From Pseudotabrizicola algicola (lineage in GTDB: Bacteria > Pseudomonadota > Alphaproteobacteria > Rhodobacterales > Rhodobacteraceae), in assembly GCF_010915705.1 (NCBI RefSeq), contig NZ_JAAIKE010000001.1:744001-808000 (forward strand): 64,000 bases of DNA, written 5' to 3'. The first letter of the stretch is position 1. Each line of letters begins with the position of its first letter. The notes beneath the pieces are model-generated. The model was not told the origin of the DNA and made no database searches. It saw only the letters and a program-made list of their open reading frames with translations. The position numbers and the translations under genes were made by a program. Below, one piece after another: positions 1 to 64,000 of the stretch.

Positions 1-1
1 G

Positions 2-634
2 GTCAGCGCCGCACCCGAAGGCGGCTGGCAGGTGGAACTCAACCGCTCTACCCTGCCGCGCGTGGTGATCCGTGATGACGAGGCAAAGCGCCTCGGCGAC
101 ATCGCCGAACCGCGCCGCGCAGATGCCGGTGGATACATTGCCGAAAGGCTCTCGGTGGCGCGCTGGCTGGCGCGCGCGGTGGACCATCGCAACCGCACCG
201 TGCTGCGGATCGGCGAAGAAATCCTGCGCCGTCAGGGCGATTTTCTGACCCACGGGCCAGAGCATCTGCGCCCGATGATCCTGAAAGAGATCGCCGAAAA
301 GGCCGGGGTGCACGAAAGCACTGTCAGCCGTGTGACAACCGGCATCTTGATGGCAACGCCGCACGGCACCTTCCCGCTGAAGCATTTCTTCACTGCCGCC
401 CTGCCCAGCCGCGATGATACCGGCGGATCGGCCGGCGCGGTCCGTCACCGCATCGAGCGGCTGATCAAGGCCGAACCTGCGGGCACACCGCTCAGCGATG
501 ATCAACTGGTTCAGTTGATGGAGGCGGAAGGGGTTTCGGTCGCGCGCAGAACGGTGGCGAAGTATCGCGATCAACTCAGCATCCCGCCCTCTTCGGTGCG
601 GCGCAGACAGGCGATCTTGTCAGGGCGGGTGTAA
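2..634 (+). CDS. rpoN: RNA polymerase sigma-54 factor RpoN, C-terminal part
   Basis: The gene enters from outside the window, so only about 210 C-terminal residues are visible. They hold the sigma-54 DNA-binding region: a helix-turn-helix (HESTVSRVTTG, about bases 311-343) and the RpoN box ARRTVAKYR (about 542-568), which contacts the -24 promoter element. Sigma-54 directs RNA polymerase to GG/GC promoters and needs an AAA+ activator to melt DNA. The gene converges on a flagellar block whose three units start at sigma-54-type promoters. This suggests a flagella-dedicated paralogue like R. sphaeroides RpoN2, but the missing N-terminus prevents distinguishing it from a nitrogen-fixation or general copy. 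Confidence 0.93.
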   Translation, partial: VSAAPEGGWQVELNRSTLPRVVIRDDEAKRLGDIAEPRRADAGGYIAERLSVARWLARAVDHRNRTVLRIGEEILRRQGDFLTHGPEHLRPMILKEIAEKAGVHESTVSRVTTGILMATPHGTFPLKHFFTAALPSRDDTGGSAGAVRHRIERLIKAEPAGTPLSDDQLVQLMEAEGVSVARRTVAKYRDQLSIPPSSVRRRQAILSGRV

Positions 635-657
635 CCCGCAACCTGCGCACGCCAGCA

Positions 658-712
658 GTCATGTCCATAGAAAGGCCCGGCAAAGCTTGCCGGGCCTTTC
701 TATGGACATGAC
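658..712. terminator. Bidirectional terminator, 26-bp perfect inverted repeat
   Basis: The arms at 658-683 and 687-712 are exact reverse complements with a 3-base loop. The stem contains AAAGGCCCGGCAA facing TTGCCGGGCCTTT. It sits between the convergent rpoN and the minus-strand gene ending at 730, so it would stop transcription from both sides. Confidence 0.85.
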
Positions 713-729
713 GCAGAGGCGCGAGTGCC

Positions 730-1422
730 TCACCCTGCGGTTTGGGCTTGACTTGCTGCGGGCAGCGGATCGAAGCGGAAACGTGCGTTGGGCCGGATCG
801 TCTGCCATGTCTGCACCGCTTCACGCTCGCTCTGCGCTGCGATAACGCCCACGCGGTAAAACCCTGCCGCGCTGCGCGAGGCCCTGATGTGGCCGGCTCC
901 CCCGCGCCAAAGATGCACACCCGCTGCAACCCAAAGGACAAGAACCACGGGCAAGCCTGCGGGCAAAGCCACGGCCAAGCCGGCAACCAGCGTTGCAAGC
1001 AAGGTCCACAGGCGCTGCTGCGCCAGCCACAACGCCGGAACCAACAGCGCAAAAAGCGAAGGTCGCACCGCAAAGATGTCATGGGTGCCATCCGCGTCGA
1101 CAACCACTTCCCAATTGTCGAGCAGCGCCGGTGAAAACGCCTTGAACCCGAGCCCTTCGGGCAGCGGCACTTGATCCCATTGCCCAAGGTCAAGACGATC
1201 GGCCAGCACTGTCCAGATCGCATCCTGCCGTGCAAAACTCAGGGCGACCAGCCCCGAGCTTGCGGCAAGCTCGGCCTTGAGCTTGTCGATACCCCCGGTC
1301 CAAGGCCGCCCCCCGACCCCGACCAGAACATCGCCCGACTTCAGGCCGATGGTATGGCCCAGATCGCTGGTGCGGCAGCGCCCCAGGCACAGGGTCATGC
1401 GTGCAGTTGAATGAACCGACAT
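730..1422 (-). CDS. Hypothetical membrane protein with PDZ-like N-terminus
   Basis: 230 residues. The N-terminal about 90 residues resemble a PDZ-like fold (GLKSGDVLVGVGGRPW followed by a helix). The centre has a hydrophobic stretch of two or three membrane segments, and the C-terminal about 50 residues are soluble. The ATG at 1422 is chosen because AAGGAA lies about 7 bases upstream; a TTG start would add 11 residues. It follows the MotF-like gene by 29 bases on the same strand and is probably cotranscribed from the sigma-54 promoter at 2450-2466. I know no function. The position suggests an accessory to the flagellar motor, which is inference only. Confidence 0.7.
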   Translation of the reverse strand: MSVHSTARMTLCLGRCRTSDLGHTIGLKSGDVLVGVGGRPWTGGIDKLKAELAASSGLVALSFARQDAIWTVLADRLDLGQWDQVPLPEGLGFKAFSPALLDNWEVVVDADGTHDIFAVRPSLFALLVPALWLAQQRLWTLLATLVAGLAVALPAGLPVVLVLWVAAGVHLWRGGAGHIRASRSAAGFYRVGVIAAQSEREAVQTWQTIRPNARFRFDPLPAASQAQTAG

Positions 1423-1451
1423 AAGGGATTCCTTGGGGACCAGAGCAGCGT

Positions 1452-2147
1452 TCAAGGATACTTGAACGGATTGGGAACCTGCACCGCCGCCGCAGGCCGC
1501 GGCTTCGACTTCGGGGCTGGCTTTGGCGCGGGTTTGGGCACGGCGACAGGTGCCGGAGCCTCATGCACGATGACCGGAGCGGGCTTGGCGACGGGCGCGG
1601 CAATGCGCTCGGAAAGCCGCATCTGGGTTTCGGCGAGCGCTTCGATCATGTCGGTGCGCAGCTTGTCGATCTGTTCGGCCAGGCCGACCGCCTCCTCTGA
1701 CGGATCGGGTTTGGCCAACATCTGTTCAAGCTGCGCGTCCAGCTTTGCAACTTGTGCAGATACGCTTTCCTGAAGCGCGGTGTTCTCTGCCTCCAGCCCG
1801 GCGATGGCTAGGTCGAGCCGATCCAGCGCGCCGTTCATTTCGGCCAGACGCTCGACAAAGGCAGCGGCGGCGGCGGCTTGCACCTCTCCGGCCTCGCGCA
1901 GATCCGCTACGCTGCGAAGGACAAGCAAGCCGCCAAGCACCAGCACGGCAACCGAGGCGCCCCCCGCCGCCAGTGCCATCCAGCCGCTTCGACGGGCCAC
2001 GCGTTCCATCGATTTCGCGGCATCGGAGCGGGCCAGCAAAACCGCTTCGGTTTCATGTGCGGCATCGGTTGCCGCGGCGGCGGCGTCCAGCGCTTTGGTG
2101 ATCGCCTCTTGAACGGCGTCGTCGCGAGAGGATTTCTTTTCAGTCAT
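1452..2147 (-). CDS. MotF-like bitopic membrane protein, flagellar motor accessory
   Basis: 231 residues: an Ala-rich, charged N-terminal helix (1-50), a single membrane segment at about 56-77, a coiled-coil region at about 85-165, and a Pro/Lys/Ala-rich tail ending in NPFKYP. R. sphaeroides MotF, needed for rotation of the Fla1 flagellum, is described as a bitopic protein of about this size encoded close to flhB. The architecture and position match, but I could not align the sequences. It overlaps the preceding 90-codon gene by ATGA, so the two are translationally coupled. The ATG at 2147 is preferred over a longer open frame because it starts at this overlap. It could instead be an unrelated scaffold protein. 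Confidence 0.65.
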   Translation of the reverse strand: MTEKKSSRDDAVQEAITKALDAAAAATDAAHETEAVLLARSDAAKSMERVARRSGWMALAAGGASVAVLVLGGLLVLRSVADLREAGEVQAAAAAAFVERLAEMNGALDRLDLAIAGLEAENTALQESVSAQVAKLDAQLEQMLAKPDPSEEAVGLAEQIDKLRTDMIEALAETQMRLSERIAAPVAKPAPVIVHEAPAPVAVPKPAPKPAPKSKPRPAAAVQVPNPFKYP

Positions 2148-2416
2148 GGGTTCTGTTTCCGCACCTGACGCAAGGGGTTGGGGCCGCGCCGGAGGCGGCG
2201 TTCGCGATACCACCCGACCATGCGCGCGATGGGAAAGCGGATGGCGGCAAGGCAGGACAGAACCGCGCAGATCGCCAAAGCGCCTTGCCGCAGCGGTGTT
2301 TCGGCAGGATCGGCCGCCGCGAACGCCAGCCCGAGCCCGAAGACCAGAAAGGTAAAGGTACTGATGCGCTGTCCGGCTTGGCAGATGCGGCATGGCTGTG
2401 GGGCGGCAGATGGCAC
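2144..2416 (-). CDS. Small two-helix membrane protein
   Basis: 90 residues, with two hydrophobic segments (about residues 20-35 and 45-60) and a basic C-terminus. The start is GTG at 2416 with GGGAG about 8 bases upstream. It is the first gene after the sigma-54 promoter at 2450-2466 and overlaps the MotF-like gene by four bases, so it probably belongs to the flagellar regulon. I do not recognise the family. There are two Cys residues near the N-terminus. Confidence 0.6.
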   Translation of the reverse strand: MPSAAPQPCRICQAGQRISTFTFLVFGLGLAFAAADPAETPLRQGALAICAVLSCLAAIRFPIARMVGWYRERRLRRGPNPLRQVRKQNP

Positions 2417-2449
2417 GGCAGACTCTCCCGAAAGATGGCAGGAACAGGA

Positions 2450-2466
2450 TGCAAGTATCGTGCCGA
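2450..2466 (-). promoter_or_regulatory. Sigma-54 promoter of the MotF-like unit
   Basis: The minus strand reads CGGCAC-GATAC-TTGCA, preceded by T. GG at -24 and GC at -12 have the correct spacing, with one departure from TGGCAC-N5-TTGCW. It lies between the flhB stop (2468) and the GTG start at 2416, giving a leader of about 20 bases. Confidence 0.7.
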
Positions 2467-2467
2467 G

Positions 2468-3613
2468 TTATCGGGCGCGGTGGCCGAGGGCATCGAATTG
2501 AAGGTCTTCGGGCAGGTCGATCTCGGGCAAATCCTCGCGCAGACCGCGTTCGATCCGCCAGATATGCGCAAGAACGGCGGCAACCGCGCCGTAAAGCCCG
2601 ACATGGATCTGGCTGCCGATTTCGCCCGTGAAGTAAAGCGCACGCGCCAAGGGCGGCAGGCCCAGAATGGGAACTCCGGCCTTGCGCGCCCGTTCGATCA
2701 CCTGCCGCGCCATCTGGTCGCGGCCCGTGGCAATGATGGTTGGCGCTTCATCCACGCCGGCGGTATAGCGCACCGCCACCGCGAAATGTGTCGGGTTGGT
2801 GATGACTGCCGAGGCCGTCGGGACATGTGCCAAGGCTGCGCGCTCGCGCGATCCGCGCTGGCTCGCCTCGATCTGCATCCGGCGCAAACGCCCCTTCACC
2901 TCGGGCGAGCCGTTGTCCTCGCGACTCTCGCGTTTCACCTCGTCAAAGGTCATCCGCAGCGATTGCTGCATCTTGTGCGATTGCCAAAGCAGATCGGCAA
3001 TACCGATCAGCCCCAGAACCAGCGTCATCGCCGCAAACAGCCGGAATGCAAGATTGGCGAACAATTTGGCCGCATCGCCCGTGGGCATATCGCCCAGCAC
3101 GACGATTTCGGGCATCGCATCATAGACCACCCAGAATGTCACCGACAGCAATAGCCCGACCTTGGCCAAGGCCTTCCCCAGTTCCACCAGCGCGGTCAGC
3201 GACACCATGCGGCCAAGGCCCTTCATCGGGTCCAGCTTTTCGGGCTTGAACGCATATCCCTTGGCCGACCAGCCAAGCCCTCCCATCGCGGCTTGCGCAA
3301 GGATCGCCGCCAGCATCACCGGAACGGCCACCGCGAGCGCCGCCGCCATCACCTCGAACCCGGCAGTGCCAAGCGCGGAAAACAAGGCCGCATCCAGCGT
3401 CTCGGGGGGGCCCAGCCGCAAGTGGCTTGACCATCGGGCCGCAACATAAGTTCCGGCAAGCGGGCTTGCCGCGATCACCAGAGTGCCTGCCGCCATGGTG
3501 ACAAAGACCATCATCTCTTTGGAGGTCAGCACCCGCCCTTCGCGGCGCGCCTCGTCAAGACGCTTTTGCGTAGGCTCGTGACTGCGTTCGGCGCCGTCAT
3601 CATTCTCTGCCAT
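2468..3613 (-). CDS. flhB: Flagellar export switch protein FlhB
   Basis: 381 residues, normal for the family. It has a charged N-terminus, four membrane segments between about 35 and 210, and a cytoplasmic domain with the self-cleavage motif NPTH at 273-276. Cleavage there switches the flagellar type III export apparatus from rod/hook to filament substrates. It is the last export gene of the fliK-to-flhB unit, one base after the fliR stop. The order fliP-fliQ-fliR-flhB is the canonical export-gate arrangement. No anomaly was seen. Confidence 0.97.
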   Translation of the reverse strand: MAENDDGAERSHEPTQKRLDEARREGRVLTSKEMMVFVTMAAGTLVIAASPLAGTYVAARWSSHLRLGPPETLDAALFSALGTAGFEVMAAALAVAVPVMLAAILAQAAMGGLGWSAKGYAFKPEKLDPMKGLGRMVSLTALVELGKALAKVGLLLSVTFWVVYDAMPEIVVLGDMPTGDAAKLFANLAFRLFAAMTLVLGLIGIADLLWQSHKMQQSLRMTFDEVKRESREDNGSPEVKGRLRRMQIEASQRGSRERAALAHVPTASAVITNPTHFAVAVRYTAGVDEAPTIIATGRDQMARQVIERARKAGVPILGLPPLARALYFTGEIGSQIHVGLYGAVAAVLAHIWRIERGLREDLPEIDLPEDLQFDALGHRAR

Positions 3614-3614
3614 G

Positions 3615-4427
3615 TCAGGGGCCTGTCACAACGGGAGCAAGCATATTGCCGATCAGCCCCGCTCCGGCTTCGACCACGCCGACCAGCCCGTCAAACATTT
3701 GCGGCGTCGTCAGCCAGAGCAGCACGAAAGCGGCAAGGATCGCCAGCGGGAAACCCACCGAAAAGAGGTTCAGCTGCGGCGCCGAGCGCGTGACGACCCC
3801 GACAGCGAGATTCAGCACCAGTAGGCCCGCCACCACCGGCATCATCAGGGCCGAGGCCAGCGCGAACATGGTGCCGCCTGCCGTAACGCCCGCCGTGATG
3901 AGCACACCCAACGCGGGCGTCGCTCCGGGCGGATAGGTGGCGTAGCTGTCCAGCAAGATGCGCAGCGCCACCAGATGTCCGTCCGTCTCCAGAAAGACGA
4001 ACATCAATGCAAGTCCGAAAATCTGCGCGACCACAGGGCTTTGCCCACCTGCGGTCGGATCGACCTGCATGGCAAAGCCCAGTCCGGCGGCATTGGCGAT
4101 CCTGTCGCCCGCCAGACCCGCCGCAGCGAAAAGGATGGTCAGGACCAACCCTGCCGTCAGACCGACTGCAATTTCCGCCAGCATAAGCGGCACCGCCGAA
4201 AGCCGCGCCAACCCGTCGGCATCGGGCAGGCCGAGGGCGCTTGCTACCGGCAAGGTCAGGCAAACCGCCGCAACGATGCGGATTGGCAGCGGCACAAAGC
4301 GCCCGCCGAACACAGGAGAGGCCACCAGAAAAGAGCCGATCCGCAACATGGCGAAGAAGAACGATGCCGCGGGATCGGCCAGTCGGGCCAGATCCATACC
4401 CGGCAGCGTAAAGATCGCGCCCTCCAT
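3615..4427 (-). CDS. fliR: Flagellar export gate protein FliR
   Basis: 270 residues, strongly hydrophobic with about six membrane segments, as expected for FliR of the FliP5-FliQ4-FliR1 export gate. The ATG at 4427 is preferred because it begins 4 bases after the fliQ stop; a TTG at 4457 would overlap fliQ by 26 bases and add ten polar residues. The motif GFAMQVDPTAG in the centre is typical of FliR. It is followed directly by flhB. Confidence 0.95.
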   Translation of the reverse strand: MEGAIFTLPGMDLARLADPAASFFFAMLRIGSFLVASPVFGGRFVPLPIRIVAAVCLTLPVASALGLPDADGLARLSAVPLMLAEIAVGLTAGLVLTILFAAAGLAGDRIANAAGLGFAMQVDPTAGGQSPVVAQIFGLALMFVFLETDGHLVALRILLDSYATYPPGATPALGVLITAGVTAGGTMFALASALMMPVVAGLLVLNLAVGVVTRSAPQLNLFSVGFPLAILAAFVLLWLTTPQMFDGLVGVVEAGAGLIGNMLAPVVTGP

Positions 4428-4431
4428 CTCG

Positions 4432-4698
4432 CTACCGGATCGCGCGGATGGTTTCAAAGACGAAGCCGAAGTAATCGGTCATGGTCACCATCATGTAGCC
4501 AGAGGTCAGGCCCATGGTGACCATAACGATCACCAGTTTAGGCACAAAGCTCAGCGTGTTTTCGCTGATCGAGGTGGCCGCCTGAATGACACCGATCACA
4601 AGGCCGACGCCAAGGGCCACCACAAGGATAGGCCCTGCCGTCCAGAGGATCGTCCAATAGGCGAGTTGCAACTGGGCAATGCCGCTTCCGAATTCCAT
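4432..4698 (-). CDS. fliQ: Flagellar export gate protein FliQ
   Basis: 88 residues with two membrane segments, the standard size for FliQ. The family pattern GVIQAATSISENTLSFVPK is present between the helices. Its start overlaps the fliP stop by one base. It forms part of the export gate in the basal body membrane. Confidence 0.96.
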   Translation of the reverse strand: MEFGSGIAQLQLAYWTILWTAGPILVVALGVGLVIGVIQAATSISENTLSFVPKLVIVMVTMGLTSGYMMVTMTDYFGFVFETIRAIR

Positions 4699-5447
4699 CA
4701 GCCAGCGCCCCCGGCCGCCATGCCATACCCCGCCGCGAGCGATCCCACCGTCAAGGCCCAGCCGTCAACCAGCACGAACAGCAAAAGCTTGAAGGGCAAG
4801 GCCACAAGCACAGGCGAAACCATCATCATGCCCAAGGCCATGAGGATCGAGGCGATCACGATGTCGATGACCAGAAACGGCAGGAACAGCAGAAAGCCGA
4901 TCTGGAACGCAGTCTTGAGCTCGGATGTCATGAAGGCTGGCAACAGCACGCGAAACGGCACGGCTTCGGTGTCCGCATAGGGGGCATCGCCCGCAAGGTC
5001 GGCAAACATCGCCAGATCGTTCTGGCGGGTGTTCTCGATCATGAAGCCCTTCATGATGTCGCCCGCGATCTTCAACGCCTCTTCCTGCGGCATGGAGCCA
5101 TCCAGCGCCGGACCAAGCGCCTGGTCATATACATTGGTCAAGACCGGTTGCATCACAAAAAAGGTGAGAAACATCGCAAGCGCGATCAGCACCTGATTTG
5201 GGGGGGTTTGCTGGGTTCCCATCGCCTGTCGCAAGATGGACAGAACAATGATGATGCGCGTGAACGCAGTCATGCCGAGCAGCAGGGACGGCAGAACCGT
5301 CAGCGCTGTCATCAGAACAAGAATTTGCAGCGAGAGCGACCAGCTGGCCCCCGATTGCGTCTCGGTCAGGGTCAGCGCCGGAATGCCTTGCGCCTGTGCA
5401 AAGCCTGGCAGCAGGACGATCAGCGCAACCGCAAGCAGGCGGATCAT
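4698..5447 (-). CDS. fliP: Flagellar export gate protein FliP
   Basis: 249 residues. An N-terminal signal peptide (about 1-20, ending FAQAQ) is followed by FliP hallmarks: FTRIIIVLSILRQAMGTQQ and TPPNQVL, then three more membrane segments including a Met-rich one. The ATG at 5447 overlaps the fliO stop (ATGA), which fixes this start against a longer open frame. FliP is the main subunit of the flagellar export pore. Confidence 0.97.
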   Translation of the reverse strand: MIRLLAVALIVLLPGFAQAQGIPALTLTETQSGASWSLSLQILVLMTALTVLPSLLLGMTAFTRIIIVLSILRQAMGTQQTPPNQVLIALAMFLTFFVMQPVLTNVYDQALGPALDGSMPQEEALKIAGDIMKGFMIENTRQNDLAMFADLAGDAPYADTEAVPFRVLLPAFMTSELKTAFQIGFLLFLPFLVIDIVIASILMALGMMMVSPVLVALPFKLLLFVLVDGWALTVGSLAAGYGMAAGGAG

Positions 5448-5779
5448 TTGCGGACCTCGGGCGGCAGGCACATGCCATCGCATCCCGCGTCTACCGCCTG
5501 GCAGATGCCACCGCATTCCGAACGTGCCGAACGCAGCGGCTTCAGCACCGGGTTCGCACCCTTGAGCTTGAGCAACAGAAAGTCCTGCCCGTCCACCGTG
5601 AGGATCACGGCACGGTCTGCCGGCCCCAAGGCCGCCGTTTCGAGCACGCGCAGGCGGCGACCTCGTCCGAAATGGTCGTTCAGCTCTTGCCGGTTGCGCA
5701 GGACAAGCGCCCATAAAAGGCCAAGTCCGGCCAGAAAGGCCGAGAGGATAATGATCTGGTCAACGCGTAGCAGGTCCAT
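5444..5779 (-). CDS. fliO: Flagellar biosynthesis protein FliO
   Basis: 111 residues, with a single N-terminal membrane helix (about 8-27) followed by a cytoplasmic domain with the FliO-type pattern LGPADRAVILTVDGQDFLLL. FliO helps assemble the FliP ring. The C-terminus is Cys-rich (four Cys in the last 25 residues), which is unusual. The start has AAGGA about 9 bases upstream. It sits between fliN and fliP, where FliO is expected. Confidence 0.88.
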   Translation of the reverse strand: MDLLRVDQIIILSAFLAGLGLLWALVLRNRQELNDHFGRGRRLRVLETAALGPADRAVILTVDGQDFLLLKLKGANPVLKPLRSARSECGGICQAVDAGCDGMCLPPEVRK

Positions 5780-5843
5780 GTGGGCGTCCTTGTCTGTCGA
5801 TACCCACAGACTGCAAGCCTCATGCCATCACCCGCGCACACGG

Positions 5844-6128
5844 TCAGATTGCGTCGGCTCGCTCCTCGGGCGTAATCACATGGCCAAAACGGATGCCAAA
5901 GCGATCTCCCACCATCACGACCTCGCCCTTGGCGATCAGGGTGCCGTTCACCAGAACGTCGAGCGGGTCGCCCGCCATGCGGTTCAGTTCGATCACCGAC
6001 CCTTCCGACAGGCGCAGCAGGTCCCGGATGGTCAGCTCGGCGCGACCGACCTCGACGGTCAGTGTGACCCCGATGTTTTCCAGAAGGCGCAGATGGTCGG
6101 CACTGGGGCGTGTGGCGGTATCGGTCAT
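5844..6128 (-). CDS. fliN: Flagellar motor switch protein FliN
   Basis: 94 residues, almost only the SpoA/FliN C-terminal domain. Visible motifs are VTLTVEVGRAELTIRDLLRL and DPLDVLVNGTLIAKGEVVMV, ending in FGHVITPEER. FliN forms the lower C-ring with FliM. It is 15 bases downstream of fliM. The protein is shorter than enterobacterial FliN because the variable N-terminus is missing, as in many alphaproteobacteria. Confidence 0.96.
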   Translation of the reverse strand: MTDTATRPSADHLRLLENIGVTLTVEVGRAELTIRDLLRLSEGSVIELNRMAGDPLDVLVNGTLIAKGEVVMVGDRFGIRFGHVITPEERADAI

Positions 6129-6143
6129 CTCAGGGTCCTCTTC

Positions 6144-7118
6144 TCAGGCGGCGCACTGGCGCGTGATGGAAACGGCGGCATGTCCGGCCAATTCGCCCGG
6201 CTGCGCCTCGAACAGTTTTTGATCTTCGATCAGCACCTCGACGGCACCGGTCAAAGTTACCGGCAACACCTCGCCTTCGCCTAGCGACATCAGCCGCGAT
6301 AGCGGAATTTGCGGTTCGCACAGGCGCACGGAGACACCAAGCGGGACGCGCATGAGGGCCTGCTGCAGCTTGTCGCGCCAGCTCAAATCCTCGGTGAGCT
6401 GATCCGACTGCGTGCGCGAGCGCAAAAGGCTGGCGATCGGCTTGAGCATCTGAAGGGGATAGAGAATGTCAAAAGTCGCCGGTTCCTGTCCCGGGAGCTG
6501 CACCATGAAAGAGCAGTTCACGACCATCTCGTCGCCATCGGCAAAGGCAACGAATTGCATGTTCTCTTCGCGGCTGGTGACCGCGAAGCTCAGCTTGGTC
6601 AGATCGCGCCACGCCAGTTGCAGCGCCGCGTTAAGCCGGTCTGTCACAAGCTCGATCACCCGGTGCTCGGTTGCGGTGAATTCCGAGCGCGCTTGCGACG
6701 GGCTGACCGCCCCGCCGCCATAATAGGCATTGGTCAAAAGAGAGATGAAGGAAGGCGGCATCACAAGAAGCTGGCTGCCGCGCAACTCGTCGGTGGTCGA
6801 GATGGTCAGCGAGATGAAATTGTCCTGGCTGTTGCGGTAATCGTCAAAGGTGCGCAATTCGGGCGGAAAGCTGGACAGGCGCGGCTGAAACTTCAGCATG
6901 GGCAGAAAGGCGGCCCGCGCGATGCGGCAAAAGCGTTCATTGATCATGCGCAGCCCGTGATAATCGCCAAAGCCCGAAAGGTCGTTGGACCCGAAGGCAT
7001 AGGGGCGCACGGGCAGGCCGTTGAGCATGCCCTCGCCTTCGGTATCGGCATCCATGCCGATAAGCCCGCCGACAAGCGCTGCGACCTCGGTTGAAGAGAG
7101 TTTCGTTGGTTTGGCCAT
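6144..7118 (-). CDS. fliM: Flagellar motor switch protein FliM
   Basis: 324 residues: a central CheC-like domain (about 45-230) and a C-terminal SpoA domain (about 240-310, ending in VTLTGAVEVLIEDQKL). The ATG at 7118 is preferred over an upstream TTG lying inside the fliL stop region. FliM links phospho-CheY to the C-ring. The N-terminal end (MAKPTKLSSTEVAAL) lacks the classic LSQxEIDALL CheY-binding peptide but keeps a related LSSTEVAALV. This may reflect recognition of the divergent CheY6-type regulators. Confidence 0.95.
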   Translation of the reverse strand: MAKPTKLSSTEVAALVGGLIGMDADTEGEGMLNGLPVRPYAFGSNDLSGFGDYHGLRMINERFCRIARAAFLPMLKFQPRLSSFPPELRTFDDYRNSQDNFISLTISTTDELRGSQLLVMPPSFISLLTNAYYGGGAVSPSQARSEFTATEHRVIELVTDRLNAALQLAWRDLTKLSFAVTSREENMQFVAFADGDEMVVNCSFMVQLPGQEPATFDILYPLQMLKPIASLLRSRTQSDQLTEDLSWRDKLQQALMRVPLGVSVRLCEPQIPLSRLMSLGEGEVLPVTLTGAVEVLIEDQKLFEAQPGELAGHAAVSITRQCAA

Positions 7119-7125
7119 GACGAAC

Positions 7126-7722
7126 CTATTGCAAGACAAAGGACGTGAAGAACACGCCTTCGACCCCGCCGAACCCCTCCAGCGCCACCAGACGCTGATT
7201 GATCGACTCTTTCAGCGCGTTTGCCAGCGCCTCGCGGCCCTCGCGTCCGGTGATCTGTTCTTCGCTGAACCCGCTGACCACCGCCAGCATGTCTGACCGG
7301 ATGGCCGCCTTATGTGTCTCTACATGCGTCATCACAGTGGCATCATATTGCGTGGAAAGGGAGATGCCGATCTGAAGAAAGCGCCGCGATCCGGCCAGAT
7401 TGGTGGTCAGCGGCTCGGCAAAGGCGTAGTATGTGGTTACAAACGCCTGTGTCTCGGGCGCGGGTCGGGCGACCTTTTGCGGTGTTCCCGGTTGCGGTTC
7501 CTCGGCAGATGCGGCCTCGCTTCTGTCAATCAGCCGCAGCGCCTCGGTGACAGGCGATTGCACGCGCGAGAAATAGAACCACCCGGCCCCGAACCCTGCC
7601 CCGGCGAGCATCACACCTGCAAGCAAAAGCCCGATCACACGCAGCAGACCCTTGCCGCGCTTGGGCTTGGGCTGGGGGGTGACATCGATCATATCTTTGG
7701 ATGCGGGGGCTGCGGCGGCCAT
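7126..7722 (-). CDS. fliL: Flagellar basal body protein FliL
   Basis: 198 residues: a cytoplasmic basic stretch, one membrane helix at about 25-50, a linker, and a periplasmic FliL domain ending in VEGVFFTSFVLQ, the typical FliL terminus. FliL surrounds the stator and strengthens torque. It lies between fliK and fliM with 7 to 8 base gaps, as in R. sphaeroides. Confidence 0.95.
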   Translation of the reverse strand: MAAAAPASKDMIDVTPQPKPKRGKGLLRVIGLLLAGVMLAGAGFGAGWFYFSRVQSPVTEALRLIDRSEAASAEEPQPGTPQKVARPAPETQAFVTTYYAFAEPLTTNLAGSRRFLQIGISLSTQYDATVMTHVETHKAAIRSDMLAVVSGFSEEQITGREGREALANALKESINQRLVALEGFGGVEGVFFTSFVLQ

Positions 7723-7730
7723 GGGTGTCC

Positions 7731-9044
7731 TCAGGCGATCAGATTGACAAGGCCCCGTGGCAGCAAAACCACCTCGGAGTCAGAAGGATGGGAGTCGTGG
7801 GGAGCAGCGCTGCGCCCCGCGGGCGGACGCACCGCAGGATCATTGCGGCGTCCGGTCTGGGCGTCATGCGAGGCCAGCGTCACGCCCTGCCGTTCAAAGT
7901 CCTGCGCCAACTGGCGTTCGGCCTCGTTGAGCAGACGTGCTGCCTCGGGCGTTTCGGTCTGGATGCGGACCGAGGCAGCCTGCCCTTCAATGGTCAGCGT
8001 GATCCGCATTGCCCCCAGATCGTCGGGCGCGAGTTCCAGAACCATCGTGCCGCCGAGATCGGAAAGCTGTGAAAGCGTGGCCGACACAACCGCCTGCGGC
8101 CAGTCGGAGCGCATCATCTGCACCGGCGCTTGCGCGGGCGGGTTGGCACCTGCTGCGCGTGCCAGCGGATCGGCAAAGGGAGCTGGCGCGCCAGAGGATT
8201 GCGCGGCAGAGGGCGCAGCCTCGGGTGCTGCGGGAGGTGCCGGCAGCTCTCCGGCGGCGGGGTGATGGACTCTCGGATCGACGCGCAGCGATGCCGGCGA
8301 CTTTCCCGCAGCGGGCGAGAGTGCGTTCGGCGTGATAGCCTGCCGTGCCGCATCTGGCGCGACCGGCGTCCGAGCCGGCTCGGACGTCGCGGGGAGGGGT
8401 GCGGCGGGTGGAGTCGAGGCGGAGGCGGGAGGAGACGGAACAAGGACGGCCGGTTGAACGGGTGCAGGATCTGGCCGCGGCGCGGGGCAGCTTTCCGGCA
8501 TTGCCGCTTCTCCCTCGGCCTTGGACTTGTCTGGCTGCTCTTCCGGCGCGGATGGCGCGGCACCCTCCTCGGCGTCGGGTTGCAAAGCCACAGAAGGCAT
8601 GTTCGCGGCTACATCCGCATTCTCGGCGCTAAGCACAGCTTCAGGCAAAGATGCATCGGGCTGGGGCGATTGCGCCTCTGGCTCCGCCTCACCCGTCGCC
8701 AGATCGATGGGACAGGCGTCTTGGGCGGCAGGCGCGGGCGCTGCAACCGGCAGGAGCGCGGCAGCAGGCACGTCCGCTGCAGAGGACAAAAGGGTCGTGG
8801 GGAGGGCTGCAAAAGGTGCTTCGGTTGCAGGACTTTCGGCAGGTGATGTCGGGCTCTCGGATGTCACGGCCGCGTTGCTTGGCACTGGCAGCAAAGGCGT
8901 GGTCACAGCGTCGGCATCGGCGCCAAGACAGGCCATCAGCCCGCTGAGGAAACTCTGGGGGCCACCGCAGTCCTGACCGCAGGCAGGAACAACCCCCGCA
9001 AGAGCCTGGAGAACGGTCAAAGAAGAGGGGTTTGTAACAATCAT
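7731..9044 (-). CDS. fliK: Flagellar hook-length control protein FliK
   Basis: 437 residues. The first about 300 are low-complexity Ala/Pro/Glu, the usual flexible ruler region. The C-terminal about 100 carry the FliK signature LELAPDDLGAMRITLTIEG and VRIQTETPEAARLLN, followed by an unusual extension ending VLLPRGLVNLIA. It controls hook length and signals FlhB. It is the first gene after the sigma-54 promoter at 9074-9090 and starts the export-gate unit. Confidence 0.93.
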   Translation of the reverse strand: MIVTNPSSLTVLQALAGVVPACGQDCGGPQSFLSGLMACLGADADAVTTPLLPVPSNAAVTSESPTSPAESPATEAPFAALPTTLLSSAADVPAAALLPVAAPAPAAQDACPIDLATGEAEPEAQSPQPDASLPEAVLSAENADVAANMPSVALQPDAEEGAAPSAPEEQPDKSKAEGEAAMPESCPAPRPDPAPVQPAVLVPSPPASASTPPAAPLPATSEPARTPVAPDAARQAITPNALSPAAGKSPASLRVDPRVHHPAAGELPAPPAAPEAAPSAAQSSGAPAPFADPLARAAGANPPAQAPVQMMRSDWPQAVVSATLSQLSDLGGTMVLELAPDDLGAMRITLTIEGQAASVRIQTETPEAARLLNEAERQLAQDFERQGVTLASHDAQTGRRNDPAVRPPAGRSAAPHDSHPSDSEVVLLPRGLVNLIA

Positions 9045-9073
9045 ATCATGCCCGTTTCTGCTACAGCCAGAAG

Positions 9074-9090
9074 TGCAAGAAGGGTGCCAA
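9074..9090 (-). promoter_or_regulatory. Sigma-54 promoter of the fliK unit
   Basis: The minus strand reads TTGGCAC-CCTTC-TTGCA, a full match to TGGCAC-N5-TTGCW with the extra upstream T. It lies in the 77-base gap between fliJ and fliK, with a predicted start about 18 bases before the fliK ATG. Confidence 0.88.
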
Positions 9091-9121
9091 CTCGGGACCG
9101 CCCGCGCGCGCGATCACCCGA

Positions 9122-9535
9122 TCACCACTGACGGCGCGCTGGCGGGCGGGACGCTTCGGCCCGCGCCTCGGCCTCCTCAGCCTCGGCAAGACGCGCCTGC
9201 ATCGCGGCGGTTTCACCAAAATGGCGGCGGCGGTCATGCTGGCTCATCGACTTGCGCAGGCGCACCGCCTCGCGCAAGGCCGCTTCGGCCCGCACATCCT
9301 GACTTTCCGCCTCTTGCACAAGCGTCGCTGCCAGATGGCCGAGCGCCCGCAGATCAGCGGCGAGCAGAGGGCCCTTGGCGACCTGAATCTCCTGCGCGAA
9401 ATGGCGCAGGCGCTGGCTGCGCGCCTCGGCCTCGGCCTGTTCGGCCGTCACCTGAACCACCGCGCGGCCAAGCCCTGCCGCACGCGCCGACTCGCGCCGC
9501 GCGTAAAGATCGAACAGCCTTGCGCGCGATGTCAT
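9122..9535 (-). CDS. fliJ: Flagellar export chaperone/stalk protein FliJ
   Basis: 137 residues, nearly all helical and rich in Ala, Arg and Glu, as expected for the coiled-coil stalk FliJ that sits in the FliI hexamer. Sequence conservation in this family is low, so the call rests on size, composition and position. Its start overlaps the end of fliI by four bases, and it is the last gene of the fleT-fliEFGHIJ unit. Confidence 0.85.
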   Translation of the reverse strand: MTSRARLFDLYARRESARAAGLGRAVVQVTAEQAEAEARSQRLRHFAQEIQVAKGPLLAADLRALGHLAATLVQEAESQDVRAEAALREAVRLRKSMSQHDRRRHFGETAAMQARLAEAEEAEARAEASRPPARRQW

Positions 9536-10884
9536 GCCGTGGCCCCCGTGCCGACAAGGGCGAGCAGCGCGGCGCGGCTGTCTTGCAGGGTTGCACGTTC
9601 CTCTTGCGCCTGAGCGATCAGAGCGCGGATCTGCGGCCAGAGCCGCAGCGCTTCATCCAAAATCGGATCCTGCCCCACGGCATAGCCCCCCATGATGACC
9701 AGATCACGGTTGTCGAAATAGGCCGAGACCAATTGGCGAAGCCGCAGCGCCGCGGCGCGATGCTCTGGGTCGGTCACATCGGGCATGACACGGCTTACCG
9801 ATTGCGGAATGTCGATGGCGGGAAACAAGCCCATCTGCGCCTGCCTGCGCGACAAGACCAGATGGCCATCCATGATGGCCCTTGCGGTATCAACGACAGG
9901 ATCGTTGGTGGTGTCATCGCCATCGGCGAGCACGGTGCAGATGGCGGTGATGGTGCCCTGACCGGGCAACCCCGGCCCGGCCCGTTCCAGAAGCGCGGGG
10001 ATCAGTGCGACCACCGAAGGGGTATATCCCTTGGCCGTCGGTTGCTCACCCAGTGCGAGGCCGATTTCCCGCTGCGCATGGGCGACGCGGGTCAGGCTGT
10101 CGATGATCATCAGCACGCGCTTGCCCGAGGCGCGGAACCATTCCGCAATCGCCATCGCCCGCCGGACTCCGCGCAGACGAAGGAGCGGCGATCGGTCGGC
10201 AGGCACGGCCAGGAGGCAGGTGCGATGCGCTGCCTCGCCCTGCATCAGACGGCGCGCGAAATGTCCCACCTCGCGGGCGCGCTCACCGATGAGGGCGATC
10301 ACCACGATATCGGCGTCGGCGTGCTGGGCCATCATTTCGACCAGAACCGATTTGCCGACGCCCGAACCGGCAACAATCCCAATGCGCTGCCCCTCACCCA
10401 AGGTCAGCGCAGCGTTGACCACCCGCACCCCGACATCAAGCGGGCGGTCCACCGCCGTGCGCAGCAGCGGGTTCAGCGGTATGCCGTGCAACGGCCATGT
10501 ATGGTCCGTGCGCGGAGGCGGGCCACCGTCCAGCGGAGCGCCGCGCGCATCGATCACCCGCCCCAGCAGCGCCTCTCCCACTTGCGCAAACTGACCGCCA
10601 GGCATCAACTGCGCCTCGGCCCCTGCAACGATGGGGGCTTGCGGTTCGGTCAGGAACAACAGGTTACGCCCGTCCCGAAAGCCCACGACCTCGGCTTCGA
10701 CGCTGGCGCCGTTCTCGCAAGTCACGGCGACCAAACCGCCGGGACTTGCGGGGAAACCGGTGGTTTCCAGCGTCAGACCATCGTAACGCAACACACGCCC
10801 GCCGATCAGCTTTTCGGGTTCTGGCAGATTCCCGATCCGCCGAGTCAGCGTGGACATCAGGCCGGGGGACAGGTCAGACATCAT
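9532..10884 (-). CDS. fliI: Flagellum-specific export ATPase FliI
   Basis: 450 residues, the family length. It has an F1-beta-like N-terminal domain, the Walker A motif AGSGVGKS at 172-179, a Walker B strand (VLMIIDSLTR) and the arginine-rich C-terminal helical domain. It hydrolyses ATP to unfold or feed export substrates and works with FliH and FliJ. The start has two consecutive ATG codons (10884 and 10881). It follows fliH by 6 bases. Confidence 0.97.
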   Translation of the reverse strand: MMSDLSPGLMSTLTRRIGNLPEPEKLIGGRVLRYDGLTLETTGFPASPGGLVAVTCENGASVEAEVVGFRDGRNLLFLTEPQAPIVAGAEAQLMPGGQFAQVGEALLGRVIDARGAPLDGGPPPRTDHTWPLHGIPLNPLLRTAVDRPLDVGVRVVNAALTLGEGQRIGIVAGSGVGKSVLVEMMAQHADADIVVIALIGERAREVGHFARRLMQGEAAHRTCLLAVPADRSPLLRLRGVRRAMAIAEWFRASGKRVLMIIDSLTRVAHAQREIGLALGEQPTAKGYTPSVVALIPALLERAGPGLPGQGTITAICTVLADGDDTTNDPVVDTARAIMDGHLVLSRRQAQMGLFPAIDIPQSVSRVMPDVTDPEHRAAALRLRQLVSAYFDNRDLVIMGGYAVGQDPILDEALRLWPQIRALIAQAQEERATLQDSRAALLALVGTGATA

Positions 10885-10890
10885 GACGGC

Positions 10891-11703
10891 TCATATCCGG
10901 TGCGGGGTGCTGGCAGGGTTTTCGATCAGGTCGGCCAGATGCAGGCCGGGCGCGCGCAGATCGGCATCTCCACGGCGCAACGTTGCATTTGGCACCAGCC
11001 GTGCCGCAGCAAGCGCGGCAAGCTCGGCCGGACACCCCTCGACCAGAACGGGCAAAAGCGCTGCAATATCATCAGGGTGCAGGTATATCTTCACGTCGCG
11101 CATGCCTTGCGCCACCCGTTCGCCCAAGCGTGCGATCCGCTCGGCAAATGCAGCCGGATGGGCGTCAATCGCCAGTCCTGCCCGTTCGGAGGCAAGGCGT
11201 GCCACCGCCTCCGAAACAGAACGGGTCAACGCATCAACCTCTGCCATCGGGGGTTCGGCAAGCCGCGCGAGGGCGGCAGCCAGCGTCTGCGCCTGCAAGG
11301 TCAGTTCGGCACGCTGGGCTGACAGGGCCGCCTCTGCCTCGGCAAGCCCCATCGCGCGCCCTTCGGCCAAGGCTTCGGCCCGTGCCTCGGCCAGTTGCGT
11401 GGCGCTAGGCACGAATGGGCGGGGCATCACGGGGGCAGGCGCCGGCGGAAGCGGGGCCGTATCTTCCACGATGATGCCCTGCCCCGCTTGTGCCTCTGGT
11501 AGCCCGCTGGAACATGGCGGATCAACCACCTCGGCCACCCGCACCGCGCTGAGAGCCATGTCAACCGGCCTGTGCGGCTGAAAGGCAGATGGCGCGACCG
11601 GCAAGGTCATGCCGGGTTGGGCAAAAAACACTGCGTCAAGCACTCTTGGATCAGGACGGAACCCGGGCGGGTGATCCAACGCGCCTTGCTGCCCCCCATC
11701 CAT
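10891..11703 (-). CDS. fliH: Flagellar export regulator FliH
   Basis: 270 residues. A proline-rich N-terminus (about 1-95) is followed by a long helix with Ala-rich GxxxG-like spacing (about 105-150) and a C-terminal FliH/HrpE domain with YLHPDDIAALLP. FliH binds and restrains FliI and docks it to the C-ring. It lies between fliG (3-base gap) and fliI. Confidence 0.92.
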   Translation of the reverse strand: MDGGQQGALDHPPGFRPDPRVLDAVFFAQPGMTLPVAPSAFQPHRPVDMALSAVRVAEVVDPPCSSGLPEAQAGQGIIVEDTAPLPPAPAPVMPRPFVPSATQLAEARAEALAEGRAMGLAEAEAALSAQRAELTLQAQTLAAALARLAEPPMAEVDALTRSVSEAVARLASERAGLAIDAHPAAFAERIARLGERVAQGMRDVKIYLHPDDIAALLPVLVEGCPAELAALAAARLVPNATLRRGDADLRAPGLHLADLIENPASTPHRI

Positions 11704-11706
11704 CGC

Positions 11707-12720
11707 TTACACCATTTCCTCGCCGCCGCGTCCGGCAAGCACGATGGTTCCGGCATCGGCCATCTGGCGGGCGCTGGCCACGATCTGCTTTTGCGCTTCC
11801 TGCACCTCGCTGAGACGGACCGGGCCCATCGCCTCCATCTCGTCGCGGATTCCGGCAGCCGCACGCGAAGACATGCAAGACAGCAAACGGTCGCGCAGCA
11901 CCTCGTCTGCCCCCTTGAGGGCAAGAACCAGACGCTCGGGCTCGATGCTGCGCAGCAAGGTCTGCAGGCTGCGGTCGTCCGACTTTCCAAGATTGTCAAA
12001 GACAAACATGTTGTCCTGAATGGCCGTCATCAGATCGCGGTCATCCTTGCGGATGTCACGCAGGATACGCGCCTCGACGCCCGAACGCGTAAAGTTCATG
12101 ATGCGGGCCGCCGCGCGGATGCCACCGATCTGGGAGGCGCTGGAACTGGTCGAAGCCTTGAACTTGCGCTGCAGGACTTGCTCCAGATCGCGCAAGGCCT
12201 CAGGCGTGACCGGACCAAGCTGGGCGATCCGGCGGATGACATCGGGCTGAACCTCCTCGGGCAGTTTTGTCAGCACCTCGGCCCCTTGCGAATATTCAAG
12301 GCAAGAGATCACCAAAGCCATGATTTGCGGATGCTCGTCCGTGATCAGTTCCGAAATCGAGCGGGCATCCATCCAGTCGAGCAGTTCGATCGGGCGGTCG
12401 TTGTTGTGCGGGCTGATCCGTGTGATCACCGATTGCGCGCGATCCGGCCCCAGCGCCTCGGTCATAACCGCGCTGACATAGGCCGATGTGCCGTAACCGA
12501 TTCCGGTTTCCCCCGCGAGGCGGCCAAGAAAGTCTTCAAGGATACTGTCGACCTCGTCTTCTGTGACGTTGTCCACCGCATACATGGCCGCGCCCAGATG
12601 TTGCACCTCGGCGGGCGTCAGATGACGCATGACATCGGCGGCGGTCTTTTCGCCGAACATCAGCATGAGAACGGCGGCGCTGGTGGTGGCAGGTCCGGGG
12701 TTGAAGGTGGTGATCGGCAT
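11707..12720 (-). CDS. fliG: Flagellar motor switch protein FliG
   Basis: 337 residues, the family length. It has the N-terminal FliF-binding domain, the middle domain with the EHPQ motif (DEHPQIMALVIS) and the C-terminal torque domain with RSIEPERLVLALKGADEVLRDR, carrying the charged residues that meet the stator. It forms the upper C-ring. It is 9 bases downstream of fliF. Confidence 0.97.
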   Translation of the reverse strand: MPITTFNPGPATTSAAVLMLMFGEKTAADVMRHLTPAEVQHLGAAMYAVDNVTEDEVDSILEDFLGRLAGETGIGYGTSAYVSAVMTEALGPDRAQSVITRISPHNNDRPIELLDWMDARSISELITDEHPQIMALVISCLEYSQGAEVLTKLPEEVQPDVIRRIAQLGPVTPEALRDLEQVLQRKFKASTSSSASQIGGIRAAARIMNFTRSGVEARILRDIRKDDRDLMTAIQDNMFVFDNLGKSDDRSLQTLLRSIEPERLVLALKGADEVLRDRLLSCMSSRAAAGIRDEMEAMGPVRLSEVQEAQKQIVASARQMADAGTIVLAGRGGEEMV

Positions 12721-12729
12721 GGGCTGTTC

Positions 12730-14463
12730 CTATTGCACGGCGTCAAGTTCAGGCCGGATCATCCGGTGCAGAACGGTGGCGATGCGCGCCGGATCATCGG
12801 CAACAAGCTGGCGCAGCACGGCTTGCTTTTCGGCGCGGCTTGCACGGCTGCCCAGCACGCTGCCCGCAAGGTCCTTCTGGCGGCGCTCCAGCTTGGCCTC
12901 GACGTCATCGAGGGACTCGCCTTCCGCCACTTCGACCGTCGTCGGTCCCTGCGGCAGCACGCCGCCCGGCAGCCCGGCAACATTCGTCTGGCGCAGCAGC
13001 AGCGGGCGCACGAGTCCAAGCCCGACAATCGCAAGGATGGCCACCAGCACCACGTCCCGCAGCACCGCAGGCAGCCAGTCCAATTGCATGCCGGGTGGTT
13101 CCATCACCAGTTCCGGCACCGCAAAGGGTTGGGCAAGGATCGTCACGCTGTCACCCCGAGAGGCGTCATGGCCGATGGCGCTTTCGGTCAGTCGCTGCAG
13201 ATCGGCCAAGAGTGCTGCAGGAATGGCCTCTTGCGGCGGCGCGGCGGCATCAGTGCCATCGGTTGGCACGGGCGCAGGCGCGGGCGCGCGGATGACCACG
13301 GCAGCCGAGATGCGGGTGATCTGCCCGATTTCGGGCTGGGTGTTCTGCACCGTGCGGCTGATCTCATAGTTGCGCGTGGTTCCCGAGGTCCGGTTGCGGA
13401 TGCTGCCCTCGCCCCCCGCCGCTGCATTGGCCGGAGCCTCTGCCGTCAGTTGCGCCTCGGTCGGCGGTGTGTTCGCGACGGCGCCGGGGATACCGCCAGC
13501 CGGTGCGTCACGGTTTTCGGATTCCGAAAGCTGTTCGCTGCGCAGAGCATTGCCTTCAGGATCGACCCGCTCTTCGGTGATCTCGCGGCGCGTGAAATCC
13601 ATTGCCGCCGTCACCTCGACCGACAGGTTGCCAACCCCGACAATCGGGGTCAGCAAAGCCTCGATCCGCCGTCGCAAGAGGGTTTCGACTTCGACACGAT
13701 GGCGCAACTGGCGGTCGCTCAACTGGCCAGCGGGATCCCCGTCATTGACCGAAAGCAGACGTCCGGCTTGGTCGATCACCGAAACATCACTGCGCCCCAT
13801 CCCCGGCACCGAAGAAGAGACGAGATGCACAATCGCATCGACCTGCCCCTGATCCAGCACGCGGCCCGCGGCCAGCGTCACAAAGACCGAAGCACGCGGC
13901 GGATGGCTGTCACGCAGAAACGCCGATTTTTCAGGCAGGGCCAGATGCACCCGCGCGGCCTGAATGGTGGCGATTTCTGCGATAGAGCGGGAAAGCTCCA
14001 GTTCCTGGGCCTGCCGCAGCCGCGCCGTCTCCAGGGCGCGGCTCGCGCCCATCGGCATTTCCGCCAGGACGCTGTCGGCATCCGGCACCGATTGCGGCAA
14101 ACCTTTGGAAGCGAGCGCAAAACGGGCGCGGTGATAATCTGCGGTTGCCACCAGAATCTCGCCCGACACGCTATCGACGGTCGCACTGATTCCGGCACCG
14201 TTCAGCGCCTCGACAACCGTGGCCTTCTCGGCCTCGGCCAGACCGGGATAAAGCGCGGTCCGCGGCGGCTCGCGCAGGAGGATCCACGCCATCACCGCAA
14301 CAAGGGTCGCGACGACAAGGACAATAGAGGGAAGCGCACGCCGCACCGCAGGCTGGCGCGTGAACTGTTCGAACCCGTCGCGAAGACCCTGCAGGCGCGC
14401 AACAACGCCAGTGGGCAAAGGGGCGGGAGCAAGATCAGAGCGTGGAACGGGTGACAATGCCAT
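12730..14463 (-). CDS. fliF: Flagellar MS-ring protein FliF
   Basis: 577 residues. The first membrane helix is at about 43-63, followed by two periplasmic ring-building domains (YscJ/FliF type, with FALASKGLPQSVPDADS). A variable Ala/Gly/Pro-rich stretch follows, then a second helix at about 470-492 and a cytoplasmic FliG-binding tail ending in RMIRPELDAVQ. It forms the base on which the flagellum is built. It sits between fliE and fliG. Confidence 0.97.
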   Translation of the reverse strand: MALSPVPRSDLAPAPLPTGVVARLQGLRDGFEQFTRQPAVRRALPSIVLVVATLVAVMAWILLREPPRTALYPGLAEAEKATVVEALNGAGISATVDSVSGEILVATADYHRARFALASKGLPQSVPDADSVLAEMPMGASRALETARLRQAQELELSRSIAEIATIQAARVHLALPEKSAFLRDSHPPRASVFVTLAAGRVLDQGQVDAIVHLVSSSVPGMGRSDVSVIDQAGRLLSVNDGDPAGQLSDRQLRHRVEVETLLRRRIEALLTPIVGVGNLSVEVTAAMDFTRREITEERVDPEGNALRSEQLSESENRDAPAGGIPGAVANTPPTEAQLTAEAPANAAAGGEGSIRNRTSGTTRNYEISRTVQNTQPEIGQITRISAAVVIRAPAPAPVPTDGTDAAAPPQEAIPAALLADLQRLTESAIGHDASRGDSVTILAQPFAVPELVMEPPGMQLDWLPAVLRDVVLVAILAIVGLGLVRPLLLRQTNVAGLPGGVLPQGPTTVEVAEGESLDDVEAKLERRQKDLAGSVLGSRASRAEKQAVLRQLVADDPARIATVLHRMIRPELDAVQ

Positions 14464-14491
14464 AGGATGGGAACCTGAAGTGCCTGCCGCG

Positions 14492-14791
14492 TCAGAGCGG
14501 CATGTTCATGATGTCGCGGTAGGCACCAAGCGCCTTATTCCGCACGTTCAATGTCAACTGGAACCCCAGCGAGGCTACCTGCTGGTCCACCATCACGGCG
14601 GCCAGATCCTGCTCTGCCCCCAACTCCCAAGCCCGCGCCGATTGGCTGGCCTGGGTTTGCGAGGCCTTGAGCTGATCTAGAGCGGCATCGATACGCTCGC
14701 CAAACCCTTTTGTCTGTTCAGACGCGGGCGCAGGCCGGGCGGCCTGAAGCGGAACGATGTTGAAGCCACTGCCAACAGGACCGATGGACAT
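14492..14791 (-). CDS. fliE: Flagellar hook-basal body protein FliE
   Basis: 99 residues. The C-terminal half carries the FliE pattern QDLAAVMVDQQVASLGFQL and ends in VRNKALGAYRDIMNMPL, as in FliE of other bacteria. It joins the MS-ring to the rod and is an early export substrate. The ATG at 14791 has GAGGG about 8 bases upstream; a TTG at 14818 would overlap the upstream regulator gene. Confidence 0.95.
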   Translation of the reverse strand: MSIGPVGSGFNIVPLQAARPAPASEQTKGFGERIDAALDQLKASQTQASQSARAWELGAEQDLAAVMVDQQVASLGFQLTLNVRNKALGAYRDIMNMPL

Positions 14792-14801
14792 GGATATACC
14801 C

Positions 14802-15947
14802 TCAGACGGCCTCTGCAAACCGCAGGCCGCTCAGCGCGGCTGCGCCAACCGGACCGGACGCAGAGTCGATCACGATATCGTCGGGCGTGATCTGCTGCCC
14901 GTCGCACAGGACAAGCGCGCGCTGCACCACGTTTTCCAACTCGCGCACATTGCCGGGCCAGCGCTGCGCTGCCAGTAGGTCAAGCGTCTGTGCGCTGAAC
15001 ATCGGCAGCGGGCCTTGCGGCCAATGACGCCGCAGCAGCGAAATCGCCAAGGCCGGAATATCCTCGGCCCGCGCGGCCAAGGGGCGCGTCGTCAAGGGGA
15101 ACACGTTGAGCCTGTAGTAAAGGTCTTCCCGGAACCGGCCCGCACGCACTTCTGCGGGCATATCGCGGTTCGAAGTGGCAATGATGCGGATATCGACAGG
15201 AACCTCGGTCGCGGTGCCAAGCGGCGTCACTTGCCGCTCCTGAATGACGCGCAGCAGCTTTGATTGCAGCCCCAGAGGCATTTCAGAGATTTCGTCCAGC
15301 ATCAGCGTGCCGCCATCGGCAGCGCGGATCAGGCCACGATTGGCCGTTGCCGCCCCCGTGAAGGCCCCTTTTTCGTGACCGAACAGGATCGCTTCGAGCA
15401 TGTTCTCGGGAATGGCCGCGCAATTGATTGCGATGAACGGCTTGTCAGCGCGGCGGCTTTCGGCGTGAACCGCGCGCGCCAGCACTTCCTTGCCGCTCCC
15501 CGTCGGGCCGTTGATGAAGACGGTCACATCCGTGCGGGCCACCCGCGCCGCAAGATCCAGCAGACCGCCCGTTACCGGATCGCAGGCAACCATCGGGCGC
15601 AGCGGCGCGGCCAGAATGTCGGCCAGCATCAAAAGACCCGCATCCGAAGTGGCTCGGCCCGAGGCGGCAGGAAGGGCGATGCGCAACAGCCGCCCGCCCA
15701 GATCGCTTGTCAGATCAAGCCGCTCCGCACCCTCTTTCACCAGCACGACCATGCGCACGCCCTGCGCCCGCGCTGCCTCGATCACCGCGCGCTCATGCGA
15801 GAGGTCCGCCACCGCCGCCACAAAGGCAGCAGCACCCTTGCCAAGCTCTGCCGCACCCCGCGTGACGCCGATCCGGCGGCGGGCAAGCAGATCGGCCAAC
15901 GCATCGGCCATCGCAAAGTCGGGGGCGAGAAAATGCAGACTGGGCAT
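14802..15947 (-). CDS. fleT: Sigma-54 activator of FleT type, without helix-turn-helix
   Basis: 381 residues. A receiver-like N-terminal domain (1-115) shows no convincing phosphoacceptor Asp. The AAA+ domain (about 120-345) contains Walker A GPTGSGKE (147-154), the sigma-54 contact GAFTGA (194-199), Walker B LMLDEIS, the arginine finger in RFREDLYYRL (271-280) and sensor II GNVRELEN (332-339). The protein ends about 35 residues later with no Fis-type helix-turn-helix. R. sphaeroides FleT, the first gene of fleT-fliEFGHIJ, works with the DNA-binding activator FleQ. The same position and architecture support this call. The ATG at 15947 has AAGGAA upstream. Confidence 0.88.
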   Translation of the reverse strand: MPSLHFLAPDFAMADALADLLARRRIGVTRGAAELGKGAAAFVAAVADLSHERAVIEAARAQGVRMVVLVKEGAERLDLTSDLGGRLLRIALPAASGRATSDAGLLMLADILAAPLRPMVACDPVTGGLLDLAARVARTDVTVFINGPTGSGKEVLARAVHAESRRADKPFIAINCAAIPENMLEAILFGHEKGAFTGAATANRGLIRAADGGTLMLDEISEMPLGLQSKLLRVIQERQVTPLGTATEVPVDIRIIATSNRDMPAEVRAGRFREDLYYRLNVFPLTTRPLAARAEDIPALAISLLRRHWPQGPLPMFSAQTLDLLAAQRWPGNVRELENVVQRALVLCDGQQITPDDIVIDSASGPVGAAALSGLRFAEAV

Positions 15948-16341
15948 GGGGCGTTCCTTTTCCAACAACTGGGATCAGTAAGGCAGGAAACGTGCCAAGT
16001 GGGCCTTCTTGCGGCTGGCAGGGCTAAAACCGGCAGATGGGGCGTCGTTTCGACCCTCGGAGGCAAAAAAACGGCGCAAATTCGGCCAATTGGCTGTCGG
16101 AACGGCGATTTTGACAGGGAAAAGCGCGCAGAGCCGATGGTTTCCCGACAGCCATAGAGCCAGCGCCCCCCGTCTTTGCGCTGTCCCCTGCCCCGCCAAG
16201 CGGATGGGCGCGGTCTGCCCTTCTGGCGCATGTCACGGCCCGCACATCCGTTTGGATGGGCGCCCCGACATTCGGAGATATCACATTCCCCGACACAGCG
16301 CCGTTTGAGACCACGATCCAGATCACAAGTGGGCGGACCCG
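15948..16341. other. Divergent intergenic region between fleT and the chemosensory cluster
   Basis: 394 bases without a convincing gene. It contains the fleT sigma-54 promoter at 15982-15998. No clear sigma-54 or sigma-28 promoter facing the plus-strand cluster could be recognised. A frame opening at 16256 reads briefly like protein but ends as an out-of-frame shadow of the next gene. Confidence 0.6.
15982..15998 (-). promoter_or_regulatory. Sigma-54 promoter of the fleT-fliEFGHIJ unit
   Basis: The minus strand reads TTGGCAC-GTTTC-CTGCC. The -24 element is perfect and the -12 GC is at the right distance, with T to C before it. The leader to the ATG at 15947 would be about 23 bases. Confidence 0.75.
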
Positions 16342-16647
16342 ATGCTCTCCAAAACGTACCATCTCAAGTTTCCAAGCCTCGATGCGGCCCAGATCGCCGC
16401 GCCGTTTGTTGTCGAAACCCTCGGCAACGCAATTCCCACCTGCAACCTGACGGGGCTGAATGTTGTCATCTCCAAGGAAGGGGATGTCTCGATTAATGTT
16501 TTCTTTCCAAACATCAACGACCTGAAAGGATTTGAGAAAAAGCACGGCGGTTTTCTGGATACGATGAAAAAGACTTTTCTTTTCAAATCTATGGGTTTTG
16601 ACGGGGTCTGCATTTTCAACTTCGACCGGACGGAAGAAAACGCCTGA
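16342..16647 (+). CDS. Small orphan protein, unknown function
   Basis: 101 residues with normal amino-acid composition, no signal peptide and no membrane segment. The C-terminal half is Phe/Lys-rich (KTFLFKSMGFDGVCIFNFDR). Third codon positions are clearly less GC-rich than in the neighbouring genes, above all in the last 50 codons. The start at 16342 lacks a good ribosome-binding site; upstream in the same frame there is a stop at 16306. I do not recognise a family. It is the first plus-strand gene before the chemosensory cluster, but its promoter and function are unknown. Confidence 0.55.
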   Translation: MLSKTYHLKFPSLDAAQIAAPFVVETLGNAIPTCNLTGLNVVISKEGDVSINVFFPNINDLKGFEKKHGGFLDTMKKTFLFKSMGFDGVCIFNFDRTEENA

Positions 16648-16657
16648 CTCTGGGTTC

Positions 16658-16673
16658 TGGCCCAGTTCGTGCA
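16658..16673 (+). promoter_or_regulatory. Weak sigma-54-like promoter before cheA4
   Basis: TGGCCC-AGTTC-GTGCA has GG and GC at sigma-54 spacing but two departures from consensus. It lies between the orphan gene stop and cheA4, about 90 bases before the start. Confidence 0.25.
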
Positions 16674-16763
16674 GCACGGATGCCTGCAGAAGCGGCAGAA
16701 CAACAAAGGCGGATGCCACATGAAACCGACCGAACGAAAAGACAGATCGCAAGGAGTGACGGC

Positions 16764-17975
16764 ATGACGGCCGCAGCACCTGAAAGTACATCAGACGGCG
16801 GGTTGATGCGCGTGCCATCCGAGCGCATCGGTCGGCTGATGGACCTTGTGGCCGAACTTTCGTTGTCGGTCGCGGAAACGGTGCGCTCGCCCGATCTGGT
16901 CGGACTGGACCTGACCCATTTCGAAACCGCTGTCCATCGGCTGATGATGATCGTGCGCGAGGTGCAGGATGCCGCAACGGACATGCGGCTTGTGCCGGTG
17001 GACGAGGTCTTCAAACGCCTGCGCCGCATGGTGCGCGAATTGGAGCGCCAGACCGGCAAAAAGATCGAGATGGTGATTTCAGGGGCCGAAACCCAGATCG
17101 ACAAGCTGGTGGCCGACCGGCTCTATGACCCCCTGCTTCATGTGCTGCGCAATGCGGCCGATCATGGGCTCGAATCTTCGGAGGAACGGGTTCAAAACGG
17201 AAAGCCGCAAACGGGCAGCATTTTCCTGTCAGCCTCGCAGGTCGGCAGCGAGGTCCGTATCATCGTGGCAGATGACGGGCGCGGTCTGAACCGGGCCAAG
17301 ATCCTGTCCAAGGCGCGCGAGCGTGGCCTGTTCGGGATGGAGGAAGAACCCGAACCTTCCGCCCTGTGGAAGGTGATTTTCGAGCCGGGCTTCTCTACCG
17401 CAGAAAATGTGTCGAACCTGTCTGGGCGCGGCGTTGGCATGGATGTGCTCAACACCACGATGGCCGCCCTGCGCGGCCGCATCGTCGTGGACAGCACCCC
17501 GGGCCAAGGCACGCGGGTGGCGCTGCATATCCCCGTGTCCTTGGCGTTTCTGGACTGCATCATCATGCGCCTCGGCCCACGCCTCTATGCCGTGCCGATC
17601 GAGGTGGTCAGCGAGATCGCACGCCCCGGCCCCGATGATCTGCCCAAACTCTCGGCCGACGGAGGGCGCGAGTTGTTTCGCCTGCGCGGCAAAAGTGTGC
17701 CGGTGTGCCGGCTGGAGAACTTCTTTGACGGCATCAATGACCCCGCCCGCGCGCCCGACGCGCCGCCACAGGTCATCGTGGTGTTTCAGACCGCCAATGG
17801 CAATCTTGCCGTTCCGGTGGATGAAATCCTCGACCGCCAGCAGGTTGTCATGAAACCGCTTGCAGGCAGGCTCAGCCGCATCCGCGCCAGCTATGGCTGC
17901 GCCCTGCTGGGCACGGGCGAAGTAGCCATCGTGCTTGATTGCGAGCGGCTTGTCACCGGAGGAACCACGTCGTGA
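16764..17975 (+). CDS. cheA4: Chemotaxis kinase CheA4-type, P3-P4-P5 only
   Basis: 403 residues, starting directly with the dimerisation domain P3 (about 12-75). P4, the ATP-binding kinase domain, follows (about 80-270), with N box HVLRNAADHGLE (about 125-136), G1 VADDGRGLN and G2 SGRGVGMDVLN. The CheW-like P5 is at about 275-403. The histidine domain P1 and the response-regulator-binding P2 are absent, so the protein cannot autophosphorylate. In R. sphaeroides CheA4 of this build phosphorylates P1 of CheA3, which is encoded at the end of this cluster. The ATG at 16764 has AAGGAG 9 bases upstream. The stop overlaps the cheR start (GTGA). Confidence 0.93.
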   Translation: MTAAAPESTSDGGLMRVPSERIGRLMDLVAELSLSVAETVRSPDLVGLDLTHFETAVHRLMMIVREVQDAATDMRLVPVDEVFKRLRRMVRELERQTGKKIEMVISGAETQIDKLVADRLYDPLLHVLRNAADHGLESSEERVQNGKPQTGSIFLSASQVGSEVRIIVADDGRGLNRAKILSKARERGLFGMEEEPEPSALWKVIFEPGFSTAENVSNLSGRGVGMDVLNTTMAALRGRIVVDSTPGQGTRVALHIPVSLAFLDCIIMRLGPRLYAVPIEVVSEIARPGPDDLPKLSADGGRELFRLRGKSVPVCRLENFFDGINDPARAPDAPPQVIVVFQTANGNLAVPVDEILDRQQVVMKPLAGRLSRIRASYGCALLGTGEVAIVLDCERLVTGGTTS

Positions 17976-18796
17976 GCCTGCAGGTGGCCAATGAAGCCGA
18001 AAGCTACGAGGCCATCCGGTCTTGGCTGGAACAGCGCTGTGCCATTCACTACCCCGAGCACAAGCGCGACCTTTTGCGCCAGCGGCTGCAACGGGTGCAA
18101 CGGGCATTCGGCCTTCCGATGCTGCATGATCTTGCCCGCAAGGTGACGCTGGAACAGACCCATGATGTGCAGTTGGCGGTGATCCATGTCGCCTCGACCA
18201 ACCACACCTATTTCTACCGCGAGAAGGACGTGCTGGAGTTTTTCCGCCGCGAGGTCCTGCCCCTGCTTGCAACGCGTAACGAGATCCGGCTGTGGAGCGC
18301 CGCCTGCTCGACCGGCGACGAAGTGTATACGCTTGCGATCATGATTGCCGAGACGCTCGGCATGGATGCCCTGCGCCGGACGCATATTCTGGGAACCGAC
18401 ATCAGCGCACCGGTGATCGAACAGGCCGAAACAGGCGTCTATTCGGCCCGCCATCTGGAACAGGTGCCAAGTTTCATCCGTCAGAAATACATGCGGCCTG
18501 TCGGGATAGAGCAATTCCAGATCGTTCCCGAAATCCTTGCCGCCTGCACCTTCCGCCGCATGAACCTCAAGACGCCGGACCTGCCCTTCCGCAAACCCTT
18601 TCAGGCAGTGTTCTGCCGCAACGTCCTCTACTACTTCGCGGTCGAGGATCAAATCAACGTCGTGAATTCTATCGCCCGCGTCACCGAACCGGGTGGCTGG
18701 CTGTTTACCTCGGTGACCGAAAGCGTCCGTGACCTTTCCTCGCTGTGGACACCGGTCGCAAGCGGCATTTGCGTCAAGAGCAAAGGTATCGCATGA
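17972..18796 (+). CDS. cheR: Chemoreceptor glutamate methyltransferase CheR
   Basis: 274 residues. It has the N-terminal helical domain, then the SAM-binding fold with WSAACSTGDEVYTLAI, the GTDIS motif and QAVFCRNVLYYF. CheR methylates receptor glutamates, here presumably on the soluble receptor TlpT. The start is GTG at 17972, with GGAGGAA upstream, overlapping the cheA4 stop. The end overlaps cheB by ATGA. It corresponds by gene order to CheR3 of R. sphaeroides. Confidence 0.95.
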   Translation: MSLQVANEAESYEAIRSWLEQRCAIHYPEHKRDLLRQRLQRVQRAFGLPMLHDLARKVTLEQTHDVQLAVIHVASTNHTYFYREKDVLEFFRREVLPLLATRNEIRLWSAACSTGDEVYTLAIMIAETLGMDALRRTHILGTDISAPVIEQAETGVYSARHLEQVPSFIRQKYMRPVGIEQFQIVPEILAACTFRRMNLKTPDLPFRKPFQAVFCRNVLYYFAVEDQINVVNSIARVTEPGGWLFTSVTESVRDLSSLWTPVASGICVKSKGIA

Positions 18797-19881
18797 CCCA
18801 GATGCACGTCATCAACTCGCCTGTCCGGGTGCTCATCATCGATGACTCCGCCATGATCCGCAAAGTGCTTGCGATGGGCCTCTCGACCAACCCGCTGATC
18901 GAGGTTGTCGGAACAGCCTCGGGTGCGGATCAGGCGTTCCAGATGATTGAGGAGCTGTCGCCAGACGTGCTGACACTCGACATCGAGATGCCGAAGATGG
19001 ATGGCGTCACCTTCCTGCGCCGGCTGATGCCCGTGCGGCCGATCCCCACCGTAGTGATTTCAAGCGCCACCCAGCAGGGCGCGGCGATCACGCTTCAGGC
19101 GCTGGAAGCGGGGGCGGTGGACATCATCGCAAAGCCGACCCTTGGGACCGGCAACGGCCTGCCTGTAATCATGGCTGAAATCTGCCGCCGGGTGCAGGCG
19201 GCGGCACATGCCCGCCCGTTTGCAGGCCAACCGGTCGCGGCGCGGCTCAAGGCGCAACGGCTTTCCCGTCCGACCGCGCCATCGATCATCGCAATCGGGG
19301 CCTCGACAGGCGGGGTGCAGGCCCTGGCACAGATCCTGCAACAGATGCCGTATGACGCACCTGGAATCGTGATCGTTCAACACATGCCCGAAGGATTCAC
19401 CGCCGCATTCGCCAACCGCGTGGACGCCAGCACGGCCATCCGCGTGCGTGAGGCGCGTGACGGTGATCCCATCATGCCGGGAGTCGCACTGATCGCGCCC
19501 GGAGGCGACCGACATCTGGTGATCATGGGCAAGGCGCCCTACTGGCATGTCGCGCTGATTGATGGCGAACCCGAGTGCTTTTCGCGCCCGTCGGTCAATG
19601 TGATGTTTGAATCGGCCGCGCTGCGCTGCGGGCCGAACTGCGTCGCCGCCCTGCTGACCGGAATGGGCAAGGACGGCGCTCAGGGCCTGCTTTCGCTGCA
19701 CCGTGCGGGTGCGGTCACCATCGCTCAGGACGAGGCAACTTCGGTGGTCTGGGGGATGCCCGCGGCCGCCGTAGACCTTGGCGCGGCCAAACATGTCCTG
19801 CCGCTCGGGGCCATCGCGCCTGCCCTGATCGACGCTTCCAAATCCCTCGTTTCCGGCGGGCGAAACCGCTGCTCTGCATAA
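18793..19881 (+). CDS. cheB: Chemoreceptor methylesterase CheB
   Basis: 362 residues. The receiver domain has the phosphoacceptor Asp63 (LDIEMPKMDG) and acid pocket Asp17-Asp18. The C-terminal esterase has the triad Ser171 (GASTGG), His197 (QHMPEGF) and Asp294 (GMGKDGA). It removes methyl groups or deamidates glutamine on receptors for adaptation. The ATG overlaps the cheR stop. It corresponds by position to CheB2 of the cheOp3 cluster. Confidence 0.95.
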   Translation: MTQMHVINSPVRVLIIDDSAMIRKVLAMGLSTNPLIEVVGTASGADQAFQMIEELSPDVLTLDIEMPKMDGVTFLRRLMPVRPIPTVVISSATQQGAAITLQALEAGAVDIIAKPTLGTGNGLPVIMAEICRRVQAAAHARPFAGQPVAARLKAQRLSRPTAPSIIAIGASTGGVQALAQILQQMPYDAPGIVIVQHMPEGFTAAFANRVDASTAIRVREARDGDPIMPGVALIAPGGDRHLVIMGKAPYWHVALIDGEPECFSRPSVNVMFESAALRCGPNCVAALLTGMGKDGAQGLLSLHRAGAVTIAQDEATSVVWGMPAAAVDLGAAKHVLPLGAIAPALIDASKSLVSGGRNRCSA

Positions 19882-19893
19882 GGACGAACCCAA

Positions 19894-20421
19894 ATGACGG
19901 CACAGACAAAAATCGAAGACATGAGCGCCCCTGTGATCGCCGCAATGGGCGAGGACGAAAACACGATCGCGGACATGTATCTGACCTTTGACCTCGGCGA
20001 GGAAGAATACGGCGTTTCGATTGCCGGGGTCACCGAGATCGTGGGGATGCAGCGGATCATGCCGATCCCCGACATGCCGCGTTATCTGCGCGGAGTGATC
20101 AACCTGCGCGGCAAAGTGATCCCGCTGATGGATGTGCGGCTGCGCTTCGAGATGCCCGAGCGTGACTATGACGATCGCACCGTCATCATCGTGATGGAGG
20201 TCGAGGATGCACCTGTCGGCCTGATCGTCGACGGGGTGCGCGAGGTGCGTGAAATCCCGCCTGCCCAGATCGACAGGCGCGGTCAGATCAGCCGCAGCGG
20301 CGCGCGGTCGACCATAGCGGGCATCGCACAGGTCGGCGAACGCGTGGCGGTTCTTCTTGATCCTTCGGTTCTGGTCTCCGACGGCGACATCGCCATCGCC
20401 CGAAGCGCGGAGGCTGGCTGA
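19894..20421 (+). CDS. cheW: Chemotaxis coupling protein CheW
   Basis: 175 residues: a CheW SH3-like fold with an N-terminal extension of about 28 residues. Typical strands are TFDLGEEEYGV, YLRGVINLRGKVIPLMDVR and GLIVDGVREV. It links the soluble receptor to the CheA P5 domains. It lies 12 bases after cheB and ends in a TGATG overlap with ppfA. It corresponds to CheW4 by gene order. Confidence 0.95.
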   Translation: MTAQTKIEDMSAPVIAAMGEDENTIADMYLTFDLGEEEYGVSIAGVTEIVGMQRIMPIPDMPRYLRGVINLRGKVIPLMDVRLRFEMPERDYDDRTVIIVMEVEDAPVGLIVDGVREVREIPPAQIDRRGQISRSGARSTIAGIAQVGERVAVLLDPSVLVSDGDIAIARSAEAG

Positions 20422-21083
20422 TGCGGATACTGATCCATACCCAGAAAGGGGGCGTGGGCAAGACGACCACCGCCCTCAACCTTGCCGCGGCCTTGCTGCG
20501 CGGCGGGCATGGAAGCCGTGCCGTGCTGGTCGATCTTGATCCGCAGCAGCATCTGACCGCGATGCTGACCACCACCCCGTCCCCCGCCGGCAACGGACGC
20601 GCCCCTTTGGCAGTGGACGGTGAAAGCGGACTGTTCCTTGGCCAGAGCACTGAAGCGCAGGACGACGCCGATTGGACCTTGCTCGACACCGCGCCCAACT
20701 GGACAGAGGAGATCGCCCAGACCTGCCATGACTGCGATCTGATCCTTTGCCCGCTTGAACCCGATTTCCTCGGGCTAGCGGGGGTTGGCCGCCTGCTGGA
20801 GCGTCTGGAGACAATCGGGGTGGACCGCAGCCGCCTGCGCTTTGTGCTGACACGCTTCAACCCGCGTCTCGCCCTGCACCGCGAAGTGCGCGACCGCCTT
20901 CGCAGCCGTTTCGGTGATCTTGTCCTGCCGGTGGAAATCCGCAGTTCGGTCAAGCTGGCCGAGGCGCCCGGGATGGGCCGGACCATTTTCGCCCACGCAC
21001 CCGCATCGACCGGATGCCTCGATTATCGCGCCCTTGCCGATGTGCTGGCCCGGGCGCTCCAGACTGGGAAGGACGCCGCATGA
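20421..21083 (+). CDS. ppfA: ParA-like ATPase PpfA, positions cytoplasmic chemoreceptor clusters
   Basis: 220 residues with the deviant Walker A motif KGGVGKTT (9-16), Walker A' VDLDPQQH and a LLDTAP strand. It belongs to the ParA/MinD ATPases. No parB or parS-like array is nearby. Its place between cheW and the soluble receptor matches slp/ppfA of R. sphaeroides, which segregates the cytoplasmic cluster over the nucleoid together with TlpT. It is translationally coupled on both sides (TGATG and ATGA). Confidence 0.92.
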   Translation: MRILIHTQKGGVGKTTTALNLAAALLRGGHGSRAVLVDLDPQQHLTAMLTTTPSPAGNGRAPLAVDGESGLFLGQSTEAQDDADWTLLDTAPNWTEEIAQTCHDCDLILCPLEPDFLGLAGVGRLLERLETIGVDRSRLRFVLTRFNPRLALHREVRDRLRSRFGDLVLPVEIRSSVKLAEAPGMGRTIFAHAPASTGCLDYRALADVLARALQTGKDAA

Positions 21084-23011
21084 AAGCCCCCCCCCGCAAA
21101 CCGCAGCGCCGCCTCGCGCTTGATCCCTTCGCCCAGCCCGGCTCGCAATCTGCGATGACCGAAACCCCCCTCCCACCTTTGACACAAACGCAAGGCGCGC
21201 CACGCCCCCCCACCGACACTGAAAGGACCCCTCCCGTGCCAGACGCATCCGCCGCCCCGCTGACCTGGAACAGCCATTCAGCGCCCGAAGCGCTGAACGT
21301 ATTGTCGAACCCAGTGATGATCGCCGATCAGGACATGATCATCCGCTATGTGAACGACTCCGCTTACAAGATGTTCGAGTTGATCGAGGCGGATATCCGC
21401 AAGGATCTGCCGCACTTCAGGGCGCGCGAGGTCCTGAACAAGAGCATCGACATCTTCCACAAGAACCCTGCCTATCAGCGCCATCTTATGGAGCGGATCA
21501 CCAGCCCGCACGACGGGAAGTTCACCATCGGCGGCAAATCCTTGATGTTCAAGGCAACACCGATTTTCGACAGCGCCAAGAAGCTGGCGATGATCTATGT
21601 CGAATGGCAAGACCGCACCTTCGTCATGCAGCGCCAGGATCAGATCACGCGTCTGGTCACTGAAATCAATGCAATGGCCGAAGCGCATACGAACGGTATC
21701 ATCAGCCATTACATTGATACCGAAGGCTATGAGGATGACCTTCGCGTGGTTGCCGCAGGTACCAACCAGATGGTGCAGGACCACATTGCAACCAAGAAGA
21801 AGATCCTTGCCTGCATGACCGAATTTGCCAAAGGCAATTTCGACGCCGAGCTTGAAAAGTTTTCGGGCGAGCGCTTCTTCATCAATGATACGGTCGAGGC
21901 GATCCGCACCGCATTCAAGCGGGTGACGGCAGAAATGGAACGGTTCTGTGCGGGCCTGCAAGACGGCGATCTGTCGATAACCTTCAACCCTGCCGACTTC
22001 CCCGGCGACTATCGCCGGATCGTCTCGCTGATCGAAAACGCTCTGACCTCGCTCAACCGCACCATCTCTGCCGCCACCGAGCAGGTCGCCCAGGTCGCGA
22101 TCACGGTCGACCAGATGTCGCAATCCAGTCAGGCACTGGCGACCAACTCGCAGATCCAGTCCTCGTCGGTTGACGAAGTGTCCGCTTCGGCCGAACAGAC
22201 CAGCACGCAGGTCAAGTCGAACGCCTCGGCCGCCGACAGCGCCTCGCGTCTGGTGGCGGGCGCGACAACGGTCGCAGCCGATGGCACCAACAAGATTTCC
22301 GAGATGGTCAGCGCGATGGACGGCATCCGCGCCTCGTCGCAGGACATCGCCAAGATCATCAAGGTGATCGACGAAATCGCCTTCCAGACGAACTTGCTGG
22401 CGCTCAACGCGGCGGTCGAGGCAGCACGGGCCGGACAACACGGGCGCGGCTTTGCCGTGGTGGCCCAAGAGGTGCGCAACCTCGCAGGCCGCTCGGCCAA
22501 GGCGGCGCGCGAAACCTCTGACCTGATCGAAGACGCAGCAACCCGTGTGCAGTCCGGCGTGCGCATCGCAGGCGAAACCCGCGAGGCCTTTACCCGTATC
22601 GCACAGGACATCAAGCAGGTGCAGTCCCTGGTCAGCGACATTGCGGTTGCCAGCGACGAGCAAGCCCGCGGGGTGACCCAGATCAACGTCGCGATCGGCG
22701 AGATCGCCAAGACCGCCCTCGCCACCAGCCAGCAGGCCGACCAGCTTGCCTCCAGCTCCAGCGAGATGCAGGCCGCGACCGAAACCATGCGCAGCGAATT
22801 CAGCCGCTTCAAGCTGCGCAATGTCCAGCCCCGCGCTGCGCAGGCCATCACCCTCGACAGCCTGTCGCCTGAAATGCTGATGCAACTGCGCAGCATGTTT
22901 GAAACGCAGATGCACGGAGGCGGCAGTAACGGTGACTACCGCAAGATGGCGAACGGTGCGGCGCCCCGCCCGAATACCGACCGTGACGAACGCGGTTTCG
23001 CCAATTTTTGA
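21080..23011 (+). CDS. tlpT: Soluble chemoreceptor TlpT
   Basis: 643 residues without any membrane segment. A basic N-terminus (Lys2, Arg6, Lys7, Arg10, Arg11) and a Pro-rich linker lead to a PAS domain (about 75-165), then HAMP-like soluble repeats (about 180-330), then a methyl-accepting signalling domain whose hairpin tip (about 431-470) has EIAFQTNLLALNAAVEAAR and GRGFAVVAQEVR. The C-terminus ends in GFANF and lacks a CheR-docking pentapeptide. The basic N-terminus resembles peptides by which ParB proteins stimulate ParA, consistent with pairing to PpfA. The start overlaps the ppfA stop (ATGA). Confidence 0.92.
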   Translation: MKAPPRKPQRRLALDPFAQPGSQSAMTETPLPPLTQTQGAPRPPTDTERTPPVPDASAAPLTWNSHSAPEALNVLSNPVMIADQDMIIRYVNDSAYKMFELIEADIRKDLPHFRAREVLNKSIDIFHKNPAYQRHLMERITSPHDGKFTIGGKSLMFKATPIFDSAKKLAMIYVEWQDRTFVMQRQDQITRLVTEINAMAEAHTNGIISHYIDTEGYEDDLRVVAAGTNQMVQDHIATKKKILACMTEFAKGNFDAELEKFSGERFFINDTVEAIRTAFKRVTAEMERFCAGLQDGDLSITFNPADFPGDYRRIVSLIENALTSLNRTISAATEQVAQVAITVDQMSQSSQALATNSQIQSSSVDEVSASAEQTSTQVKSNASAADSASRLVAGATTVAADGTNKISEMVSAMDGIRASSQDIAKIIKVIDEIAFQTNLLALNAAVEAARAGQHGRGFAVVAQEVRNLAGRSAKAARETSDLIEDAATRVQSGVRIAGETREAFTRIAQDIKQVQSLVSDIAVASDEQARGVTQINVAIGEIAKTALATSQQADQLASSSSEMQAATETMRSEFSRFKLRNVQPRAAQAITLDSLSPEMLMQLRSMFETQMHGGGSNGDYRKMANGAAPRPNTDRDERGFANF

Positions 23012-23068
23012 TGCCACTAGCGCCGCCGGGCAAATGTCCCGGCGGCCCAGAAGCCCGGAGAGAACCAA

Positions 23069-23473
23069 ATGCCCCACAATGTGATGATCGTTGACGACGC
23101 CGCCATGATGCGGCTGTACATTTCCAGTTTCATCAAAGGTTTGCCCGATTTCAAGGTAACGGCTCAGGCCGCGAATGGCCAGGAGGCGCTCGACAAGCTG
23201 GCCAATGGGGCCGAGGTGGACCTCATCTTGCTCGACATCGAAATGCCGGTGATGGACGGGCTGGAATTCCTGCGCCACGCCAAGCTCAAGACGCGCGCAA
23301 AGATATGCATGCTGTCTTCGGTCGCGGTGTCGGGCTCGCCGCATGCGGCCAAGGCGCGCGAACTGGGCGCAGATGGCGTCGTGGCCAAGCCGTCCGGCAC
23401 CGTCTCTCACGACCTGGAGGAAAAGACCGGGGATGAACTGGCCCGCACCATGCGCGCGCTGATGGCCGCCTGA
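23069..23473 (+). CDS. cheY6: Chemotaxis response regulator CheY6-type
   Basis: 134 residues, a single receiver domain. The acid pair is Asp9-Asp10, the phosphoacceptor Asp56 (LLDIEMPVMDG), the conserved Ser84 region MLSSV and Lys107. The region after Lys107 (PSGTVSHDLEEKTG) is longer and more polar than in CheY of enterobacteria, as in the CheB receiver-like branch. By order it is CheY6, the regulator that stops the Fla1 motor and is the substrate of CheA3. It starts 57 bases after tlpT. Confidence 0.93.
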   Translation: MPHNVMIVDDAAMMRLYISSFIKGLPDFKVTAQAANGQEALDKLANGAEVDLILLDIEMPVMDGLEFLRHAKLKTRAKICMLSSVAVSGSPHAAKARELGADGVVAKPSGTVSHDLEEKTGDELARTMRALMAA

Positions 23474-23522
23474 CGCGGCCCGCCTGCCCCAATATCCTGT
23501 TCTGCCCTTGGAAAGGTGCGAG

Positions 23523-26500
23523 ATGTCCGACGAAATGGATGAAATCTGGTCGCTCTATGCCGATGACGGTGCGCAGGCGATGGATGCAATGGAAACGGCG
23601 CTTCTTGCACTTGAAGGGGCGCAGTCCCCGCAGGAACAGGCGCCGCATGTTGCGGCACTGTTCCGGGCTGTTCACACGTTCAAGGGCAATTCGCGCGTTC
23701 TCGGCCTTGGTGTTGTCGAAAGCCGCGCGCATATCGCCGAAGATCTCATCGGTCTGGTCCGCGACGAAGGCGTCCCGCTCGACACCGAGATCCTGACCCT
23801 GCTGCTGGAAACCGGCGACAGGCTGCGCAGCATGCTGGAGCAGACAGAAGCCACCCGCCTCGATGTCGACCCCGAAGATACCGAGGAGCTGATGGTTCGC
23901 CTGCGCGACAAGATCGCGCGCTGCAAGGGCGGTGCCGATCCGGACGGGTCCGGCCCGGCGGCACCTCCACCGACGCCCGAACCCCCGCCCGCGCCAGAAC
24001 CGGAGCCGGAACCCGAACCAGAGCCGGAGCCGGAACCGGAGCCAGCGCCGACTTCCACTGCAGCAAAAGCGGCCGATCAACCGGCGCCTGCGCGGCTTGC
24101 GGATGATCCGACCTATCAGGCCATTTTCCGCGAAATGGTCGCCGACACGGTCAAGAAGGTGCAAAAGCACTTGGCCGATGGCACGCCCGAGGCAAGCCGT
24201 CGCCCGATCGCCGATCTTGACCATGCGGCCCGGCAGATGGGACTGGATGACTGGAGCGCCAGTCTGTCCGCCTATCCTGCAACGCCCGATGTGGCTGATG
24301 CTAAAGCTATCCTTGGCGAAATCGAAACGCTTATCGCGCGCTTCGGCGCCGCGCCGCAGGCAGGCCATACGCAGTCAGAGGCGCAAAGCTTCTTTGCCCT
24401 CATCGCCGATCCACTTTCGATCATCTCGCGAATTGGCGTCGGCCTTGCGGTTGGCGAAACGCCAGACAGCGAGAAACTGGCGCAGGTTTCAAATTGCGTC
24501 GCGGAAGCTGCCGAGGCCGAAGGCTATGTACGGGTCTCAGCTGCGGCGCACGACCTGACCAAAGCTTCCGACCGCGACACCTTCCGCCGCGCCGAACTGC
24601 GTCTCTATGAGGAACTGGCGGCGGTCGAGGCGATGTTGCCTACGGGCGCAATAAGTGACGGTCTTAGCCCCGCGCGGGTCTTGGCGGTCTGGAGTGCGGA
24701 CCACATCTTTGACACGCTGGAACAACTCGACAAGGTTCTTGAAAACCTCAAACTGGGCAAAGACCTGCTCAGGAACCAGCGCTCGCTCGAATGGCTGGTG
24801 CGGCTGGTGCATCATGCGTGCCGCCATTACGGGCTGGATATGGCGTCACAGCTTGCCATGTCGCTGCTCGACCTGTTCGGTCGCGAGCAGGGAAAGGAAC
24901 AGGCCCCCGACGCCATCCTGATGCAGATTGCGCGCGGTTTTGTCGACACGCTGGAACTGGTCTTCGATGCCCTGCGCGAAGGCGAAGCCCCCGATACGGC
25001 ACGACTGGAACAGCTGTTTGCCGACGCGACCGAAGCCAGCTTCAACGGCGCGGGCGTGATGACCGCCACCGCCATCGAACGCAAGCTTGGATTGCCAAAG
25101 GAATTTCACCGGGTCCTCTCGCCCGACAGCGTGAAATCCGCTGCCGCCGCGCTGGCCGAGGGCCATCACTTCCATATCCTGCGCGCCGATGTGAACACCG
25201 ATAACAATCTGGCCGAGGCGCTGTTCGCCTTTATCGGGTCGGGTGCGATCCGTGCGATCACCAACGTGACGGTGTTCCGTGGCAAGGAAACGCTGTTCGA
25301 TTTCCTGATCTCGACCGCGCTCGACCTGATCGACCTCACCGAGCATATGGCGAGGCTGGACCCGGGCGGGCGCAAACTGGTGCTGATGCAAAGCCTGATG
25401 CCCGTTCAGGACGAAAGCGAAGCAAGCGCAGCCGCAGACAGCGACCTTGCCGACCGCTCGCACGAGCAGATGCCCACAAGCGATCTTTCCGCAGGAATTC
25501 TCGAGCAGATCGGCGAGATCGCGGCAGGTCAGGCGATGGTGCATGGCATGCTGAACGAACTGGCCGAGAATGACATGGTCGACTCGGTAGATGCTGTCCT
25601 GCGCCTGCATGGCCACGACCCGCGGCAGGCCCGAAATGCGCTGCGCGCCTTGGCGGATGAAACGATGACGCGTCTGCGTGATCTGGCGCAGCTTGAAACC
25701 CAGCTTGTCGGTCAGATGGCCGAGCTTCAGCAAACCACAGCCGAACTTCGTGCGCGCCCTGTCGAAACGGTTCTTCGCCCGATGGTCGCGCTGGTCGAAA
25801 CGCAGTCGCGCCGCATCGGCCGTGAGGCACGGCTGTCGACCTCGGGCTCCGAGATGACACTGGACATTGCGCAGCTTGACACGCTCAAGCGGGTGCTGCG
25901 CCCGCTGGTCCTGGCGCGCCTTGCCCAAGGGGACGAGGCCCCGCGCCGCCTGCATCTTGCGGTCAACCGCAATGACGACCATCTGTCGATCACGCTCGAT
26001 GATGACGGCGGCAGCGCCCCCGATACCGAAGCCCTGCGCCCCGTTGACTCCGAGGTCACCCGCGCGGGCGGCAAGATACGGCACCTGCGTCTGCCGGGCG
26101 GCGGGCGCCGCTTCCATATCACGCTGCCGATGAGCCTTGTGGTACTCGAGGGCATGGTGGTGGGCGTCGAAGGCACCCGCTACGTGCTGCCCGTGGAATC
26201 GATCAGGACGATCTTGCAGCCCGACCCGAAAACGGTGGTCCAGATCTCTGCCGAGGGCAATCAGCGCTGGCTGCGTCTTGGGCAGGACGAGGTCATCGCC
26301 ATCCGCAGCCTGTCGCGCGGCACCGCAGAAGCGGCGCAGCCTGCCGACGGGTCGGGCAAGCGGGCGCAGACCCATTCGGGCAAGAGCCACGGCAATGTGC
26401 ATATCGTGCTGGGCCAGGCCGGACAAAGCGTTGCCATTCCGGTCGATGACCTTGTCGGTCAGCAACTGGTGCTGCTCCGCCCCTTGCGCGGCCTGATGTC

Positions 26501-26621
26501 AAAGGTGCGCAACGTCACGGGCGTGGCTCTGTTATCGGGCGGCGAGGTCGGCATGGTGCTGTCCCCAAGCTCGCTATGCCGCTCACCGGATTCCCCCGAA
26601 AGCCTGAGCCGCACCGCCTGA
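23523..26621 (+). CDS. cheA3: Chemotaxis kinase-phosphatase CheA3-type, P1 and P5 with long middle region
   Basis: 1032 residues. The P1 Hpt domain (1-115) has the phosphohistidine His51 in AVHTFKGNS. A Pro-Glu linker (about 146-180) and a long helical region (about 185-730) follow. The latter corresponds to the part of R. sphaeroides CheA3 with CheY6-P phosphatase activity. Residues about 730-855 look like decayed P3 and P4: ELQQTTAELRARPVETVL resembles P3, but the ATP motifs are lost (RVLRPLVLARL for the N box, LDDDGGSAPD for DDGRGL). P5 follows (about 860-1030). It therefore needs CheA4 as kinase. The ATG at 23523 has AAAGG upstream. Confidence 0.92.
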   Translation: MSDEMDEIWSLYADDGAQAMDAMETALLALEGAQSPQEQAPHVAALFRAVHTFKGNSRVLGLGVVESRAHIAEDLIGLVRDEGVPLDTEILTLLLETGDRLRSMLEQTEATRLDVDPEDTEELMVRLRDKIARCKGGADPDGSGPAAPPPTPEPPPAPEPEPEPEPEPEPEPEPAPTSTAAKAADQPAPARLADDPTYQAIFREMVADTVKKVQKHLADGTPEASRRPIADLDHAARQMGLDDWSASLSAYPATPDVADAKAILGEIETLIARFGAAPQAGHTQSEAQSFFALIADPLSIISRIGVGLAVGETPDSEKLAQVSNCVAEAAEAEGYVRVSAAAHDLTKASDRDTFRRAELRLYEELAAVEAMLPTGAISDGLSPARVLAVWSADHIFDTLEQLDKVLENLKLGKDLLRNQRSLEWLVRLVHHACRHYGLDMASQLAMSLLDLFGREQGKEQAPDAILMQIARGFVDTLELVFDALREGEAPDTARLEQLFADATEASFNGAGVMTATAIERKLGLPKEFHRVLSPDSVKSAAAALAEGHHFHILRADVNTDNNLAEALFAFIGSGAIRAITNVTVFRGKETLFDFLISTALDLIDLTEHMARLDPGGRKLVLMQSLMPVQDESEASAAADSDLADRSHEQMPTSDLSAGILEQIGEIAAGQAMVHGMLNELAENDMVDSVDAVLRLHGHDPRQARNALRALADETMTRLRDLAQLETQLVGQMAELQQTTAELRARPVETVLRPMVALVETQSRRIGREARLSTSGSEMTLDIAQLDTLKRVLRPLVLARLAQGDEAPRRLHLAVNRNDDHLSITLDDDGGSAPDTEALRPVDSEVTRAGGKIRHLRLPGGGRRFHITLPMSLVVLEGMVVGVEGTRYVLPVESIRTILQPDPKTVVQISAEGNQRWLRLGQDEVIAIRSLSRGTAEAAQPADGSGKRAQTHSGKSHGNVHIVLGQAGQSVAIPVDDLVGQQLVLLRPLRGLMSKVRNVTGVALLSGGEVGMVLSPSSLCRSPDSPESLSRTA
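23994..24045 (+). repeat. Pro-Glu coding repeat in cheA3
   Basis: Imperfect hexamer repeat of the type gaaccg/gagccg coding for about eight consecutive Pro-Glu pairs. It forms a stiff acidic linker between P1 and the middle of CheA3. Its length may vary between strains. Confidence 0.8.
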
Positions 26622-26640
26622 CAGCGCACACCCCGACACA

Positions 26641-26664
26641 GCGCGCGCGTGCCTTCCGGCGCGC
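26641..26664. terminator. GC-rich hairpin after cheA3
   Basis: GCGCGCG at 26641-26647 pairs with CGCGCGC at 26658-26664. There is no T run, so it is a weak candidate for the end of the chemosensory transcript or of the convergent tRNA transcript. Confidence 0.35.
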
Positions 26665-26729
26665 GCCACAGCGTTTGCACAGGAACGTGGCGTTTGCGCC
26701 GCCGAAAGCATACGGAATGATCGGAGAGC

Positions 26730-26819
26730 TGGCGGAAGCGGTGGGATTCGAACCCACGGTACGGTTCCCCGCACGCTAGTTTTCAAGACTAGAGCCTTAA
26801 ACCACTCGGCCACACTTCC
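26730..26819 (-). tRNA. tRNA-Ser (anticodon TGA)
   Basis: 90 bases on the minus strand including encoded CCA. The acceptor stem GGAAGTG pairs with CGCTTCC, the anticodon loop CTTGAAA gives TGA, there is a long variable arm typical of serine tRNA, and the T arm reads GTGGGTTCGAATCCCAC. Confidence 0.97.
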
Positions 26820-27050
26820 AACTTGCCCCGATTATCGGGGCTTGGCGGTGAATTCAAGCCGCTCTGATGCCGATTGGTCAACTGTGCGTGTCGATCTGTG
26901 CCGAAAGTTCCACGCACTCTTTCCACGCGCTGCATGCAAAGGTATGATGCCGGCGAAAATCAAGCTATGCATCACTCAGGGGCCTGATCGGAACGGGTTG
27001 GCCAATGGAAAAAAGGCGCGGGACAAACCCGCGTGCATCGGGGGCAAGAA

Positions 27051-27938
27051 ATGGCACAGGCAAAGATCAGGTCGCTTATCCTGATGACGGTCGCAAGCAC
27101 GGCGCTGGCCGCGTGTGTGAATGGAGAGAACCCTTTCAAGGGCAGCGATGCGGCAGAGGGCGGGCAGACACGGGCCGCATCCACCTCGACACGGCTGGTG
27201 GACCGCGACGTGGAAGCGCCCGAAGTCTTTCAGACCAGAGACAAGGCGCTATGGGACGGACGCCCGTCGCTGGGGGGCGTCTGGGTGGCGTCACCCGATG
27301 CAAAGGACCCCGAACGGGTGATTATCCGCAACATAGCCAATGGAAAGTTCGTCATCGGTGCGTTGTTCCGGCGTGAAATCGAAAACCCCGGCCCGAAGCT
27401 GCAAATCTCGTCCGATGCTGCCGCTGCGCTGGGTATTCTGGCCGGAGCCCCTGCCGATGTCAGCGTGATCGCGCTGCGCCGTGAGGAAGAAGCCGTCGCA
27501 CCTGATGCGACCAAGCCCATCCTCGACTCGTCGGAAACCGTGCAGACCCAATCGCTGGACCCGGTGGCCGGAGCAGCGGCAGCCCTTGACCGGGTCGACG
27601 CCAAGCCCGTATCGCCCACCCCTGTCGCGCCTGTGGTGAGCAGCGGTGCGGCCCCTGCCAGCCCCGCCGCAGCGAGTGCTTCGGCAGCGCCCAAGCCCGC
27701 AGCACCCGCCCCTGCCGCGACAGACACGGGCCGCACCATTCAGGTGGGCATCTTCTCGGTCGAGGCCAATGCGACCCGCGCGGTGGAAACGCTGAAGAGG
27801 GGCGGTGTTGCCGCTTCCGTCCGGCGCGAGGAAAGCCAAGGCAAGGCGCTTTGGTCGGTGACCACACGCGGCGAGGCCAGCCAGTTGACGAAGGTCAAGG
27901 GTCTTGGCTTCCCCGACGCCTATTTCCTGAAACGCTAA
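27051..27938 (+). CDS. SPOR-domain lipoprotein
   Basis: 295 residues with a lipoprotein signal peptide (lipobox LAAC at about 18-21). A polar domain with RVIIRNIANGKFVIGALF follows, then an Ala/Pro-rich linker and a C-terminal SPOR domain (about 225-295, IQVGIFSVEANATRAVETL). SPOR domains bind denuded septal peptidoglycan. The ATG at 27051 is preferred; a GTG at 27033 would add six residues before the signal peptide. It lies 15 bases before a D,D-carboxypeptidase gene, so a role in cell-wall remodelling at division is likely. It is close to the RlpA-associated proteins but shows no RlpA double-psi barrel. Confidence 0.85.
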   Translation: MAQAKIRSLILMTVASTALAACVNGENPFKGSDAAEGGQTRAASTSTRLVDRDVEAPEVFQTRDKALWDGRPSLGGVWVASPDAKDPERVIIRNIANGKFVIGALFRREIENPGPKLQISSDAAAALGILAGAPADVSVIALRREEEAVAPDATKPILDSSETVQTQSLDPVAGAAAALDRVDAKPVSPTPVAPVVSSGAAPASPAAASASAAPKPAAPAPAATDTGRTIQVGIFSVEANATRAVETLKRGGVAASVRREESQGKALWSVTTRGEASQLTKVKGLGFPDAYFLKR

Positions 27939-27953
27939 GCTGCCGGAGATCCG

Positions 27954-29120
27954 ATGCGCCCCCTGTTTCCGTCCGTCTTGCGCCCCGCCCTGACCGCAAT
28001 CCTGATGCTTGCCGCAAGCATGGCCCATGCCTTCGAAACGCGGGCCACGGCGGCTTGGGTCTATGATGTAAGCACTCAGACAGTGCTGATGGACAAGAAC
28101 GCCGACCTGGCCCTGCCTCCGGCCAGCATGTCAAAACTGATGACCATCAACATGCTGTTTGAGGCGCTGCGTGACGGGCGCGTGACGATGGATACGACAT
28201 TTCCCGTCTCTGCCCGTGCGGCCGCGATGGGCGGATCGACCATGTTCTTGCAGGAATCCGATCGCCCCACGGTGAACGAGTTGATTCACGGCATGATCGT
28301 AAATTCGGGCAATGATGCCTGCGTTGCGGTTGCCGAAGGGCTTGCAGGCACCGAAGAAGCCTTTGCCGAACAGATGACGCAGCGCGCCCGCGCCCTCGGG
28401 ATGCAAAGCTCTGTGTTCAAGAACTCCTCTGGCTGGCCGGCCATGGGACATGTGATGTCGATGCGCGACCTTGGCATATTGTCCAAGCGGCTGATCCTCG
28501 ATTTTCCCGAGTATTATCCGATCTTTGCCGAGACGACCTTCGACTACAAGGGACGCGCGCCTGCCAATGCCAACAACCGCAACCCGTTGCTGGCATTGGG
28601 CGTGGGGGCGGACGGGCTCAAGACAGGGCATACGTCCGAGGCGGGATATGGCCTTGCCGGTTCGGCGGCGCAGGGCAACCGGCGTGTGATCTTTGTGATC
28701 ACCGGTCTGGCAAGCGAGCGCGAGCGCGCCGAAGAGGCAGAGCGCATCGTTTCATGGGCCTTCCGGCAGTTTGCAGAGAAAACGCTGCTGAAAGCAGGGG
28801 AGCGCGTGACGGAGGCCCCCGTGTGGATGGGCGCAGCCGATACGGTCGGCCTGGTGCCGGCTGCCGATGTGCGGCTGCTGGTTCCGGCCTTGGTGCAAGA
28901 ACTGGCAACGGCCGAGGTGGTCTACACCGGCCCTCTGCGTGCGCCACTGACCGCTGGAACCGAGGTTGCGGAAATGGTCATCCACATTCCCGACCTGCCC
29001 GATGCCCGGGTGCCTTTGGTCGTGGAAAAAGACGTGGCGCGCGGCGGTTTTGGCAAACGCCTGCTGACAGCAGTCGAGTCCTTGCGGGCGCGCTATATCG
29101 ATAAGGCACCTGCCTCTTGA
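27954..29120 (+). CDS. D-alanyl-D-alanine carboxypeptidase (penicillin-binding protein)
   Basis: 388 residues with a signal peptide (about 1-24, MAHAF) and the S11 peptidase motifs SMSK (catalytic Ser), SGN and KTGHT. A C-terminal PBP5-type domain follows at about 285-380. It trims the terminal D-Ala from peptidoglycan pentapeptides in the periplasm. It is in an apparent operon with the SPOR lipoprotein upstream and tmk downstream (12-base gap). It is a DacA/DacC-type enzyme; which paralogue cannot be told. Confidence 0.93.
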   Translation: MRPLFPSVLRPALTAILMLAASMAHAFETRATAAWVYDVSTQTVLMDKNADLALPPASMSKLMTINMLFEALRDGRVTMDTTFPVSARAAAMGGSTMFLQESDRPTVNELIHGMIVNSGNDACVAVAEGLAGTEEAFAEQMTQRARALGMQSSVFKNSSGWPAMGHVMSMRDLGILSKRLILDFPEYYPIFAETTFDYKGRAPANANNRNPLLALGVGADGLKTGHTSEAGYGLAGSAAQGNRRVIFVITGLASERERAEEAERIVSWAFRQFAEKTLLKAGERVTEAPVWMGAADTVGLVPAADVRLLVPALVQELATAEVVYTGPLRAPLTAGTEVAEMVIHIPDLPDARVPLVVEKDVARGGFGKRLLTAVESLRARYIDKAPAS

Positions 29121-29132
29121 GAGGCGGGGCAG

Positions 29133-29756
29133 ATGGCAGGTCTTTTCATCAGTTTTGAAGGCATAGACGGGTCGGGAAAGTCGACGCAGGCCCGTCTGCT
29201 TGCCGAAGCCTTGCGTGCCTTGGGGCATGATGTGACCCTGACGCGGGAACCCGGCGGCAGCCCGGGCGCGGAGGAAATCCGCCGCCTTGTGCTGGAGGGG
29301 GCCGCAGACCGCTGGTCGGCGGAAACCGAAATCCTGTTGTTCACGGCGGCGCGGCGCGATCATGTGGAAAAGACCATTCGCCCCGCCCTCGCCCGTGGCG
29401 ATGTCGTCATCAGTGACCGTTTCGCCGACAGCACGCGCATATTTCAAGGCATCACCCGCGGCGATCTGAGCGCAACCGTCGACACCTTGCACGACCTGAT
29501 GATCGGGCTGGAGCCAGATCTGACCCTGCTGTTCGATCTGGACCCTGCCGAGGGCCTCGCGCGCGCGACCGCCCGCGCAGGGGCGGAGATGCGCTTCGAG
29601 GATATGGGTCTTGCCTTCCAGACCCGCGCGCGCTCCGGTTTTCTGGCACTGGCGGAGCGGCACAGCCGCTTTCGGGTCATCGACGGCGCACGCGCACCCC
29701 AGGTTGTTGCAGCCGATACCCTTGCACTGGCTACCGCCGCGCTTGGGGGCCATTGA
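29133..29756 (+). CDS. tmk: Thymidylate kinase
   Basis: 207 residues. The P-loop is GIDGSGKST, followed by the DR-type motif TREPGGS, ISDRFADSTRIFQG and a LID region. It phosphorylates dTMP to dTDP. It has a TGATG overlap with holB, the usual tmk-holB-tatD order of alphaproteobacteria. Confidence 0.97.
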   Translation: MAGLFISFEGIDGSGKSTQARLLAEALRALGHDVTLTREPGGSPGAEEIRRLVLEGAADRWSAETEILLFTAARRDHVEKTIRPALARGDVVISDRFADSTRIFQGITRGDLSATVDTLHDLMIGLEPDLTLLFDLDPAEGLARATARAGAEMRFEDMGLAFQTRARSGFLALAERHSRFRVIDGARAPQVVAADTLALATAALGGH

Positions 29757-30883
29757 TGGCCGCCGCCGATCTGCCAGAGCCCGACCGTATCGAAGGGGCG
29801 CCGCATCCGCGCGAAACGCTCAGGCTTTTCGGCCATTACGCGGCAGAGAGTGCTTTTCTGAACGCCTATGTCACGGGCCGCTTGCATCATGCCTGGCTGA
29901 TCACCGGACCGAAGGGGGTTGGAAAAGCCACATTGGCGTGGCGCATCGCGCGGTTTTTGCTGGCAACACCGGATGATGATAGCGGCATGTTTGCCCCGCC
30001 CCCGCCCGAAACGATGGACATTCCGGCCGATGCGCCCGTCGCCCGCCGCATGATGCAACTGGCCGAGCCACGGCTTTTCCTGCTGCGCCGCGGGGCGAAT
30101 GACAAGGAAACCGCCCTATCCGCCGATATCCGGGTGGATGAGGTGCGCAAGATGAAGTCCTTTTTTGCCCTGTCTGCCGCCGATGGCGGGCGGCGGGTGG
30201 CGATCATCGATGCGGCGGATGATCTGAACACGGGGGCAGCCAATGCCTTGCTGAAACTGCTCGAAGAGCCACCTGCCGATGTGATTTTTCTTGTCATCGC
30301 GCATCAGCCGCATCGGCTGCTTCCCACCATCCGGTCACGTTGCCGCGAGTTGCGGCTGACCGCCCTGCACCCCGAGCCGCTGGCGCGGGCGCTGGAGCAG
30401 GCGGGCGGAGCGGTCGACCCCGACGATGTGCTGGCGCTGGGAGAGCTGGCAAGTGGCTCTGTGGGCGAGGCGTTTCGGCTGACAAATCTTGACGGGCTCA
30501 AGACCTATGCGGGCCTGATCCAGCTTTTTGCCACCCTGCCCCGTCTGGACCGCAACCGCGCGCTGGCCTTGGCGGAGAGCGGCGCGGGCAAAGGTGCCGA
30601 GGAACGCTTTGATCTGGTCGTAACGCTGCTCGATCTCTTTCTGGCGCGGCTGGCGCGGGCGGGAACCTTGCGGCAACTGCCCCCCGAGGCTGCGCGCGGC
30701 GAAGGCGAGCTTTTCGCGCGGCTGGCACCCACGGAACTTGCCGCGCGCGCGTGGGCAGACCTTGCCCAAAGCCTGTCGCTGCGGGCAAGGCGGGGCAAGG
30801 CTGTCAACCTTGACCCTGCCGCGCTTCTGATGGATAGCTTGCTGAAAATTGACGATACGGCGGGTCAGCTCGCCCAGAAATGA
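29756..30883 (+). CDS. holB: DNA polymerase III delta' subunit HolB
   Basis: 375 residues. An AAA+ clamp-loader fold with Walker A GPKGVGKAT, a degenerate sensor region NALLKLLEEPPADVIFLV and SRC in RSRCRELRL. It is a clamp-loader component at the replication fork. The zinc-binding Cys cluster seen in many delta' proteins is not evident; a Pro-rich stretch is found instead. The ATG overlaps the tmk stop. Confidence 0.95.
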   Translation: MAAADLPEPDRIEGAPHPRETLRLFGHYAAESAFLNAYVTGRLHHAWLITGPKGVGKATLAWRIARFLLATPDDDSGMFAPPPPETMDIPADAPVARRMMQLAEPRLFLLRRGANDKETALSADIRVDEVRKMKSFFALSAADGGRRVAIIDAADDLNTGAANALLKLLEEPPADVIFLVIAHQPHRLLPTIRSRCRELRLTALHPEPLARALEQAGGAVDPDDVLALGELASGSVGEAFRLTNLDGLKTYAGLIQLFATLPRLDRNRALALAESGAGKGAEERFDLVVTLLDLFLARLARAGTLRQLPPEAARGEGELFARLAPTELAARAWADLAQSLSLRARRGKAVNLDPAALLMDSLLKIDDTAGQLAQK

Positions 30884-30890
30884 GCATTTC

Positions 30891-31703
30891 ATGCCTGCCC
30901 GCGCCCTGCCCGAACTTGTCGACAGTCACTGTCATCTCGATTTCCCCGATTTCGAGGGCGAGATAGCCGACATCATTGCGCGCGCCCATCAGGCTGGCGT
31001 GACCCGCATGGTGACGATCTGCACAAGGCTGCGCAACGAACCGCAAGTCCGGGCGATTGCCGAAAGCCATGCTTCGGTGTTTTACGCGGCAGGCACCCAT
31101 CCGATGAGCGCGGCGCAGGAACCCTTGGTCACCGTCGACCAGCTTGTTGCTTTGGCGCGGCACCCGAAGTTCGTCGGCATCGGGGAAACCGGGCTTGACT
31201 ATCACTACACAGCCGACAGCAAGGATGTGCAGCAGCAAAGCCTGCGCACGCACATCGTTGCCGCGCAGGAAACCGGATTGCCGCTTATCATCCACGCGCG
31301 CGGTGCAGATGAAGACGTGGCCGCAATCCTGACCGAAGCCTATCGCGAGAGGCCCTATTCTTGCGTGATGCACTGCTTTTCCAGCGGCGAGGCGCTGGCC
31401 AAGTCCATGATCGAGCTTGGCTTTTATCTGTCTATGTCGGGAATCGCAGCCTTTCCCCGCTCGCAAGAACTGCGCGATATCTTTGCCGCCTGTCCGCTGG
31501 ACCGTATCTTGCTGGAAACCGATAGCCCCTATCTGGCGCCGCCGCCACGCCGCGGACGACGCAATGAACCAGCCTACACCGCCTATACCGCCAAGGCAGG
31601 TGCCGCGGTCTTCGGCCTGTCCGAGGCCGAGTTTGCGGCCCAGACGACCGCGAACTTCGACCGTCTGTTCACCCGCGCCCGCCTTCCGGTCGCCGCACCA
31701 TGA
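30891..31703 (+). CDS. tatD: TatD-family metal-dependent hydrolase
   Basis: 270 residues with the TIM-barrel metal ligands HCHLD near the N-terminus, GETGLDYHY, HARGADED, MHCFSSG and LETDSPYLAP. TatD proteins are 3'-5' exonucleases/deoxyribonucleases. The ATG at 30891 follows holB by 7 bases. It overlaps the next gene by ATGA. Confidence 0.94.
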   Translation: MPARALPELVDSHCHLDFPDFEGEIADIIARAHQAGVTRMVTICTRLRNEPQVRAIAESHASVFYAAGTHPMSAAQEPLVTVDQLVALARHPKFVGIGETGLDYHYTADSKDVQQQSLRTHIVAAQETGLPLIIHARGADEDVAAILTEAYRERPYSCVMHCFSSGEALAKSMIELGFYLSMSGIAAFPRSQELRDIFAACPLDRILLETDSPYLAPPPRRGRRNEPAYTAYTAKAGAAVFGLSEAEFAAQTTANFDRLFTRARLPVAAP

Positions 31704-32515
31704 CAGACCTGCTGCGCTTTACCATCCTTGGCTGCGGATCGTCTGGCGGGGTGCCACGGCTGGGGCTTGAAGAGCCCGATTGGGGCGCGTGCGATCCGGC
31801 CAATCCGATGAACCGCCGCACGCGCTGCTCGCTGCTGGTCGAGCGCATTGGCGCAGACGGGACAACCCGCGTTCTTATCGACACGTCGCCCGACATGCAC
31901 CGCCAACTCCTCGCAGCGCGGGTGGGGGCGCTTGATGCGGTGGTGTTCACCCATGCCCATGCCGACCATACCCACGGCATCGATGACCTGCGCCAAGTGG
32001 TTTACAACATCCAGCGCCGTCTGCCCGTCTGGGCCGATGGCCCGACGCAAGAGGCGCTGATCGCCCGCTTTGGCTATGCGTTCGTGCAGCCCAAGGGCAG
32101 CCCCTATCCGCCGATCCTTGATTTGAACACGATTACGGATGACACCGCCTTCACCATCCAGGGGGATGGCGGAAATATCACGCTGACCCCGTTCCTGTGC
32201 GAACATGGCAGCATCGACGCCCAGGGCTTTCGCATCGGAAATCTGGCCTATCTACCCGATGCGGTCGCCATTCCCGAGCCGCATTGGCGCCTGTTGTCGG
32301 GATTGGAGGTCTGGGTGGTGGATGCCCTGCGCCGTAAGCCCCACCCCACCCACGCGCATCTGGACATGACACTGGAGTGGATCGCACGCGCAAATCCCGG
32401 CCGGGCGATCCTGACCAACATGCACAATGATCTTGACCATGCGGCACTTCTGGCTGAATTGCCGCCCCATATCCGCCCCGCCCATGATGGTATGGTGATC
32501 GAGATCGCGGCATGA
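31700..32515 (+). CDS. MBL-fold metallo-hydrolase, PhnP-like
   Basis: 271 residues with the metallo-beta-lactamase signature HAHADH and N-terminal GCGSSGGVPR, characteristic of the PhnP branch (phosphoribosyl cyclic phosphodiesterase family). No phosphonate genes are nearby, so the substrate is open. It is coupled to tatD by ATGA and to the next gene by ATGA, a common arrangement in Rhodobacteraceae. Confidence 0.9.
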   Translation: MTDLLRFTILGCGSSGGVPRLGLEEPDWGACDPANPMNRRTRCSLLVERIGADGTTRVLIDTSPDMHRQLLAARVGALDAVVFTHAHADHTHGIDDLRQVVYNIQRRLPVWADGPTQEALIARFGYAFVQPKGSPYPPILDLNTITDDTAFTIQGDGGNITLTPFLCEHGSIDAQGFRIGNLAYLPDAVAIPEPHWRLLSGLEVWVVDALRRKPHPTHAHLDMTLEWIARANPGRAILTNMHNDLDHAALLAELPPHIRPAHDGMVIEIAA

Positions 32516-33450
32516 CCGCGCTTTTGGATGTCATCATGCCGGTCTTTCTGGTGATCGGCTTCGGCTATGCCGCCGCGCGCTTCGGACTATTTTCAGATTC
32601 GGCAGTGGACGGTGTGATGCGCTTTGCGCAGAACTTCGCCCTGCCCTGTCTGCTCTTTCGCTCTATCGCCACGCTGGATTTGTCGGGGGCCTATGATAGC
32701 GGGCTGCTGTTGTCTTTTTACGGAGGGGCATTCAGCGGCTTTGCACTGTGTTTTCTGGGCGCGCGCTATCTGTTCAACCGCCCCCTGACAGATTCTGTGG
32801 CCATCGGCTTTGCAGGGCTGTTCTCGAACACTCTCTTGCTGGGCCTGCCCATCACTGAACGCGCCTACGGGCCAGAGGCACTTCAGGGCAATTTCGCGAT
32901 CATCTCGATTCACTCGCCCATGCTCTATGCCTTTGGTATCAGCCTGATGGAATGGGCGCGAACACGGGGTCAGGGCCTGTCCCCCTCTGCACTGACACGT
33001 CAGGTGGTTCAGGCGATCTTTTCACAGCCCTTGGTGATCGGCATTGCGATCGGCTTTGTGGTCAACCTGTCGGGTCTGCCCCTTCCGGGTGCTTTCTGGT
33101 CTGGGATCGACCTGATGAGCCGCGCTGCCATTCCGGCCGCGCTGTTCGGTCTTGGCGGCGTTTTGTTCCGCTATCGACCGGAGGGGGACAAGGCAACCAT
33201 CGCGATGATATGCGCGGCATCCCTGATCGTGCATCCGGGGGTGACATGGATTCTGGGCGTAAAGGTCTTTGGCCTTGGCACCGATGCCCTGCGCTCGGCC
33301 GTGGTGACTGCCGCAATGGCCCCCGGGGTCAATGCCTACCTCTTCGCCCATCTTTACGGGGTGGCAAAGCGCGTGAATGCGTCGGCAGTGCTGATCGCAA
33401 CGGCCTTGTCGATCACAAGCACTTGGATGTGGCTGGCAATCCTGCCTTAG
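32512..33450 (+). CDS. AEC-family (auxin efflux carrier type) transporter
   Basis: 312 residues, ten hydrophobic segments in two halves. It has the AEC features VIMPVFLVIGFGYAAARFG and NTLLLGLPI in the first half and APGVNAYLFA in the second. Bacterial members export or import organic acids such as malate or malonate; the substrate here is unknown. It is the last gene of the tmk-holB-tatD run and converges on lipB. Confidence 0.9.
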   Translation: MTALLDVIMPVFLVIGFGYAAARFGLFSDSAVDGVMRFAQNFALPCLLFRSIATLDLSGAYDSGLLLSFYGGAFSGFALCFLGARYLFNRPLTDSVAIGFAGLFSNTLLLGLPITERAYGPEALQGNFAIISIHSPMLYAFGISLMEWARTRGQGLSPSALTRQVVQAIFSQPLVIGIAIGFVVNLSGLPLPGAFWSGIDLMSRAAIPAALFGLGGVLFRYRPEGDKATIAMICAASLIVHPGVTWILGVKVFGLGTDALRSAVVTAAMAPGVNAYLFAHLYGVAKRVNASAVLIATALSITSTWMWLAILP

Positions 33451-33468
33451 ACCGCACCGATCTGCGTG

Positions 33469-34161
33469 TCAGGTGGCGCAGTTCGGCGGATTGACGCCAT
33501 CGGGCCGCAAACCGCCTTCGGGAAAAAACCGCTCGAAAGTCGTTTGAAGTGCGAGATCGAGATCGTTCATGGTGACGGGCAGACCGAGGTCTACCAGACT
33601 GGTCACGCCATGATCGCGAATGCCGCAAGGCACGATGCCGGAGAAATGTGACAGGTCCGGCTCGACATTGATCGAGATGCCATGAAAGCTGACCCAGCGC
33701 CGTAGCTTGACACCGATAGCCGCGATCTTGTCTTCGGCGGGCTGTCCGTCCGGGCCGCTGCGCTCGGGGCGCTGCACCCAGACTCCAACGCGGCCCGGAC
33801 GGATTTCGCCCGTCACGTTGAACTCGGCCAAAGCAGCGATCACCCAGTTTTCCAAGGCCCGCACGAAGCAGCGCACATCGCGCCCGCGCGCGCCCACATC
33901 AAGCATGACATAGACAACCCGCTGCCCCGGTCCGTGATAGGTGTATTGCCCGCCTCGCCCCACATCATGGACGGGAAAGCGGTCCGGATCGGTCAGATCT
34001 TCGCTGCGCGCGCTGGTGCCGGCCGTGTAGAGCGGCGGATGCTCCAGAAGCCAGATCGCCTCGCGCGCCTCGCCGCGGGCAATCGCCTCTGCTCGCGCCT
34101 CCATTGCGGCAAGGGTCTCGGCATACGGCGCAAGGCCGGGAAGAAACTGCCAGTCGGGCAT
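33469..34161 (-). CDS. lipB: Octanoyl-[acyl carrier protein]-protein N-octanoyltransferase LipB
   Basis: 230 residues. It has the family signature [12 protein letters not shown], the catalytic Lys in IGVKLRRW and the catalytic Cys in [11 protein letters not shown]. It transfers octanoate from ACP to apo-lipoyl domains in the cytoplasm. The ATG at 34161 has AAAGG upstream; a longer frame would add 21 residues with no support. Confidence 0.96.
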
Positions 34162-34483
34162 GACACGCCTTTGATTGCATTTGCACAGGCCAACTGGCCC
34201 CAACCCGATGCGGGCCACCGCCATTTGGCCGAAGACCGGCAGAAATTCAACCCCGCCGCCCCTTACGACCGATTTCGCGTAAGGAGCGCCTTCACAAAGG
34301 CCGCAACAAAAACTCCAAAATTTACAATTATAACAAACAGTTAAATATCAGTCTTCACCCAGTTTTCCGGTTCTCTGCACGGCCTTCAGACGCATCCTCC
34401 CTAGATAAAGCGTAAAGGAGCGCAAAATCCCCCTTTCCTTCGCCGCGCGGCTTCGCTAAAAGCCCGCCATCCAGGCTGTGTCT
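34162..34483. other. Intergenic region between lipB and tRNA-Leu
   Basis: 322 bases. The part at about 34280-34370 is clearly AT-rich (runs such as caaaatttacaattataac) and probably contains the divergent lipB and tRNA promoters. No open frame, repeat or RNA could be supported. Confidence 0.5.
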
Positions 34484-34570
34484 GCGGATGTGGCGGAATT
34501 GGTAGACGCGCAGCGTTGAGGTCGCTGTTCCTTAACCGGAGTGAAAGTTCGAGTCTTTTCATCCGCACCA
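34484..34570 (+). tRNA. tRNA-Leu (anticodon GAG)
   Basis: 87 bases including encoded CCA. The acceptor GCGGATG pairs with CATCCGC, the anticodon loop TTGAGGT gives GAG, and there is a long variable arm. The T arm AGTTCGAGTCT is typical of leucine tRNA in this group. Confidence 0.97.
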
Positions 34571-34589
34571 CAGCCTGGATTGACCTTCA

Positions 34590-34617
34590 AAAAGGCGCCC
34601 CGAAACGGGCGCCTTTT
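34590..34617 (+). terminator. Rho-independent terminator of tRNA-Leu
   Basis: AAAAGGCGCCC (34590-34600) pairs with GGGCGCCTTTT (34607-34617) around a CGAAAC loop, with further T residues behind it. Confidence 0.9.
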
Positions 34618-34721
34618 GGGTTTCTTCCCCCTTGAACCTTCCGCGGGCGGAACCGTTGTTCTGCAGAGTGTCAGGCTTTCGCCTTTCGACATCCTTGCAA
34701 AGGCGTGCATACGGAACGACA

Positions 34722-34738
34722 GGTGACGCTGCGTCACC
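34722..34738. promoter_or_regulatory. Palindromic operator candidate before the ABC importer
   Basis: GGTGACGC-T-GCGTCACC: perfect 8-base arms with one central base, about 230 bases upstream of the importer ATPase start. The binding protein is unknown. Confidence 0.45.
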
Positions 34739-34969
34739 CCTACAGCCAGACGAGGCGGCCAGAGCAGCGCAGCCAGAGGCAAATCGACCGCAAAACGCAT
34801 GCGAAGTGCCGCAACTGGCGGCGAAAGCGGCGCAATATGACCGATTTTCCTGCATTGCGCATGCGAAGCCTGAAATCACGACAAGCCGGTTGCAATGTCG
34901 AACCGCTTTGGCTTTAGTCAATATAACAAGTGCAGAAAATCTGCCGGACCACATGGGGAGAACAGCGCG

Positions 34970-36070
34970 GTGAGCGAAAGCCACACGGACGCCTTTGTTG
35001 CCTTCGACCGGGTGCAAAAAAGCTATGACGGCGCAAGCCTGGTCGTCAAAGACCTCAACCTGAACATCGGCAAGGGCGAGTTTCTGACGATGCTCGGGCC
35101 TTCAGGATCGGGGAAAACGACCTGTCTGATGATGCTGGCGGGGTTCGAAACCGCCACGAATGGCGAAATCCGGCTGGATGGGACCAACATCAACATGGTG
35201 CCGCCGCACAAGCGCGGAATCGGCATGGTGTTTCAGAATTACGCGCTGTTTCCGCATATGACAGTGGGCGAGAACCTGTCTTTTCCGCTCGAGGTGCGCG
35301 GCATGGACAAATCCACCCGCGAGGCCAAGATCAAGCGCGCGCTTGATATGGTCCAGATGGGGGCTTTTGCGAACCGTCGCCCGGCGCAGCTTTCGGGTGG
35401 CCAGCAACAGCGTATCGCCTTGGCCCGCGCCTTGGTGTTCGATCCCAAACTCGTGCTGATGGACGAGCCGCTTGGCGCGCTCGACAAGCAATTGCGCGAA
35501 CACATGCAGTTCGAGATCAAGCACCTGCACGAAAGCCTTGGAATCACGGTGGTTTACGTCACGCATGATCAGGGAGAGGCCCTGACGATGAGCGACAGGA
35601 TCGCCGTGTTCAATGATGGGCGCATCCAGCAGCTGGCGCCCCCTGCCGATCTGTATGAGCGCCCCGACAACAGCTTTGTCGCGGGGTTCATCGGCGAGAA
35701 CAACAAGCTTCCCGGAACGATCGAAGACCTGTCTGGCGACAAGGCGCTGGTTCGCCTCGCAACAGGGGAATTGATCGACGCAACCCCGGTGAACGTGACC
35801 CAAAAGGGCCAGAAGACCCTTGTCTCGATCCGTCCCGAACGGGTGGAGTTCAAGCCTGAAATGATGCCCGCCGGGGCGCATGTCATCGGTGCCGAGGTGC
35901 TGGAAGTCATCTACATGGGCGACATCCTGCGGGCGCGCCTGCGGGTGGCGGGCTCAGATGACTTTGTGATGAAGATGCGCAACACGCTTGGCCAGACCCG
36001 TCTGACGCCGGGCGATCAGCTGAAGGTTGGCTGGCACCCGCAAGATGCGCGCGCGCTCGACCCGATCTGA
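34970..36070 (+). CDS. ABC importer ATPase, PotA type
   Basis: 366 residues. Walker A GPSGSGKTT, Q-loop VFQNYALFPHMTV, signature LSGGQQQR, Walker B LVLMDEPLGALD, and a C-terminal TOBE domain (about 280-360). It energises uptake of polyamine- or opine-like compounds with the following three genes. The GTG at 34970 has GGGGAG about 11 bases upstream; an ATG at 34895 would add 25 residues unlike the family. The substrate is not readable from the ATPase. Confidence 0.93.
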   Translation: MSESHTDAFVAFDRVQKSYDGASLVVKDLNLNIGKGEFLTMLGPSGSGKTTCLMMLAGFETATNGEIRLDGTNINMVPPHKRGIGMVFQNYALFPHMTVGENLSFPLEVRGMDKSTREAKIKRALDMVQMGAFANRRPAQLSGGQQQRIALARALVFDPKLVLMDEPLGALDKQLREHMQFEIKHLHESLGITVVYVTHDQGEALTMSDRIAVFNDGRIQQLAPPADLYERPDNSFVAGFIGENNKLPGTIEDLSGDKALVRLATGELIDATPVNVTQKGQKTLVSIRPERVEFKPEMMPAGAHVIGAEVLEVIYMGDILRARLRVAGSDDFVMKMRNTLGQTRLTPGDQLKVGWHPQDARALDPI

Positions 36071-36149
36071 CCCGATCCCCAAGCATTTGGGGTCATGCCG
36101 CATGCTGCGGCCACTAAACGACCATAAAAAACAACATGGGAGACTACGC

Positions 36150-37226
36150 ATGAAGAAGATTCTGATCCTGTCCACTGCCCTCACGGGTCTTGGCTTCGCC
36201 GCCTCTGCACAAGAGATTGCGGTGATGTCCTGGGGTGGGGCCTATGCGACCAGCCAGATCGAGGCCTATCACAAACCGTTCACTGCCTCGACCGGGATCA
36301 AGGTCATCAACGTGGACGCCGACAACCCTGCTGCACCGATCAAGGCACAGGTCGAAGCGGGCAACGTCTCGATCGATGTCGTCGATCTGGAATATGCCGA
36401 TGCCGTGCGTCTGTGCGACGAGGGCCTGCTCGAAGTGCTGGACCCGGCAATCCTGAGCCCGGCCGCCGATGGCACCGCCGCCATGGATGACTTCCTGCCG
36501 GGTGCTGTGACCGATTGCTTTGTCGCAACCATCGTGTTCTCGACGCTTTACGCCTATGACGAGAGCAAGTTCCCGTCCGATCCGCCGACCACCATCGCGG
36601 ACTTCTTTGACACCGCCAAGTATCCGGGCAAGCGCGGCATGCGCAAGGGCGCCAAGGTGAACCTCGAGATGGCGCTGATGGCCGATGGCGTGCCGGCGGA
36701 CGAGGTTTACAGTGTCCTCGAGACGCCGGAAGGTGTGGACCGCGCCTTTGCCAAGCTTGGGACCATCAAGAATGACATGATCTGGTGGGAAGCGGGCGCG
36801 CAGCCTCCGCAACTGCTGGCAGATGGCGAAGTGGTGATGACCACGGGCTACAACGGACGTTTCTTTGCCGCTGCGGTCACCGAAGGCAAACCGTTCAAGC
36901 AGGTGTTTGACGGTCAGGTCTATGAATATGACGGTTATGCGATCCCCAAGGGTGCTCCCAATCTGGATGCGGCCAAGCAATTCCTGACCTTTGCCACGAC
37001 CACGCAAGCCCTCGCCGATCAGGCCAAGTGGATCGCTTATGGCCCTGCGCGTCAGTCCTCTGGCCCGCTGGTTGGTGTGTTCATGGACGGCAAGACCGAG
37101 ATGGGCCCCTACATGCCGACCGCAGCCGAAAACCTGACGAATGCCCTCCCCTCGTCTTACGAGTTCTGGGTCGACCGTGACACCGAACTGAACGAGCGTT
37201 TCAACGCCTGGTTGGCATCGAACTGA
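36150..37226 (+). CDS. Periplasmic substrate-binding protein, spermidine/putrescine-type
   Basis: 358 residues with a signal peptide (1-20, AASAQ). It is a PotD/PotF-like class II fold: EIAVMSWGGAYATSQIEAY at the mature N-terminus and a hinge region typical of this family (VYEYDGYAIPKGAPN). Aspartates expected to bind polyamine amines are not obvious, so amino-acid derivatives remain possible. It lies 79 bases after the ATPase gene and is followed by a strong hairpin. Confidence 0.9.
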   Translation: MKKILILSTALTGLGFAASAQEIAVMSWGGAYATSQIEAYHKPFTASTGIKVINVDADNPAAPIKAQVEAGNVSIDVVDLEYADAVRLCDEGLLEVLDPAILSPAADGTAAMDDFLPGAVTDCFVATIVFSTLYAYDESKFPSDPPTTIADFFDTAKYPGKRGMRKGAKVNLEMALMADGVPADEVYSVLETPEGVDRAFAKLGTIKNDMIWWEAGAQPPQLLADGEVVMTTGYNGRFFAAAVTEGKPFKQVFDGQVYEYDGYAIPKGAPNLDAAKQFLTFATTTQALADQAKWIAYGPARQSSGPLVGVFMDGKTEMGPYMPTAAENLTNALPSSYEFWVDRDTELNERFNAWLASN

Positions 37227-37235
37227 TCTGACAAC

Positions 37236-37259
37236 GGGGCGGCGGGCAACCGCCGCCCC
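37236..37259 (+). promoter_or_regulatory. mRNA hairpin with GCAA tetraloop between binding protein and permease genes
   Basis: GGGGCGGCGG (37236-37245) and CCGCCGCCCC (37250-37259) pair perfectly around GCAA, a GNRA-type loop. No T run follows. Such hairpins after binding-protein genes usually stabilise the 5' part of the transcript or limit read-through to the permease genes. Confidence 0.75.
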
Positions 37260-37302
37260 AGTTGCTTGCCTGCAACTTGGCCGGATCGAAAGGGTTTTTC
37301 CG

Positions 37303-38565
37303 ATGGCTGATATTTCTGCACCGGCTGGAGGTCTGTTGACCACCAGCGATGGCCGCCCATTGAAATCAGCGCTTGCTACAGCACAGCGGCGCGCCAAGCG
37401 AAGGGCTTTCCTGCTGGTCTTGCCGCTGCTGGCGTTTATCGTGATCACCTTCATCCTGCCCATAGGGCAGTTGATGCATCAGGCCATCTACAACGACGGG
37501 TTTTCCGCAAACATGCCGCGCACCACAGCATGGTTTGCCGAAACCCCGCCCGGCACCCCGCCGGATGAGGCGGCGTGGGAAGCGCTTGCACATGACCTGA
37601 GAGACGCCGCTGCCGCCCGGACGGTGGGCGTTGTCGGCACCCGTGTGAACTACGAAATGTCTGGCACGCGCTCGCTCTTCACCTCGACCGCACGCGGTGC
37701 CGCCCGTTTCGAGCCGCCCTATCGTGAGGCGCTGATCGCCTCCGATCCCAAATGGGATGACCCTGTCCTGTGGGGCACCATGCGGCAGGTCTCGGACGCC
37801 TACAGCGCCAACTTCTTTCTGGCCGCGCTCGACATGACCCGCGATGTAAACGGCAAGATCGTGCCAATGCCGGAAGATCGGCAGATCTACGTCAGCCTCT
37901 TCGTCAAGACCTTCCTGCTCGCAGGACTGATAACCTTTACCTGCTTCTTGCTGGGCTTTCCGATCGCGCATCTTCTGGCGACGCTGCCGATGAAGTGGTC
38001 CAACCTGCTGATGATCCTCGTGCTGCTTCCGTTCTGGACCTCTTTGCTGGTGCGCACGACCAGCTGGATGGTGCTGCTGCAAACCCAGGGCGTCGTGAAC
38101 AACAGCCTCGTCGCGCTCGGTATTATCGGCGAGGATGGCCGCATCCAGATGATCTATAACCAGATGGGTACGATCATTGCGATGACGCATATCCTGCTGC
38201 CGTTCATGATCTTGCCGCTCTACTCGGTAATGCGGCCCATTCCGCCTTCGTATGTGCGCGCAGCGCGCAGCCTCGGGGCGACAAGCTGGACCGCATTCCG
38301 CCGGGTCTATCTGCCGCAAACCCTGCCCGGTGTGGGTGCCGGGTCGCTGCTCGTCTTCATTCTGGCGGTGGGCTATTACATCACGCCAGCGCTGGTCGGC
38401 GGGGCAAGCGGGCAGCTGATTTCAAACCTGATCGCGTTTCACATGCAAAACAGTCTGAACTGGTCGCTCGCCTCGGCGCTGGCCGCGCTTCTGCTGGCTG
38501 CGGTGCTGGTTCTCTACTGGATCTACGACCGGCTGGTCGGCATTGATAACCTGAAGCTGGGGTAA
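37303..38565 (+). CDS. ABC importer permease, PotB type, with large periplasmic insertion
   Basis: 420 residues, about 130 more than PotB. The first helix is at about 36-56. Then about 140 hydrophilic residues precede the second helix at about 199-220. The rest is a normal BPD-type permease with the EAA-like loop AARSLGATSWTAFRRVYLPQTLPG. The extra segment should lie in the periplasm and may contact the binding protein. It is followed by the second permease gene after 6 bases. Confidence 0.92.
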   Translation: MADISAPAGGLLTTSDGRPLKSALATAQRRAKRRAFLLVLPLLAFIVITFILPIGQLMHQAIYNDGFSANMPRTTAWFAETPPGTPPDEAAWEALAHDLRDAAAARTVGVVGTRVNYEMSGTRSLFTSTARGAARFEPPYREALIASDPKWDDPVLWGTMRQVSDAYSANFFLAALDMTRDVNGKIVPMPEDRQIYVSLFVKTFLLAGLITFTCFLLGFPIAHLLATLPMKWSNLLMILVLLPFWTSLLVRTTSWMVLLQTQGVVNNSLVALGIIGEDGRIQMIYNQMGTIIAMTHILLPFMILPLYSVMRPIPPSYVRAARSLGATSWTAFRRVYLPQTLPGVGAGSLLVFILAVGYYITPALVGGASGQLISNLIAFHMQNSLNWSLASALAALLLAAVLVLYWIYDRLVGIDNLKLG

Positions 38566-38571
38566 GCCAAC

Positions 38572-39525
38572 ATGTCTCTTCCTGTCTACGCCTCCCCGCT
38601 GGAACGCGTCTGGCACTACACCAGACTGGTGATCTGCGCGCTGATCTTCCTGTTCCTCATCGCGCCGATCCTTATCGTGATTCCGCTCTCCTTCAATGCC
38701 GAGCCTTACTTCACCTTTACCGAAAAGATGCTGGCCTTTGACCCGTCAGGCTACAGCCTGCGCTGGTATGATCTGCTGCTGACGCAACCCGCCATCCCGA
38801 CCGATGTGCCGCGCGATGCCGCGTGGTGGGCGCAGGTCTGGAATGAAAGCGCGTGGGTCCGGGCGGCGAAGAACTCGGTCATCATCGGCTTTTTCTCGAC
38901 CATCGTGGCGACGGTGCTGGGCACCATTGCCGCGCTTGGCCTATCGCGTCCCGAAATGCCGAACCGTCGCCTGATCATGGCGATCCTGATCTCGCCGATG
39001 ATCGTTCCGATCATCATCACTGCAACCGGTCTGTTCTTCTTCTACTCCAGCCCCTGCGCCCTGATCAGCTGGACCGGGCTTTCGCAGTATTGTGGTCGGC
39101 TTACCGGCAGCTATGTGGGGGTTGTGCTGGCGCATGCCACGCTTGGCATTCCCTTTGTGATCATCACCGTGACCGCCACGCTGATCGGCTTTGACCAATC
39201 GCTGAACCGCGCGGCGGCCAGCCTTGGCGCGCCGCCCGCCACCACCTTTTTCAAGGTGACAATGCCTCTGATCCTGCCAGGCGTGATCTCGGGCGCGCTT
39301 TTCGCTTTCGTCACATCGTTCGACGAAGTGGTCGTGGTGCTTTTCGTCGCCGCACATGACCAGCAAACGATCCCGCGCCAGATGTGGAACGGCATTCGCG
39401 AACAGATCAGCCCGGCGATCCTGTCGGTGGCAACGATTTTGGTGGTGATTTCCATCGCCATGCTGGCGACATTGGAAGTCCTGCGGCGCCGGTCCGAGCG
39501 GATGCGCGGCGTGACACCGCACTAA
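38572..39525 (+). CDS. ABC importer permease, PotC type
   Basis: 317 residues with six membrane segments and the EAA loop RAAASLGAPPATTFFKVTMPLILPG. It also has enlarged outer loops: about 50 residues after the first helix and a Cys-containing loop (SSPCALISWTGLSQYC) in the middle. It forms the membrane channel with the preceding permease. It is the last gene of the importer operon and converges on the aminotransferase. Confidence 0.92.
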   Translation: MSLPVYASPLERVWHYTRLVICALIFLFLIAPILIVIPLSFNAEPYFTFTEKMLAFDPSGYSLRWYDLLLTQPAIPTDVPRDAAWWAQVWNESAWVRAAKNSVIIGFFSTIVATVLGTIAALGLSRPEMPNRRLIMAILISPMIVPIIITATGLFFFYSSPCALISWTGLSQYCGRLTGSYVGVVLAHATLGIPFVIITVTATLIGFDQSLNRAAASLGAPPATTFFKVTMPLILPGVISGALFAFVTSFDEVVVVLFVAAHDQQTIPRQMWNGIREQISPAILSVATILVVISIAMLATLEVLRRRSERMRGVTPH

Positions 39526-39532
39526 CCGCTTA

Positions 39533-39565
39533 CGGCGCGCCCTGCCCCCACGGGCCGGCGCGCCG
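39533..39565. terminator. GC-rich hairpin between convergent genes
   Basis: CGGCGCGCC (39533-39541) pairs with GGCGCGCCG (39557-39565). There is no T run, but the position between two convergent genes favours a bidirectional stop. Confidence 0.5.
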
Positions 39566-39574
39566 CCCGGACAG

Positions 39575-40789
39575 CTAACCGATCTCGCGCGCGATCAGCG
39601 CACCAAGGCGGCGGATGCCCTCGTCAATTGCCGCCTGGTCGGCCCGCGAAAAACTGAGCCGGATGGTATTTCCGCCCGAGCCATCGGCAAAAAAGGCCCG
39701 GCCCGGCACAAAGGCCACCCGCTCTGTCTCCAGCGAACGCGCAAGCAACTCCGCGCCATCCATACCCTCGGGCAAGGTGATCCACACGAACATGCCCCCC
39801 TCGGGCCGTGTCCAGCTTACGCCAGAAGGCATCTCGCGCGACAGAGCCGCAAGCATGTGATCGCGCCGCGCCTTGTATACGGTGCGCAGGCCCGCGACAT
39901 GGCTTTCAAAGTGGCGCGCCGCCACTTCGGCAATCGCCATCTGGTTCAGCGTGGATGAGTGCAGATCGGCGGCCTGCTTCATCAGCACAAGACGCCCGAT
40001 CACCGGGCTGGCCGCGCAGACCCACCCCACCCGCAGCCCCGGCGCCAGCGTCTTGGAAAACGACCCGCAGTAGATCGTGCGGCACTCCTCGATGCTGCCC
40101 TTGCGGGCGATCTCCAGCGCAAGGATCGGCGGCACCGCCTCCCCGTCAAAGCGCAAGGCCTGATAGGCCGCATCCTCGACAATGGCCGCGCCAAGCGCGT
40201 CGGCCAGATCTAGCACCTTCTCACGCTCGGCGCGGGCGATCGTCTCGCCGGTCGGATTGGCGAAATCAACCGAAAGATAGGCGAATTTTACCGTGCCCCC
40301 GGCGTCGACCGCCTTGGCACTATATTCGGCTGCACCGCGGTTTTCGCGCGGGTCCAGCCGGTCATACACCGGTTCATAAGCGTTGAAAGCACCCAGAGCC
40401 CCCATGTAGGTGGGTGCATTCACAAGCACTGTATCCCCCGCGCCGATCATCATCTTGCCCAGATAATCCAGCGCCTGCTGTGAACCCGAGGTGATCAGGA
40501 TGTTGTCGACACCGCAAGGGATGCCAAGGCCGGTCATATGCTCTGCAAGCCACTGGCGCAGCGGCAGATAGCCTTCACTGACCGAGTATTGCAGCGCCGC
40601 ATCCGCCTTACCGGGGGCCAAGGCTGCGCCAAGTGCGTCTTGAAACGCGGCCACCGGGAACAATGCCGGATCAGGAATGCCGCCCGCGAAAGAGATGATG
40701 TCGGGCTGGTCAAGCAACTTGAGAAGTTCGCGGATTTCCGACGCCTTCATCCGGCCCATGCGAGGCGCCAGAACCTGTTCCCATTGCAT
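39575..40789 (-). CDS. PLP-dependent aminotransferase, class I/II (2-aminoadipate type)
   Basis: 404 residues, fold type I. The N-terminal FAGGIPDPALFP and the PLP lysine in YCGSFSKTLAPGLRVGW are typical of the 2-aminoadipate/LysN-like branch related to MocR. The ATG at 40789 has GGGAGG 9 bases upstream; a GTG two codons earlier is too close to that site. It lies next to the ABC importer, so it may act on the imported amine or amino acid, which is an inference from position only. Confidence 0.88.
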   Translation of the reverse strand: MQWEQVLAPRMGRMKASEIRELLKLLDQPDIISFAGGIPDPALFPVAAFQDALGAALAPGKADAALQYSVSEGYLPLRQWLAEHMTGLGIPCGVDNILITSGSQQALDYLGKMMIGAGDTVLVNAPTYMGALGAFNAYEPVYDRLDPRENRGAAEYSAKAVDAGGTVKFAYLSVDFANPTGETIARAEREKVLDLADALGAAIVEDAAYQALRFDGEAVPPILALEIARKGSIEECRTIYCGSFSKTLAPGLRVGWVCAASPVIGRLVLMKQAADLHSSTLNQMAIAEVAARHFESHVAGLRTVYKARRDHMLAALSREMPSGVSWTRPEGGMFVWITLPEGMDGAELLARSLETERVAFVPGRAFFADGSGGNTIRLSFSRADQAAIDEGIRRLGALIAREIG

Positions 40790-41095
40790 TGCCACAACCC
40801 TCCCGGAGCAATCTGCGCGCGGCCCGGTACGATGGGCCGAGTCTTCCGCGCACCCTGCCGCGCGGGCACAGGCAAGTCAATAATGCTGACCAATAGCGGC
40901 GCGCTCGCTCAGTCGCTGCGCCTCGCCTACGTTGCGACAGGGCCAATCGGGCCATTTTTCAACCCGGTGCGACATTTGCACTTGATCCAGATCAAATTCC
41001 CCCGTTGCCGCGACCTGCTTGGAAAGCTATGACAAAAGATGACTATCCGACTCCCAGTGTCGGACGATCGCTTATAACAAGAACGGGAGACGCCA
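40790..41095. other. Divergent intergenic region with FNR box, aminotransferase/ctaD
   Basis: 306 bases between two divergent genes. It contains the FNR box at 40982-40995 and the ctaD ribosome-binding site GGGAG (about 41085). No gene was found. Confidence 0.7.
40982..40995. promoter_or_regulatory. FNR/FnrL box upstream of ctaD
   Basis: TTGATCCAGATCAA is a perfect TTGAT-N4-ATCAA site. It is centred about 107 bases before the ctaD ATG and about 200 bases before the divergent aminotransferase start. Confidence 0.82.
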
Positions 41096-42766
41096 ATGGC
41101 GGACGCAGCCATCCATGGCCACGACCAGGATCAGCGTGGGTTCTTCACCCGCTGGTTCATGTCGACCAACCACAAAGACATCGGGATCCTCTATCTCTTT
41201 ACCGGCGGTCTCGTCGGTCTGATCTCTGTTATCTTCACCGTGTACATGCGGATGGAGCTGATGGAGCCCGGCGTTCAGTACATGTGCGCCGAAGGGGCAC
41301 GACTGATTGCAACCACCACCGACCAGTGCACCCCGAACGGGCATATCTGGAACGTGATGATCACCGCACACGGCATCCTGATGATGTTCTTCGTGGTCAT
41401 CCCCGCGCTTTTCGGTGGCTTCGGCAACTATTTCATGCCGTTGCAGATCGGCGCGCCGGACATGGCTTTCCCGCGTCTGAACAACCTCAGCTACTGGCTC
41501 TTTGTCGCCGGAACCGCACTTGCGGTGGCTTCGGTGTTCTCGCCGGGTGGCAACGGGCAGCTTGGGTCGGGCGTGGGCTGGGTGCTTTACCCTCCGCTGT
41601 CGACCAATGAGGGCGGTTACTCGATGGACCTCGCGATCTTCGCGGTCCACCTGTCGGGTGCATCGTCGATCCTGGGGGCGATCAATATCATCACCACCTT
41701 CCTGAACATGCGCGCGCCTGGCATGACCATGCACAAGGTTCCGCTGTTCGCCTGGTCGATCTTTGTGACCGCATGGCTCATCCTGCTCGCACTGCCGGTT
41801 CTGGCGGGGGCGATCACCATGCTGCTGACCGACCGCAACTTCGGCACCACCTTCTTCCAGCCCGAAGGCGGCGGTGACCCGATCCTGTACCAGCACATCC
41901 TGTGGTTCTTCGGCCACCCGGAAGTGTATATCATCATTCTTCCTGCCTTCGGTATCATCAGCCAAGTCATCGCGACCTTCGCCCGCAAGCCGATTTTCGG
42001 GTATCTGCCGATGGTCTATGCGATGGTTGCCATCGGCGTTCTGGGCTTCGTCGTCTGGGCGCACCATATGTATACGGTCGGTATGTCGCTGACCCAGCAG
42101 TCGTACTTCATGCTGGCCACCATGGTCATCGCGGTGCCGACCGGCATCAAGATCTTCTCGTGGATCGCGACGATGTGGGGCGGCTCGATCGAGTTCAAGA
42201 CGCCGATGCTCTGGGCTTTCGGCTTCCTGTTCCTGTTCACCGTGGGCGGCGTGACCGGCATCGTCCTGTCGCAGGCCGGCGTGGACCGTGCCTATCATGA
42301 CACCTACTACGTCGTGGCGCACTTCCACTATGTGATGTCGCTGGGTGCCGTCTTCGGGATCTTTGCGGGCATCTACTACTGGTTCGGCAAGATGTCGGGC
42401 CGCGAGTTCCCCGAATGGGCAGGCAAGCTGCACTTCTGGGCGATGTTCATCGGTGCAAACTTGACCTTCTTCCCGCAGCACTTCCTCGGCCGTCAGGGCA
42501 TGCCGCGCCGCTACATCGACTACCCGGAGGCTTTTGCCTACTGGAACTACGTCTCGTCGATTGGTGCCTTCCTGTCCTTCGCTTCTTTCGTGTTCTTCAT
42601 CGTGATGATGTTCTACGCGCTGAAGTTCGGCCGCCGCGTGACCCAGAACAACTACTGGAACGAATACGCCGATACGCTGGAATGGACGCTGACCTCGCCC
42701 CCGCCAGAGCATACGTTTGAGCAACTGCCCAAACAGTCTGACTGGGACAAGAGCCACGCGCACTGA
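41096..42766 (+). CDS. ctaD: Cytochrome c oxidase aa3 subunit I
   Basis: 556 residues, twelve membrane helices. The haem/copper ligands are visible: the CuB His-Tyr site GHPEVYI, the two-His motif in HHMYTVGM and [11 protein letters not shown] for haem a3. It reduces oxygen to water and pumps protons in the inner membrane. The gene stands alone: ctaC and ctaE are not in the window, as is usual in Rhodobacter and Paracoccus. The start has GGGAG about 8 bases upstream. Confidence 0.98.
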
Positions 42767-42784
42767 GATACCAACCTTCGCACC

Positions 42785-42811
42785 AGGCCCCGGATACCTC
42801 CGGGGCCTTTT
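42785..42811 (+). terminator. Rho-independent terminator of ctaD
   Basis: AGGCCCCGG (42785-42793) pairs with CCGGGGCCT (42800-42808), followed by TTT. Confidence 0.92.
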
Positions 42812-42897
42812 GCATTGTGAACGGTGCAACTTTGACCCGGCGCGCAATCTGCGGGATACTCGGCGCATGTATCGCCCCCAAAAGGACGTGCCGCCCA

Positions 42898-43218
42898 ATG
42901 AACGATCGCCTGCCCTTGTCCGTTGCCAGTCTGGTCTGCGCCCTTGCCCTCGGAGCCTGTGTGGCGCAGTCCGCGCCGCCTCCTGCCGCTCCGGCTTCGG
43001 AAGCAAATCTGCACCGCTTCATAATAGACCGGGCCTATACGCTGACCGACAGCCGCGAACTTGCCTTTCGCGACCAGATCGCAGCCGAGGCTCAGCAGCG
43101 TTGCGGCTTTGGCGGTTTCAGCCTCTACTCGTCGCGGCCCATCGGGAACGAGGTGGTCGGCGAGGACTTCCTCTACCGCCAGCACGACGTGCAGATCACC
43201 TGCGACGACGGAACCTGA
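42898..43218 (+). CDS. Small predicted lipoprotein
   Basis: 106 residues with a signal peptide and lipobox LALGAC (Cys at about 20). A Pro/Ala linker follows, then a compact domain with two more Cys. The start at 42898 has AAGGA 11 bases upstream; a longer frame would start inside the ctaD leader without support. I do not recognise the family. Confidence 0.65.
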   Translation: MNDRLPLSVASLVCALALGACVAQSAPPPAAPASEANLHRFIIDRAYTLTDSRELAFRDQIAAEAQQRCGFGGFSLYSSRPIGNEVVGEDFLYRQHDVQITCDDGT

Positions 43219-43284
43219 CAGGCGCTTTGACAACGCCCGCCTTGGCCCTATCTTCGCGCCAGACTGTGAGGATCACCGCCTATC

Positions 43285-43782
43285 ATGCCCTATCAGTGGC
43301 TTCCGCCCGATCTAGCCGATTCCGAAACCCGCCACCTGCGCCTCTGGCCCTATCGCTCGCTGCCGCGCCGGGGCTTTGTCTGGTTCATCGGCGGCACATC
43401 GGCGCTCATCACCCTGCCCCTGCTTGCTGTGCTTGGCTCGCCCGTGCTGTGGGGGCTGCTGCCGTTTCTGGTCATGGCGGTGGCCGGCATCTGGTTTGCC
43501 CTGCAACGCAGCTATCAGGACGCCGAAATCATCGAAGACCTGACCCTCAGCCCTGCGCAGGTTACCCTGACGCGACAAGGTCCACGCAAGCAGCGCGCAG
43601 AGTGGAGCGCAAACCCGCATTGGGTGCGTGTGGAACTGCACGAAACCGGCGGCCCGGTTCCGCAATATGTCACGCTACGCGGCGGGCCGCGTCCAGTCGA
43701 GATCGGAGCCTTCCTGTCTGAAGAAGAACGGGTGGCGCTGTCATCCGAATTGCGGGCCGCATTTGCCGATCAGCGGCGCTGA
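43285..43782 (+). CDS. DUF2244 membrane protein
   Basis: 165 residues. The N-terminal part is soluble, two membrane segments lie at about 32-70, and a C-terminal domain has WSANPHWVRVELHETG. This is the DUF2244 family, found near respiratory oxidase genes in alphaproteobacteria. Function unknown. It converges on yqeY. Confidence 0.85.
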   Translation: MPYQWLPPDLADSETRHLRLWPYRSLPRRGFVWFIGGTSALITLPLLAVLGSPVLWGLLPFLVMAVAGIWFALQRSYQDAEIIEDLTLSPAQVTLTRQGPRKQRAEWSANPHWVRVELHETGGPVPQYVTLRGGPRPVEIGAFLSEEERVALSSELRAAFADQRR

Positions 43783-43811
43783 GCGCACGGCACAGGGCCC
43801 TGTAAGGCCGC

Positions 43812-44270
43812 TCAGGAAAGACGTGCCTTGACCATCGGCCCCACCGTGCCAAAGTCCATCTGACCGGTATACTTGCCCTTGAGCACGGCCATGACCTTGC
43901 CCATGTCGCGGATGCTGTCCGCCCCCACCTCGGCCACGGCGGCGCCTATGGCGGCTTGCACCTCTTCGGCAGACAACTGGCGTGGCAGGAATTCCTCGAT
44001 CACCCTGACTTCGGCCAATTCCTTTTCGGCAAGTTCCAGACGGCCGCCCTCTTCATAGGCGCGCGCGGATTCCTGACGCTGCTTCACCATCTTGCCCAGA
44101 ATCGCAAGGATGTCAGGCTCTCCCACCTCGCCCTCTCCGCCTTCGCCCCGCGCGGCGATCTCGCGGTCCTTTATGGCAGCATTGATCAGCCGCAGCGTGG
44201 ACAGACGATCTGCCTCCTTCGCCTTCATCGCTTCTTTGAGGGAAATCTGCAGACGTTCGCGCAGCGACAT
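43812..44270 (-). CDS. yqeY: GatB/YqeY domain protein
   Basis: 152 residues, helical, with the YqeY pattern (MSLRERLQISLKEAMKAK, TLRLINAAIKDREI, RQESARAYEEGGR). It resembles the tail domain of GatB and is thought to touch tRNA, but its role is not established. The ATG at 44270 has AAGGAAGG upstream. It is divergent from carA; the two are often neighbours in this group. Confidence 0.93.
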   Translation of the reverse strand: MSLRERLQISLKEAMKAKEADRLSTLRLINAAIKDREIAARGEGGEGEVGEPDILAILGKMVKQRQESARAYEEGGRLELAEKELAEVRVIEEFLPRQLSAEEVQAAIGAAVAEVGADSIRDMGKVMAVLKGKYTGQMDFGTVGPMVKARLS

Positions 44271-44390
44271 GGGTTTGCCTTCCTTCTGGGATCGGTAAGG
44301 CGCACAATACAGGGGATCGTTGCCAAGGACAACAAGCCATGCTTTTGCCAAGCCTTTGTATCTTCGACATATTCCTTTTCTGACAAAGCC

Positions 44391-44419
44391 TTGACCCCGC
44401 GCCCCTTCCCCCGTAGGTT
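44391..44419 (+). promoter_or_regulatory. Predicted housekeeping promoter of carA
   Basis: TTGACC (44391-44396), 17 bases, TAGGTT (44414-44419). The leader would be about 25 bases. The -10 box is weak, which is normal for this GC-rich group. Confidence 0.5.
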
Positions 44420-44450
44420 CCGCGCAATTTGCCAATTGGGAGTCGCCGTC

Positions 44451-45605
44451 ATGCCTGCTCAGCAGAAAGCTACCGCCTGCCTTGCTCTGGCCGATGGGAC
44501 GGTCTTCTACGGCATGGGCTTTGGCGCAGTCGGAGAGACGGTGGCGGAACTCGTGTTCAACACCGCGATGACCGGCTATCAGGAAATCATGACCGACCCC
44601 AGCTATGCCGGACAGGTCGTTACCTTCACCTTCCCCCATATCGGCAACACCGGCGTGACCGATGAAGATGACGAAACTGCCGAACCTGTCGCGGCAGGCA
44701 TGGTGGTGAAATGGGATGTGACAGAGCCTTCCAACTGGCGCGCCACCGGCGAGTTGACGGAGTGGCTGGTCAAGAAGGGCCGCATCGGTATTGGCGGGAT
44801 CGATACCCGCCGCCTGACCCGCGCGATCCGCCAGCAGGGTGCACCCCATGTCGCTCTGGCCCATGACCCCGAAGGCAATTTCGACATTGCTGCCCTTGTC
44901 GCCCGTGCGCGTGGCTGGAAGGGACTTGTCGGGCTTGATCTGGCGAAGGGCGTTTCTTGCGCGCAGTCCTACCGCTGGGATGAACAACGTTGGGCTTGGC
45001 CCGAAGGCTATACCCGCCGCGAAGGCCCCGGTCTGCGGGTGGTGGCCATAGACTACGGCGCAAAGCGCAACATCCTGCGCTGCCTTGCCTCTTCGGGATG
45101 CGAGGTTACCGTGCTGCCCGCAACCGCCACAGCCGAAGACGTATTGGCACTGAACCCCGAAGGTGTGTTCCTGTCCAACGGCCCGGGCGATCCGGCGGCG
45201 ACGGGCACCTATGCCGTGCCGATGATTCAGGGCGTGTTGGCAAAGGATATTCCGGTATTCGGCATCTGCCTCGGGCATCAGATGCTGGCGCTCGCGCTGG
45301 GTGCGAAAACCGTCAAGATGAACCACGGCCATCATGGCGCGAACCATCCGGTCAAGGACCTGACGACGGGCAAAGTGGAAATCACCTCGATGAACCACGG
45401 CTTTACGGTGGACAGCCAGACGCTGCCCGCAGGCGTCGACGAAACGCATGTCTCGTTGTTCGACGGGTCAAACTGCGGGATCGCCGTGGCAGGAAAGCCT
45501 GTGTTCTCGGTGCAATATCACCCCGAGGCCAGCCCCGGTCCGCAAGACAGCTATTACCTTTTCGAGCGCTTTGCCCGTGAAATGCAGGCCCGTCGTTCTG
45601 CCTGA
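44451..45605 (+). CDS. carA: Carbamoyl-phosphate synthase small subunit
   Basis: 384 residues. N-terminal CPSase domain (ADGTVFYGMGFGA, GIGGIDTRRLTR) and C-terminal class I glutaminase with catalytic Cys in GICLGHQML and the His-Glu pair in VQYHPEASPGP. It makes ammonia from glutamine for carbamoyl phosphate. The start has GGGAG about 9 bases upstream. Confidence 0.98.
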   Translation: MPAQQKATACLALADGTVFYGMGFGAVGETVAELVFNTAMTGYQEIMTDPSYAGQVVTFTFPHIGNTGVTDEDDETAEPVAAGMVVKWDVTEPSNWRATGELTEWLVKKGRIGIGGIDTRRLTRAIRQQGAPHVALAHDPEGNFDIAALVARARGWKGLVGLDLAKGVSCAQSYRWDEQRWAWPEGYTRREGPGLRVVAIDYGAKRNILRCLASSGCEVTVLPATATAEDVLALNPEGVFLSNGPGDPAATGTYAVPMIQGVLAKDIPVFGICLGHQMLALALGAKTVKMNHGHHGANHPVKDLTTGKVEITSMNHGFTVDSQTLPAGVDETHVSLFDGSNCGIAVAGKPVFSVQYHPEASPGPQDSYYLFERFAREMQARRSA

Positions 45606-45678
45606 GCGGCGCGGCCTCCGGGCTTAACCTTGCATTAACCAAAAGCAGGCACCTTTGGCGGAACATCGCCGAGGGATT

Positions 45679-47565
45679 ATGTCAGCACGTCACTCGCCCC
45701 CCCGATCTGAGGTTCCGCACGCAGGCTCCCTCGCGCGAACGGCTATGTCGGATGGCTCTGGCCGGTCCGAGACACTTGGCATGTCCTTGCTGCGCAGCGG
45801 CTGTCTCAAGGGAGATGATCTGGTCCGCGCCTTGGCGGTGCAGACACATCGGCGCGGGCGGGTGACCGATATTCTGCTCGCGCGCGCCGCTTTGAAACCC
45901 CAGCGCTATTACGCGGCCTTGGCAGACCGTTCTGGCACAAGGGTCATTGACCTTGCGCATAACCCGCCAGACATCAGACTGATTGATCTGCTGGGCGCCG
46001 ATCACTGTCTGCGGCGCGCCATCCTGCCTTGGCGAAGCGTAGGCGGAGCGACCGTTATTGCTGTGGCCGACCCCGATGTTTTCTTTCAGCACCGCAAACA
46101 TCTGGCCGAGGTGTTCGGCCCGGTTGCTCTCGCCATCGCGCCTCTGGCGGATCTGCAACGCAGTCTGCTGACCTTGCGGGGGCGGCAACTGGCGCACAGG
46201 GCAGAAACGCGGGTTGCCGAGGTGGAAAGCTGCCGCACTTTGGCCGGCAACCGGCTGGTCCGCCCGCTTGTCATCGGCGGCTGCGCCTTGGCCCTAATCT
46301 CCTTGATCTGGCCGCTAGCAGCGCTGTGGTTTCTGATGGGATGGACGATCCTGACGCTGTTTCTGACCACGCTGCTCAAGGCTGCGGCAGGGCTTGCAAG
46401 CGGATGGAGACGGCGGGACGAACCGCTCCCTGTCGAGATGCTGAATCCGCCCACGGTTTCGGTCATGGTGGCACTTTACGGCGAAAGCGATATTGCACCG
46501 AGACTGGTCCGCCGCCTCGGCAAACTCGATTACCCGCGTGAGCAGCTGGAAATCGTGCTGGTTGTCGAGGCTGAAGACAGCAAGACCCGTTCTGCCCTCG
46601 CCCGCGCCGATCTGCCGCCCTGGATGAAGATTGTTGTCGTGCCGGAAGGCCAGATCAAGACCAAGCCGCGAGCCCTGAACTTTGCCATAGACCATTGCCG
46701 CGGGTCGATCATTGGCGTCTACGACGCAGAAGACGCGCCCGAGAGCGACCAGATCACCCGCGTCGTGCAGCGTTTTGCGCAGCGCGGACCCGAGGTCGCC
46801 TGCCTGCAGGGCGTGCTAGACTTCTACAATCCGACAACGAACTGGCTGTCACGCTGCTTTGCCATCGAATATGCCGCGTGGTTTCGGGTGATCCTGCCCG
46901 GATTGGCGCGGCTCGGCCTGCCGATCCCCTTGGGGGGCACCACTCTTTTCTTTCGCCGCGCCGCGTTGGAGGAGTTGGGCGGGTGGGACGCGCACAACGT
47001 CACCGAGGACGCTGATCTTGGCATGCGACTCTATCGTCACGGCTATCGAACAGAACTGATCGGAAGCGTGACGGAAGAGGAAGCCAACTGCCATACGATG
47101 CCGTGGATCAAGCAACGCTCACGTTGGCTCAAGGGCTACATGATGACTTGGGCGACCCATATGAGAGACCCTGTGCTGCTCTGGCGGCAACTCGGCACAT
47201 GGAAGTTTGCGGGGTTTCAGGTTCTTCTGCTCTGCACGCTCTCGCAATTCGTGCTGATGCCGGTGCTGTGGTCGTTCTGGTTGCCATGGCTGGGCCTGCC
47301 CCACCCAATCGCCGATGCGCTGCCCCCTGCCCTTATCTTTGGCCTGATGGGCGTGCTGCTGGTCACCGAGATTGTCAACCTGAGCCTGCACCTCTGCGCC
47401 CTTCACCTGTCGCGTCACCCGATCCGGCGTTGGTGGGTGCTGATGATGCACTTCTATTTCCCGCTTGGCGCCCTCGCCTCTTACAAGGCGGGCTGGGAGC
47501 TTGTGCGAAATCCCTTCTATTGGGACAAGACCACACATGGCCGTTACGACCCGCTCTTCAAATAG
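45679..47565 (+). CDS. Family 2 glycosyltransferase with MshEN-like N-terminus
   Basis: 628 residues. Residues about 35-165 resemble the T2SSE_N/MshEN domain: LGMSLLRSGCLKGDDLVRAL and, later, DILLARAALKPQRYYAAL, each fitting the LG-x2-L-x3-G-x5-L-x2-AL pattern. A membrane pair at about 205-245 and a GT-A domain (about 260-480) with DAEDAPE, TEDADLG and the QRSRW-type motif QRSRWLKG follow, then four C-terminal membrane helices. It would polymerise a beta-linked polysaccharide at the inner membrane. The ATG at 45679 has GAGGGA upstream. The product is unknown. Confidence 0.85.
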   Translation: MSARHSPPRSEVPHAGSLARTAMSDGSGRSETLGMSLLRSGCLKGDDLVRALAVQTHRRGRVTDILLARAALKPQRYYAALADRSGTRVIDLAHNPPDIRLIDLLGADHCLRRAILPWRSVGGATVIAVADPDVFFQHRKHLAEVFGPVALAIAPLADLQRSLLTLRGRQLAHRAETRVAEVESCRTLAGNRLVRPLVIGGCALALISLIWPLAALWFLMGWTILTLFLTTLLKAAAGLASGWRRRDEPLPVEMLNPPTVSVMVALYGESDIAPRLVRRLGKLDYPREQLEIVLVVEAEDSKTRSALARADLPPWMKIVVVPEGQIKTKPRALNFAIDHCRGSIIGVYDAEDAPESDQITRVVQRFAQRGPEVACLQGVLDFYNPTTNWLSRCFAIEYAAWFRVILPGLARLGLPIPLGGTTLFFRRAALEELGGWDAHNVTEDADLGMRLYRHGYRTELIGSVTEEEANCHTMPWIKQRSRWLKGYMMTWATHMRDPVLLWRQLGTWKFAGFQVLLLCTLSQFVLMPVLWSFWLPWLGLPHPIADALPPALIFGLMGVLLVTEIVNLSLHLCALHLSRHPIRRWWVLMMHFYFPLGALASYKAGWELVRNPFYWDKTTHGRYDPLFK

Positions 47566-47577
47566 CGGCCGCTGGCC

Positions 47578-48216
47578 CTAGCCCTTGAGCCGCAATTCAC
47601 CCGCATCAACCCGCAAGCGCGTCTCAAACGCGCGGCTGATGTGGACACGCAGCGCCTGATACGCGGCCTCGCCGTCGCGCGCCTCGATCGCGGCAACGAT
47701 CTGGCCATGCTCGGCCAAGGCCACTTCACTGCGCCCCTCGGCCGCCAACGAAGTGGTGGCCATCAAGGCCATCGAGCGGTGCACCAGATCCAGTTGCTGG
47801 ACCAGAAAACGGTTGTGACTGGCGAGATGGATCTGCCGGTGAAAACGCTTGTTCGCCCGACTCATCGCGCGAGGGTCCCCTTCCAGCAGTTGGCGATCAT
47901 CTTCGACCATACCGCGCAATACGCGAATTTCCTCATCGGTGGCATGCCGCGCGGCCAATCGCGCCGCCAATCCCTCAAGCTCGCTGCGAACGGCGTAAAG
48001 CTCGGCCAATTGGTTATGATCGAGGCTGGCAACAATCAGGCTGCGCCCGTCGCGGGTCAGCATGGCCTGCGTTTCGAGCCGCTGCAACGCCTCGCGCACC
48101 GGGGTGCGGCTCACACCAAGCCGCTCGGCCAGTTCGGATTCGACCAGACGATCCCCCGGCATATAGAGCCCTGCCTCGATCGCCTCGAGTATCAGCGTAT
48201 AGGCATCCTTTTGCAC
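47578..48216 (-). CDS. GntR-family transcriptional regulator (FadR/FCD type)
   Basis: 212 residues. N-terminal winged helix (LAERLGVSRTPVREALQRL), then an all-helical FCD effector domain with metal-ligand-type Asp/His (FHRQIHLASHN). The start is uncertain: GTG at 48216 has AAGGA 7 bases upstream, while GTG at 48222 is too close to it. It is divergent from a HAD phosphatase gene. The effector is unknown. Confidence 0.85.
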   Translation of the reverse strand: MQKDAYTLILEAIEAGLYMPGDRLVESELAERLGVSRTPVREALQRLETQAMLTRDGRSLIVASLDHNQLAELYAVRSELEGLAARLAARHATDEEIRVLRGMVEDDRQLLEGDPRAMSRANKRFHRQIHLASHNRFLVQQLDLVHRSMALMATTSLAAEGRSEVALAEHGQIVAAIEARDGEAAYQALRVHISRAFETRLRVDAGELRLKG

Positions 48217-48374
48217 CGGCACGTCCTTGCAATTCTTTAGTTCGATAACACAGGGGCGCAGGCTACAGCCCAGCACAGAGGTTTGGCAAGCCACCAGCGC
48301 CCTGCCAGATTCCGCCGACACCACCAAAGCCGGCGGCACTTGTCCGAAGGACGCGCGCGCGCTAAGTGCACAGA

Positions 48375-49025
48375 ATGATCAGGCAACATTTCTCGCATGT
48401 CGAAACCTGGGTCTTCGACCTGGACAACACTCTCTATCCGCCCCGCATGCGGCTGTTTGACCAGATCGAGCAGCGCATGACGGCTTGGGTCATGCGGGAG
48501 CTTGGCGTTGACCATGACCACGCGAACCATCTGCGCGGTCATTACTGGCAGCTTTACGGCACCACACTTGCCGGCCTGATGCGCGAACACGGGGCTGATC
48601 CGGTCGGCTATCTTGCGGATGTTCATGACATCGACTTCTCCGTGCTTGAACCCGATCCCGGCCTTGCCGCCCAAATCAGTGCCCTGCCGGGACGTCGCAT
48701 CGTGTACACCAACGGGGATGCGCCCTATGCGGAAAAGGTGCTGAGGGCGCGCGGGCTTTCCGGGCTGTTTGACGCGGTTTACGGCGTTGAACATGCAGGT
48801 TTTTTGCCCAAGCCCGAGGCACAAGCCTTTGCGACGGTCTTCGCGCTCGATGGCCTTGATCCGGCGCGGGCGGCGATGTTTGAAGATGATGCCCGCAACC
48901 TTGCGGTGCCGCATGCGATGGGGTTACGCACTGTCCACATCGCTCCCGAGCCAGAGCCTGCCCCGCACATTCACCACCACGCGGAAGACCTGTCGGGTTT
49001 CTTGCGCCTGTTGCTCGAAACCTGA
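48375..49025 (+). CDS. HAD-family pyrimidine 5'-nucleotidase
   Basis: 216 residues with the HAD motifs FDLDNTLYP (motif I), YTNGD (motif II), a motif III Lys in KPEAQAF and EDDARN (motif IV). This is the SDT1/pyrimidine 5'-nucleotidase branch, which hydrolyses UMP/CMP. The ATG at 48375 lacks a clear ribosome-binding site; a GTG at 48366 is possible. Confidence 0.88.
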   Translation: MIRQHFSHVETWVFDLDNTLYPPRMRLFDQIEQRMTAWVMRELGVDHDHANHLRGHYWQLYGTTLAGLMREHGADPVGYLADVHDIDFSVLEPDPGLAAQISALPGRRIVYTNGDAPYAEKVLRARGLSGLFDAVYGVEHAGFLPKPEAQAFATVFALDGLDPARAAMFEDDARNLAVPHAMGLRTVHIAPEPEPAPHIHHHAEDLSGFLRLLLET

Positions 49026-49105
49026 CTCTGCGATGCGTCAAATCGCGCGTGGCAAGGGCGGGCGCGTCTGCCTATCTGACGGGGGTAGCAAACGGAGATG
49101 CCCGG

Positions 49106-49375
49106 ATGACCCAGACCACGCCCATCGCCACCACCCTGCCGCTTGGACAACGGATTTTGTTCGGCATACCCCTGATCGGGCGCATCGCACGGGAAATCTC
49201 GCAGGATGTGAACAATGTCTTCTATCTCGCTGTTGTCATTGTAACACTCGAAGTGCTGGCGTTCCGTATCTGGGGGCCTGTGGTGTTCACCCTGACCGCT
49301 CTGGCCTTGGTGCCCATGATGTTCCTCTTCTTCGTGGTGATCTGCTGGCCCCGCACGTCCCGTCAGAAGGGCTGA
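49106..49375 (+). CDS. Small two-helix membrane protein
   Basis: 89 residues, two membrane segments (about 38-56 and 60-80) and charged ends. GGAG lies 10 bases before the ATG. No family recognised. It lies between the nucleotidase and the UbiH-type gene on the same strand. Confidence 0.65.
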   Translation: MTQTTPIATTLPLGQRILFGIPLIGRIAREISQDVNNVFYLAVVIVTLEVLAFRIWGPVVFTLTALALVPMMFLFFVVICWPRTSRQKG

Positions 49376-49441
49376 GCGGGGCATTTTGTCTCTTCGACTT
49401 CCCGGATGGCGCGCTTATCTTTGCGCTCAGAGGAGAGACCC

Positions 49442-50641
49442 ATGAAACCCACCAGCACTGATATCCTGATCTCTGGCGGCGGCGTTGCCGGATTGTCCGC
49501 GGCCGCGGCTTTTGGCGCTGCGGGTTTCAAGGTGATCTGTGTCGATCCTGCGCCGCCCGTGGTGACTGATGAAGATGACCGCGCAGACCTGCGTACCACT
49601 GCTTTCCTGCAGCCATCCGTCCGAGTCTTGCAGGCCGCAGGTCTGTGGGAACGCCTGACGCCATACGCCGCCGCCTTGCAAGTCATGCGCATTGTTGACG
49701 CGGGCGGCGAGGTTGCCGAACCGCGCTTGACCAAGGATTTCAACGCGGCCGACATCGGTGATCTGCCTTTTGGCTGGAACCTTCCCAACTGGATTTTGCG
49801 CCGCGAGATGGTGGCGCGTCTGGCGGAACTGCCAAATGTGGATTTTCGCCCCGGCACAGGGACTGCCCGCCTGATGACCCGCACCGGCGAGGCGCTTGTT
49901 ACCCTGACAAGCAACGAGCGGGTGCGTGCCCGCATGGTCATTGCGGCTGACGGACGCCAATCTGTTGTGCGGCAGGCTTTGGGTATTCCCGTCAAGACAA
50001 CGCGCTACGGACAAAAGGCCTTGGCGTTTTCGGTCACGCATCCGGTCCCGCACGAAAATGTCTCGACCGAGATACATCGCAGCGGCGGGCCTTTCACGCT
50101 TGTGCCGATGCCCGACAAAGATGGCCAGCCGCGGTCTGCCGTGGTCTGGATGGAAAGCGGGCCAGAAATCGCCCGTCTGCAGGCCCTTTCAGTGCCCGCG
50201 TTCGAAGCCGAGATGAACGCCCGTTCCTGCATGGTCCTCGGGCCCCTGACCCTTGCCAGCAGGCTAACGGTCTGGCCGATCATCAGCCAGATTGCCGAGC
50301 GGATGTATGGCGAACGCTGCGCCCTGCTGGCAGAAGCAGCCCATGTCGTGCCGCCGATCGGGGCGCAAGGGCTGAACATGAGCCTTGCGGATCTGGCTGC
50401 TCTGCTCGACCTTGCCCAAGCCCGCCCCGATGACATCGGCTCTAACGAGATGCTCGAGACCTATCACCGAAAGCGCCATTGGGAAGTGCAGGCAAGGGTC
50501 GCAGGGATCGATGTGTTGAACCGAGCCTCCATCATGGGCGCGCAGCCCCTGCGTGATCTGCGCGCAGGCGCGCTTGATCTTCTTTATGGCGCAGCGCCAA
50601 TCCGCAAGACACTGATGAAGGCAGGGCTTGGCCTGCGCTGA
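49442..50641 (+). CDS. UbiH/UbiF-family FAD-dependent hydroxylase
   Basis: 399 residues. FAD-binding GGGVAGLSAAAAFG near the N-terminus, the DG motif in IAADGRQSVVRQ, and the GD-type motif LLAEAAHVVPPIGAQGLNMSL. It probably hydroxylates the ring during ubiquinone synthesis. The start has AGGAGAG upstream. Which ring position is modified cannot be read here. Confidence 0.92.
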   Translation: MKPTSTDILISGGGVAGLSAAAAFGAAGFKVICVDPAPPVVTDEDDRADLRTTAFLQPSVRVLQAAGLWERLTPYAAALQVMRIVDAGGEVAEPRLTKDFNAADIGDLPFGWNLPNWILRREMVARLAELPNVDFRPGTGTARLMTRTGEALVTLTSNERVRARMVIAADGRQSVVRQALGIPVKTTRYGQKALAFSVTHPVPHENVSTEIHRSGGPFTLVPMPDKDGQPRSAVVWMESGPEIARLQALSVPAFEAEMNARSCMVLGPLTLASRLTVWPIISQIAERMYGERCALLAEAAHVVPPIGAQGLNMSLADLAALLDLAQARPDDIGSNEMLETYHRKRHWEVQARVAGIDVLNRASIMGAQPLRDLRAGALDLLYGAAPIRKTLMKAGLGLR

Positions 50642-50646
50642 GACGC

Positions 50647-50700
50647 ATTTTCTGCGAAGGGTCTTGCCCGTGGACGGGCGCTGAGCCTTCGCAGAAAAAT
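50647..50700. terminator. Long bidirectional terminator
   Basis: ATTTTCTGCGAAGG (50647-50660) faces CCTTCGCAGAAAAAT (50686-50700), with one base bulged near the outer end, and an inner GCCCGT/ACGGGC stem lies between. It separates the convergent hydroxylase and aminotransferase genes. Confidence 0.85.
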
Positions 50701-50711
50701 CGCTAGAGGCA

Positions 50712-51836
50712 CTAGAAAACCGAATTCACCGCGCGTTCAAGTCGTGCCACGGTTTGCGGGACATCGCGCAGTTTGTCCAAACCGAAGAGACCGATGCGGA
50801 AGGTCTTGAACGCCTCCCCCTCACCGACCTGCAGCGGCACGCCAGCAGCGATCTGCAACCCCTGTTCACGGAACTTGGCCCCGTTTTGTATCTGCGGGTC
50901 ATCAGTGTAGCTGACCACCACTCCGGGGGCCTCAAACCCTTGGGCTGCGACAGACTTGGCGCCCTTTTCCGCCAAGAGCGCCCGCACCGACCGGCCCAGC
51001 TCCCATTGGGCCGACTTTGCCGCATCGAACCCCATTTCGCGCGTCTCCAGCATCGCGTCACGAAAGCTGACAATCGCATCCGTGGGCATCGTTGCATGAT
51101 ACGCATGCCCGCCGCCTTCATATGCTGCCATGATCGAACGCCATTTTTTCAGATCGATCGCAAAACTGTTCGACTGCGTCTCGGCCAGACGCGCCTCTGC
51201 CCGCGGCGACAGCGCGACCACTCCCGCCGATGGAGAGGCCGACCACCCCTTCTGCGGGGCCGAGATCAGCACATCGACCCCTGTCGTCTCCATATCGACC
51301 CAGATGCATCCCGAGGCGATGCAATCGAGCACCATCAAGGCCCCGACATCATGGGCGGCGTCTGCCATCGCGCGGATATAGGCGTCGGGCAGGATGATCC
51401 CGGCGCTGGTTTCGACATGCGGCGCGAACACCGCTTCGGGGCGGGTTTCCCGGATCTTGGTGCAAACCTCTTCGATCGGCGGGGGAGCATAAGGCGCGTG
51501 CACATCATTTCCGCTCTGCCGCGCCATGACCACGGTCACATCCTGCGCAAAGGCTCCGGCATCGAAAATCTGGCTCCACCGATACGAGAACCAGCCGTTG
51601 CGCACGACAAGCACCCTGCCTTGGCCGAACTGGCGCGCGACCGCTTCCATCGCATAGGTGCCACCCCCCGGCACCAAGGCAACGGCGCTTGCCATATAGA
51701 CCTCGCGCAGCAAGGCAGAGACGTCCCGCATCACGGTCTGAAACCGCGCGGACATATGGTTCAAGCTGCGGTCGGTAAAGACGACCGAAAATTCCTCCAG
51801 CCCATCCGGGTCTACGCTTGCGTGCAATCCTGCCAT
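50712..51836 (-). CDS. Class V aminotransferase (alanine-glyoxylate / serine-pyruvate type)
   Basis: 374 residues. Fold type I with PLP Lys in ISAPQKGWSASPS, the GGGTYAMEAVAR loop and ETSAGI for substrate. The ATG at 51836 has AGAGGAGAG upstream; a TTG further out would add 22 residues. A 2-aminoethylphosphonate transaminase is less likely. No neighbouring pathway genes were seen. Confidence 0.88.
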   Translation of the reverse strand: MAGLHASVDPDGLEEFSVVFTDRSLNHMSARFQTVMRDVSALLREVYMASAVALVPGGGTYAMEAVARQFGQGRVLVVRNGWFSYRWSQIFDAGAFAQDVTVVMARQSGNDVHAPYAPPPIEEVCTKIRETRPEAVFAPHVETSAGIILPDAYIRAMADAAHDVGALMVLDCIASGCIWVDMETTGVDVLISAPQKGWSASPSAGVVALSPRAEARLAETQSNSFAIDLKKWRSIMAAYEGGGHAYHATMPTDAIVSFRDAMLETREMGFDAAKSAQWELGRSVRALLAEKGAKSVAAQGFEAPGVVVSYTDDPQIQNGAKFREQGLQIAAGVPLQVGEGEAFKTFRIGLFGLDKLRDVPQTVARLERAVNSVF

Positions 51837-51985
51837 GACTCGCTCTCCTCTTTGGTCCGAGCATAGGGGAGTTGCGGGAAAAAGCACGGGCAAGAGCGAC
51901 AATTTTCACGTTTCTGTTTGGCACTCGCTGCGGGCCTGAAGCAGGTGTGTGCCGAGCCACGTGTCGCAGCCCGGACCAGACAGCG

Positions 51986-52519
51986 TCAGTCGCAGGGCCG
52001 CGCGCCGAGCCGGATCACTTCGGCACCGCTGAGCGTGATGATGTCCATCGTGGTATAGCGCGCCTCAGACAGGAACCAACTTCGGATCGCGCCCGGATAG
52101 TGATCCGCCATCACGCGCGACCAGTATTCGAACTCTTCCGGCGGCAAGGAAATGCCGTAATACTGGGACTGTGGGCCGTGAAACCCGAGGCGCGAGCCGC
52201 GCGAGACGCAGGTGTTGGGCAGACCCAGATACATCGTGCAGGCCGAGGCACAGGTCCCGCGAATTTCCACGCGGGTGCCTGATGCGCGCATTCTGGCGAT
52301 GGTTTGCAGCCGCGCCTCCATATTGCCGCCAAGGTCATTCTGGATGACCGCAACCGATGTCGCCTGCGCCGTTGCAGGCTGACTCGTGCCAAGGACTGAT
52401 GCGGCAAACACCGCAAGGGCAGCACGGGCAGCGCCTTTGGCCATAAGGCGCAGCGCAAGGAAAGTCGATTTGGAAGACTCTGGTTTGTTCTTCGTAAGTG
52501 TTTGATAAATAGTCGTCAT
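51986..52519 (-). CDS. Periplasmic ClpP-like protein
   Basis: 177 residues. A signal peptide hydrophobic core lies at about 30-50 (ending in PATAQATS). The mature part has RGTCASACTMYLGL and RGSRLGFHGPQS, which resembles the COG3904 predicted periplasmic proteins with a ClpP/crotonase fold and a Ser in CxSAC. Activity is not shown for this family. The start at 52519 is chosen for continuity; ATG at 52444 would also give a signal peptide. It is the most distal minus-strand gene of the polysaccharide region. Confidence 0.75.
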   Translation of the reverse strand: MTTIYQTLTKNKPESSKSTFLALRLMAKGAARAALAVFAASVLGTSQPATAQATSVAVIQNDLGGNMEARLQTIARMRASGTRVEIRGTCASACTMYLGLPNTCVSRGSRLGFHGPQSQYYGISLPPEEFEYWSRVMADHYPGAIRSWFLSEARYTTMDIITLSGAEVIRLGARPCD

Positions 52520-52718
52520 GAAGGCATTCCCACACATGGATGGGGGCCTTCTGGCACCATTCCAGCGAGGACCCCTTCCTCGCCGTGCTGCAGATTTCAT
52601 GCCAACTGGCTTACCGTGGACTTACTGAATTATGTCAGAACCAAGCCCTGTGCCGCGCAATTTAGCGGGCAGTGCTGGACGAAAGGTCGAAGCGACATAC
52701 AGGGATCGGTCTGTTTTA

Positions 52719-52733
52719 ATGTTCCGGGAACAT
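52719..52733. promoter_or_regulatory. 15-bp palindrome, operator candidate
   Basis: ATGTTCC-G-GGAACAT, with 7-base arms, about 200 bases upstream of the ClpP-like gene. It is not the direct GTTC-N7-GTTC arrangement of alphaproteobacterial LexA. Confidence 0.4.
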
Positions 52734-52801
52734 CCATGCGCCATGGCGCGGACAAGGGCGGAAAGCCCTCACAGATCGGCTGGCGCCTGCGTAACGCAAA
52801 A

Positions 52802-52827
52802 GGCCCCCCGTGTCAGCACGAGGGGCC
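52802..52827 (-). terminator. Terminator of the alanine-rich protein gene
   Basis: GGCCCCCCGTG pairs with CACGAGGGGCC, with one mismatch. On the minus strand it is followed by TTTTG. Confidence 0.8.
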
Positions 52828-52859
52828 CATAAACAGGAAAGGAGACCGGATGGCCTAAA

Positions 52860-53276
52860 TCAGCTTGCGCTGAGTGCGGCCGCAACGGCTACCAGATCGA
52901 TGTTGGTTGCACCGCTTGCAAACTGCGACGCAAGGCTGGCGAAGGTCTGTGCCTGTGCAGCATTTGTCGACGCTGCGGCAAGATCCTGAAGGACAGAGGC
53001 AAAGGCCACGCGCTCTGCCGCGGACAGGCCAGCCGACGCCCGCACCGCGATCCCGGCGATCACGCCGAGTTGGGCGTTGAATGCCGCGGTCGTCAGGCCG
53101 GCAGCACGCAGCGCAGCAATCGCCGCCCGCACGGCAGCCTGACACGCCGCAGCCGAGGTGCTGCAAGCAAGCCGGATGGCGTTTGGATTGACAGCCACTG
53201 CCTGCGCCGAAGCGGGAGCAGAGAAGGCCACGGCTGCGGCAAAAACGGTTCCGACAAATGAAGTGCGATTATACAT
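52860..53276 (-). CDS. Alanine-rich secreted protein
   Basis: 138 residues. A signal peptide (1-25, PASAQA) is followed by a mature part made up of about 40 percent Ala, predicted all-helical, with two Cys near the N-terminus (RLACSTSAAACQAAV) that may form a disulfide. It has its own terminator and an AT-rich upstream region. No family recognised. Its place beside polymer genes suggests a matrix or biofilm role, which is only inference. Confidence 0.7.
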   Translation of the reverse strand: MYNRTSFVGTVFAAAVAFSAPASAQAVAVNPNAIRLACSTSAAACQAAVRAAIAALRAAGLTTAAFNAQLGVIAGIAVRASAGLSAAERVAFASVLQDLAAASTNAAQAQTFASLASQFASGATNIDLVAVAAALSAS

Positions 53277-53528
53277 GGAGACCTCTGGCGTTGTTATGGT
53301 ATCGCTTGAAAATACGATGCCTGCGTTTAATCAATTGCGGCAAGCGCTGCGACGCCACCTACCTAATCTGTATGTATGTATAGTATAAGTTCAAAATTAT
53401 GTCAGCCACAATACCCTCTGCTAGGCCGATCACTGCTTGAAGTGCCCATTTTCGCGCCAAGTCGCCCGGTCCACGATCAATCTGCCCTGCTATCAGGCGC
53501 GCTATGAATATGAGTTTGACCTGCATCC
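53277..53528. other. AT-rich divergent promoter region
   Basis: 252 bases between two divergent genes, clearly poorer in GC than the rest. It includes tatgtatgtatagtataag (about 53371-53389). It probably holds promoters for the alanine-rich protein and for the polysaccharide genes. No further element was recognised. Confidence 0.5.
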
Positions 53529-54176
53529 ATGAAGTTGATTCTTCTTTTTATGTCACTGCTTGCAGTTGTGGGCGCGGCCGCCACCTTTGGCCCTGAGTAT
53601 GACGCGGCTTTTTTCGCCCGCAGCCCGGAGGAATCTGCCTTTGATGCTCTGGTCACTCCGGCGAACCTGCCTGATCTTCCCCTGAGCAGCCGGAGCATGC
53701 GCGAGCTTTTTGAAACCTGTGCAGCAGTGCAGCAAGGTCTTATCTACGCGTTCCAGCCGCCGGAAACCCAAGGAGACGTTGACAGGAGCTGTGACAGTCT
53801 GGCCCGCAAGGCGCTGGCGCGCAGCCCGACCTATGGTGCGGCCCATACGATCGTGATGCTTTCGGCGCGCGACGATGCCGCCGTAACAGAGTCCCTGATC
53901 CTTTCACAAAGCACCTCACCCCGAGAGTCCTGGCATGCCAAACTTCGTTTGCGCAAGGGCATCCGCCTTTATGGGAAGGCCACCCCCGCCTTGGACGCTG
54001 CCCTGGAGGCGGATATCGGGTTCATGGTTCAGACCCGCGCAGGCCGCGCATGGCTTGCCGCGCTTTATCAAAGCAATCCCACAGCACGCCCCGTTCTGGT
54101 TGCGGTGATCAACCGGCGCCCGAACGAGGAACAAGTCTCTTTCCTGCGGGAGGTGCGCAATCTTGGTCAAAATTAA
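53529..54176 (+). CDS. Exported protein of the polysaccharide locus, unknown function
   Basis: 215 residues. An N-terminal hydrophobic segment (about 1-18) acts as a signal or anchor. The rest is helical with repeats of Ala and Leu, and two Cys (ETCAAVQQ, RSCDSLARK). It overlaps the Wzy-type gene by 14 bases, hence coupled. A TPR-like fold is possible but not proven. Confidence 0.7.
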   Translation: MKLILLFMSLLAVVGAAATFGPEYDAAFFARSPEESAFDALVTPANLPDLPLSSRSMRELFETCAAVQQGLIYAFQPPETQGDVDRSCDSLARKALARSPTYGAAHTIVMLSARDDAAVTESLILSQSTSPRESWHAKLRLRKGIRLYGKATPALDAALEADIGFMVQTRAGRAWLAALYQSNPTARPVLVAVINRRPNEEQVSFLREVRNLGQN

Positions 54177-55662
54177 TCGTCCCCCCCGTGAGAAACCGGC
54201 TTCCGTGCCCGCCGCCACCATTCGGGACGGGGCAGCCCCGACCCGCCGCCGCGCGCGCGGATCACAACGCTATGGCCGCCTGAACACTCTGACGGCGCGG
54301 CTTCTGGTGCTCCTTGTGCTGGTGAGTGCCATTCCGGTTGCGTCAAACCGTCCCGCTTGGTGGCTGATCTGGACGTTCCTGCTCGGCTTGGGCGCGCTGG
54401 CCTATCTTCTGCGGGCGCAAATGCTGATGGGTCGGCAAAGACCGCTGCAGACAAACCAGTTCACGCTTTTCTTCACCGTCGCGCTTTTGGTTCCCGCCTT
54501 TGCGCTGCTCCAGTCGCTCCCGCTGGCGCAACTCGTGCCTGTTGCCTGGCAGGCGCTGCCCTCTGCCGTGGCGGGTCTGGGGCCATTGGCAAGTCTTTCG
54601 GTCATGCCCGACGCTTCGCTCTTGGCGGCAATCCGGGCCGTTGGCTATCTGGTGTTCCTTATGCTGGTGATCGAGGTTGGCACCCAGCCAGAGCGGACAC
54701 ATACGCTTGGCCTGATCCTGATGCTGGGTATCCTTCTCCATGCGGTGTTCGGGTTGGTCGCCTTGCGCCTGCTTGGCGACTATTCGATCTGGGGGGAAAA
54801 GACTGTTTATCTTGGCATGCTCACGGGCACTTTCGTCAATCGCAACTCGATTGCGACCTTCCTTGGCTTCGGTCTGGTTCTGGCTTTGGCCTATGCTCTG
54901 GAACGTGGCCACCGCGCTGCCAATGCAGAGCGTGATCGGGGATACACGGCCATTTTCACGCCTGCACGGCTCGAGATCATCGGCCTTTGGCTTGCGGTAG
55001 CCGTCCTGGCGATTGCCATTTTGCTGACCCAGTCGCGCATGGGCGTGGCCGCCACCGTGCTGGGGGCTTTCGTCACATTTCTTGCGCTGCGCATCACCTT
55101 TCGGGTTCCGTTGCGCCGTATCCTGATCGAGGTTGGCATAGGCCTTGTCGCAATGCTTGTCGTGCTTGTCCCTGCGGTCGGCGACGGTGTGCTTGAACGC
55201 GCTCTGTTCACTTTTGTGGAATCGACTGATCGCGTCAGCCTTTATGTGCAGACGTGGGGAATGATCCTTGAGCGTCCGCTGATCGGCTTCGGCTATGATG
55301 CTTTTGCGCCCGCCTTCGAGCTTTATCGCGATGAGCCGCTGGTCAACCAGAACTTCGCCGACCTTGCCCACAACACCTATCTGACGCTTTGGGTAGAACA
55401 GGGGTTCATCATCGGCAGCATACCGATGCTGCTGATCGGCTGGTCAGCAGTGATGATCTTGCAGCGGTTGCGCGCGGCCGAGGGCGATATGGCGGTGAAT
55501 GGTGCCGCGCTTGGCGTCATCGTGCTGGGAGCCATGCACTCGCTGGTGGATTTCAGCCTCGAGATTCCGGCCAATGTCTACTGCTTCCTGCTGATCGTGG
55601 GTCTGGCCATCGCCCGGCCCCGCAAGGTGCAAACCGCTTCGCCTGACGGTGAGGGGGCATGA
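54163..55662 (+). CDS. O-antigen ligase / Wzy-type polysaccharide polymerase
   Basis: 499 residues, about twelve membrane helices. A basic N-terminus precedes the first helix (about 44). The large periplasmic loop contains GFGYDAFAPAFELYRDEP and AHNTYLTLWVEQG, typical of the Wzy_C/O-antigen ligase family. The start is TTG at 54163 with GGGAGG 9 bases upstream, inside the preceding gene. It would polymerise or ligate repeat units in the periplasm. Confidence 0.9.
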   Translation: MVKINRPPREKPASVPAATIRDGAAPTRRRARGSQRYGRLNTLTARLLVLLVLVSAIPVASNRPAWWLIWTFLLGLGALAYLLRAQMLMGRQRPLQTNQFTLFFTVALLVPAFALLQSLPLAQLVPVAWQALPSAVAGLGPLASLSVMPDASLLAAIRAVGYLVFLMLVIEVGTQPERTHTLGLILMLGILLHAVFGLVALRLLGDYSIWGEKTVYLGMLTGTFVNRNSIATFLGFGLVLALAYALERGHRAANAERDRGYTAIFTPARLEIIGLWLAVAVLAIAILLTQSRMGVAATVLGAFVTFLALRITFRVPLRRILIEVGIGLVAMLVVLVPAVGDGVLERALFTFVESTDRVSLYVQTWGMILERPLIGFGYDAFAPAFELYRDEPLVNQNFADLAHNTYLTLWVEQGFIIGSIPMLLIGWSAVMILQRLRAAEGDMAVNGAALGVIVLGAMHSLVDFSLEIPANVYCFLLIVGLAIARPRKVQTASPDGEGA

Positions 55663-56483
55663 CGGTGCTGGGGCGGCTGCTGCGGGGTTTTGGCCAAAGG
55701 AAGGCGCAAGACAGCGCCCATCCCACCGCCGAGGTGCTGGTGCTCGACCCGTTCGACGGGCCGGTTTACGCGGTGGGTGATGTCCACGGCTGCCTGCCGC
55801 TTTACCGCGAGGTCGAAGATGCGATCCTGCGCGATGCAGAGCAGTTCGAGCAACCACCTACGCTTGTCTTGCTGGGTGACGTGATCGACCGCGGTCCGCA
55901 CAGCGCCGCCATGCTTGACCATTTGCTGCGCCCGCTTCCGGCGCCCGCGCGAAGACTGTGCCTGTTGGGCAACCATGAATCGATGATGCTCGCCTTCCTC
56001 GCTTCTCCGCGCGCGAACCTGCGTTGGCTGCGTTTTGGCGGTCATGAAACGCTCGCCTCTTATGGCATGACCTTTGACGTTGATGAGCTAGAAGCCATGC
56101 CAGAGCGCAGGCTGGTGCAGACCATCGCCGCCCACGTGCCGGAGGCCCATCTGCGGCTTTTGCGCAGCCTGCTGCCTGCCTTGCAGGTTGGCCCCTATCT
56201 TTTGGCCCATGCAGGCGCTGACGCAAGCGCACCGCTCACCGCACAGCCGCTGCAAAGCCTGATCTGGGGCAGCGCGGGGCTGGTTGCCCCCTCGGGGCTG
56301 ACCTTGATCCACGGTCATTACATCACCGCCGAACCGGAGGTCCGCAGCACAAGCATCGGCATTGACACCGGGGCCTATGCCACAGGGCGTTTGACCGCCC
56401 TACGCCTGCTGGATGGGCAGAAGCCGGCGTTCATGAGCACAAGTTCGGATGATTTGACCAATAATCTGGCGGTTTTTGCATAG
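55659..56483 (+). CDS. PPP-type metallophosphatase
   Basis: 274 residues. It carries all calcineurin-like phosphoesterase motifs: GDVHG, GDVIDRGP, GNHE and HAGAD, HGH. The size and order are those of lambda-phosphatase-like Ser/Thr/Tyr phosphatases. The start overlaps the polymerase stop (ATGA). No low-molecular-weight Wzb phosphatase is found next to the tyrosine kinase downstream, so this enzyme may fill that role. Confidence 0.9.
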   Translation: MTVLGRLLRGFGQRKAQDSAHPTAEVLVLDPFDGPVYAVGDVHGCLPLYREVEDAILRDAEQFEQPPTLVLLGDVIDRGPHSAAMLDHLLRPLPAPARRLCLLGNHESMMLAFLASPRANLRWLRFGGHETLASYGMTFDVDELEAMPERRLVQTIAAHVPEAHLRLLRSLLPALQVGPYLLAHAGADASAPLTAQPLQSLIWGSAGLVAPSGLTLIHGHYITAEPEVRSTSIGIDTGAYATGRLTALRLLDGQKPAFMSTSSDDLTNNLAVFA

Positions 56484-56614
56484 ATGGCCGCGAAAAGCGG
56501 CAATTGCGCCCGGAACCCTTTCAACAACCCAAAGGCGATGTTAACAACTCGGGCAATCCGACATCGCTCTGACAGAGCCCCGAACCGAGTCCATTTCCCA
56601 ACAAGGTGATTTCT

Positions 56615-58816
56615 TTGCAGTCTTCCGAAATTGACCTCAAGGAGCTGATTGGCATATTACGCCGACAGAGCCGCTTGATTTTGATCACTTTTTTCGTGTT
56701 CCTCATTCCGGCTGTCCTCTATCTGATGCTGGCCACTCCGATGTATCGGGCCACGGCCCTGATCTCGATCGATGCCGGGGGTTCCAACCTGCTCGACCCG
56801 GGCAGCATTGAAAACAGCCAGAGTGCCATCCTCAACTCGCGCGTGGATGGCGAGGTCGAGGTGCTGCGGGCCGAGGCAACCGTCATGGCGGTGGTGCAGG
56901 CCGGCGATCTGATCAGCGATCCCGAATTTGGCCCGCGTCTTGGGCTGACGGAGAAAATCACCATCGCTTTGGGCATGGAGTCAGCGGGTGACACCTTGCG
57001 CCAGGCGGTCGGCCTGCGTCCGGCTGATCCACCGTCAAGCGAGCGTCTGGTCAGCAATACGGTCCAGAAACTCAGCGGGGCGACCGAAATCCGGCGTCGC
57101 GGCCTGACCTATCTGATCTCGGTGGGCGTGCGGTCCGAAAGCCCGCAACGCGCAGCAGATATCGCCAATCTCTACGTCGCAACCTACATTGACCGGCAGG
57201 TGCTGACCAAGAGCGCCTCTATCATCGCGGCGCGCGATGTGTTGCGCAGCCAGACAGAAACCGCCCGTATCGAACTGGCCCGTCTGGAAGATGCGCTGAA
57301 CAGCTTTATCGACGACAACCTTGCCCGGCTGGAAGCCGAGAGCAACAACGAGAGCATTTCCGCCCTGCGGCGACAGCTGGAGGCGGCACAATCGAGCAAG
57401 GTCGAAAGCGTCAGTGTGCTGGCCGCATCGCGGGAAGCCGCGGCGCGCAATGACTGGGCGTCGGCTGCGGTCACGCTTGGCGATGCCGCGCTGGAGCAAC
57501 TGGCAAACGAGCGGGAGGCCCTTGCCAGACGCCTGAGCGGCGAAACAGCTGGCTCTCAAACCGCCATCGACCTGCAAAACGCGCTGTCCGATCTGGACCG
57601 CAGCCTCGGTGCAAGACTGGCCGAGGCGCAAACAAGCGTCGAGGGAGAGCTTTCCGCCCTGACCCAATCAGAAACGCTGGCGCGCGAGCAACTGCGTGAG
57701 GCCTTGCTGCAATCCAACATGTCGTCAACCGTGATCGCCGATCTGTTCAACTTGCAGCAATCGGCATCGATCGCGCGCAACCAGTATCAGCAGCTTTTGG
57801 CCCGTGTGCAGGATCTGAACGCGCTCGCTAATGTGCAGATCGCCGATGCGCGCGTCGTCTCGGAAGCTTTGCCGCCGACGTCGCCCGCCTCGCCCAACAA
57901 GCGACTCATCATCATCATGGCCCTGACAGCGGCTTTGGCGATGGGGGTCACGCTGGCCTTTCTGAACGAGTATTACATCGGGGGCGTTACTTCGACCGCG
58001 CAGCTTGCCAATGTGATTCAGGCCCGGATTCCGGTCGCCATTCCTGCGCTGCCTTCCAGTGCAAACGAGCGGATACCGGCGGATGAAATCATGGTCTCGC
58101 CGCTTTCACAGTATTCCGAGGGCTTTCGAAAACTGCGGCTGGCGGTGGATACGAACCTTCACCAAAGCCTGTCCGAGCGCGGTGTCTCGGAGGCCGAGCG
58201 GCGCAAGGCCAGGGTGGTGCTGATCTGTTCCGCTCTTCCGGGCGAGGGGAAAACCACGACCGCCATCGCGCTTGCCCGCACCTATGCCGTGTCGGGGCAG
58301 CGGACCTTGTTGATCGACTGTGACCTGCGCAAGCCTTCGGTCGAGAATTACTTCAAACTGCCGCATCAGGATGGTCTGATCGATTATCTGACCTCGCAAA
58401 AGCCCGATGCCGATCTGGTGGTGACGCCCGTGCTGGACCAGTTGTCCAATCTGGAAGTCATCACCGCCGGGTCACGCAGCACGCAGCCGACAGACCAGCT
58501 CGTGAACAGCCCGCGCTTTGCCTCGCTGCTCGAGGTCGTGCGCGAAGCCTTTGATGTGATTGTGATCGACAGCCCGCCGCTGCTGCCCGTGGTGGATACC
58601 CGCTATCTGGCACAGATGGCTGATATCGCGGTGTTGATCGTGCGCTTTTCCAACACCACCCAGGGCGAGGTGCGGGACGCTGCGCACCAGATGCAAGACG
58701 CGCTTCGGCCCGGCGTCCGGATGCTGGGTGTCTTGAACCGTCAGACAGAACGTCGCGGCAAGCGCGGGTATTACAACGGGGCCTATTCGGGCTATTACGG
58801 CGACAGCACGACGTAG
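56615..58816 (+). CDS. Polysaccharide chain-length regulator and tyrosine autokinase (Wzc/ExoP)
   Basis: 733 residues. A first membrane helix lies at about 24-46, a Wzz domain and a periplasmic coiled coil (about 185-420) with many Ala/Glu repeats follow, and a second helix is at about 430-452. The cytoplasmic BY-kinase has Walker A SALPGEGKTTT, Walker A' LLIDCDLRKPS and Walker B VIVIDSPPLLP. It ends in a Tyr cluster (RGYYNGAYSGYYGDST). The start is TTG at 56615 with AAGG 8 bases upstream; GTG at 56606 would add three residues. Confidence 0.94.
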   Translation: MQSSEIDLKELIGILRRQSRLILITFFVFLIPAVLYLMLATPMYRATALISIDAGGSNLLDPGSIENSQSAILNSRVDGEVEVLRAEATVMAVVQAGDLISDPEFGPRLGLTEKITIALGMESAGDTLRQAVGLRPADPPSSERLVSNTVQKLSGATEIRRRGLTYLISVGVRSESPQRAADIANLYVATYIDRQVLTKSASIIAARDVLRSQTETARIELARLEDALNSFIDDNLARLEAESNNESISALRRQLEAAQSSKVESVSVLAASREAAARNDWASAAVTLGDAALEQLANEREALARRLSGETAGSQTAIDLQNALSDLDRSLGARLAEAQTSVEGELSALTQSETLAREQLREALLQSNMSSTVIADLFNLQQSASIARNQYQQLLARVQDLNALANVQIADARVVSEALPPTSPASPNKRLIIIMALTAALAMGVTLAFLNEYYIGGVTSTAQLANVIQARIPVAIPALPSSANERIPADEIMVSPLSQYSEGFRKLRLAVDTNLHQSLSERGVSEAERRKARVVLICSALPGEGKTTTAIALARTYAVSGQRTLLIDCDLRKPSVENYFKLPHQDGLIDYLTSQKPDADLVVTPVLDQLSNLEVITAGSRSTQPTDQLVNSPRFASLLEVVREAFDVIVIDSPPLLPVVDTRYLAQMADIAVLIVRFSNTTQGEVRDAAHQMQDALRPGVRMLGVLNRQTERRGKRGYYNGAYSGYYGDSTT

Positions 58817-58864
58817 CGCTCTCAGCGGCATGGGGCGGGCCGTCGCAGGCTCGCCCTGGCCAAG

Positions 58865-59224
58865 TCAGGCGGCGGGGGTTTCCTTGAACTTGATCGATTC
58901 GCCGCAGCCGCAAGCCTCGGCCACGTTGGGATTGCGGAACTTGAAACCCGCGCTCAGCAGATCGACCTCGTAATCGATCTCGGTCCCGATCAGGAACATT
59001 TGCGCCATCGGCGCGATCATCACGCGGGCGCCGTCCTGTTCAACCACCTCGTCCAGCGGATTGACCTCGGACACATAGTCCATCGTGTATTCCATCCCTG
59101 CGCAGCCGCCCTTCTTGACGCCAATGCGCAGGCCCTGACGACCTTCTTTCTGCATCAACCGAGAGATTTGACGGGCTGCCATCGGGGTCAGGGTGACGGC
59201 AGCTTTGCCGGGAATGCCAAACAT
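58865..59224 (-). CDS. A-type Fe-S carrier (IscA/SufA/ErpA family)
   Basis: 119 residues with the three conserved Cys: GGCAGMEY and ACGCGES. It carries Fe-S clusters from scaffold to target. The pattern VTLTPMAARQISRLMQ is typical of the family. It is the last gene of the minus-strand run sufT - SatD-like - DUF3307 - carrier, 26 bases after the DUF3307 gene. Confidence 0.94.
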   Translation of the reverse strand: MFGIPGKAAVTLTPMAARQISRLMQKEGRQGLRIGVKKGGCAGMEYTMDYVSEVNPLDEVVEQDGARVMIAPMAQMFLIGTEIDYEVDLLSAGFKFRNPNVAEACGCGESIKFKETPAA

Positions 59225-59250
59225 GGGTAACTCCTGTATCTTTTCCCAAT

Positions 59251-59994
59251 CTAGGGTGAAAGGTCCGGAATTCCAAGCGGCGGAACAGCGGAAAGCAGCA
59301 TCACCGTGCCAAGCGCGACCAGTATCGCCCAGCCAAAAGACGCCAAGGTGCCGATGATGACATATTCCGAAAGCCGCGCCTCTTCCTTCACGGCTCCGAA
59401 CCGCAGGACCGATTTGGCCGCAATCAGGAAACCGATGCCGCCCGGCTCTCCGGCAAGGATGAGCAGAAAGATGATTCCGCGCTCCAAAAGGCCGATGATC
59501 CGACCTCCCCCCGGCAGGCCCTCCAGCCCCACATCGCCCCAAGGCCGCATCAACAGCGCCAGGGCAAATCCGCCTGCGCGCGTGGACAGGATCGCCCCGG
59601 CCAGCACCGCAGCCGCCGCAGGCATCCAGATGGGCGCATGATCTGCCCAAAGGCCCTGCGCCCACAGACCCGGCCATAGCGTTGCCACCAGAACAAGCGT
59701 CGCCAGATGTGCCGCCTGATCCGCGACAAAGGCCATGATGCCGGAAACCCGCGCGCCGATCGCCACCTTTGCGGCATCAATGCCGAGATGGACGGCCGCC
59801 ACGCCTGCCATCACCCCAAGCGCCAGCGGGGATTGCGCCCCCAACAGCAGTGCCGAGATCAGCCCGACGGTGCCGATATGCGCCAGCATCCAACCCGCAT
59901 GGCCCTCAGCCTTGGCCTGTGCCATTCGGCCCGATTGCAAAACGAAATCGGCCAGAACATGGGCAAGGATCAGAAAGACCAGCGTTTCAGCCAT
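59251..59994 (-). CDS. DUF3307 membrane protein
   Basis: 247 residues, about six to seven membrane segments. The N-terminal motif LILAHVLADFVLQSGRMAQAK (as in LxxHxLxDFxxQ) marks the DUF3307 family. The ATG at 59994 has AGGGG 8 bases upstream, within the 3' end of the SatD-like gene, so it overlaps by 8 bases. SatD and DUF3307 genes occur together in other bacteria; function unknown. It could be the membrane effector of its partner. Confidence 0.85.
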   Translation of the reverse strand: MAETLVFLILAHVLADFVLQSGRMAQAKAEGHAGWMLAHIGTVGLISALLLGAQSPLALGVMAGVAAVHLGIDAAKVAIGARVSGIMAFVADQAAHLATLVLVATLWPGLWAQGLWADHAPIWMPAAAAVLAGAILSTRAGGFALALLMRPWGDVGLEGLPGGGRIIGLLERGIIFLLILAGEPGGIGFLIAAKSVLRFGAVKEEARLSEYVIIGTLASFGWAILVALGTVMLLSAVPPLGIPDLSP

Positions 59995-60619
59995 CAGCAT
60001 CCCCTGCGCCAAATTGCACGGCAAAGGCGTGCGTCGCCTGTTCAACCAGCGCAAAGCCTGCGGTCTGCAGACGCGCGGCAAAGGCCTGGCGCGAGATACC
60101 CACTTGCGCGGCAAGGGCATGTTGGGGGGCATAGCCGCCCTGCTCCAGCGACAATGCCACCGCCTCGGCCTGTTGCGGAGACCATCCCTGCATCTGTGTA
60201 TCAAGATAGGCCATCAAGGCATGGTGCAGCGGATCGACCCCCTGCCCGGCCAGCGCCAGCCACCGCCCATCGGGCATCGCATCGAGCGCGCGGCCAGAGC
60301 CCACGAAAGCCGTGCCACCCGCCGTGCCAAGGCTGCCGTGCTCCAGACCCGACACATCGCCCAGCCCCAGAGCCATGCGGCTGGACAGGCTTTCTCCGGC
60401 GCGAAGCCGTGCGGCCAGATAGACCATCATGGCAAGCCCCTGCCCCGCAGTGCCGATATAGAGCTGCCAGCCATCGCCGCGATAGCGGTGGAACCGTGAC
60501 GTGGCGGCCAGACGGTTGGCCGAGCTTTTGATGAGCGCCATGCAGGCATCGACCTGCGCAGCGCTGCTGCGGGTCGAAAGAACCAAATCTCCGGTCAGAA
60601 CCGCATGCAGGTGTGACAT
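59987..60619 (-). CDS. SatD-like protein: cyclase-like domain plus helix-turn-helix
   Basis: 210 residues. Residues 1-125 show an arrangement like class III nucleotidyl cyclases: Asp11 in TGDLVLST, the hairpin RYRGDGWQLYI with Asp49, then SRMALGLGDVSG and GGTAFVGSGRAL. The C-terminal part (about 150-195) looks like a helix-turn-helix (PQHALAAQVGISRQAFAARL). The family is SatD-like (named for a streptococcal acid-tolerance gene). The ATG at 60619 lacks a ribosome-binding site; the first palindrome ends 2 bases upstream. Cyclase activity is an inference from motifs only. Confidence 0.75.
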   Translation of the reverse strand: MSHLHAVLTGDLVLSTRSSAAQVDACMALIKSSANRLAATSRFHRYRGDGWQLYIGTAGQGLAMMVYLAARLRAGESLSSRMALGLGDVSGLEHGSLGTAGGTAFVGSGRALDAMPDGRWLALAGQGVDPLHHALMAYLDTQMQGWSPQQAEAVALSLEQGGYAPQHALAAQVGISRQAFAARLQTAGFALVEQATHAFAVQFGAGDADG

Positions 60620-60621
60620 GG

Positions 60622-60697
60622 GCAAGTCATACGGCTTGCAACCCCAAAAAGCAAGTCAAATGGCTTGCAAACGAAAAATGCAAGCCAAAAGGCTTGC
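60622..60697. repeat. Three 18-bp palindromic operators at 29-bp spacing
   Basis: Copies at 60622-60639 (GCAAGTCATACGGCTTGC), 60651-60668 (GCAAGTCAAATGGCTTGC) and 60680-60697 (GCAAGCCAAAAGGCTTGC). Starts are exactly 29 bases apart with 11-base spacers. The third has perfect 7-base arms, and the other two differ by one arm base. The array fills the gap between sufT and the SatD-like gene. Its likely ligand is the helix-turn-helix of that gene. Confidence 0.9.
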
Positions 60698-60727
60698 ATT
60701 TGAAAGGCGCTGACGAGCGCGCGCGGC

Positions 60728-61087
60728 TTACATGAACCCGAGTTCCAGCCTTGCCTCGTCGCTCATCATTTCCATGCCCCATGGCGGATCAAAGGTCATC
60801 TGCACATCCACCTGCTTGACGCCGGGCAAAGGCTCCACCGCATCGGCCACCCAACCGGGCATCTCACCGGCCACGGGGCAACCCGGAGCCGTCAGCGTCA
60901 TCACGATGTTGACCGCGTTTTCCGCATCAATCTCGACCGTGTAGATCAGACCCAGATCAAAGATATTCACGGGGATTTCCGGGTCAAACACCGTTCTGCA
61001 GGCGTCAACGACGCTGTCGTAGAGCGGGTGGTCAGTGCTGGACGGTTTGATGAGCGGTGCGCCCTCGACTCTTGCTTCGCTGTTCAT
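60728..61087 (-). CDS. sufT: SUF Fe-S cluster assembly protein SufT (DUF59/MIP18)
   Basis: 119 residues. DUF59 motifs DPEIPVNIFDLGLIY, TLTAPGCPVAGEMP (reactive Cys) and FDPPWGMEMMSDEAR. It helps mature Fe-S proteins in the cytoplasm. A perfect TATAAT on the minus strand (61116-61121) lies about 30 bases before the ATG and may be its promoter. Downstream it is separated from the A-type carrier by the SatD/DUF3307 pair. Confidence 0.93.
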   Translation of the reverse strand: MNSEARVEGAPLIKPSSTDHPLYDSVVDACRTVFDPEIPVNIFDLGLIYTVEIDAENAVNIVMTLTAPGCPVAGEMPGWVADAVEPLPGVKQVDVQMTFDPPWGMEMMSDEARLELGFM

Positions 61088-61239
61088 TCCGGCCTCATCA
61101 GGGGGTTGTTGAGAGATTATATAGGAAATCCCGCCGCAGACGTCCAGAGGCCGGCTTCACCCGCCCCGCCGCCGGATGCCGCAGCGGCCAGCGGCGTCGA
61201 AGACGGTCAAATCCCGACTGGTCTGCGGGCGAACCGCCC

Positions 61240-62076
61240 CTAATCGCGCAACGGACGCGCTTCGGGCAGGTTGATACGCGCCACCTGCTCGGCAATAGGG
61301 TCCATAGAAAGCGGATGCAGTTCCGCCCGATGCGCCGAGGGATCGCCCAGATCCTGCCAAACGCCGCCCTTGTAAATCTCCAGCGCGGAAAATCCGGCCT
61401 TATACCCCATCTTGCGGCTGCCGGGGACCCAATAGCCCAGATAAACATAGGGCAGGCCCGCCTCACGCGCGATGGCGATGTGGTCAAGGATGATATGGGT
61501 GCCAAGCGAAAGATCGACCAGATCGGGGTCATAAAAGCTGTAGACCATCGACAAGCCGTCATCGAAAACATCCGTCAGGCAGACGGCGGCAAGCTCTTGC
61601 CCCCGCCCTTTCTGCTCCGAGGGGCGCGTGTATTCGATCACCCGACTTTTGATCGGGGTTTCCTCGATCATCGCAGCGAATTCAAAGATGTCCATATCGG
61701 CCATGCCGCCATCGGCGTGGCGGGCATCAAGATAGCGGCGGAACAGGCTGAACTGGTCTTCGGTCGCCCAGGGGCTGGTGGCATTGCGCCGCAGATGCGC
61801 CGTCCGCCGCATGATCCGGCGCTGGGTGCGGCTCGGCTGGAAGTCTGCCACCCGAATCCGGGCGGACAGACAGGCCGAACATTCCGAACAGGACGGGCGG
61901 TAGAGCACATTCTGGCTGCGGCGGAAGCCCTGCTTTGACAGCGTATCATTCAGCCGCTGCGCATGTTCCCCCTGCAGCGCGGTGAACAGCTTTCTTTCCA
62001 TCCGCCCGTCAAGGTAGGGGCAGGCCTGTGGAGCCGTCACGTAAAACTGGGGCGCGATGGGGAGCGTGTGGCGCAT
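61240..62076 (-). CDS. bpt: Aspartate/glutamate leucyltransferase Bpt
   Basis: 278 residues, arginyltransferase-like. N-terminal Cys-rich part ([21 protein letters not shown]) and C-terminal GNAT-like fold with [18 protein letters not shown]. It adds leucine to proteins starting with Asp or Glu, marking them for ClpS/ClpAP. The start at 62076 is an ATG. The gene stands alone. Confidence 0.95.
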
Positions 62077-62160
62077 GGGTTTTGTCTGTCAAAGGATGCG
62101 CCACGTTAGCAAGCCCTGCGCCAATCGCCAAGACAGCATTTCAAGGCAAAAGTCGCTGTT

Positions 62161-62625
62161 TCAGCGCGATGACGGGCTGTTGATCGCGACCGAACCCAAG
62201 ACCAGATCGCTCAGCCCCTGCCCCCGCGACGAGAGCAGCATCAACACAACCGACAACACCTGCGGCATCACGAACGCCATCGAAAGCGTATAGCCCAAGG
62301 TGTGCAAAAGCGCCGTCGCGCTGTCAAAACGCTGCCCGCTGCGATCAAGGAATTCGATGTTCATCAACCGCATCCCCCATGTGGCTGATCGACCGCTGAG
62401 CGTCAGCCAGCGATAGAGGAACCCCACCACCAGAAACAGGAAGGGCAGGAAGAAGAGCGCGGTAAAGGCGGTGAACGGCACGATCAGCGCGGTGACGATG
62501 CCGATCAGGATCAGATCGACCACCCAAGCCAGAAACCGCTTGGGCAGGACACCCGCATAAAAGGCGGCATGGCGTTCGGGATCGGGCTGCATGTCTGACA
62601 TCATCATCGGGTAAACTGTGCGCAT
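62161..62625 (-). CDS. RDD-family membrane protein
   Basis: 154 residues. The first helix begins RFLAWVVDLILIG (R-D-D type), the second follows at about 50-70, and the motif TWGMRLMNIEF joins the last hydrophobic segment (about 110-130). Function unknown; some RDD proteins are Na+/H+ or compatible-solute linked. The ATG at 62625 has AGGA upstream, about 8 bases away. Confidence 0.88.
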   Translation of the reverse strand: MRTVYPMMMSDMQPDPERHAAFYAGVLPKRFLAWVVDLILIGIVTALIVPFTAFTALFFLPFLFLVVGFLYRWLTLSGRSATWGMRLMNIEFLDRSGQRFDSATALLHTLGYTLSMAFVMPQVLSVVLMLLSSRGQGLSDLVLGSVAINSPSSR

Positions 62626-62668
62626 CGGCGTGATCCTGAAAAAATGGGGACAAAAGGCAATGGTGCAA

Positions 62669-62691
62669 GGGTGGCCCAGTTCGGGCCACCC
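62669..62691 (-). terminator. Hairpin after the DUF2852 gene
   Basis: GGGTGGCCC pairs with GGGCCACCC around a 5-base loop, 10 bases after the stop on the minus strand. There is no strong T run. Confidence 0.5.
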
Positions 62692-62701
62692 GCATCACGG
62701 C

Positions 62702-63172
62702 TCAATATTCGCCGCGCGCCGCATCCTGATCGGCGGCCGCGGGGCGGGCAGCGCCTTTGGCCCGCTCTTCCATGAAGCTGTCGAACTCCTGCTTGTCCTT
62801 GGCTTCGCGCAGGCGCTGCAGGAAGGATTCGAACGCGCCCTGCTCGTCCTCAAGACGACGCAGCGTATCGGCCTTGTAGGCATCAAAAGCCGAGTTGCCA
62901 GAGGACCGCCACGCCACATGGCGCCCCATGCCCGCATCACGGCGGCTGGCGCAGAATTTTCCCTTGAACATGCTTTTGCTCCATTTGTTGGCATAGGTCA
63001 TATAGACAACGAGGGCGAGGCCTACCGGCCAGAAGAAAACAAAGCCCAGCACCATTGCGGCAATCCATGCCCCACGGCCCTTGCTGTCGAGCCAGTCTTC
63101 GGCGCTGTGCAGTCGGTTGGTCAGGCCGCCGAGCGCAGGCGCTTTGGCGGCGGTGTCGGTGGAATAGGTCAT
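62702..63172 (-). CDS. DUF2852 membrane protein
   Basis: 156 residues. One membrane segment of about 22 residues lies at about 35-57 (IAAMVLGFVFFWPVGLALVVYM). A helical charged C-terminus with DTLRRLEDEQGAFESFLQRL follows, a DUF2852 hallmark. GGAGA lies 8 bases before the ATG at 63172. Function unknown; common in Rhodobacteraceae. Confidence 0.88.
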   Translation of the reverse strand: MTYSTDTAAKAPALGGLTNRLHSAEDWLDSKGRGAWIAAMVLGFVFFWPVGLALVVYMTYANKWSKSMFKGKFCASRRDAGMGRHVAWRSSGNSAFDAYKADTLRRLEDEQGAFESFLQRLREAKDKQEFDSFMEERAKGAARPAAADQDAARGEY

Positions 63173-63271
63173 CGGCGTATCTCCATCTCGGCGGCTTTGC
63201 CCCCTGCGGGCCATGTGAATACCCTTCACATGACAGGAGATGCATATGCGGCCCCCCCGGTTCAAGGGTCG

Positions 63272-63290
63272 ATGTAAAACAATTTTACAT
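63272..63290. promoter_or_regulatory. AT-rich palindrome between DUF2852 and tpiA genes
   Basis: ATGTAAAA-CAA-TTTTACAT, perfect 8-base arms, followed by T6 on the plus strand. It lies 100 bases before the DUF2852 start and 139 before tpiA. It may be an operator for either gene; a terminator has no upstream gene to serve. Confidence 0.5.
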
Positions 63291-63428
63291 TTTTTCACCG
63301 GGGTGCCGTCGCACCCTCCGTGCAAAGCAACCGCATGCGCAGCGATCAGGGCCGATGGGTTTTGCCGCTTGTGTCACCCAAGCCTCTGACTATGATCGCG
63401 TCCGATTAGACCGCAGAGGGGAAGAGAC

Positions 63429-64000
63429 ATGCGCAAGCTGGCAGCCGGAAACTGGAAAATGAACGGGACAGGGGCCAGCCTCTCCGAAGTGGTGGCGCTG
63501 CTTTCCGACCATCCCGCCCCTGCCTGTGATATGCTGCTCTGCCCCCCCGCGACATTGATCGCGCGCATGGCCGATCTGGCGAAGGGCAGCGCGCTCAAGG
63601 TCGGAGGTCAGGATTGCCATGCCAACAGCAGCGGCGCACATACCGGCGATCTGTCGGCAGCGATGCTGGCAGATGCGGGCGCCAGCCATGTGATCTTGGG
63701 CCATTCCGAACGCCGCACCGATCACAAGGAAACCGATGCCGAGGTGCTTGCCAAGGCACAGGCGGCGCAGGTCGCCGGTCTGGTTGCGATCGTCTGCCTT
63801 GGCGAGACCGAGGCGCAGCGCGACGCGGGCGAGACGCTGGATGTGATCGGACGCCAACTGGTCGGCTCTGTCCCCGAGCAGTCGACAGCGGAAAATCTGG
63901 TGCTGGCCTATGAACCGGTCTGGGCCATCGGCACCGGACGCACCCCGACCCTTGCCGAAATCGCCGAAGTGCATGCCTTTTTGCGCGCAAGGCTGGTCGC
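63429..64000 (+). CDS. tpiA: Triosephosphate isomerase, N-terminal part
   Basis: 190 codons are visible before the window ends (about 250 expected). The TIM-barrel motifs AGNWKMNG, the catalytic His in ILGHSERR and the catalytic Glu in [11 protein letters not shown] are present. It interconverts dihydroxyacetone phosphate and glyceraldehyde 3-phosphate. GAAGAGA lies just before the ATG. The 3' end is outside the window. Confidence 0.97.

Follow-up and report, generated by a model that had tools for sequence, protein, structure and literature searches.

A SatD-like cyclase-fold protein with a helix-turn-helix is a probable regulator of its own operon, which encodes a DUF3307 membrane protein

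Regulators of the PucR/CdaR type have an architecture in which a GGDEF-like domain is combined with a helix-turn-helix (HTH), while GTP cyclohydrolase III is an enzyme without an HTH. The name of the Pfam family SatD (PF16264) derives from satD of the sat operon of Streptococcus mutans. In the available parts of two papers, the sat locus was tied to acid tolerance or protein translocation (PMC10326533, PMC12077213). DUF3307 appears in a table row of PMC8504454, a source available in part. SatD and DUF3307 are two families without established function, and no report of SatD as a regulator was found among the matches listed in searches of the open-access literature, where the name search was swamped by other uses of the letters.

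The window, that is, the whole stretch of 64,000 nucleotides from Pseudotabrizicola algicola that was analysed, contains a gene for a SatD-like protein and a gene for a DUF3307 membrane protein. The features of this locus were as follows:

58865 to 59224, minus strand: Fe-S_biosyn (IscA/HesB-like) gene, the downstream neighbour, identified with Pfam; a common flank of the family
59251 to 59994, minus strand: gene for the DUF3307 membrane protein, 247 aa, with the ATG start at 59994 (MAETL)
59987 to 60619, minus strand: gene for the SatD-like protein, 210 aa from the ATG; cyclase/palm fold at residues ~1-145, then a helical linker and a C-terminal HTH with the recognition helix at 177-186
60622 to 60639, no strand assigned: putative operator 1 (proximal), GCAAGCCGTATGACTTGC on the coding strand; it carries the -10-like TATGAC and lies 2 nt before the ATG
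60651 to 60668, no strand assigned: putative operator 2, GCAAGCCATTTGACTTGC when read on the coding strand; together with the 2 nt that follow, its 3' end forms the -35-like TTGCTT
60680 to 60697, no strand assigned: putative operator 3 (distal), GCAAGCCTTTTGGCTTGC on the coding strand; a palindrome at the 29-bp pitch
60728 to 61087, minus strand: FeS_assembly_P (PaaD/MIP18-like) gene, the upstream neighbour, identified with Pfam; a common flank of the family

The SatD and DUF3307 genes overlap by 8 nt, as the preliminary description had stated, with the DUF3307 start at 59994 lying inside the SatD open reading frame (ORF; 59987-60619). Only 26 nt separate the DUF3307 gene from the IscA-like gene (59224-59251), so the SatD promoter might also feed this Fe-S assembly gene. 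Further along, positions 54163-58816 hold what is probably an exopolysaccharide gene group, encoding an O-antigen ligase (Wzy_C), a calcineurin-like phosphoesterase and a protein of chain-length type (Wzz/GNVR/AAA). On the other side, an arginine-tRNA-protein transferase family gene (ATE_N, ATE_C) lies at 61243-62076 on the minus strand, where it is preceded by RDD and DUF2852 genes.

Among 61 related genomes, 12 contained a relative of SatD (7 of 16 in the genus, with the genome of the window counted), and DUF3307 adjoined SatD in all 12. Five further genomes contained short DUF3307 only (open frames of 131-155 aa), located elsewhere in the genome. A PaaD-like gene preceded SatD in 7 genus members, and its end was readable before SatD in loci L008-L012. 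A scan of GTDB contigs gave at least 397 confirmed SatD relatives. The best 80 of these were kept and came mostly from Rhodobacteraceae, with two Gemmatimonadota MAGs and one MAG labelled as archaeal. In these best 80 loci, DUF3307 was next on the same strand in 78, the other two being at contig edges, and a PaaD-like gene and an IscA-like gene were present in 69 and 71, respectively. In Rhodobacteraceae, the pair was mostly found at one chromosomal place beside two Fe-S assembly genes. A SatD match at E ≤ 1e-6 was found in 22 of 398 genomes of the phylum, and SatD was found in 7 distant plasmid records out of 72,556. Distant loci numbered 21, from 14 genomes and the 7 plasmid records (L153/L155 and L151/L154 are near-identical pairs), and a DUF3307-type frame followed SatD in all 21. 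The family-wide co-occurrence of SatD and DUF3307, which the preliminary description had proposed as a check, was borne out in these sets. At three Rhodobacteraceae loci (L121, L122 and L123), a long DUF3307 lies between the PaaD-like and IscA-like genes and SatD is missing; the DUF3307 frame abuts the PaaD-like frame in two of them and is ~100 nt away in the third. In these loci, the putative output would stand without its regulator.

The preliminary description had read the 210-residue protein as a class III cyclase-like core with a C-terminal HTH, from the motifs GDLVLST (with D11), RGDGWQ (with D49), RMALGLGDV and GGTAFVGSGRAL, all of which were found in the ORF. The structure model of the SatD-like protein was confident (pLDDT 94.9), and model and fold search agreed on a cyclase-type fold, namely, a palm fold of the class III cyclase/GGDEF/GTP-cyclohydrolase-III type (Foldseek and VIA lists). 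That reading had been made to depend on conservation of Asp11 and Asp49 in homologues. Both were retained in 79 of 79 close sequences (alignment A2, 79 rows, with L033 and L060 at contig ends left out) and in 17 of 17 diverse sequences (alignment A4), and were aligned to Ma1120. Across the 79 rows G10, D11, S15, R47, G48, D49, W51, Q52, L72, R81, G102, G109, W146, Q150 and Q178 were invariant, and RGDx[WF]Q is the signature of the N-terminal cyclase-fold domain. The C-terminal HTH also stood, with helices in the model and weak Pfam HTH matches (E 0.015 for the window protein, and E 9.1e-6 as the best among SatD relatives). There was no Pfam match of the window protein to the PucR-type HTH (HTH_30) at E ≤ 1, and HTH_30 was matched by 3 of 79 SatD sequences at E ≤ 0.1 (best 0.056). 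The C-terminal fragment of the Rv2242 regulator (9f80) was found at Foldseek rank 42, with a poor alignment (rmsd 14.8).

The name SatD, which was used in the preliminary description, was upheld in part. Twelve of the 79 aligned sequences matched PF16264 weakly at E ≤ 0.1 (best 4.3e-5), while the window protein had no match at E ≤ 1 and did not reach the curated cut-off of 29 bits. L152 matched at E 2.5e-5, and the Vibrio lentus relative reached 24.5 bits against the cut-off of 29 over residues 8-63; none of the members whose bit scores were seen was at the 29-bit cut-off. A PF16264 profile search of the genome of the window and 189 others of the class gave no match, and its controls matched nowhere either. 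NCBIfam gave nothing for the SatD-like protein.

In the window, the SatD start is preceded by three palindromes of 18 bp each, GCAAGYC-N4-GRCTTGC, which follow one another at intervals of exactly 29 bp, and the array ends 2 nt before the start codon. The interval of the preliminary description ended at 60697, the last base of this palindrome array, which it does not mention. Upstream of SatD in 81 loci, 189 CAAG-N8-CTTG sites (at most 1 mismatch) were counted versus 3.9 in mononucleotide shuffles; 65 loci had two or more sites and 8 had none. The pitch between these sites was 29 in 86 pairs and 28 in 16. When tandem palindromes were searched with no letters fixed and any pitch of 20-40 allowed, they were found in 46 of 81 upstream regions versus 10 of 1672 and 3 of 785 control windows, and two of the ten hits among the 1672 were themselves arrays in gaps between SatD and DUF3307. 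In this search, the pitch was 29 in 39 loci, 28 in 12, and 27 and 34 in one each; no tandem pair was found in 35 of the 81 regions at the strict letter-free setting. No array was found by the scripts in L072, where a GCAACC-type pair 28 nt apart was readable by eye.

Arrays with a pitch of 28 or 29 bp recurred at many SatD loci of Alpha- and Gammaproteobacteria and the two Gemmatimonadota MAGs, with half-site letters that varied. In the distant loci, an array stood before SatD in 11 of 21 versus 0.03 expected from dinucleotide shuffles, with pitches of 28 or 29 only. The half-sites included TTAGCC (in Vibrio lentus, three copies), GTAACC (in Pseudoalteromonas), ATAGCC, GTAATT, TCACAT, GCAAGC and others. 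No pair was found before SatD in the remaining 10 distant loci, one of which, L149, had a pair between SatD and DUF3307 (TCAACC..GGTTGA, pitch 28). Arrays inside the SatD-DUF3307 gap were found in 8 of the 14 gaps examined, at the strict setting in L088, L094, L095 and L149, and at a looser setting, reached by 0 to 2 of 300 shuffles, in L092 (also a control hit), L028, L056 and L083. The array can thus stand in front of either the operon or DUF3307 itself. In the other six gaps (L031, L090, L153, L155, L178 and L180), no array was found, and L090, L153, L155 and L178 had sites before SatD.

When half-site base 1 was compared with the 210 columns of SatD, the three columns with the highest scores (177, 182 and 181) all belonged to the recognition helix; column 177 scored 0.55 and the next 0.23. 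G at base 1 was accompanied by R177 in 58 of 59 rows and T by a residue other than Arg in 14 of 15 (Fisher's test 5e-13, without a correction for relatedness). This table leaves out the 5 of 79 rows without G or T as the first base, and the G of L092 in it comes from a doubtful distal site, the array of L092 being in the gap. In the gap arrays, A at base 1 was found with Q177 (L028, L056, L088, L092 and L095) or Lys (L094), and T with P177 (L083). Exceptions to the rule were L068, with T and R177 but with the Y182 typical of the T group, and L058/L066, with T and Q177, whereas other Q177 loci have A. Of the six distant arrays that could be placed by alignment A4 and were checked by eye at residue 177, L096 (A, Q), L099 and L153 (G, R) and L152 (T, T) fitted the rule, and L149 and L097/L178 broke it with T and R177. 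Half-site bases 5-7 gave no recognisable covariation signal with the HTH. On the tree, the covariation needed a minimum of 5 changes, and the tree test was powerless because there was just 1 independent pair on well-supported branches. Conserved palindromes upstream of its operon, with letters that change together with the HTH, would be expected of an autoregulator; covariation of this kind was found at half-site base 1 only, with the above exceptions.

Among the alternatives to a regulator, an active enzyme is the least improbable. SatD may act as a nucleotide cyclase or nucleotidyltransferase and so make a product that gates or activates DUF3307 in a Pycsar-like manner, with the HTH only tuning expression. 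The cyclase fold, the invariant metal aspartates, R47 and R81, the strict pairing with a membrane protein and one plasmid copy beside a Pycsar system all speak for it, and the domain with the cyclase fold may have a catalytic role instead of a sensing one. However, at column 106 of the SatD alignments, the Asn of the class III NxxxR motif was absent from the eight most frequent residues, the helix register being that of our own motif alignment, and its Arg, Arg110, was retained in just 38 of 79 close and 13 of 17 diverse sequences. The class III purine-contacting (substrate) Lys is replaced by R45, which is itself lost in distant members. Furthermore, the pair mostly occupies a single chromosomal site in Rhodobacteraceae, and the array and covariation already account for both the HTH and the pairing. 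We therefore consider an active enzyme unlikely.

The related reading of the preliminary description, a sensor and effector laid out as in Pycsar, stood as regards the cyclase fold and the tight coupling with a membrane protein, but not as regards the class III Lys and Asn, which are not conserved, or PADLOC, which matched 0 families at E ≤ 1 for the SatD-like and DUF3307 proteins. A conserved array of putative operators speaks for control of transcription rather than for such a layout. Among the neighbours of the distant loci (154 of 176 ORFs: 76 of 82 and 78 of 94), no PADLOC family matched more than one protein among the matches listed, the best 25 of 45 and 25 of 32; this covered 14 loci and had no matched control. 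The top names included several models of one kind (DpdF, BrxHI and PsyrT), which we take to be helicases. A defence reading is not supported, with one plasmid locus being suggestive: L149, positions 1-5615 of Sphingomonas insulae plasmid NZ_CP048421.1. There, SatD-DUF3307 adjoins a Pycsar effector, an E2-associated cysteine-rich protein and an adenylate/guanylate cyclase, and a TIR-domain protein lies further upstream.

Promoter-like sequence was found inside the array. In the window, it reads TTGCTT-N17-TATGAC-N6-ATG. The placement was tabulated for 59 of 81 loci, leaving out 8 with fewer than two sites and 14 with the proximal site outside -30 to -10. In these 59 loci, the centre of the proximal site read TAT at the -10 position, with A at the second -10 position in 85%. 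TA at the -10 position occurred in 34 of 59 proximal sites versus 8 of 59, 1 of 44 and 0 of 15 for sites 2, 3 and 4, respectively. The 3' end of the next site gave a TTG[CA][TA]T-like -35, 17 nt before the -10 at the 29-bp pitch. The ATG followed 17-22 nt after the first base of the proximal CAAG in 54 of 59 loci, and there was little room for a Shine-Dalgarno sequence beside the proximal site. Because of this promoter placement and the little Shine-Dalgarno room, we infer leaderless transcription, starting at the ATG, and occlusion of the promoter by the regulator.

SatD binding should repress because the promoter lies inside the array, and SatD probably acts as a repressor. That SatD activates the operon instead appears quite improbable to us: the gap arrays of L094 and L149 do have further sequence before the DUF3307 start, but the proximal sites of Rhodobacteraceae cover the -35 and -10 in the 59 tabulated loci, which is the position of a repressor.

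The Fe-S assembly genes that flank the pair raise a further alternative, in which the array belongs to another regulator, for example, an iron or Fe-S regulator such as IscR. In the available part of PMC4618611, IscR of Rhodobacteraceae binds the Iron-Rhodo-box, a 19-bp palindrome that overlaps promoters. In the genus, however, the 7 SatD-containing loci had 1-3 exact sites within 200 nt after the PaaD-like gene, whereas no exact site was found in the same 200 nt at 7 loci from the 9 genomes without SatD, although the Fe-S genes stay there and IscA follows the PaaD-like gene in 6 of these 7. Arrays were also present without Fe-S flanks in L048, L052, L149 and L152, and the half-site letters covary with the recognition helix of SatD. 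The iron/Fe-S regulon was set aside on the absence of sites in congeners lacking SatD and on the arrays lacking Fe-S flanks, and we regard it as very unlikely. Scarcely credible are palindromes acting as RNA hairpins or mobile repeats rather than operators: they are palindromic and repeated, but no Rfam match was found at gathering scores, their promoter placement suggests that they are not transcribed, the letters differ by lineage while the pitch stays, and the only other exact matches in the genome of the window were two single sites inside coding frames. With up to 2 mismatches, 151 places matched in this genome versus 118 for the reversed pattern; a regulon beyond the operon is not claimed.

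The DUF3307 protein of the window matched PF11750 over residues 7-107 (E 4.7e-17, 62.6 bits, curated cut-off 23 bits). Its model was confident (94.2) and helical, and no solved structural relative was found for it. The protein has a polar N-terminal helical core (H12, D16, Q20, H39, H69, D73, K76, D92, Q93 and H96) and a C-terminal helical domain (E171, R172, K194, S195, R198, E210 and Y211). Alignment A3 of DUF3307 leaves out fragments below 150 aa (L018, L039 and L069) and loci without DUF3307 (L033 and L060). The core residues recur in the short unlinked DUF3307 proteins too, and the SatD-linked protein of L151 is without several of them; for L186 and L190, this check of the distant loci covered the residues past the N-terminus. 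The C-terminal part (E171, R172, K194, R198, E210 and Y211) belongs to the long, SatD-linked form, and this half may be a SatD-linked module because it was the only half matched in the frames of L182 and L191. A buried polar or metal site is suggested by the core residues, and hence DUF3307 may be an intramembrane enzyme or carrier.

The DUF3307 protein also matched PHROG 2470, a phage membrane protein, at E 1.4e-14 and PHROG 6676 at E 6.8e-5. Short DUF3307 proteins do occur in phages, and a tblastn search with the DUF3307 protein of the window found no phage record. No SatD relative was found in 50,697 phage records at the sensitivity used, and none of 14 SatD pattern matches in viral contigs was confirmed. 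On these searches, a phage or mobile origin was rejected; the PHROG matches of DUF3307 run counter to a purely cellular reading.

Taken as a whole, SatD is likely to be a one-component regulator of its own operon, with a nucleotide-binding-type sensor and DUF3307 as the output. We infer that SatD itself binds the array, represses and senses a nucleotide. In this mechanism, the HTH of SatD would bind the 18-bp palindromes at the 28/29-bp pitch before its own operon or, in some loci with spaced genes, directly in front of DUF3307, and binding would set the production of the membrane protein. For most arrays of Rhodobacteraceae, the -10 would be supplied by the centre of the proximal site and the -35 by the 3' end of the next one, with the predicted start at the ATG. 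The cyclase-fold domain at the N-terminus, which bears the two aspartates and RGDx[WF]Q, would most likely bind a metal-nucleotide or a nucleotide-like ligand, and ligand binding would change the DNA binding of SatD.

A broader reading is offered only tentatively. SatD may represent a bacteria-wide class of one-component regulators with a cyclase-fold sensor that is possibly still catalytic, reading a code of 18-bp palindromes at the 28/29-bp pitch in which base 1 is read at residue 177 and the letters drift. Such a class would control a new family of membrane proteins that have a polar site within the membrane; the level of a membrane function would then be set by a nucleotide signal, and members of the class would occasionally be recruited beside defence systems. 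With the array and the pairing, SatD and DUF3307 become a testable regulator-output pair. Binding can be assayed directly on the array, which also offers a reporter and a way towards the ligand, and the covariation of HTH and operator is a natural specificity series. A cyclase-fold sensor in a DNA-binding regulator would mean that motifs alone cannot mark second-messenger synthases.

Compared with described systems, the arrays of the SatD loci set them apart from the sat locus of Streptococcus mutans, for which no operator array is mentioned in the available parts of PMC10326533 and PMC12077213. The SatD-like protein has its fold and two metal aspartates in common with class III nucleotide cyclases (Ma1120 of Mycobacterium avium and OaPAC). 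Unlike these enzymes, the SatD-like family does not conserve the transition-state Asn or the substrate Lys, and it has a fused DNA-binding HTH. The identity to GTP cyclohydrolase III (MJ0145, 2qv6) is 10%. In Pycsar, as in SatD-DUF3307, a cyclase fold is found beside a membrane protein, and one plasmid copy of SatD adjoins a Pycsar system; SatD-DUF3307 differs in having an operator array before the operon and, as the common neighbours in Rhodobacteraceae, Fe-S assembly genes rather than defence genes. Like PucR/CdaR-type regulators, the SatD-like protein joins a palm-type domain and an HTH in one chain.
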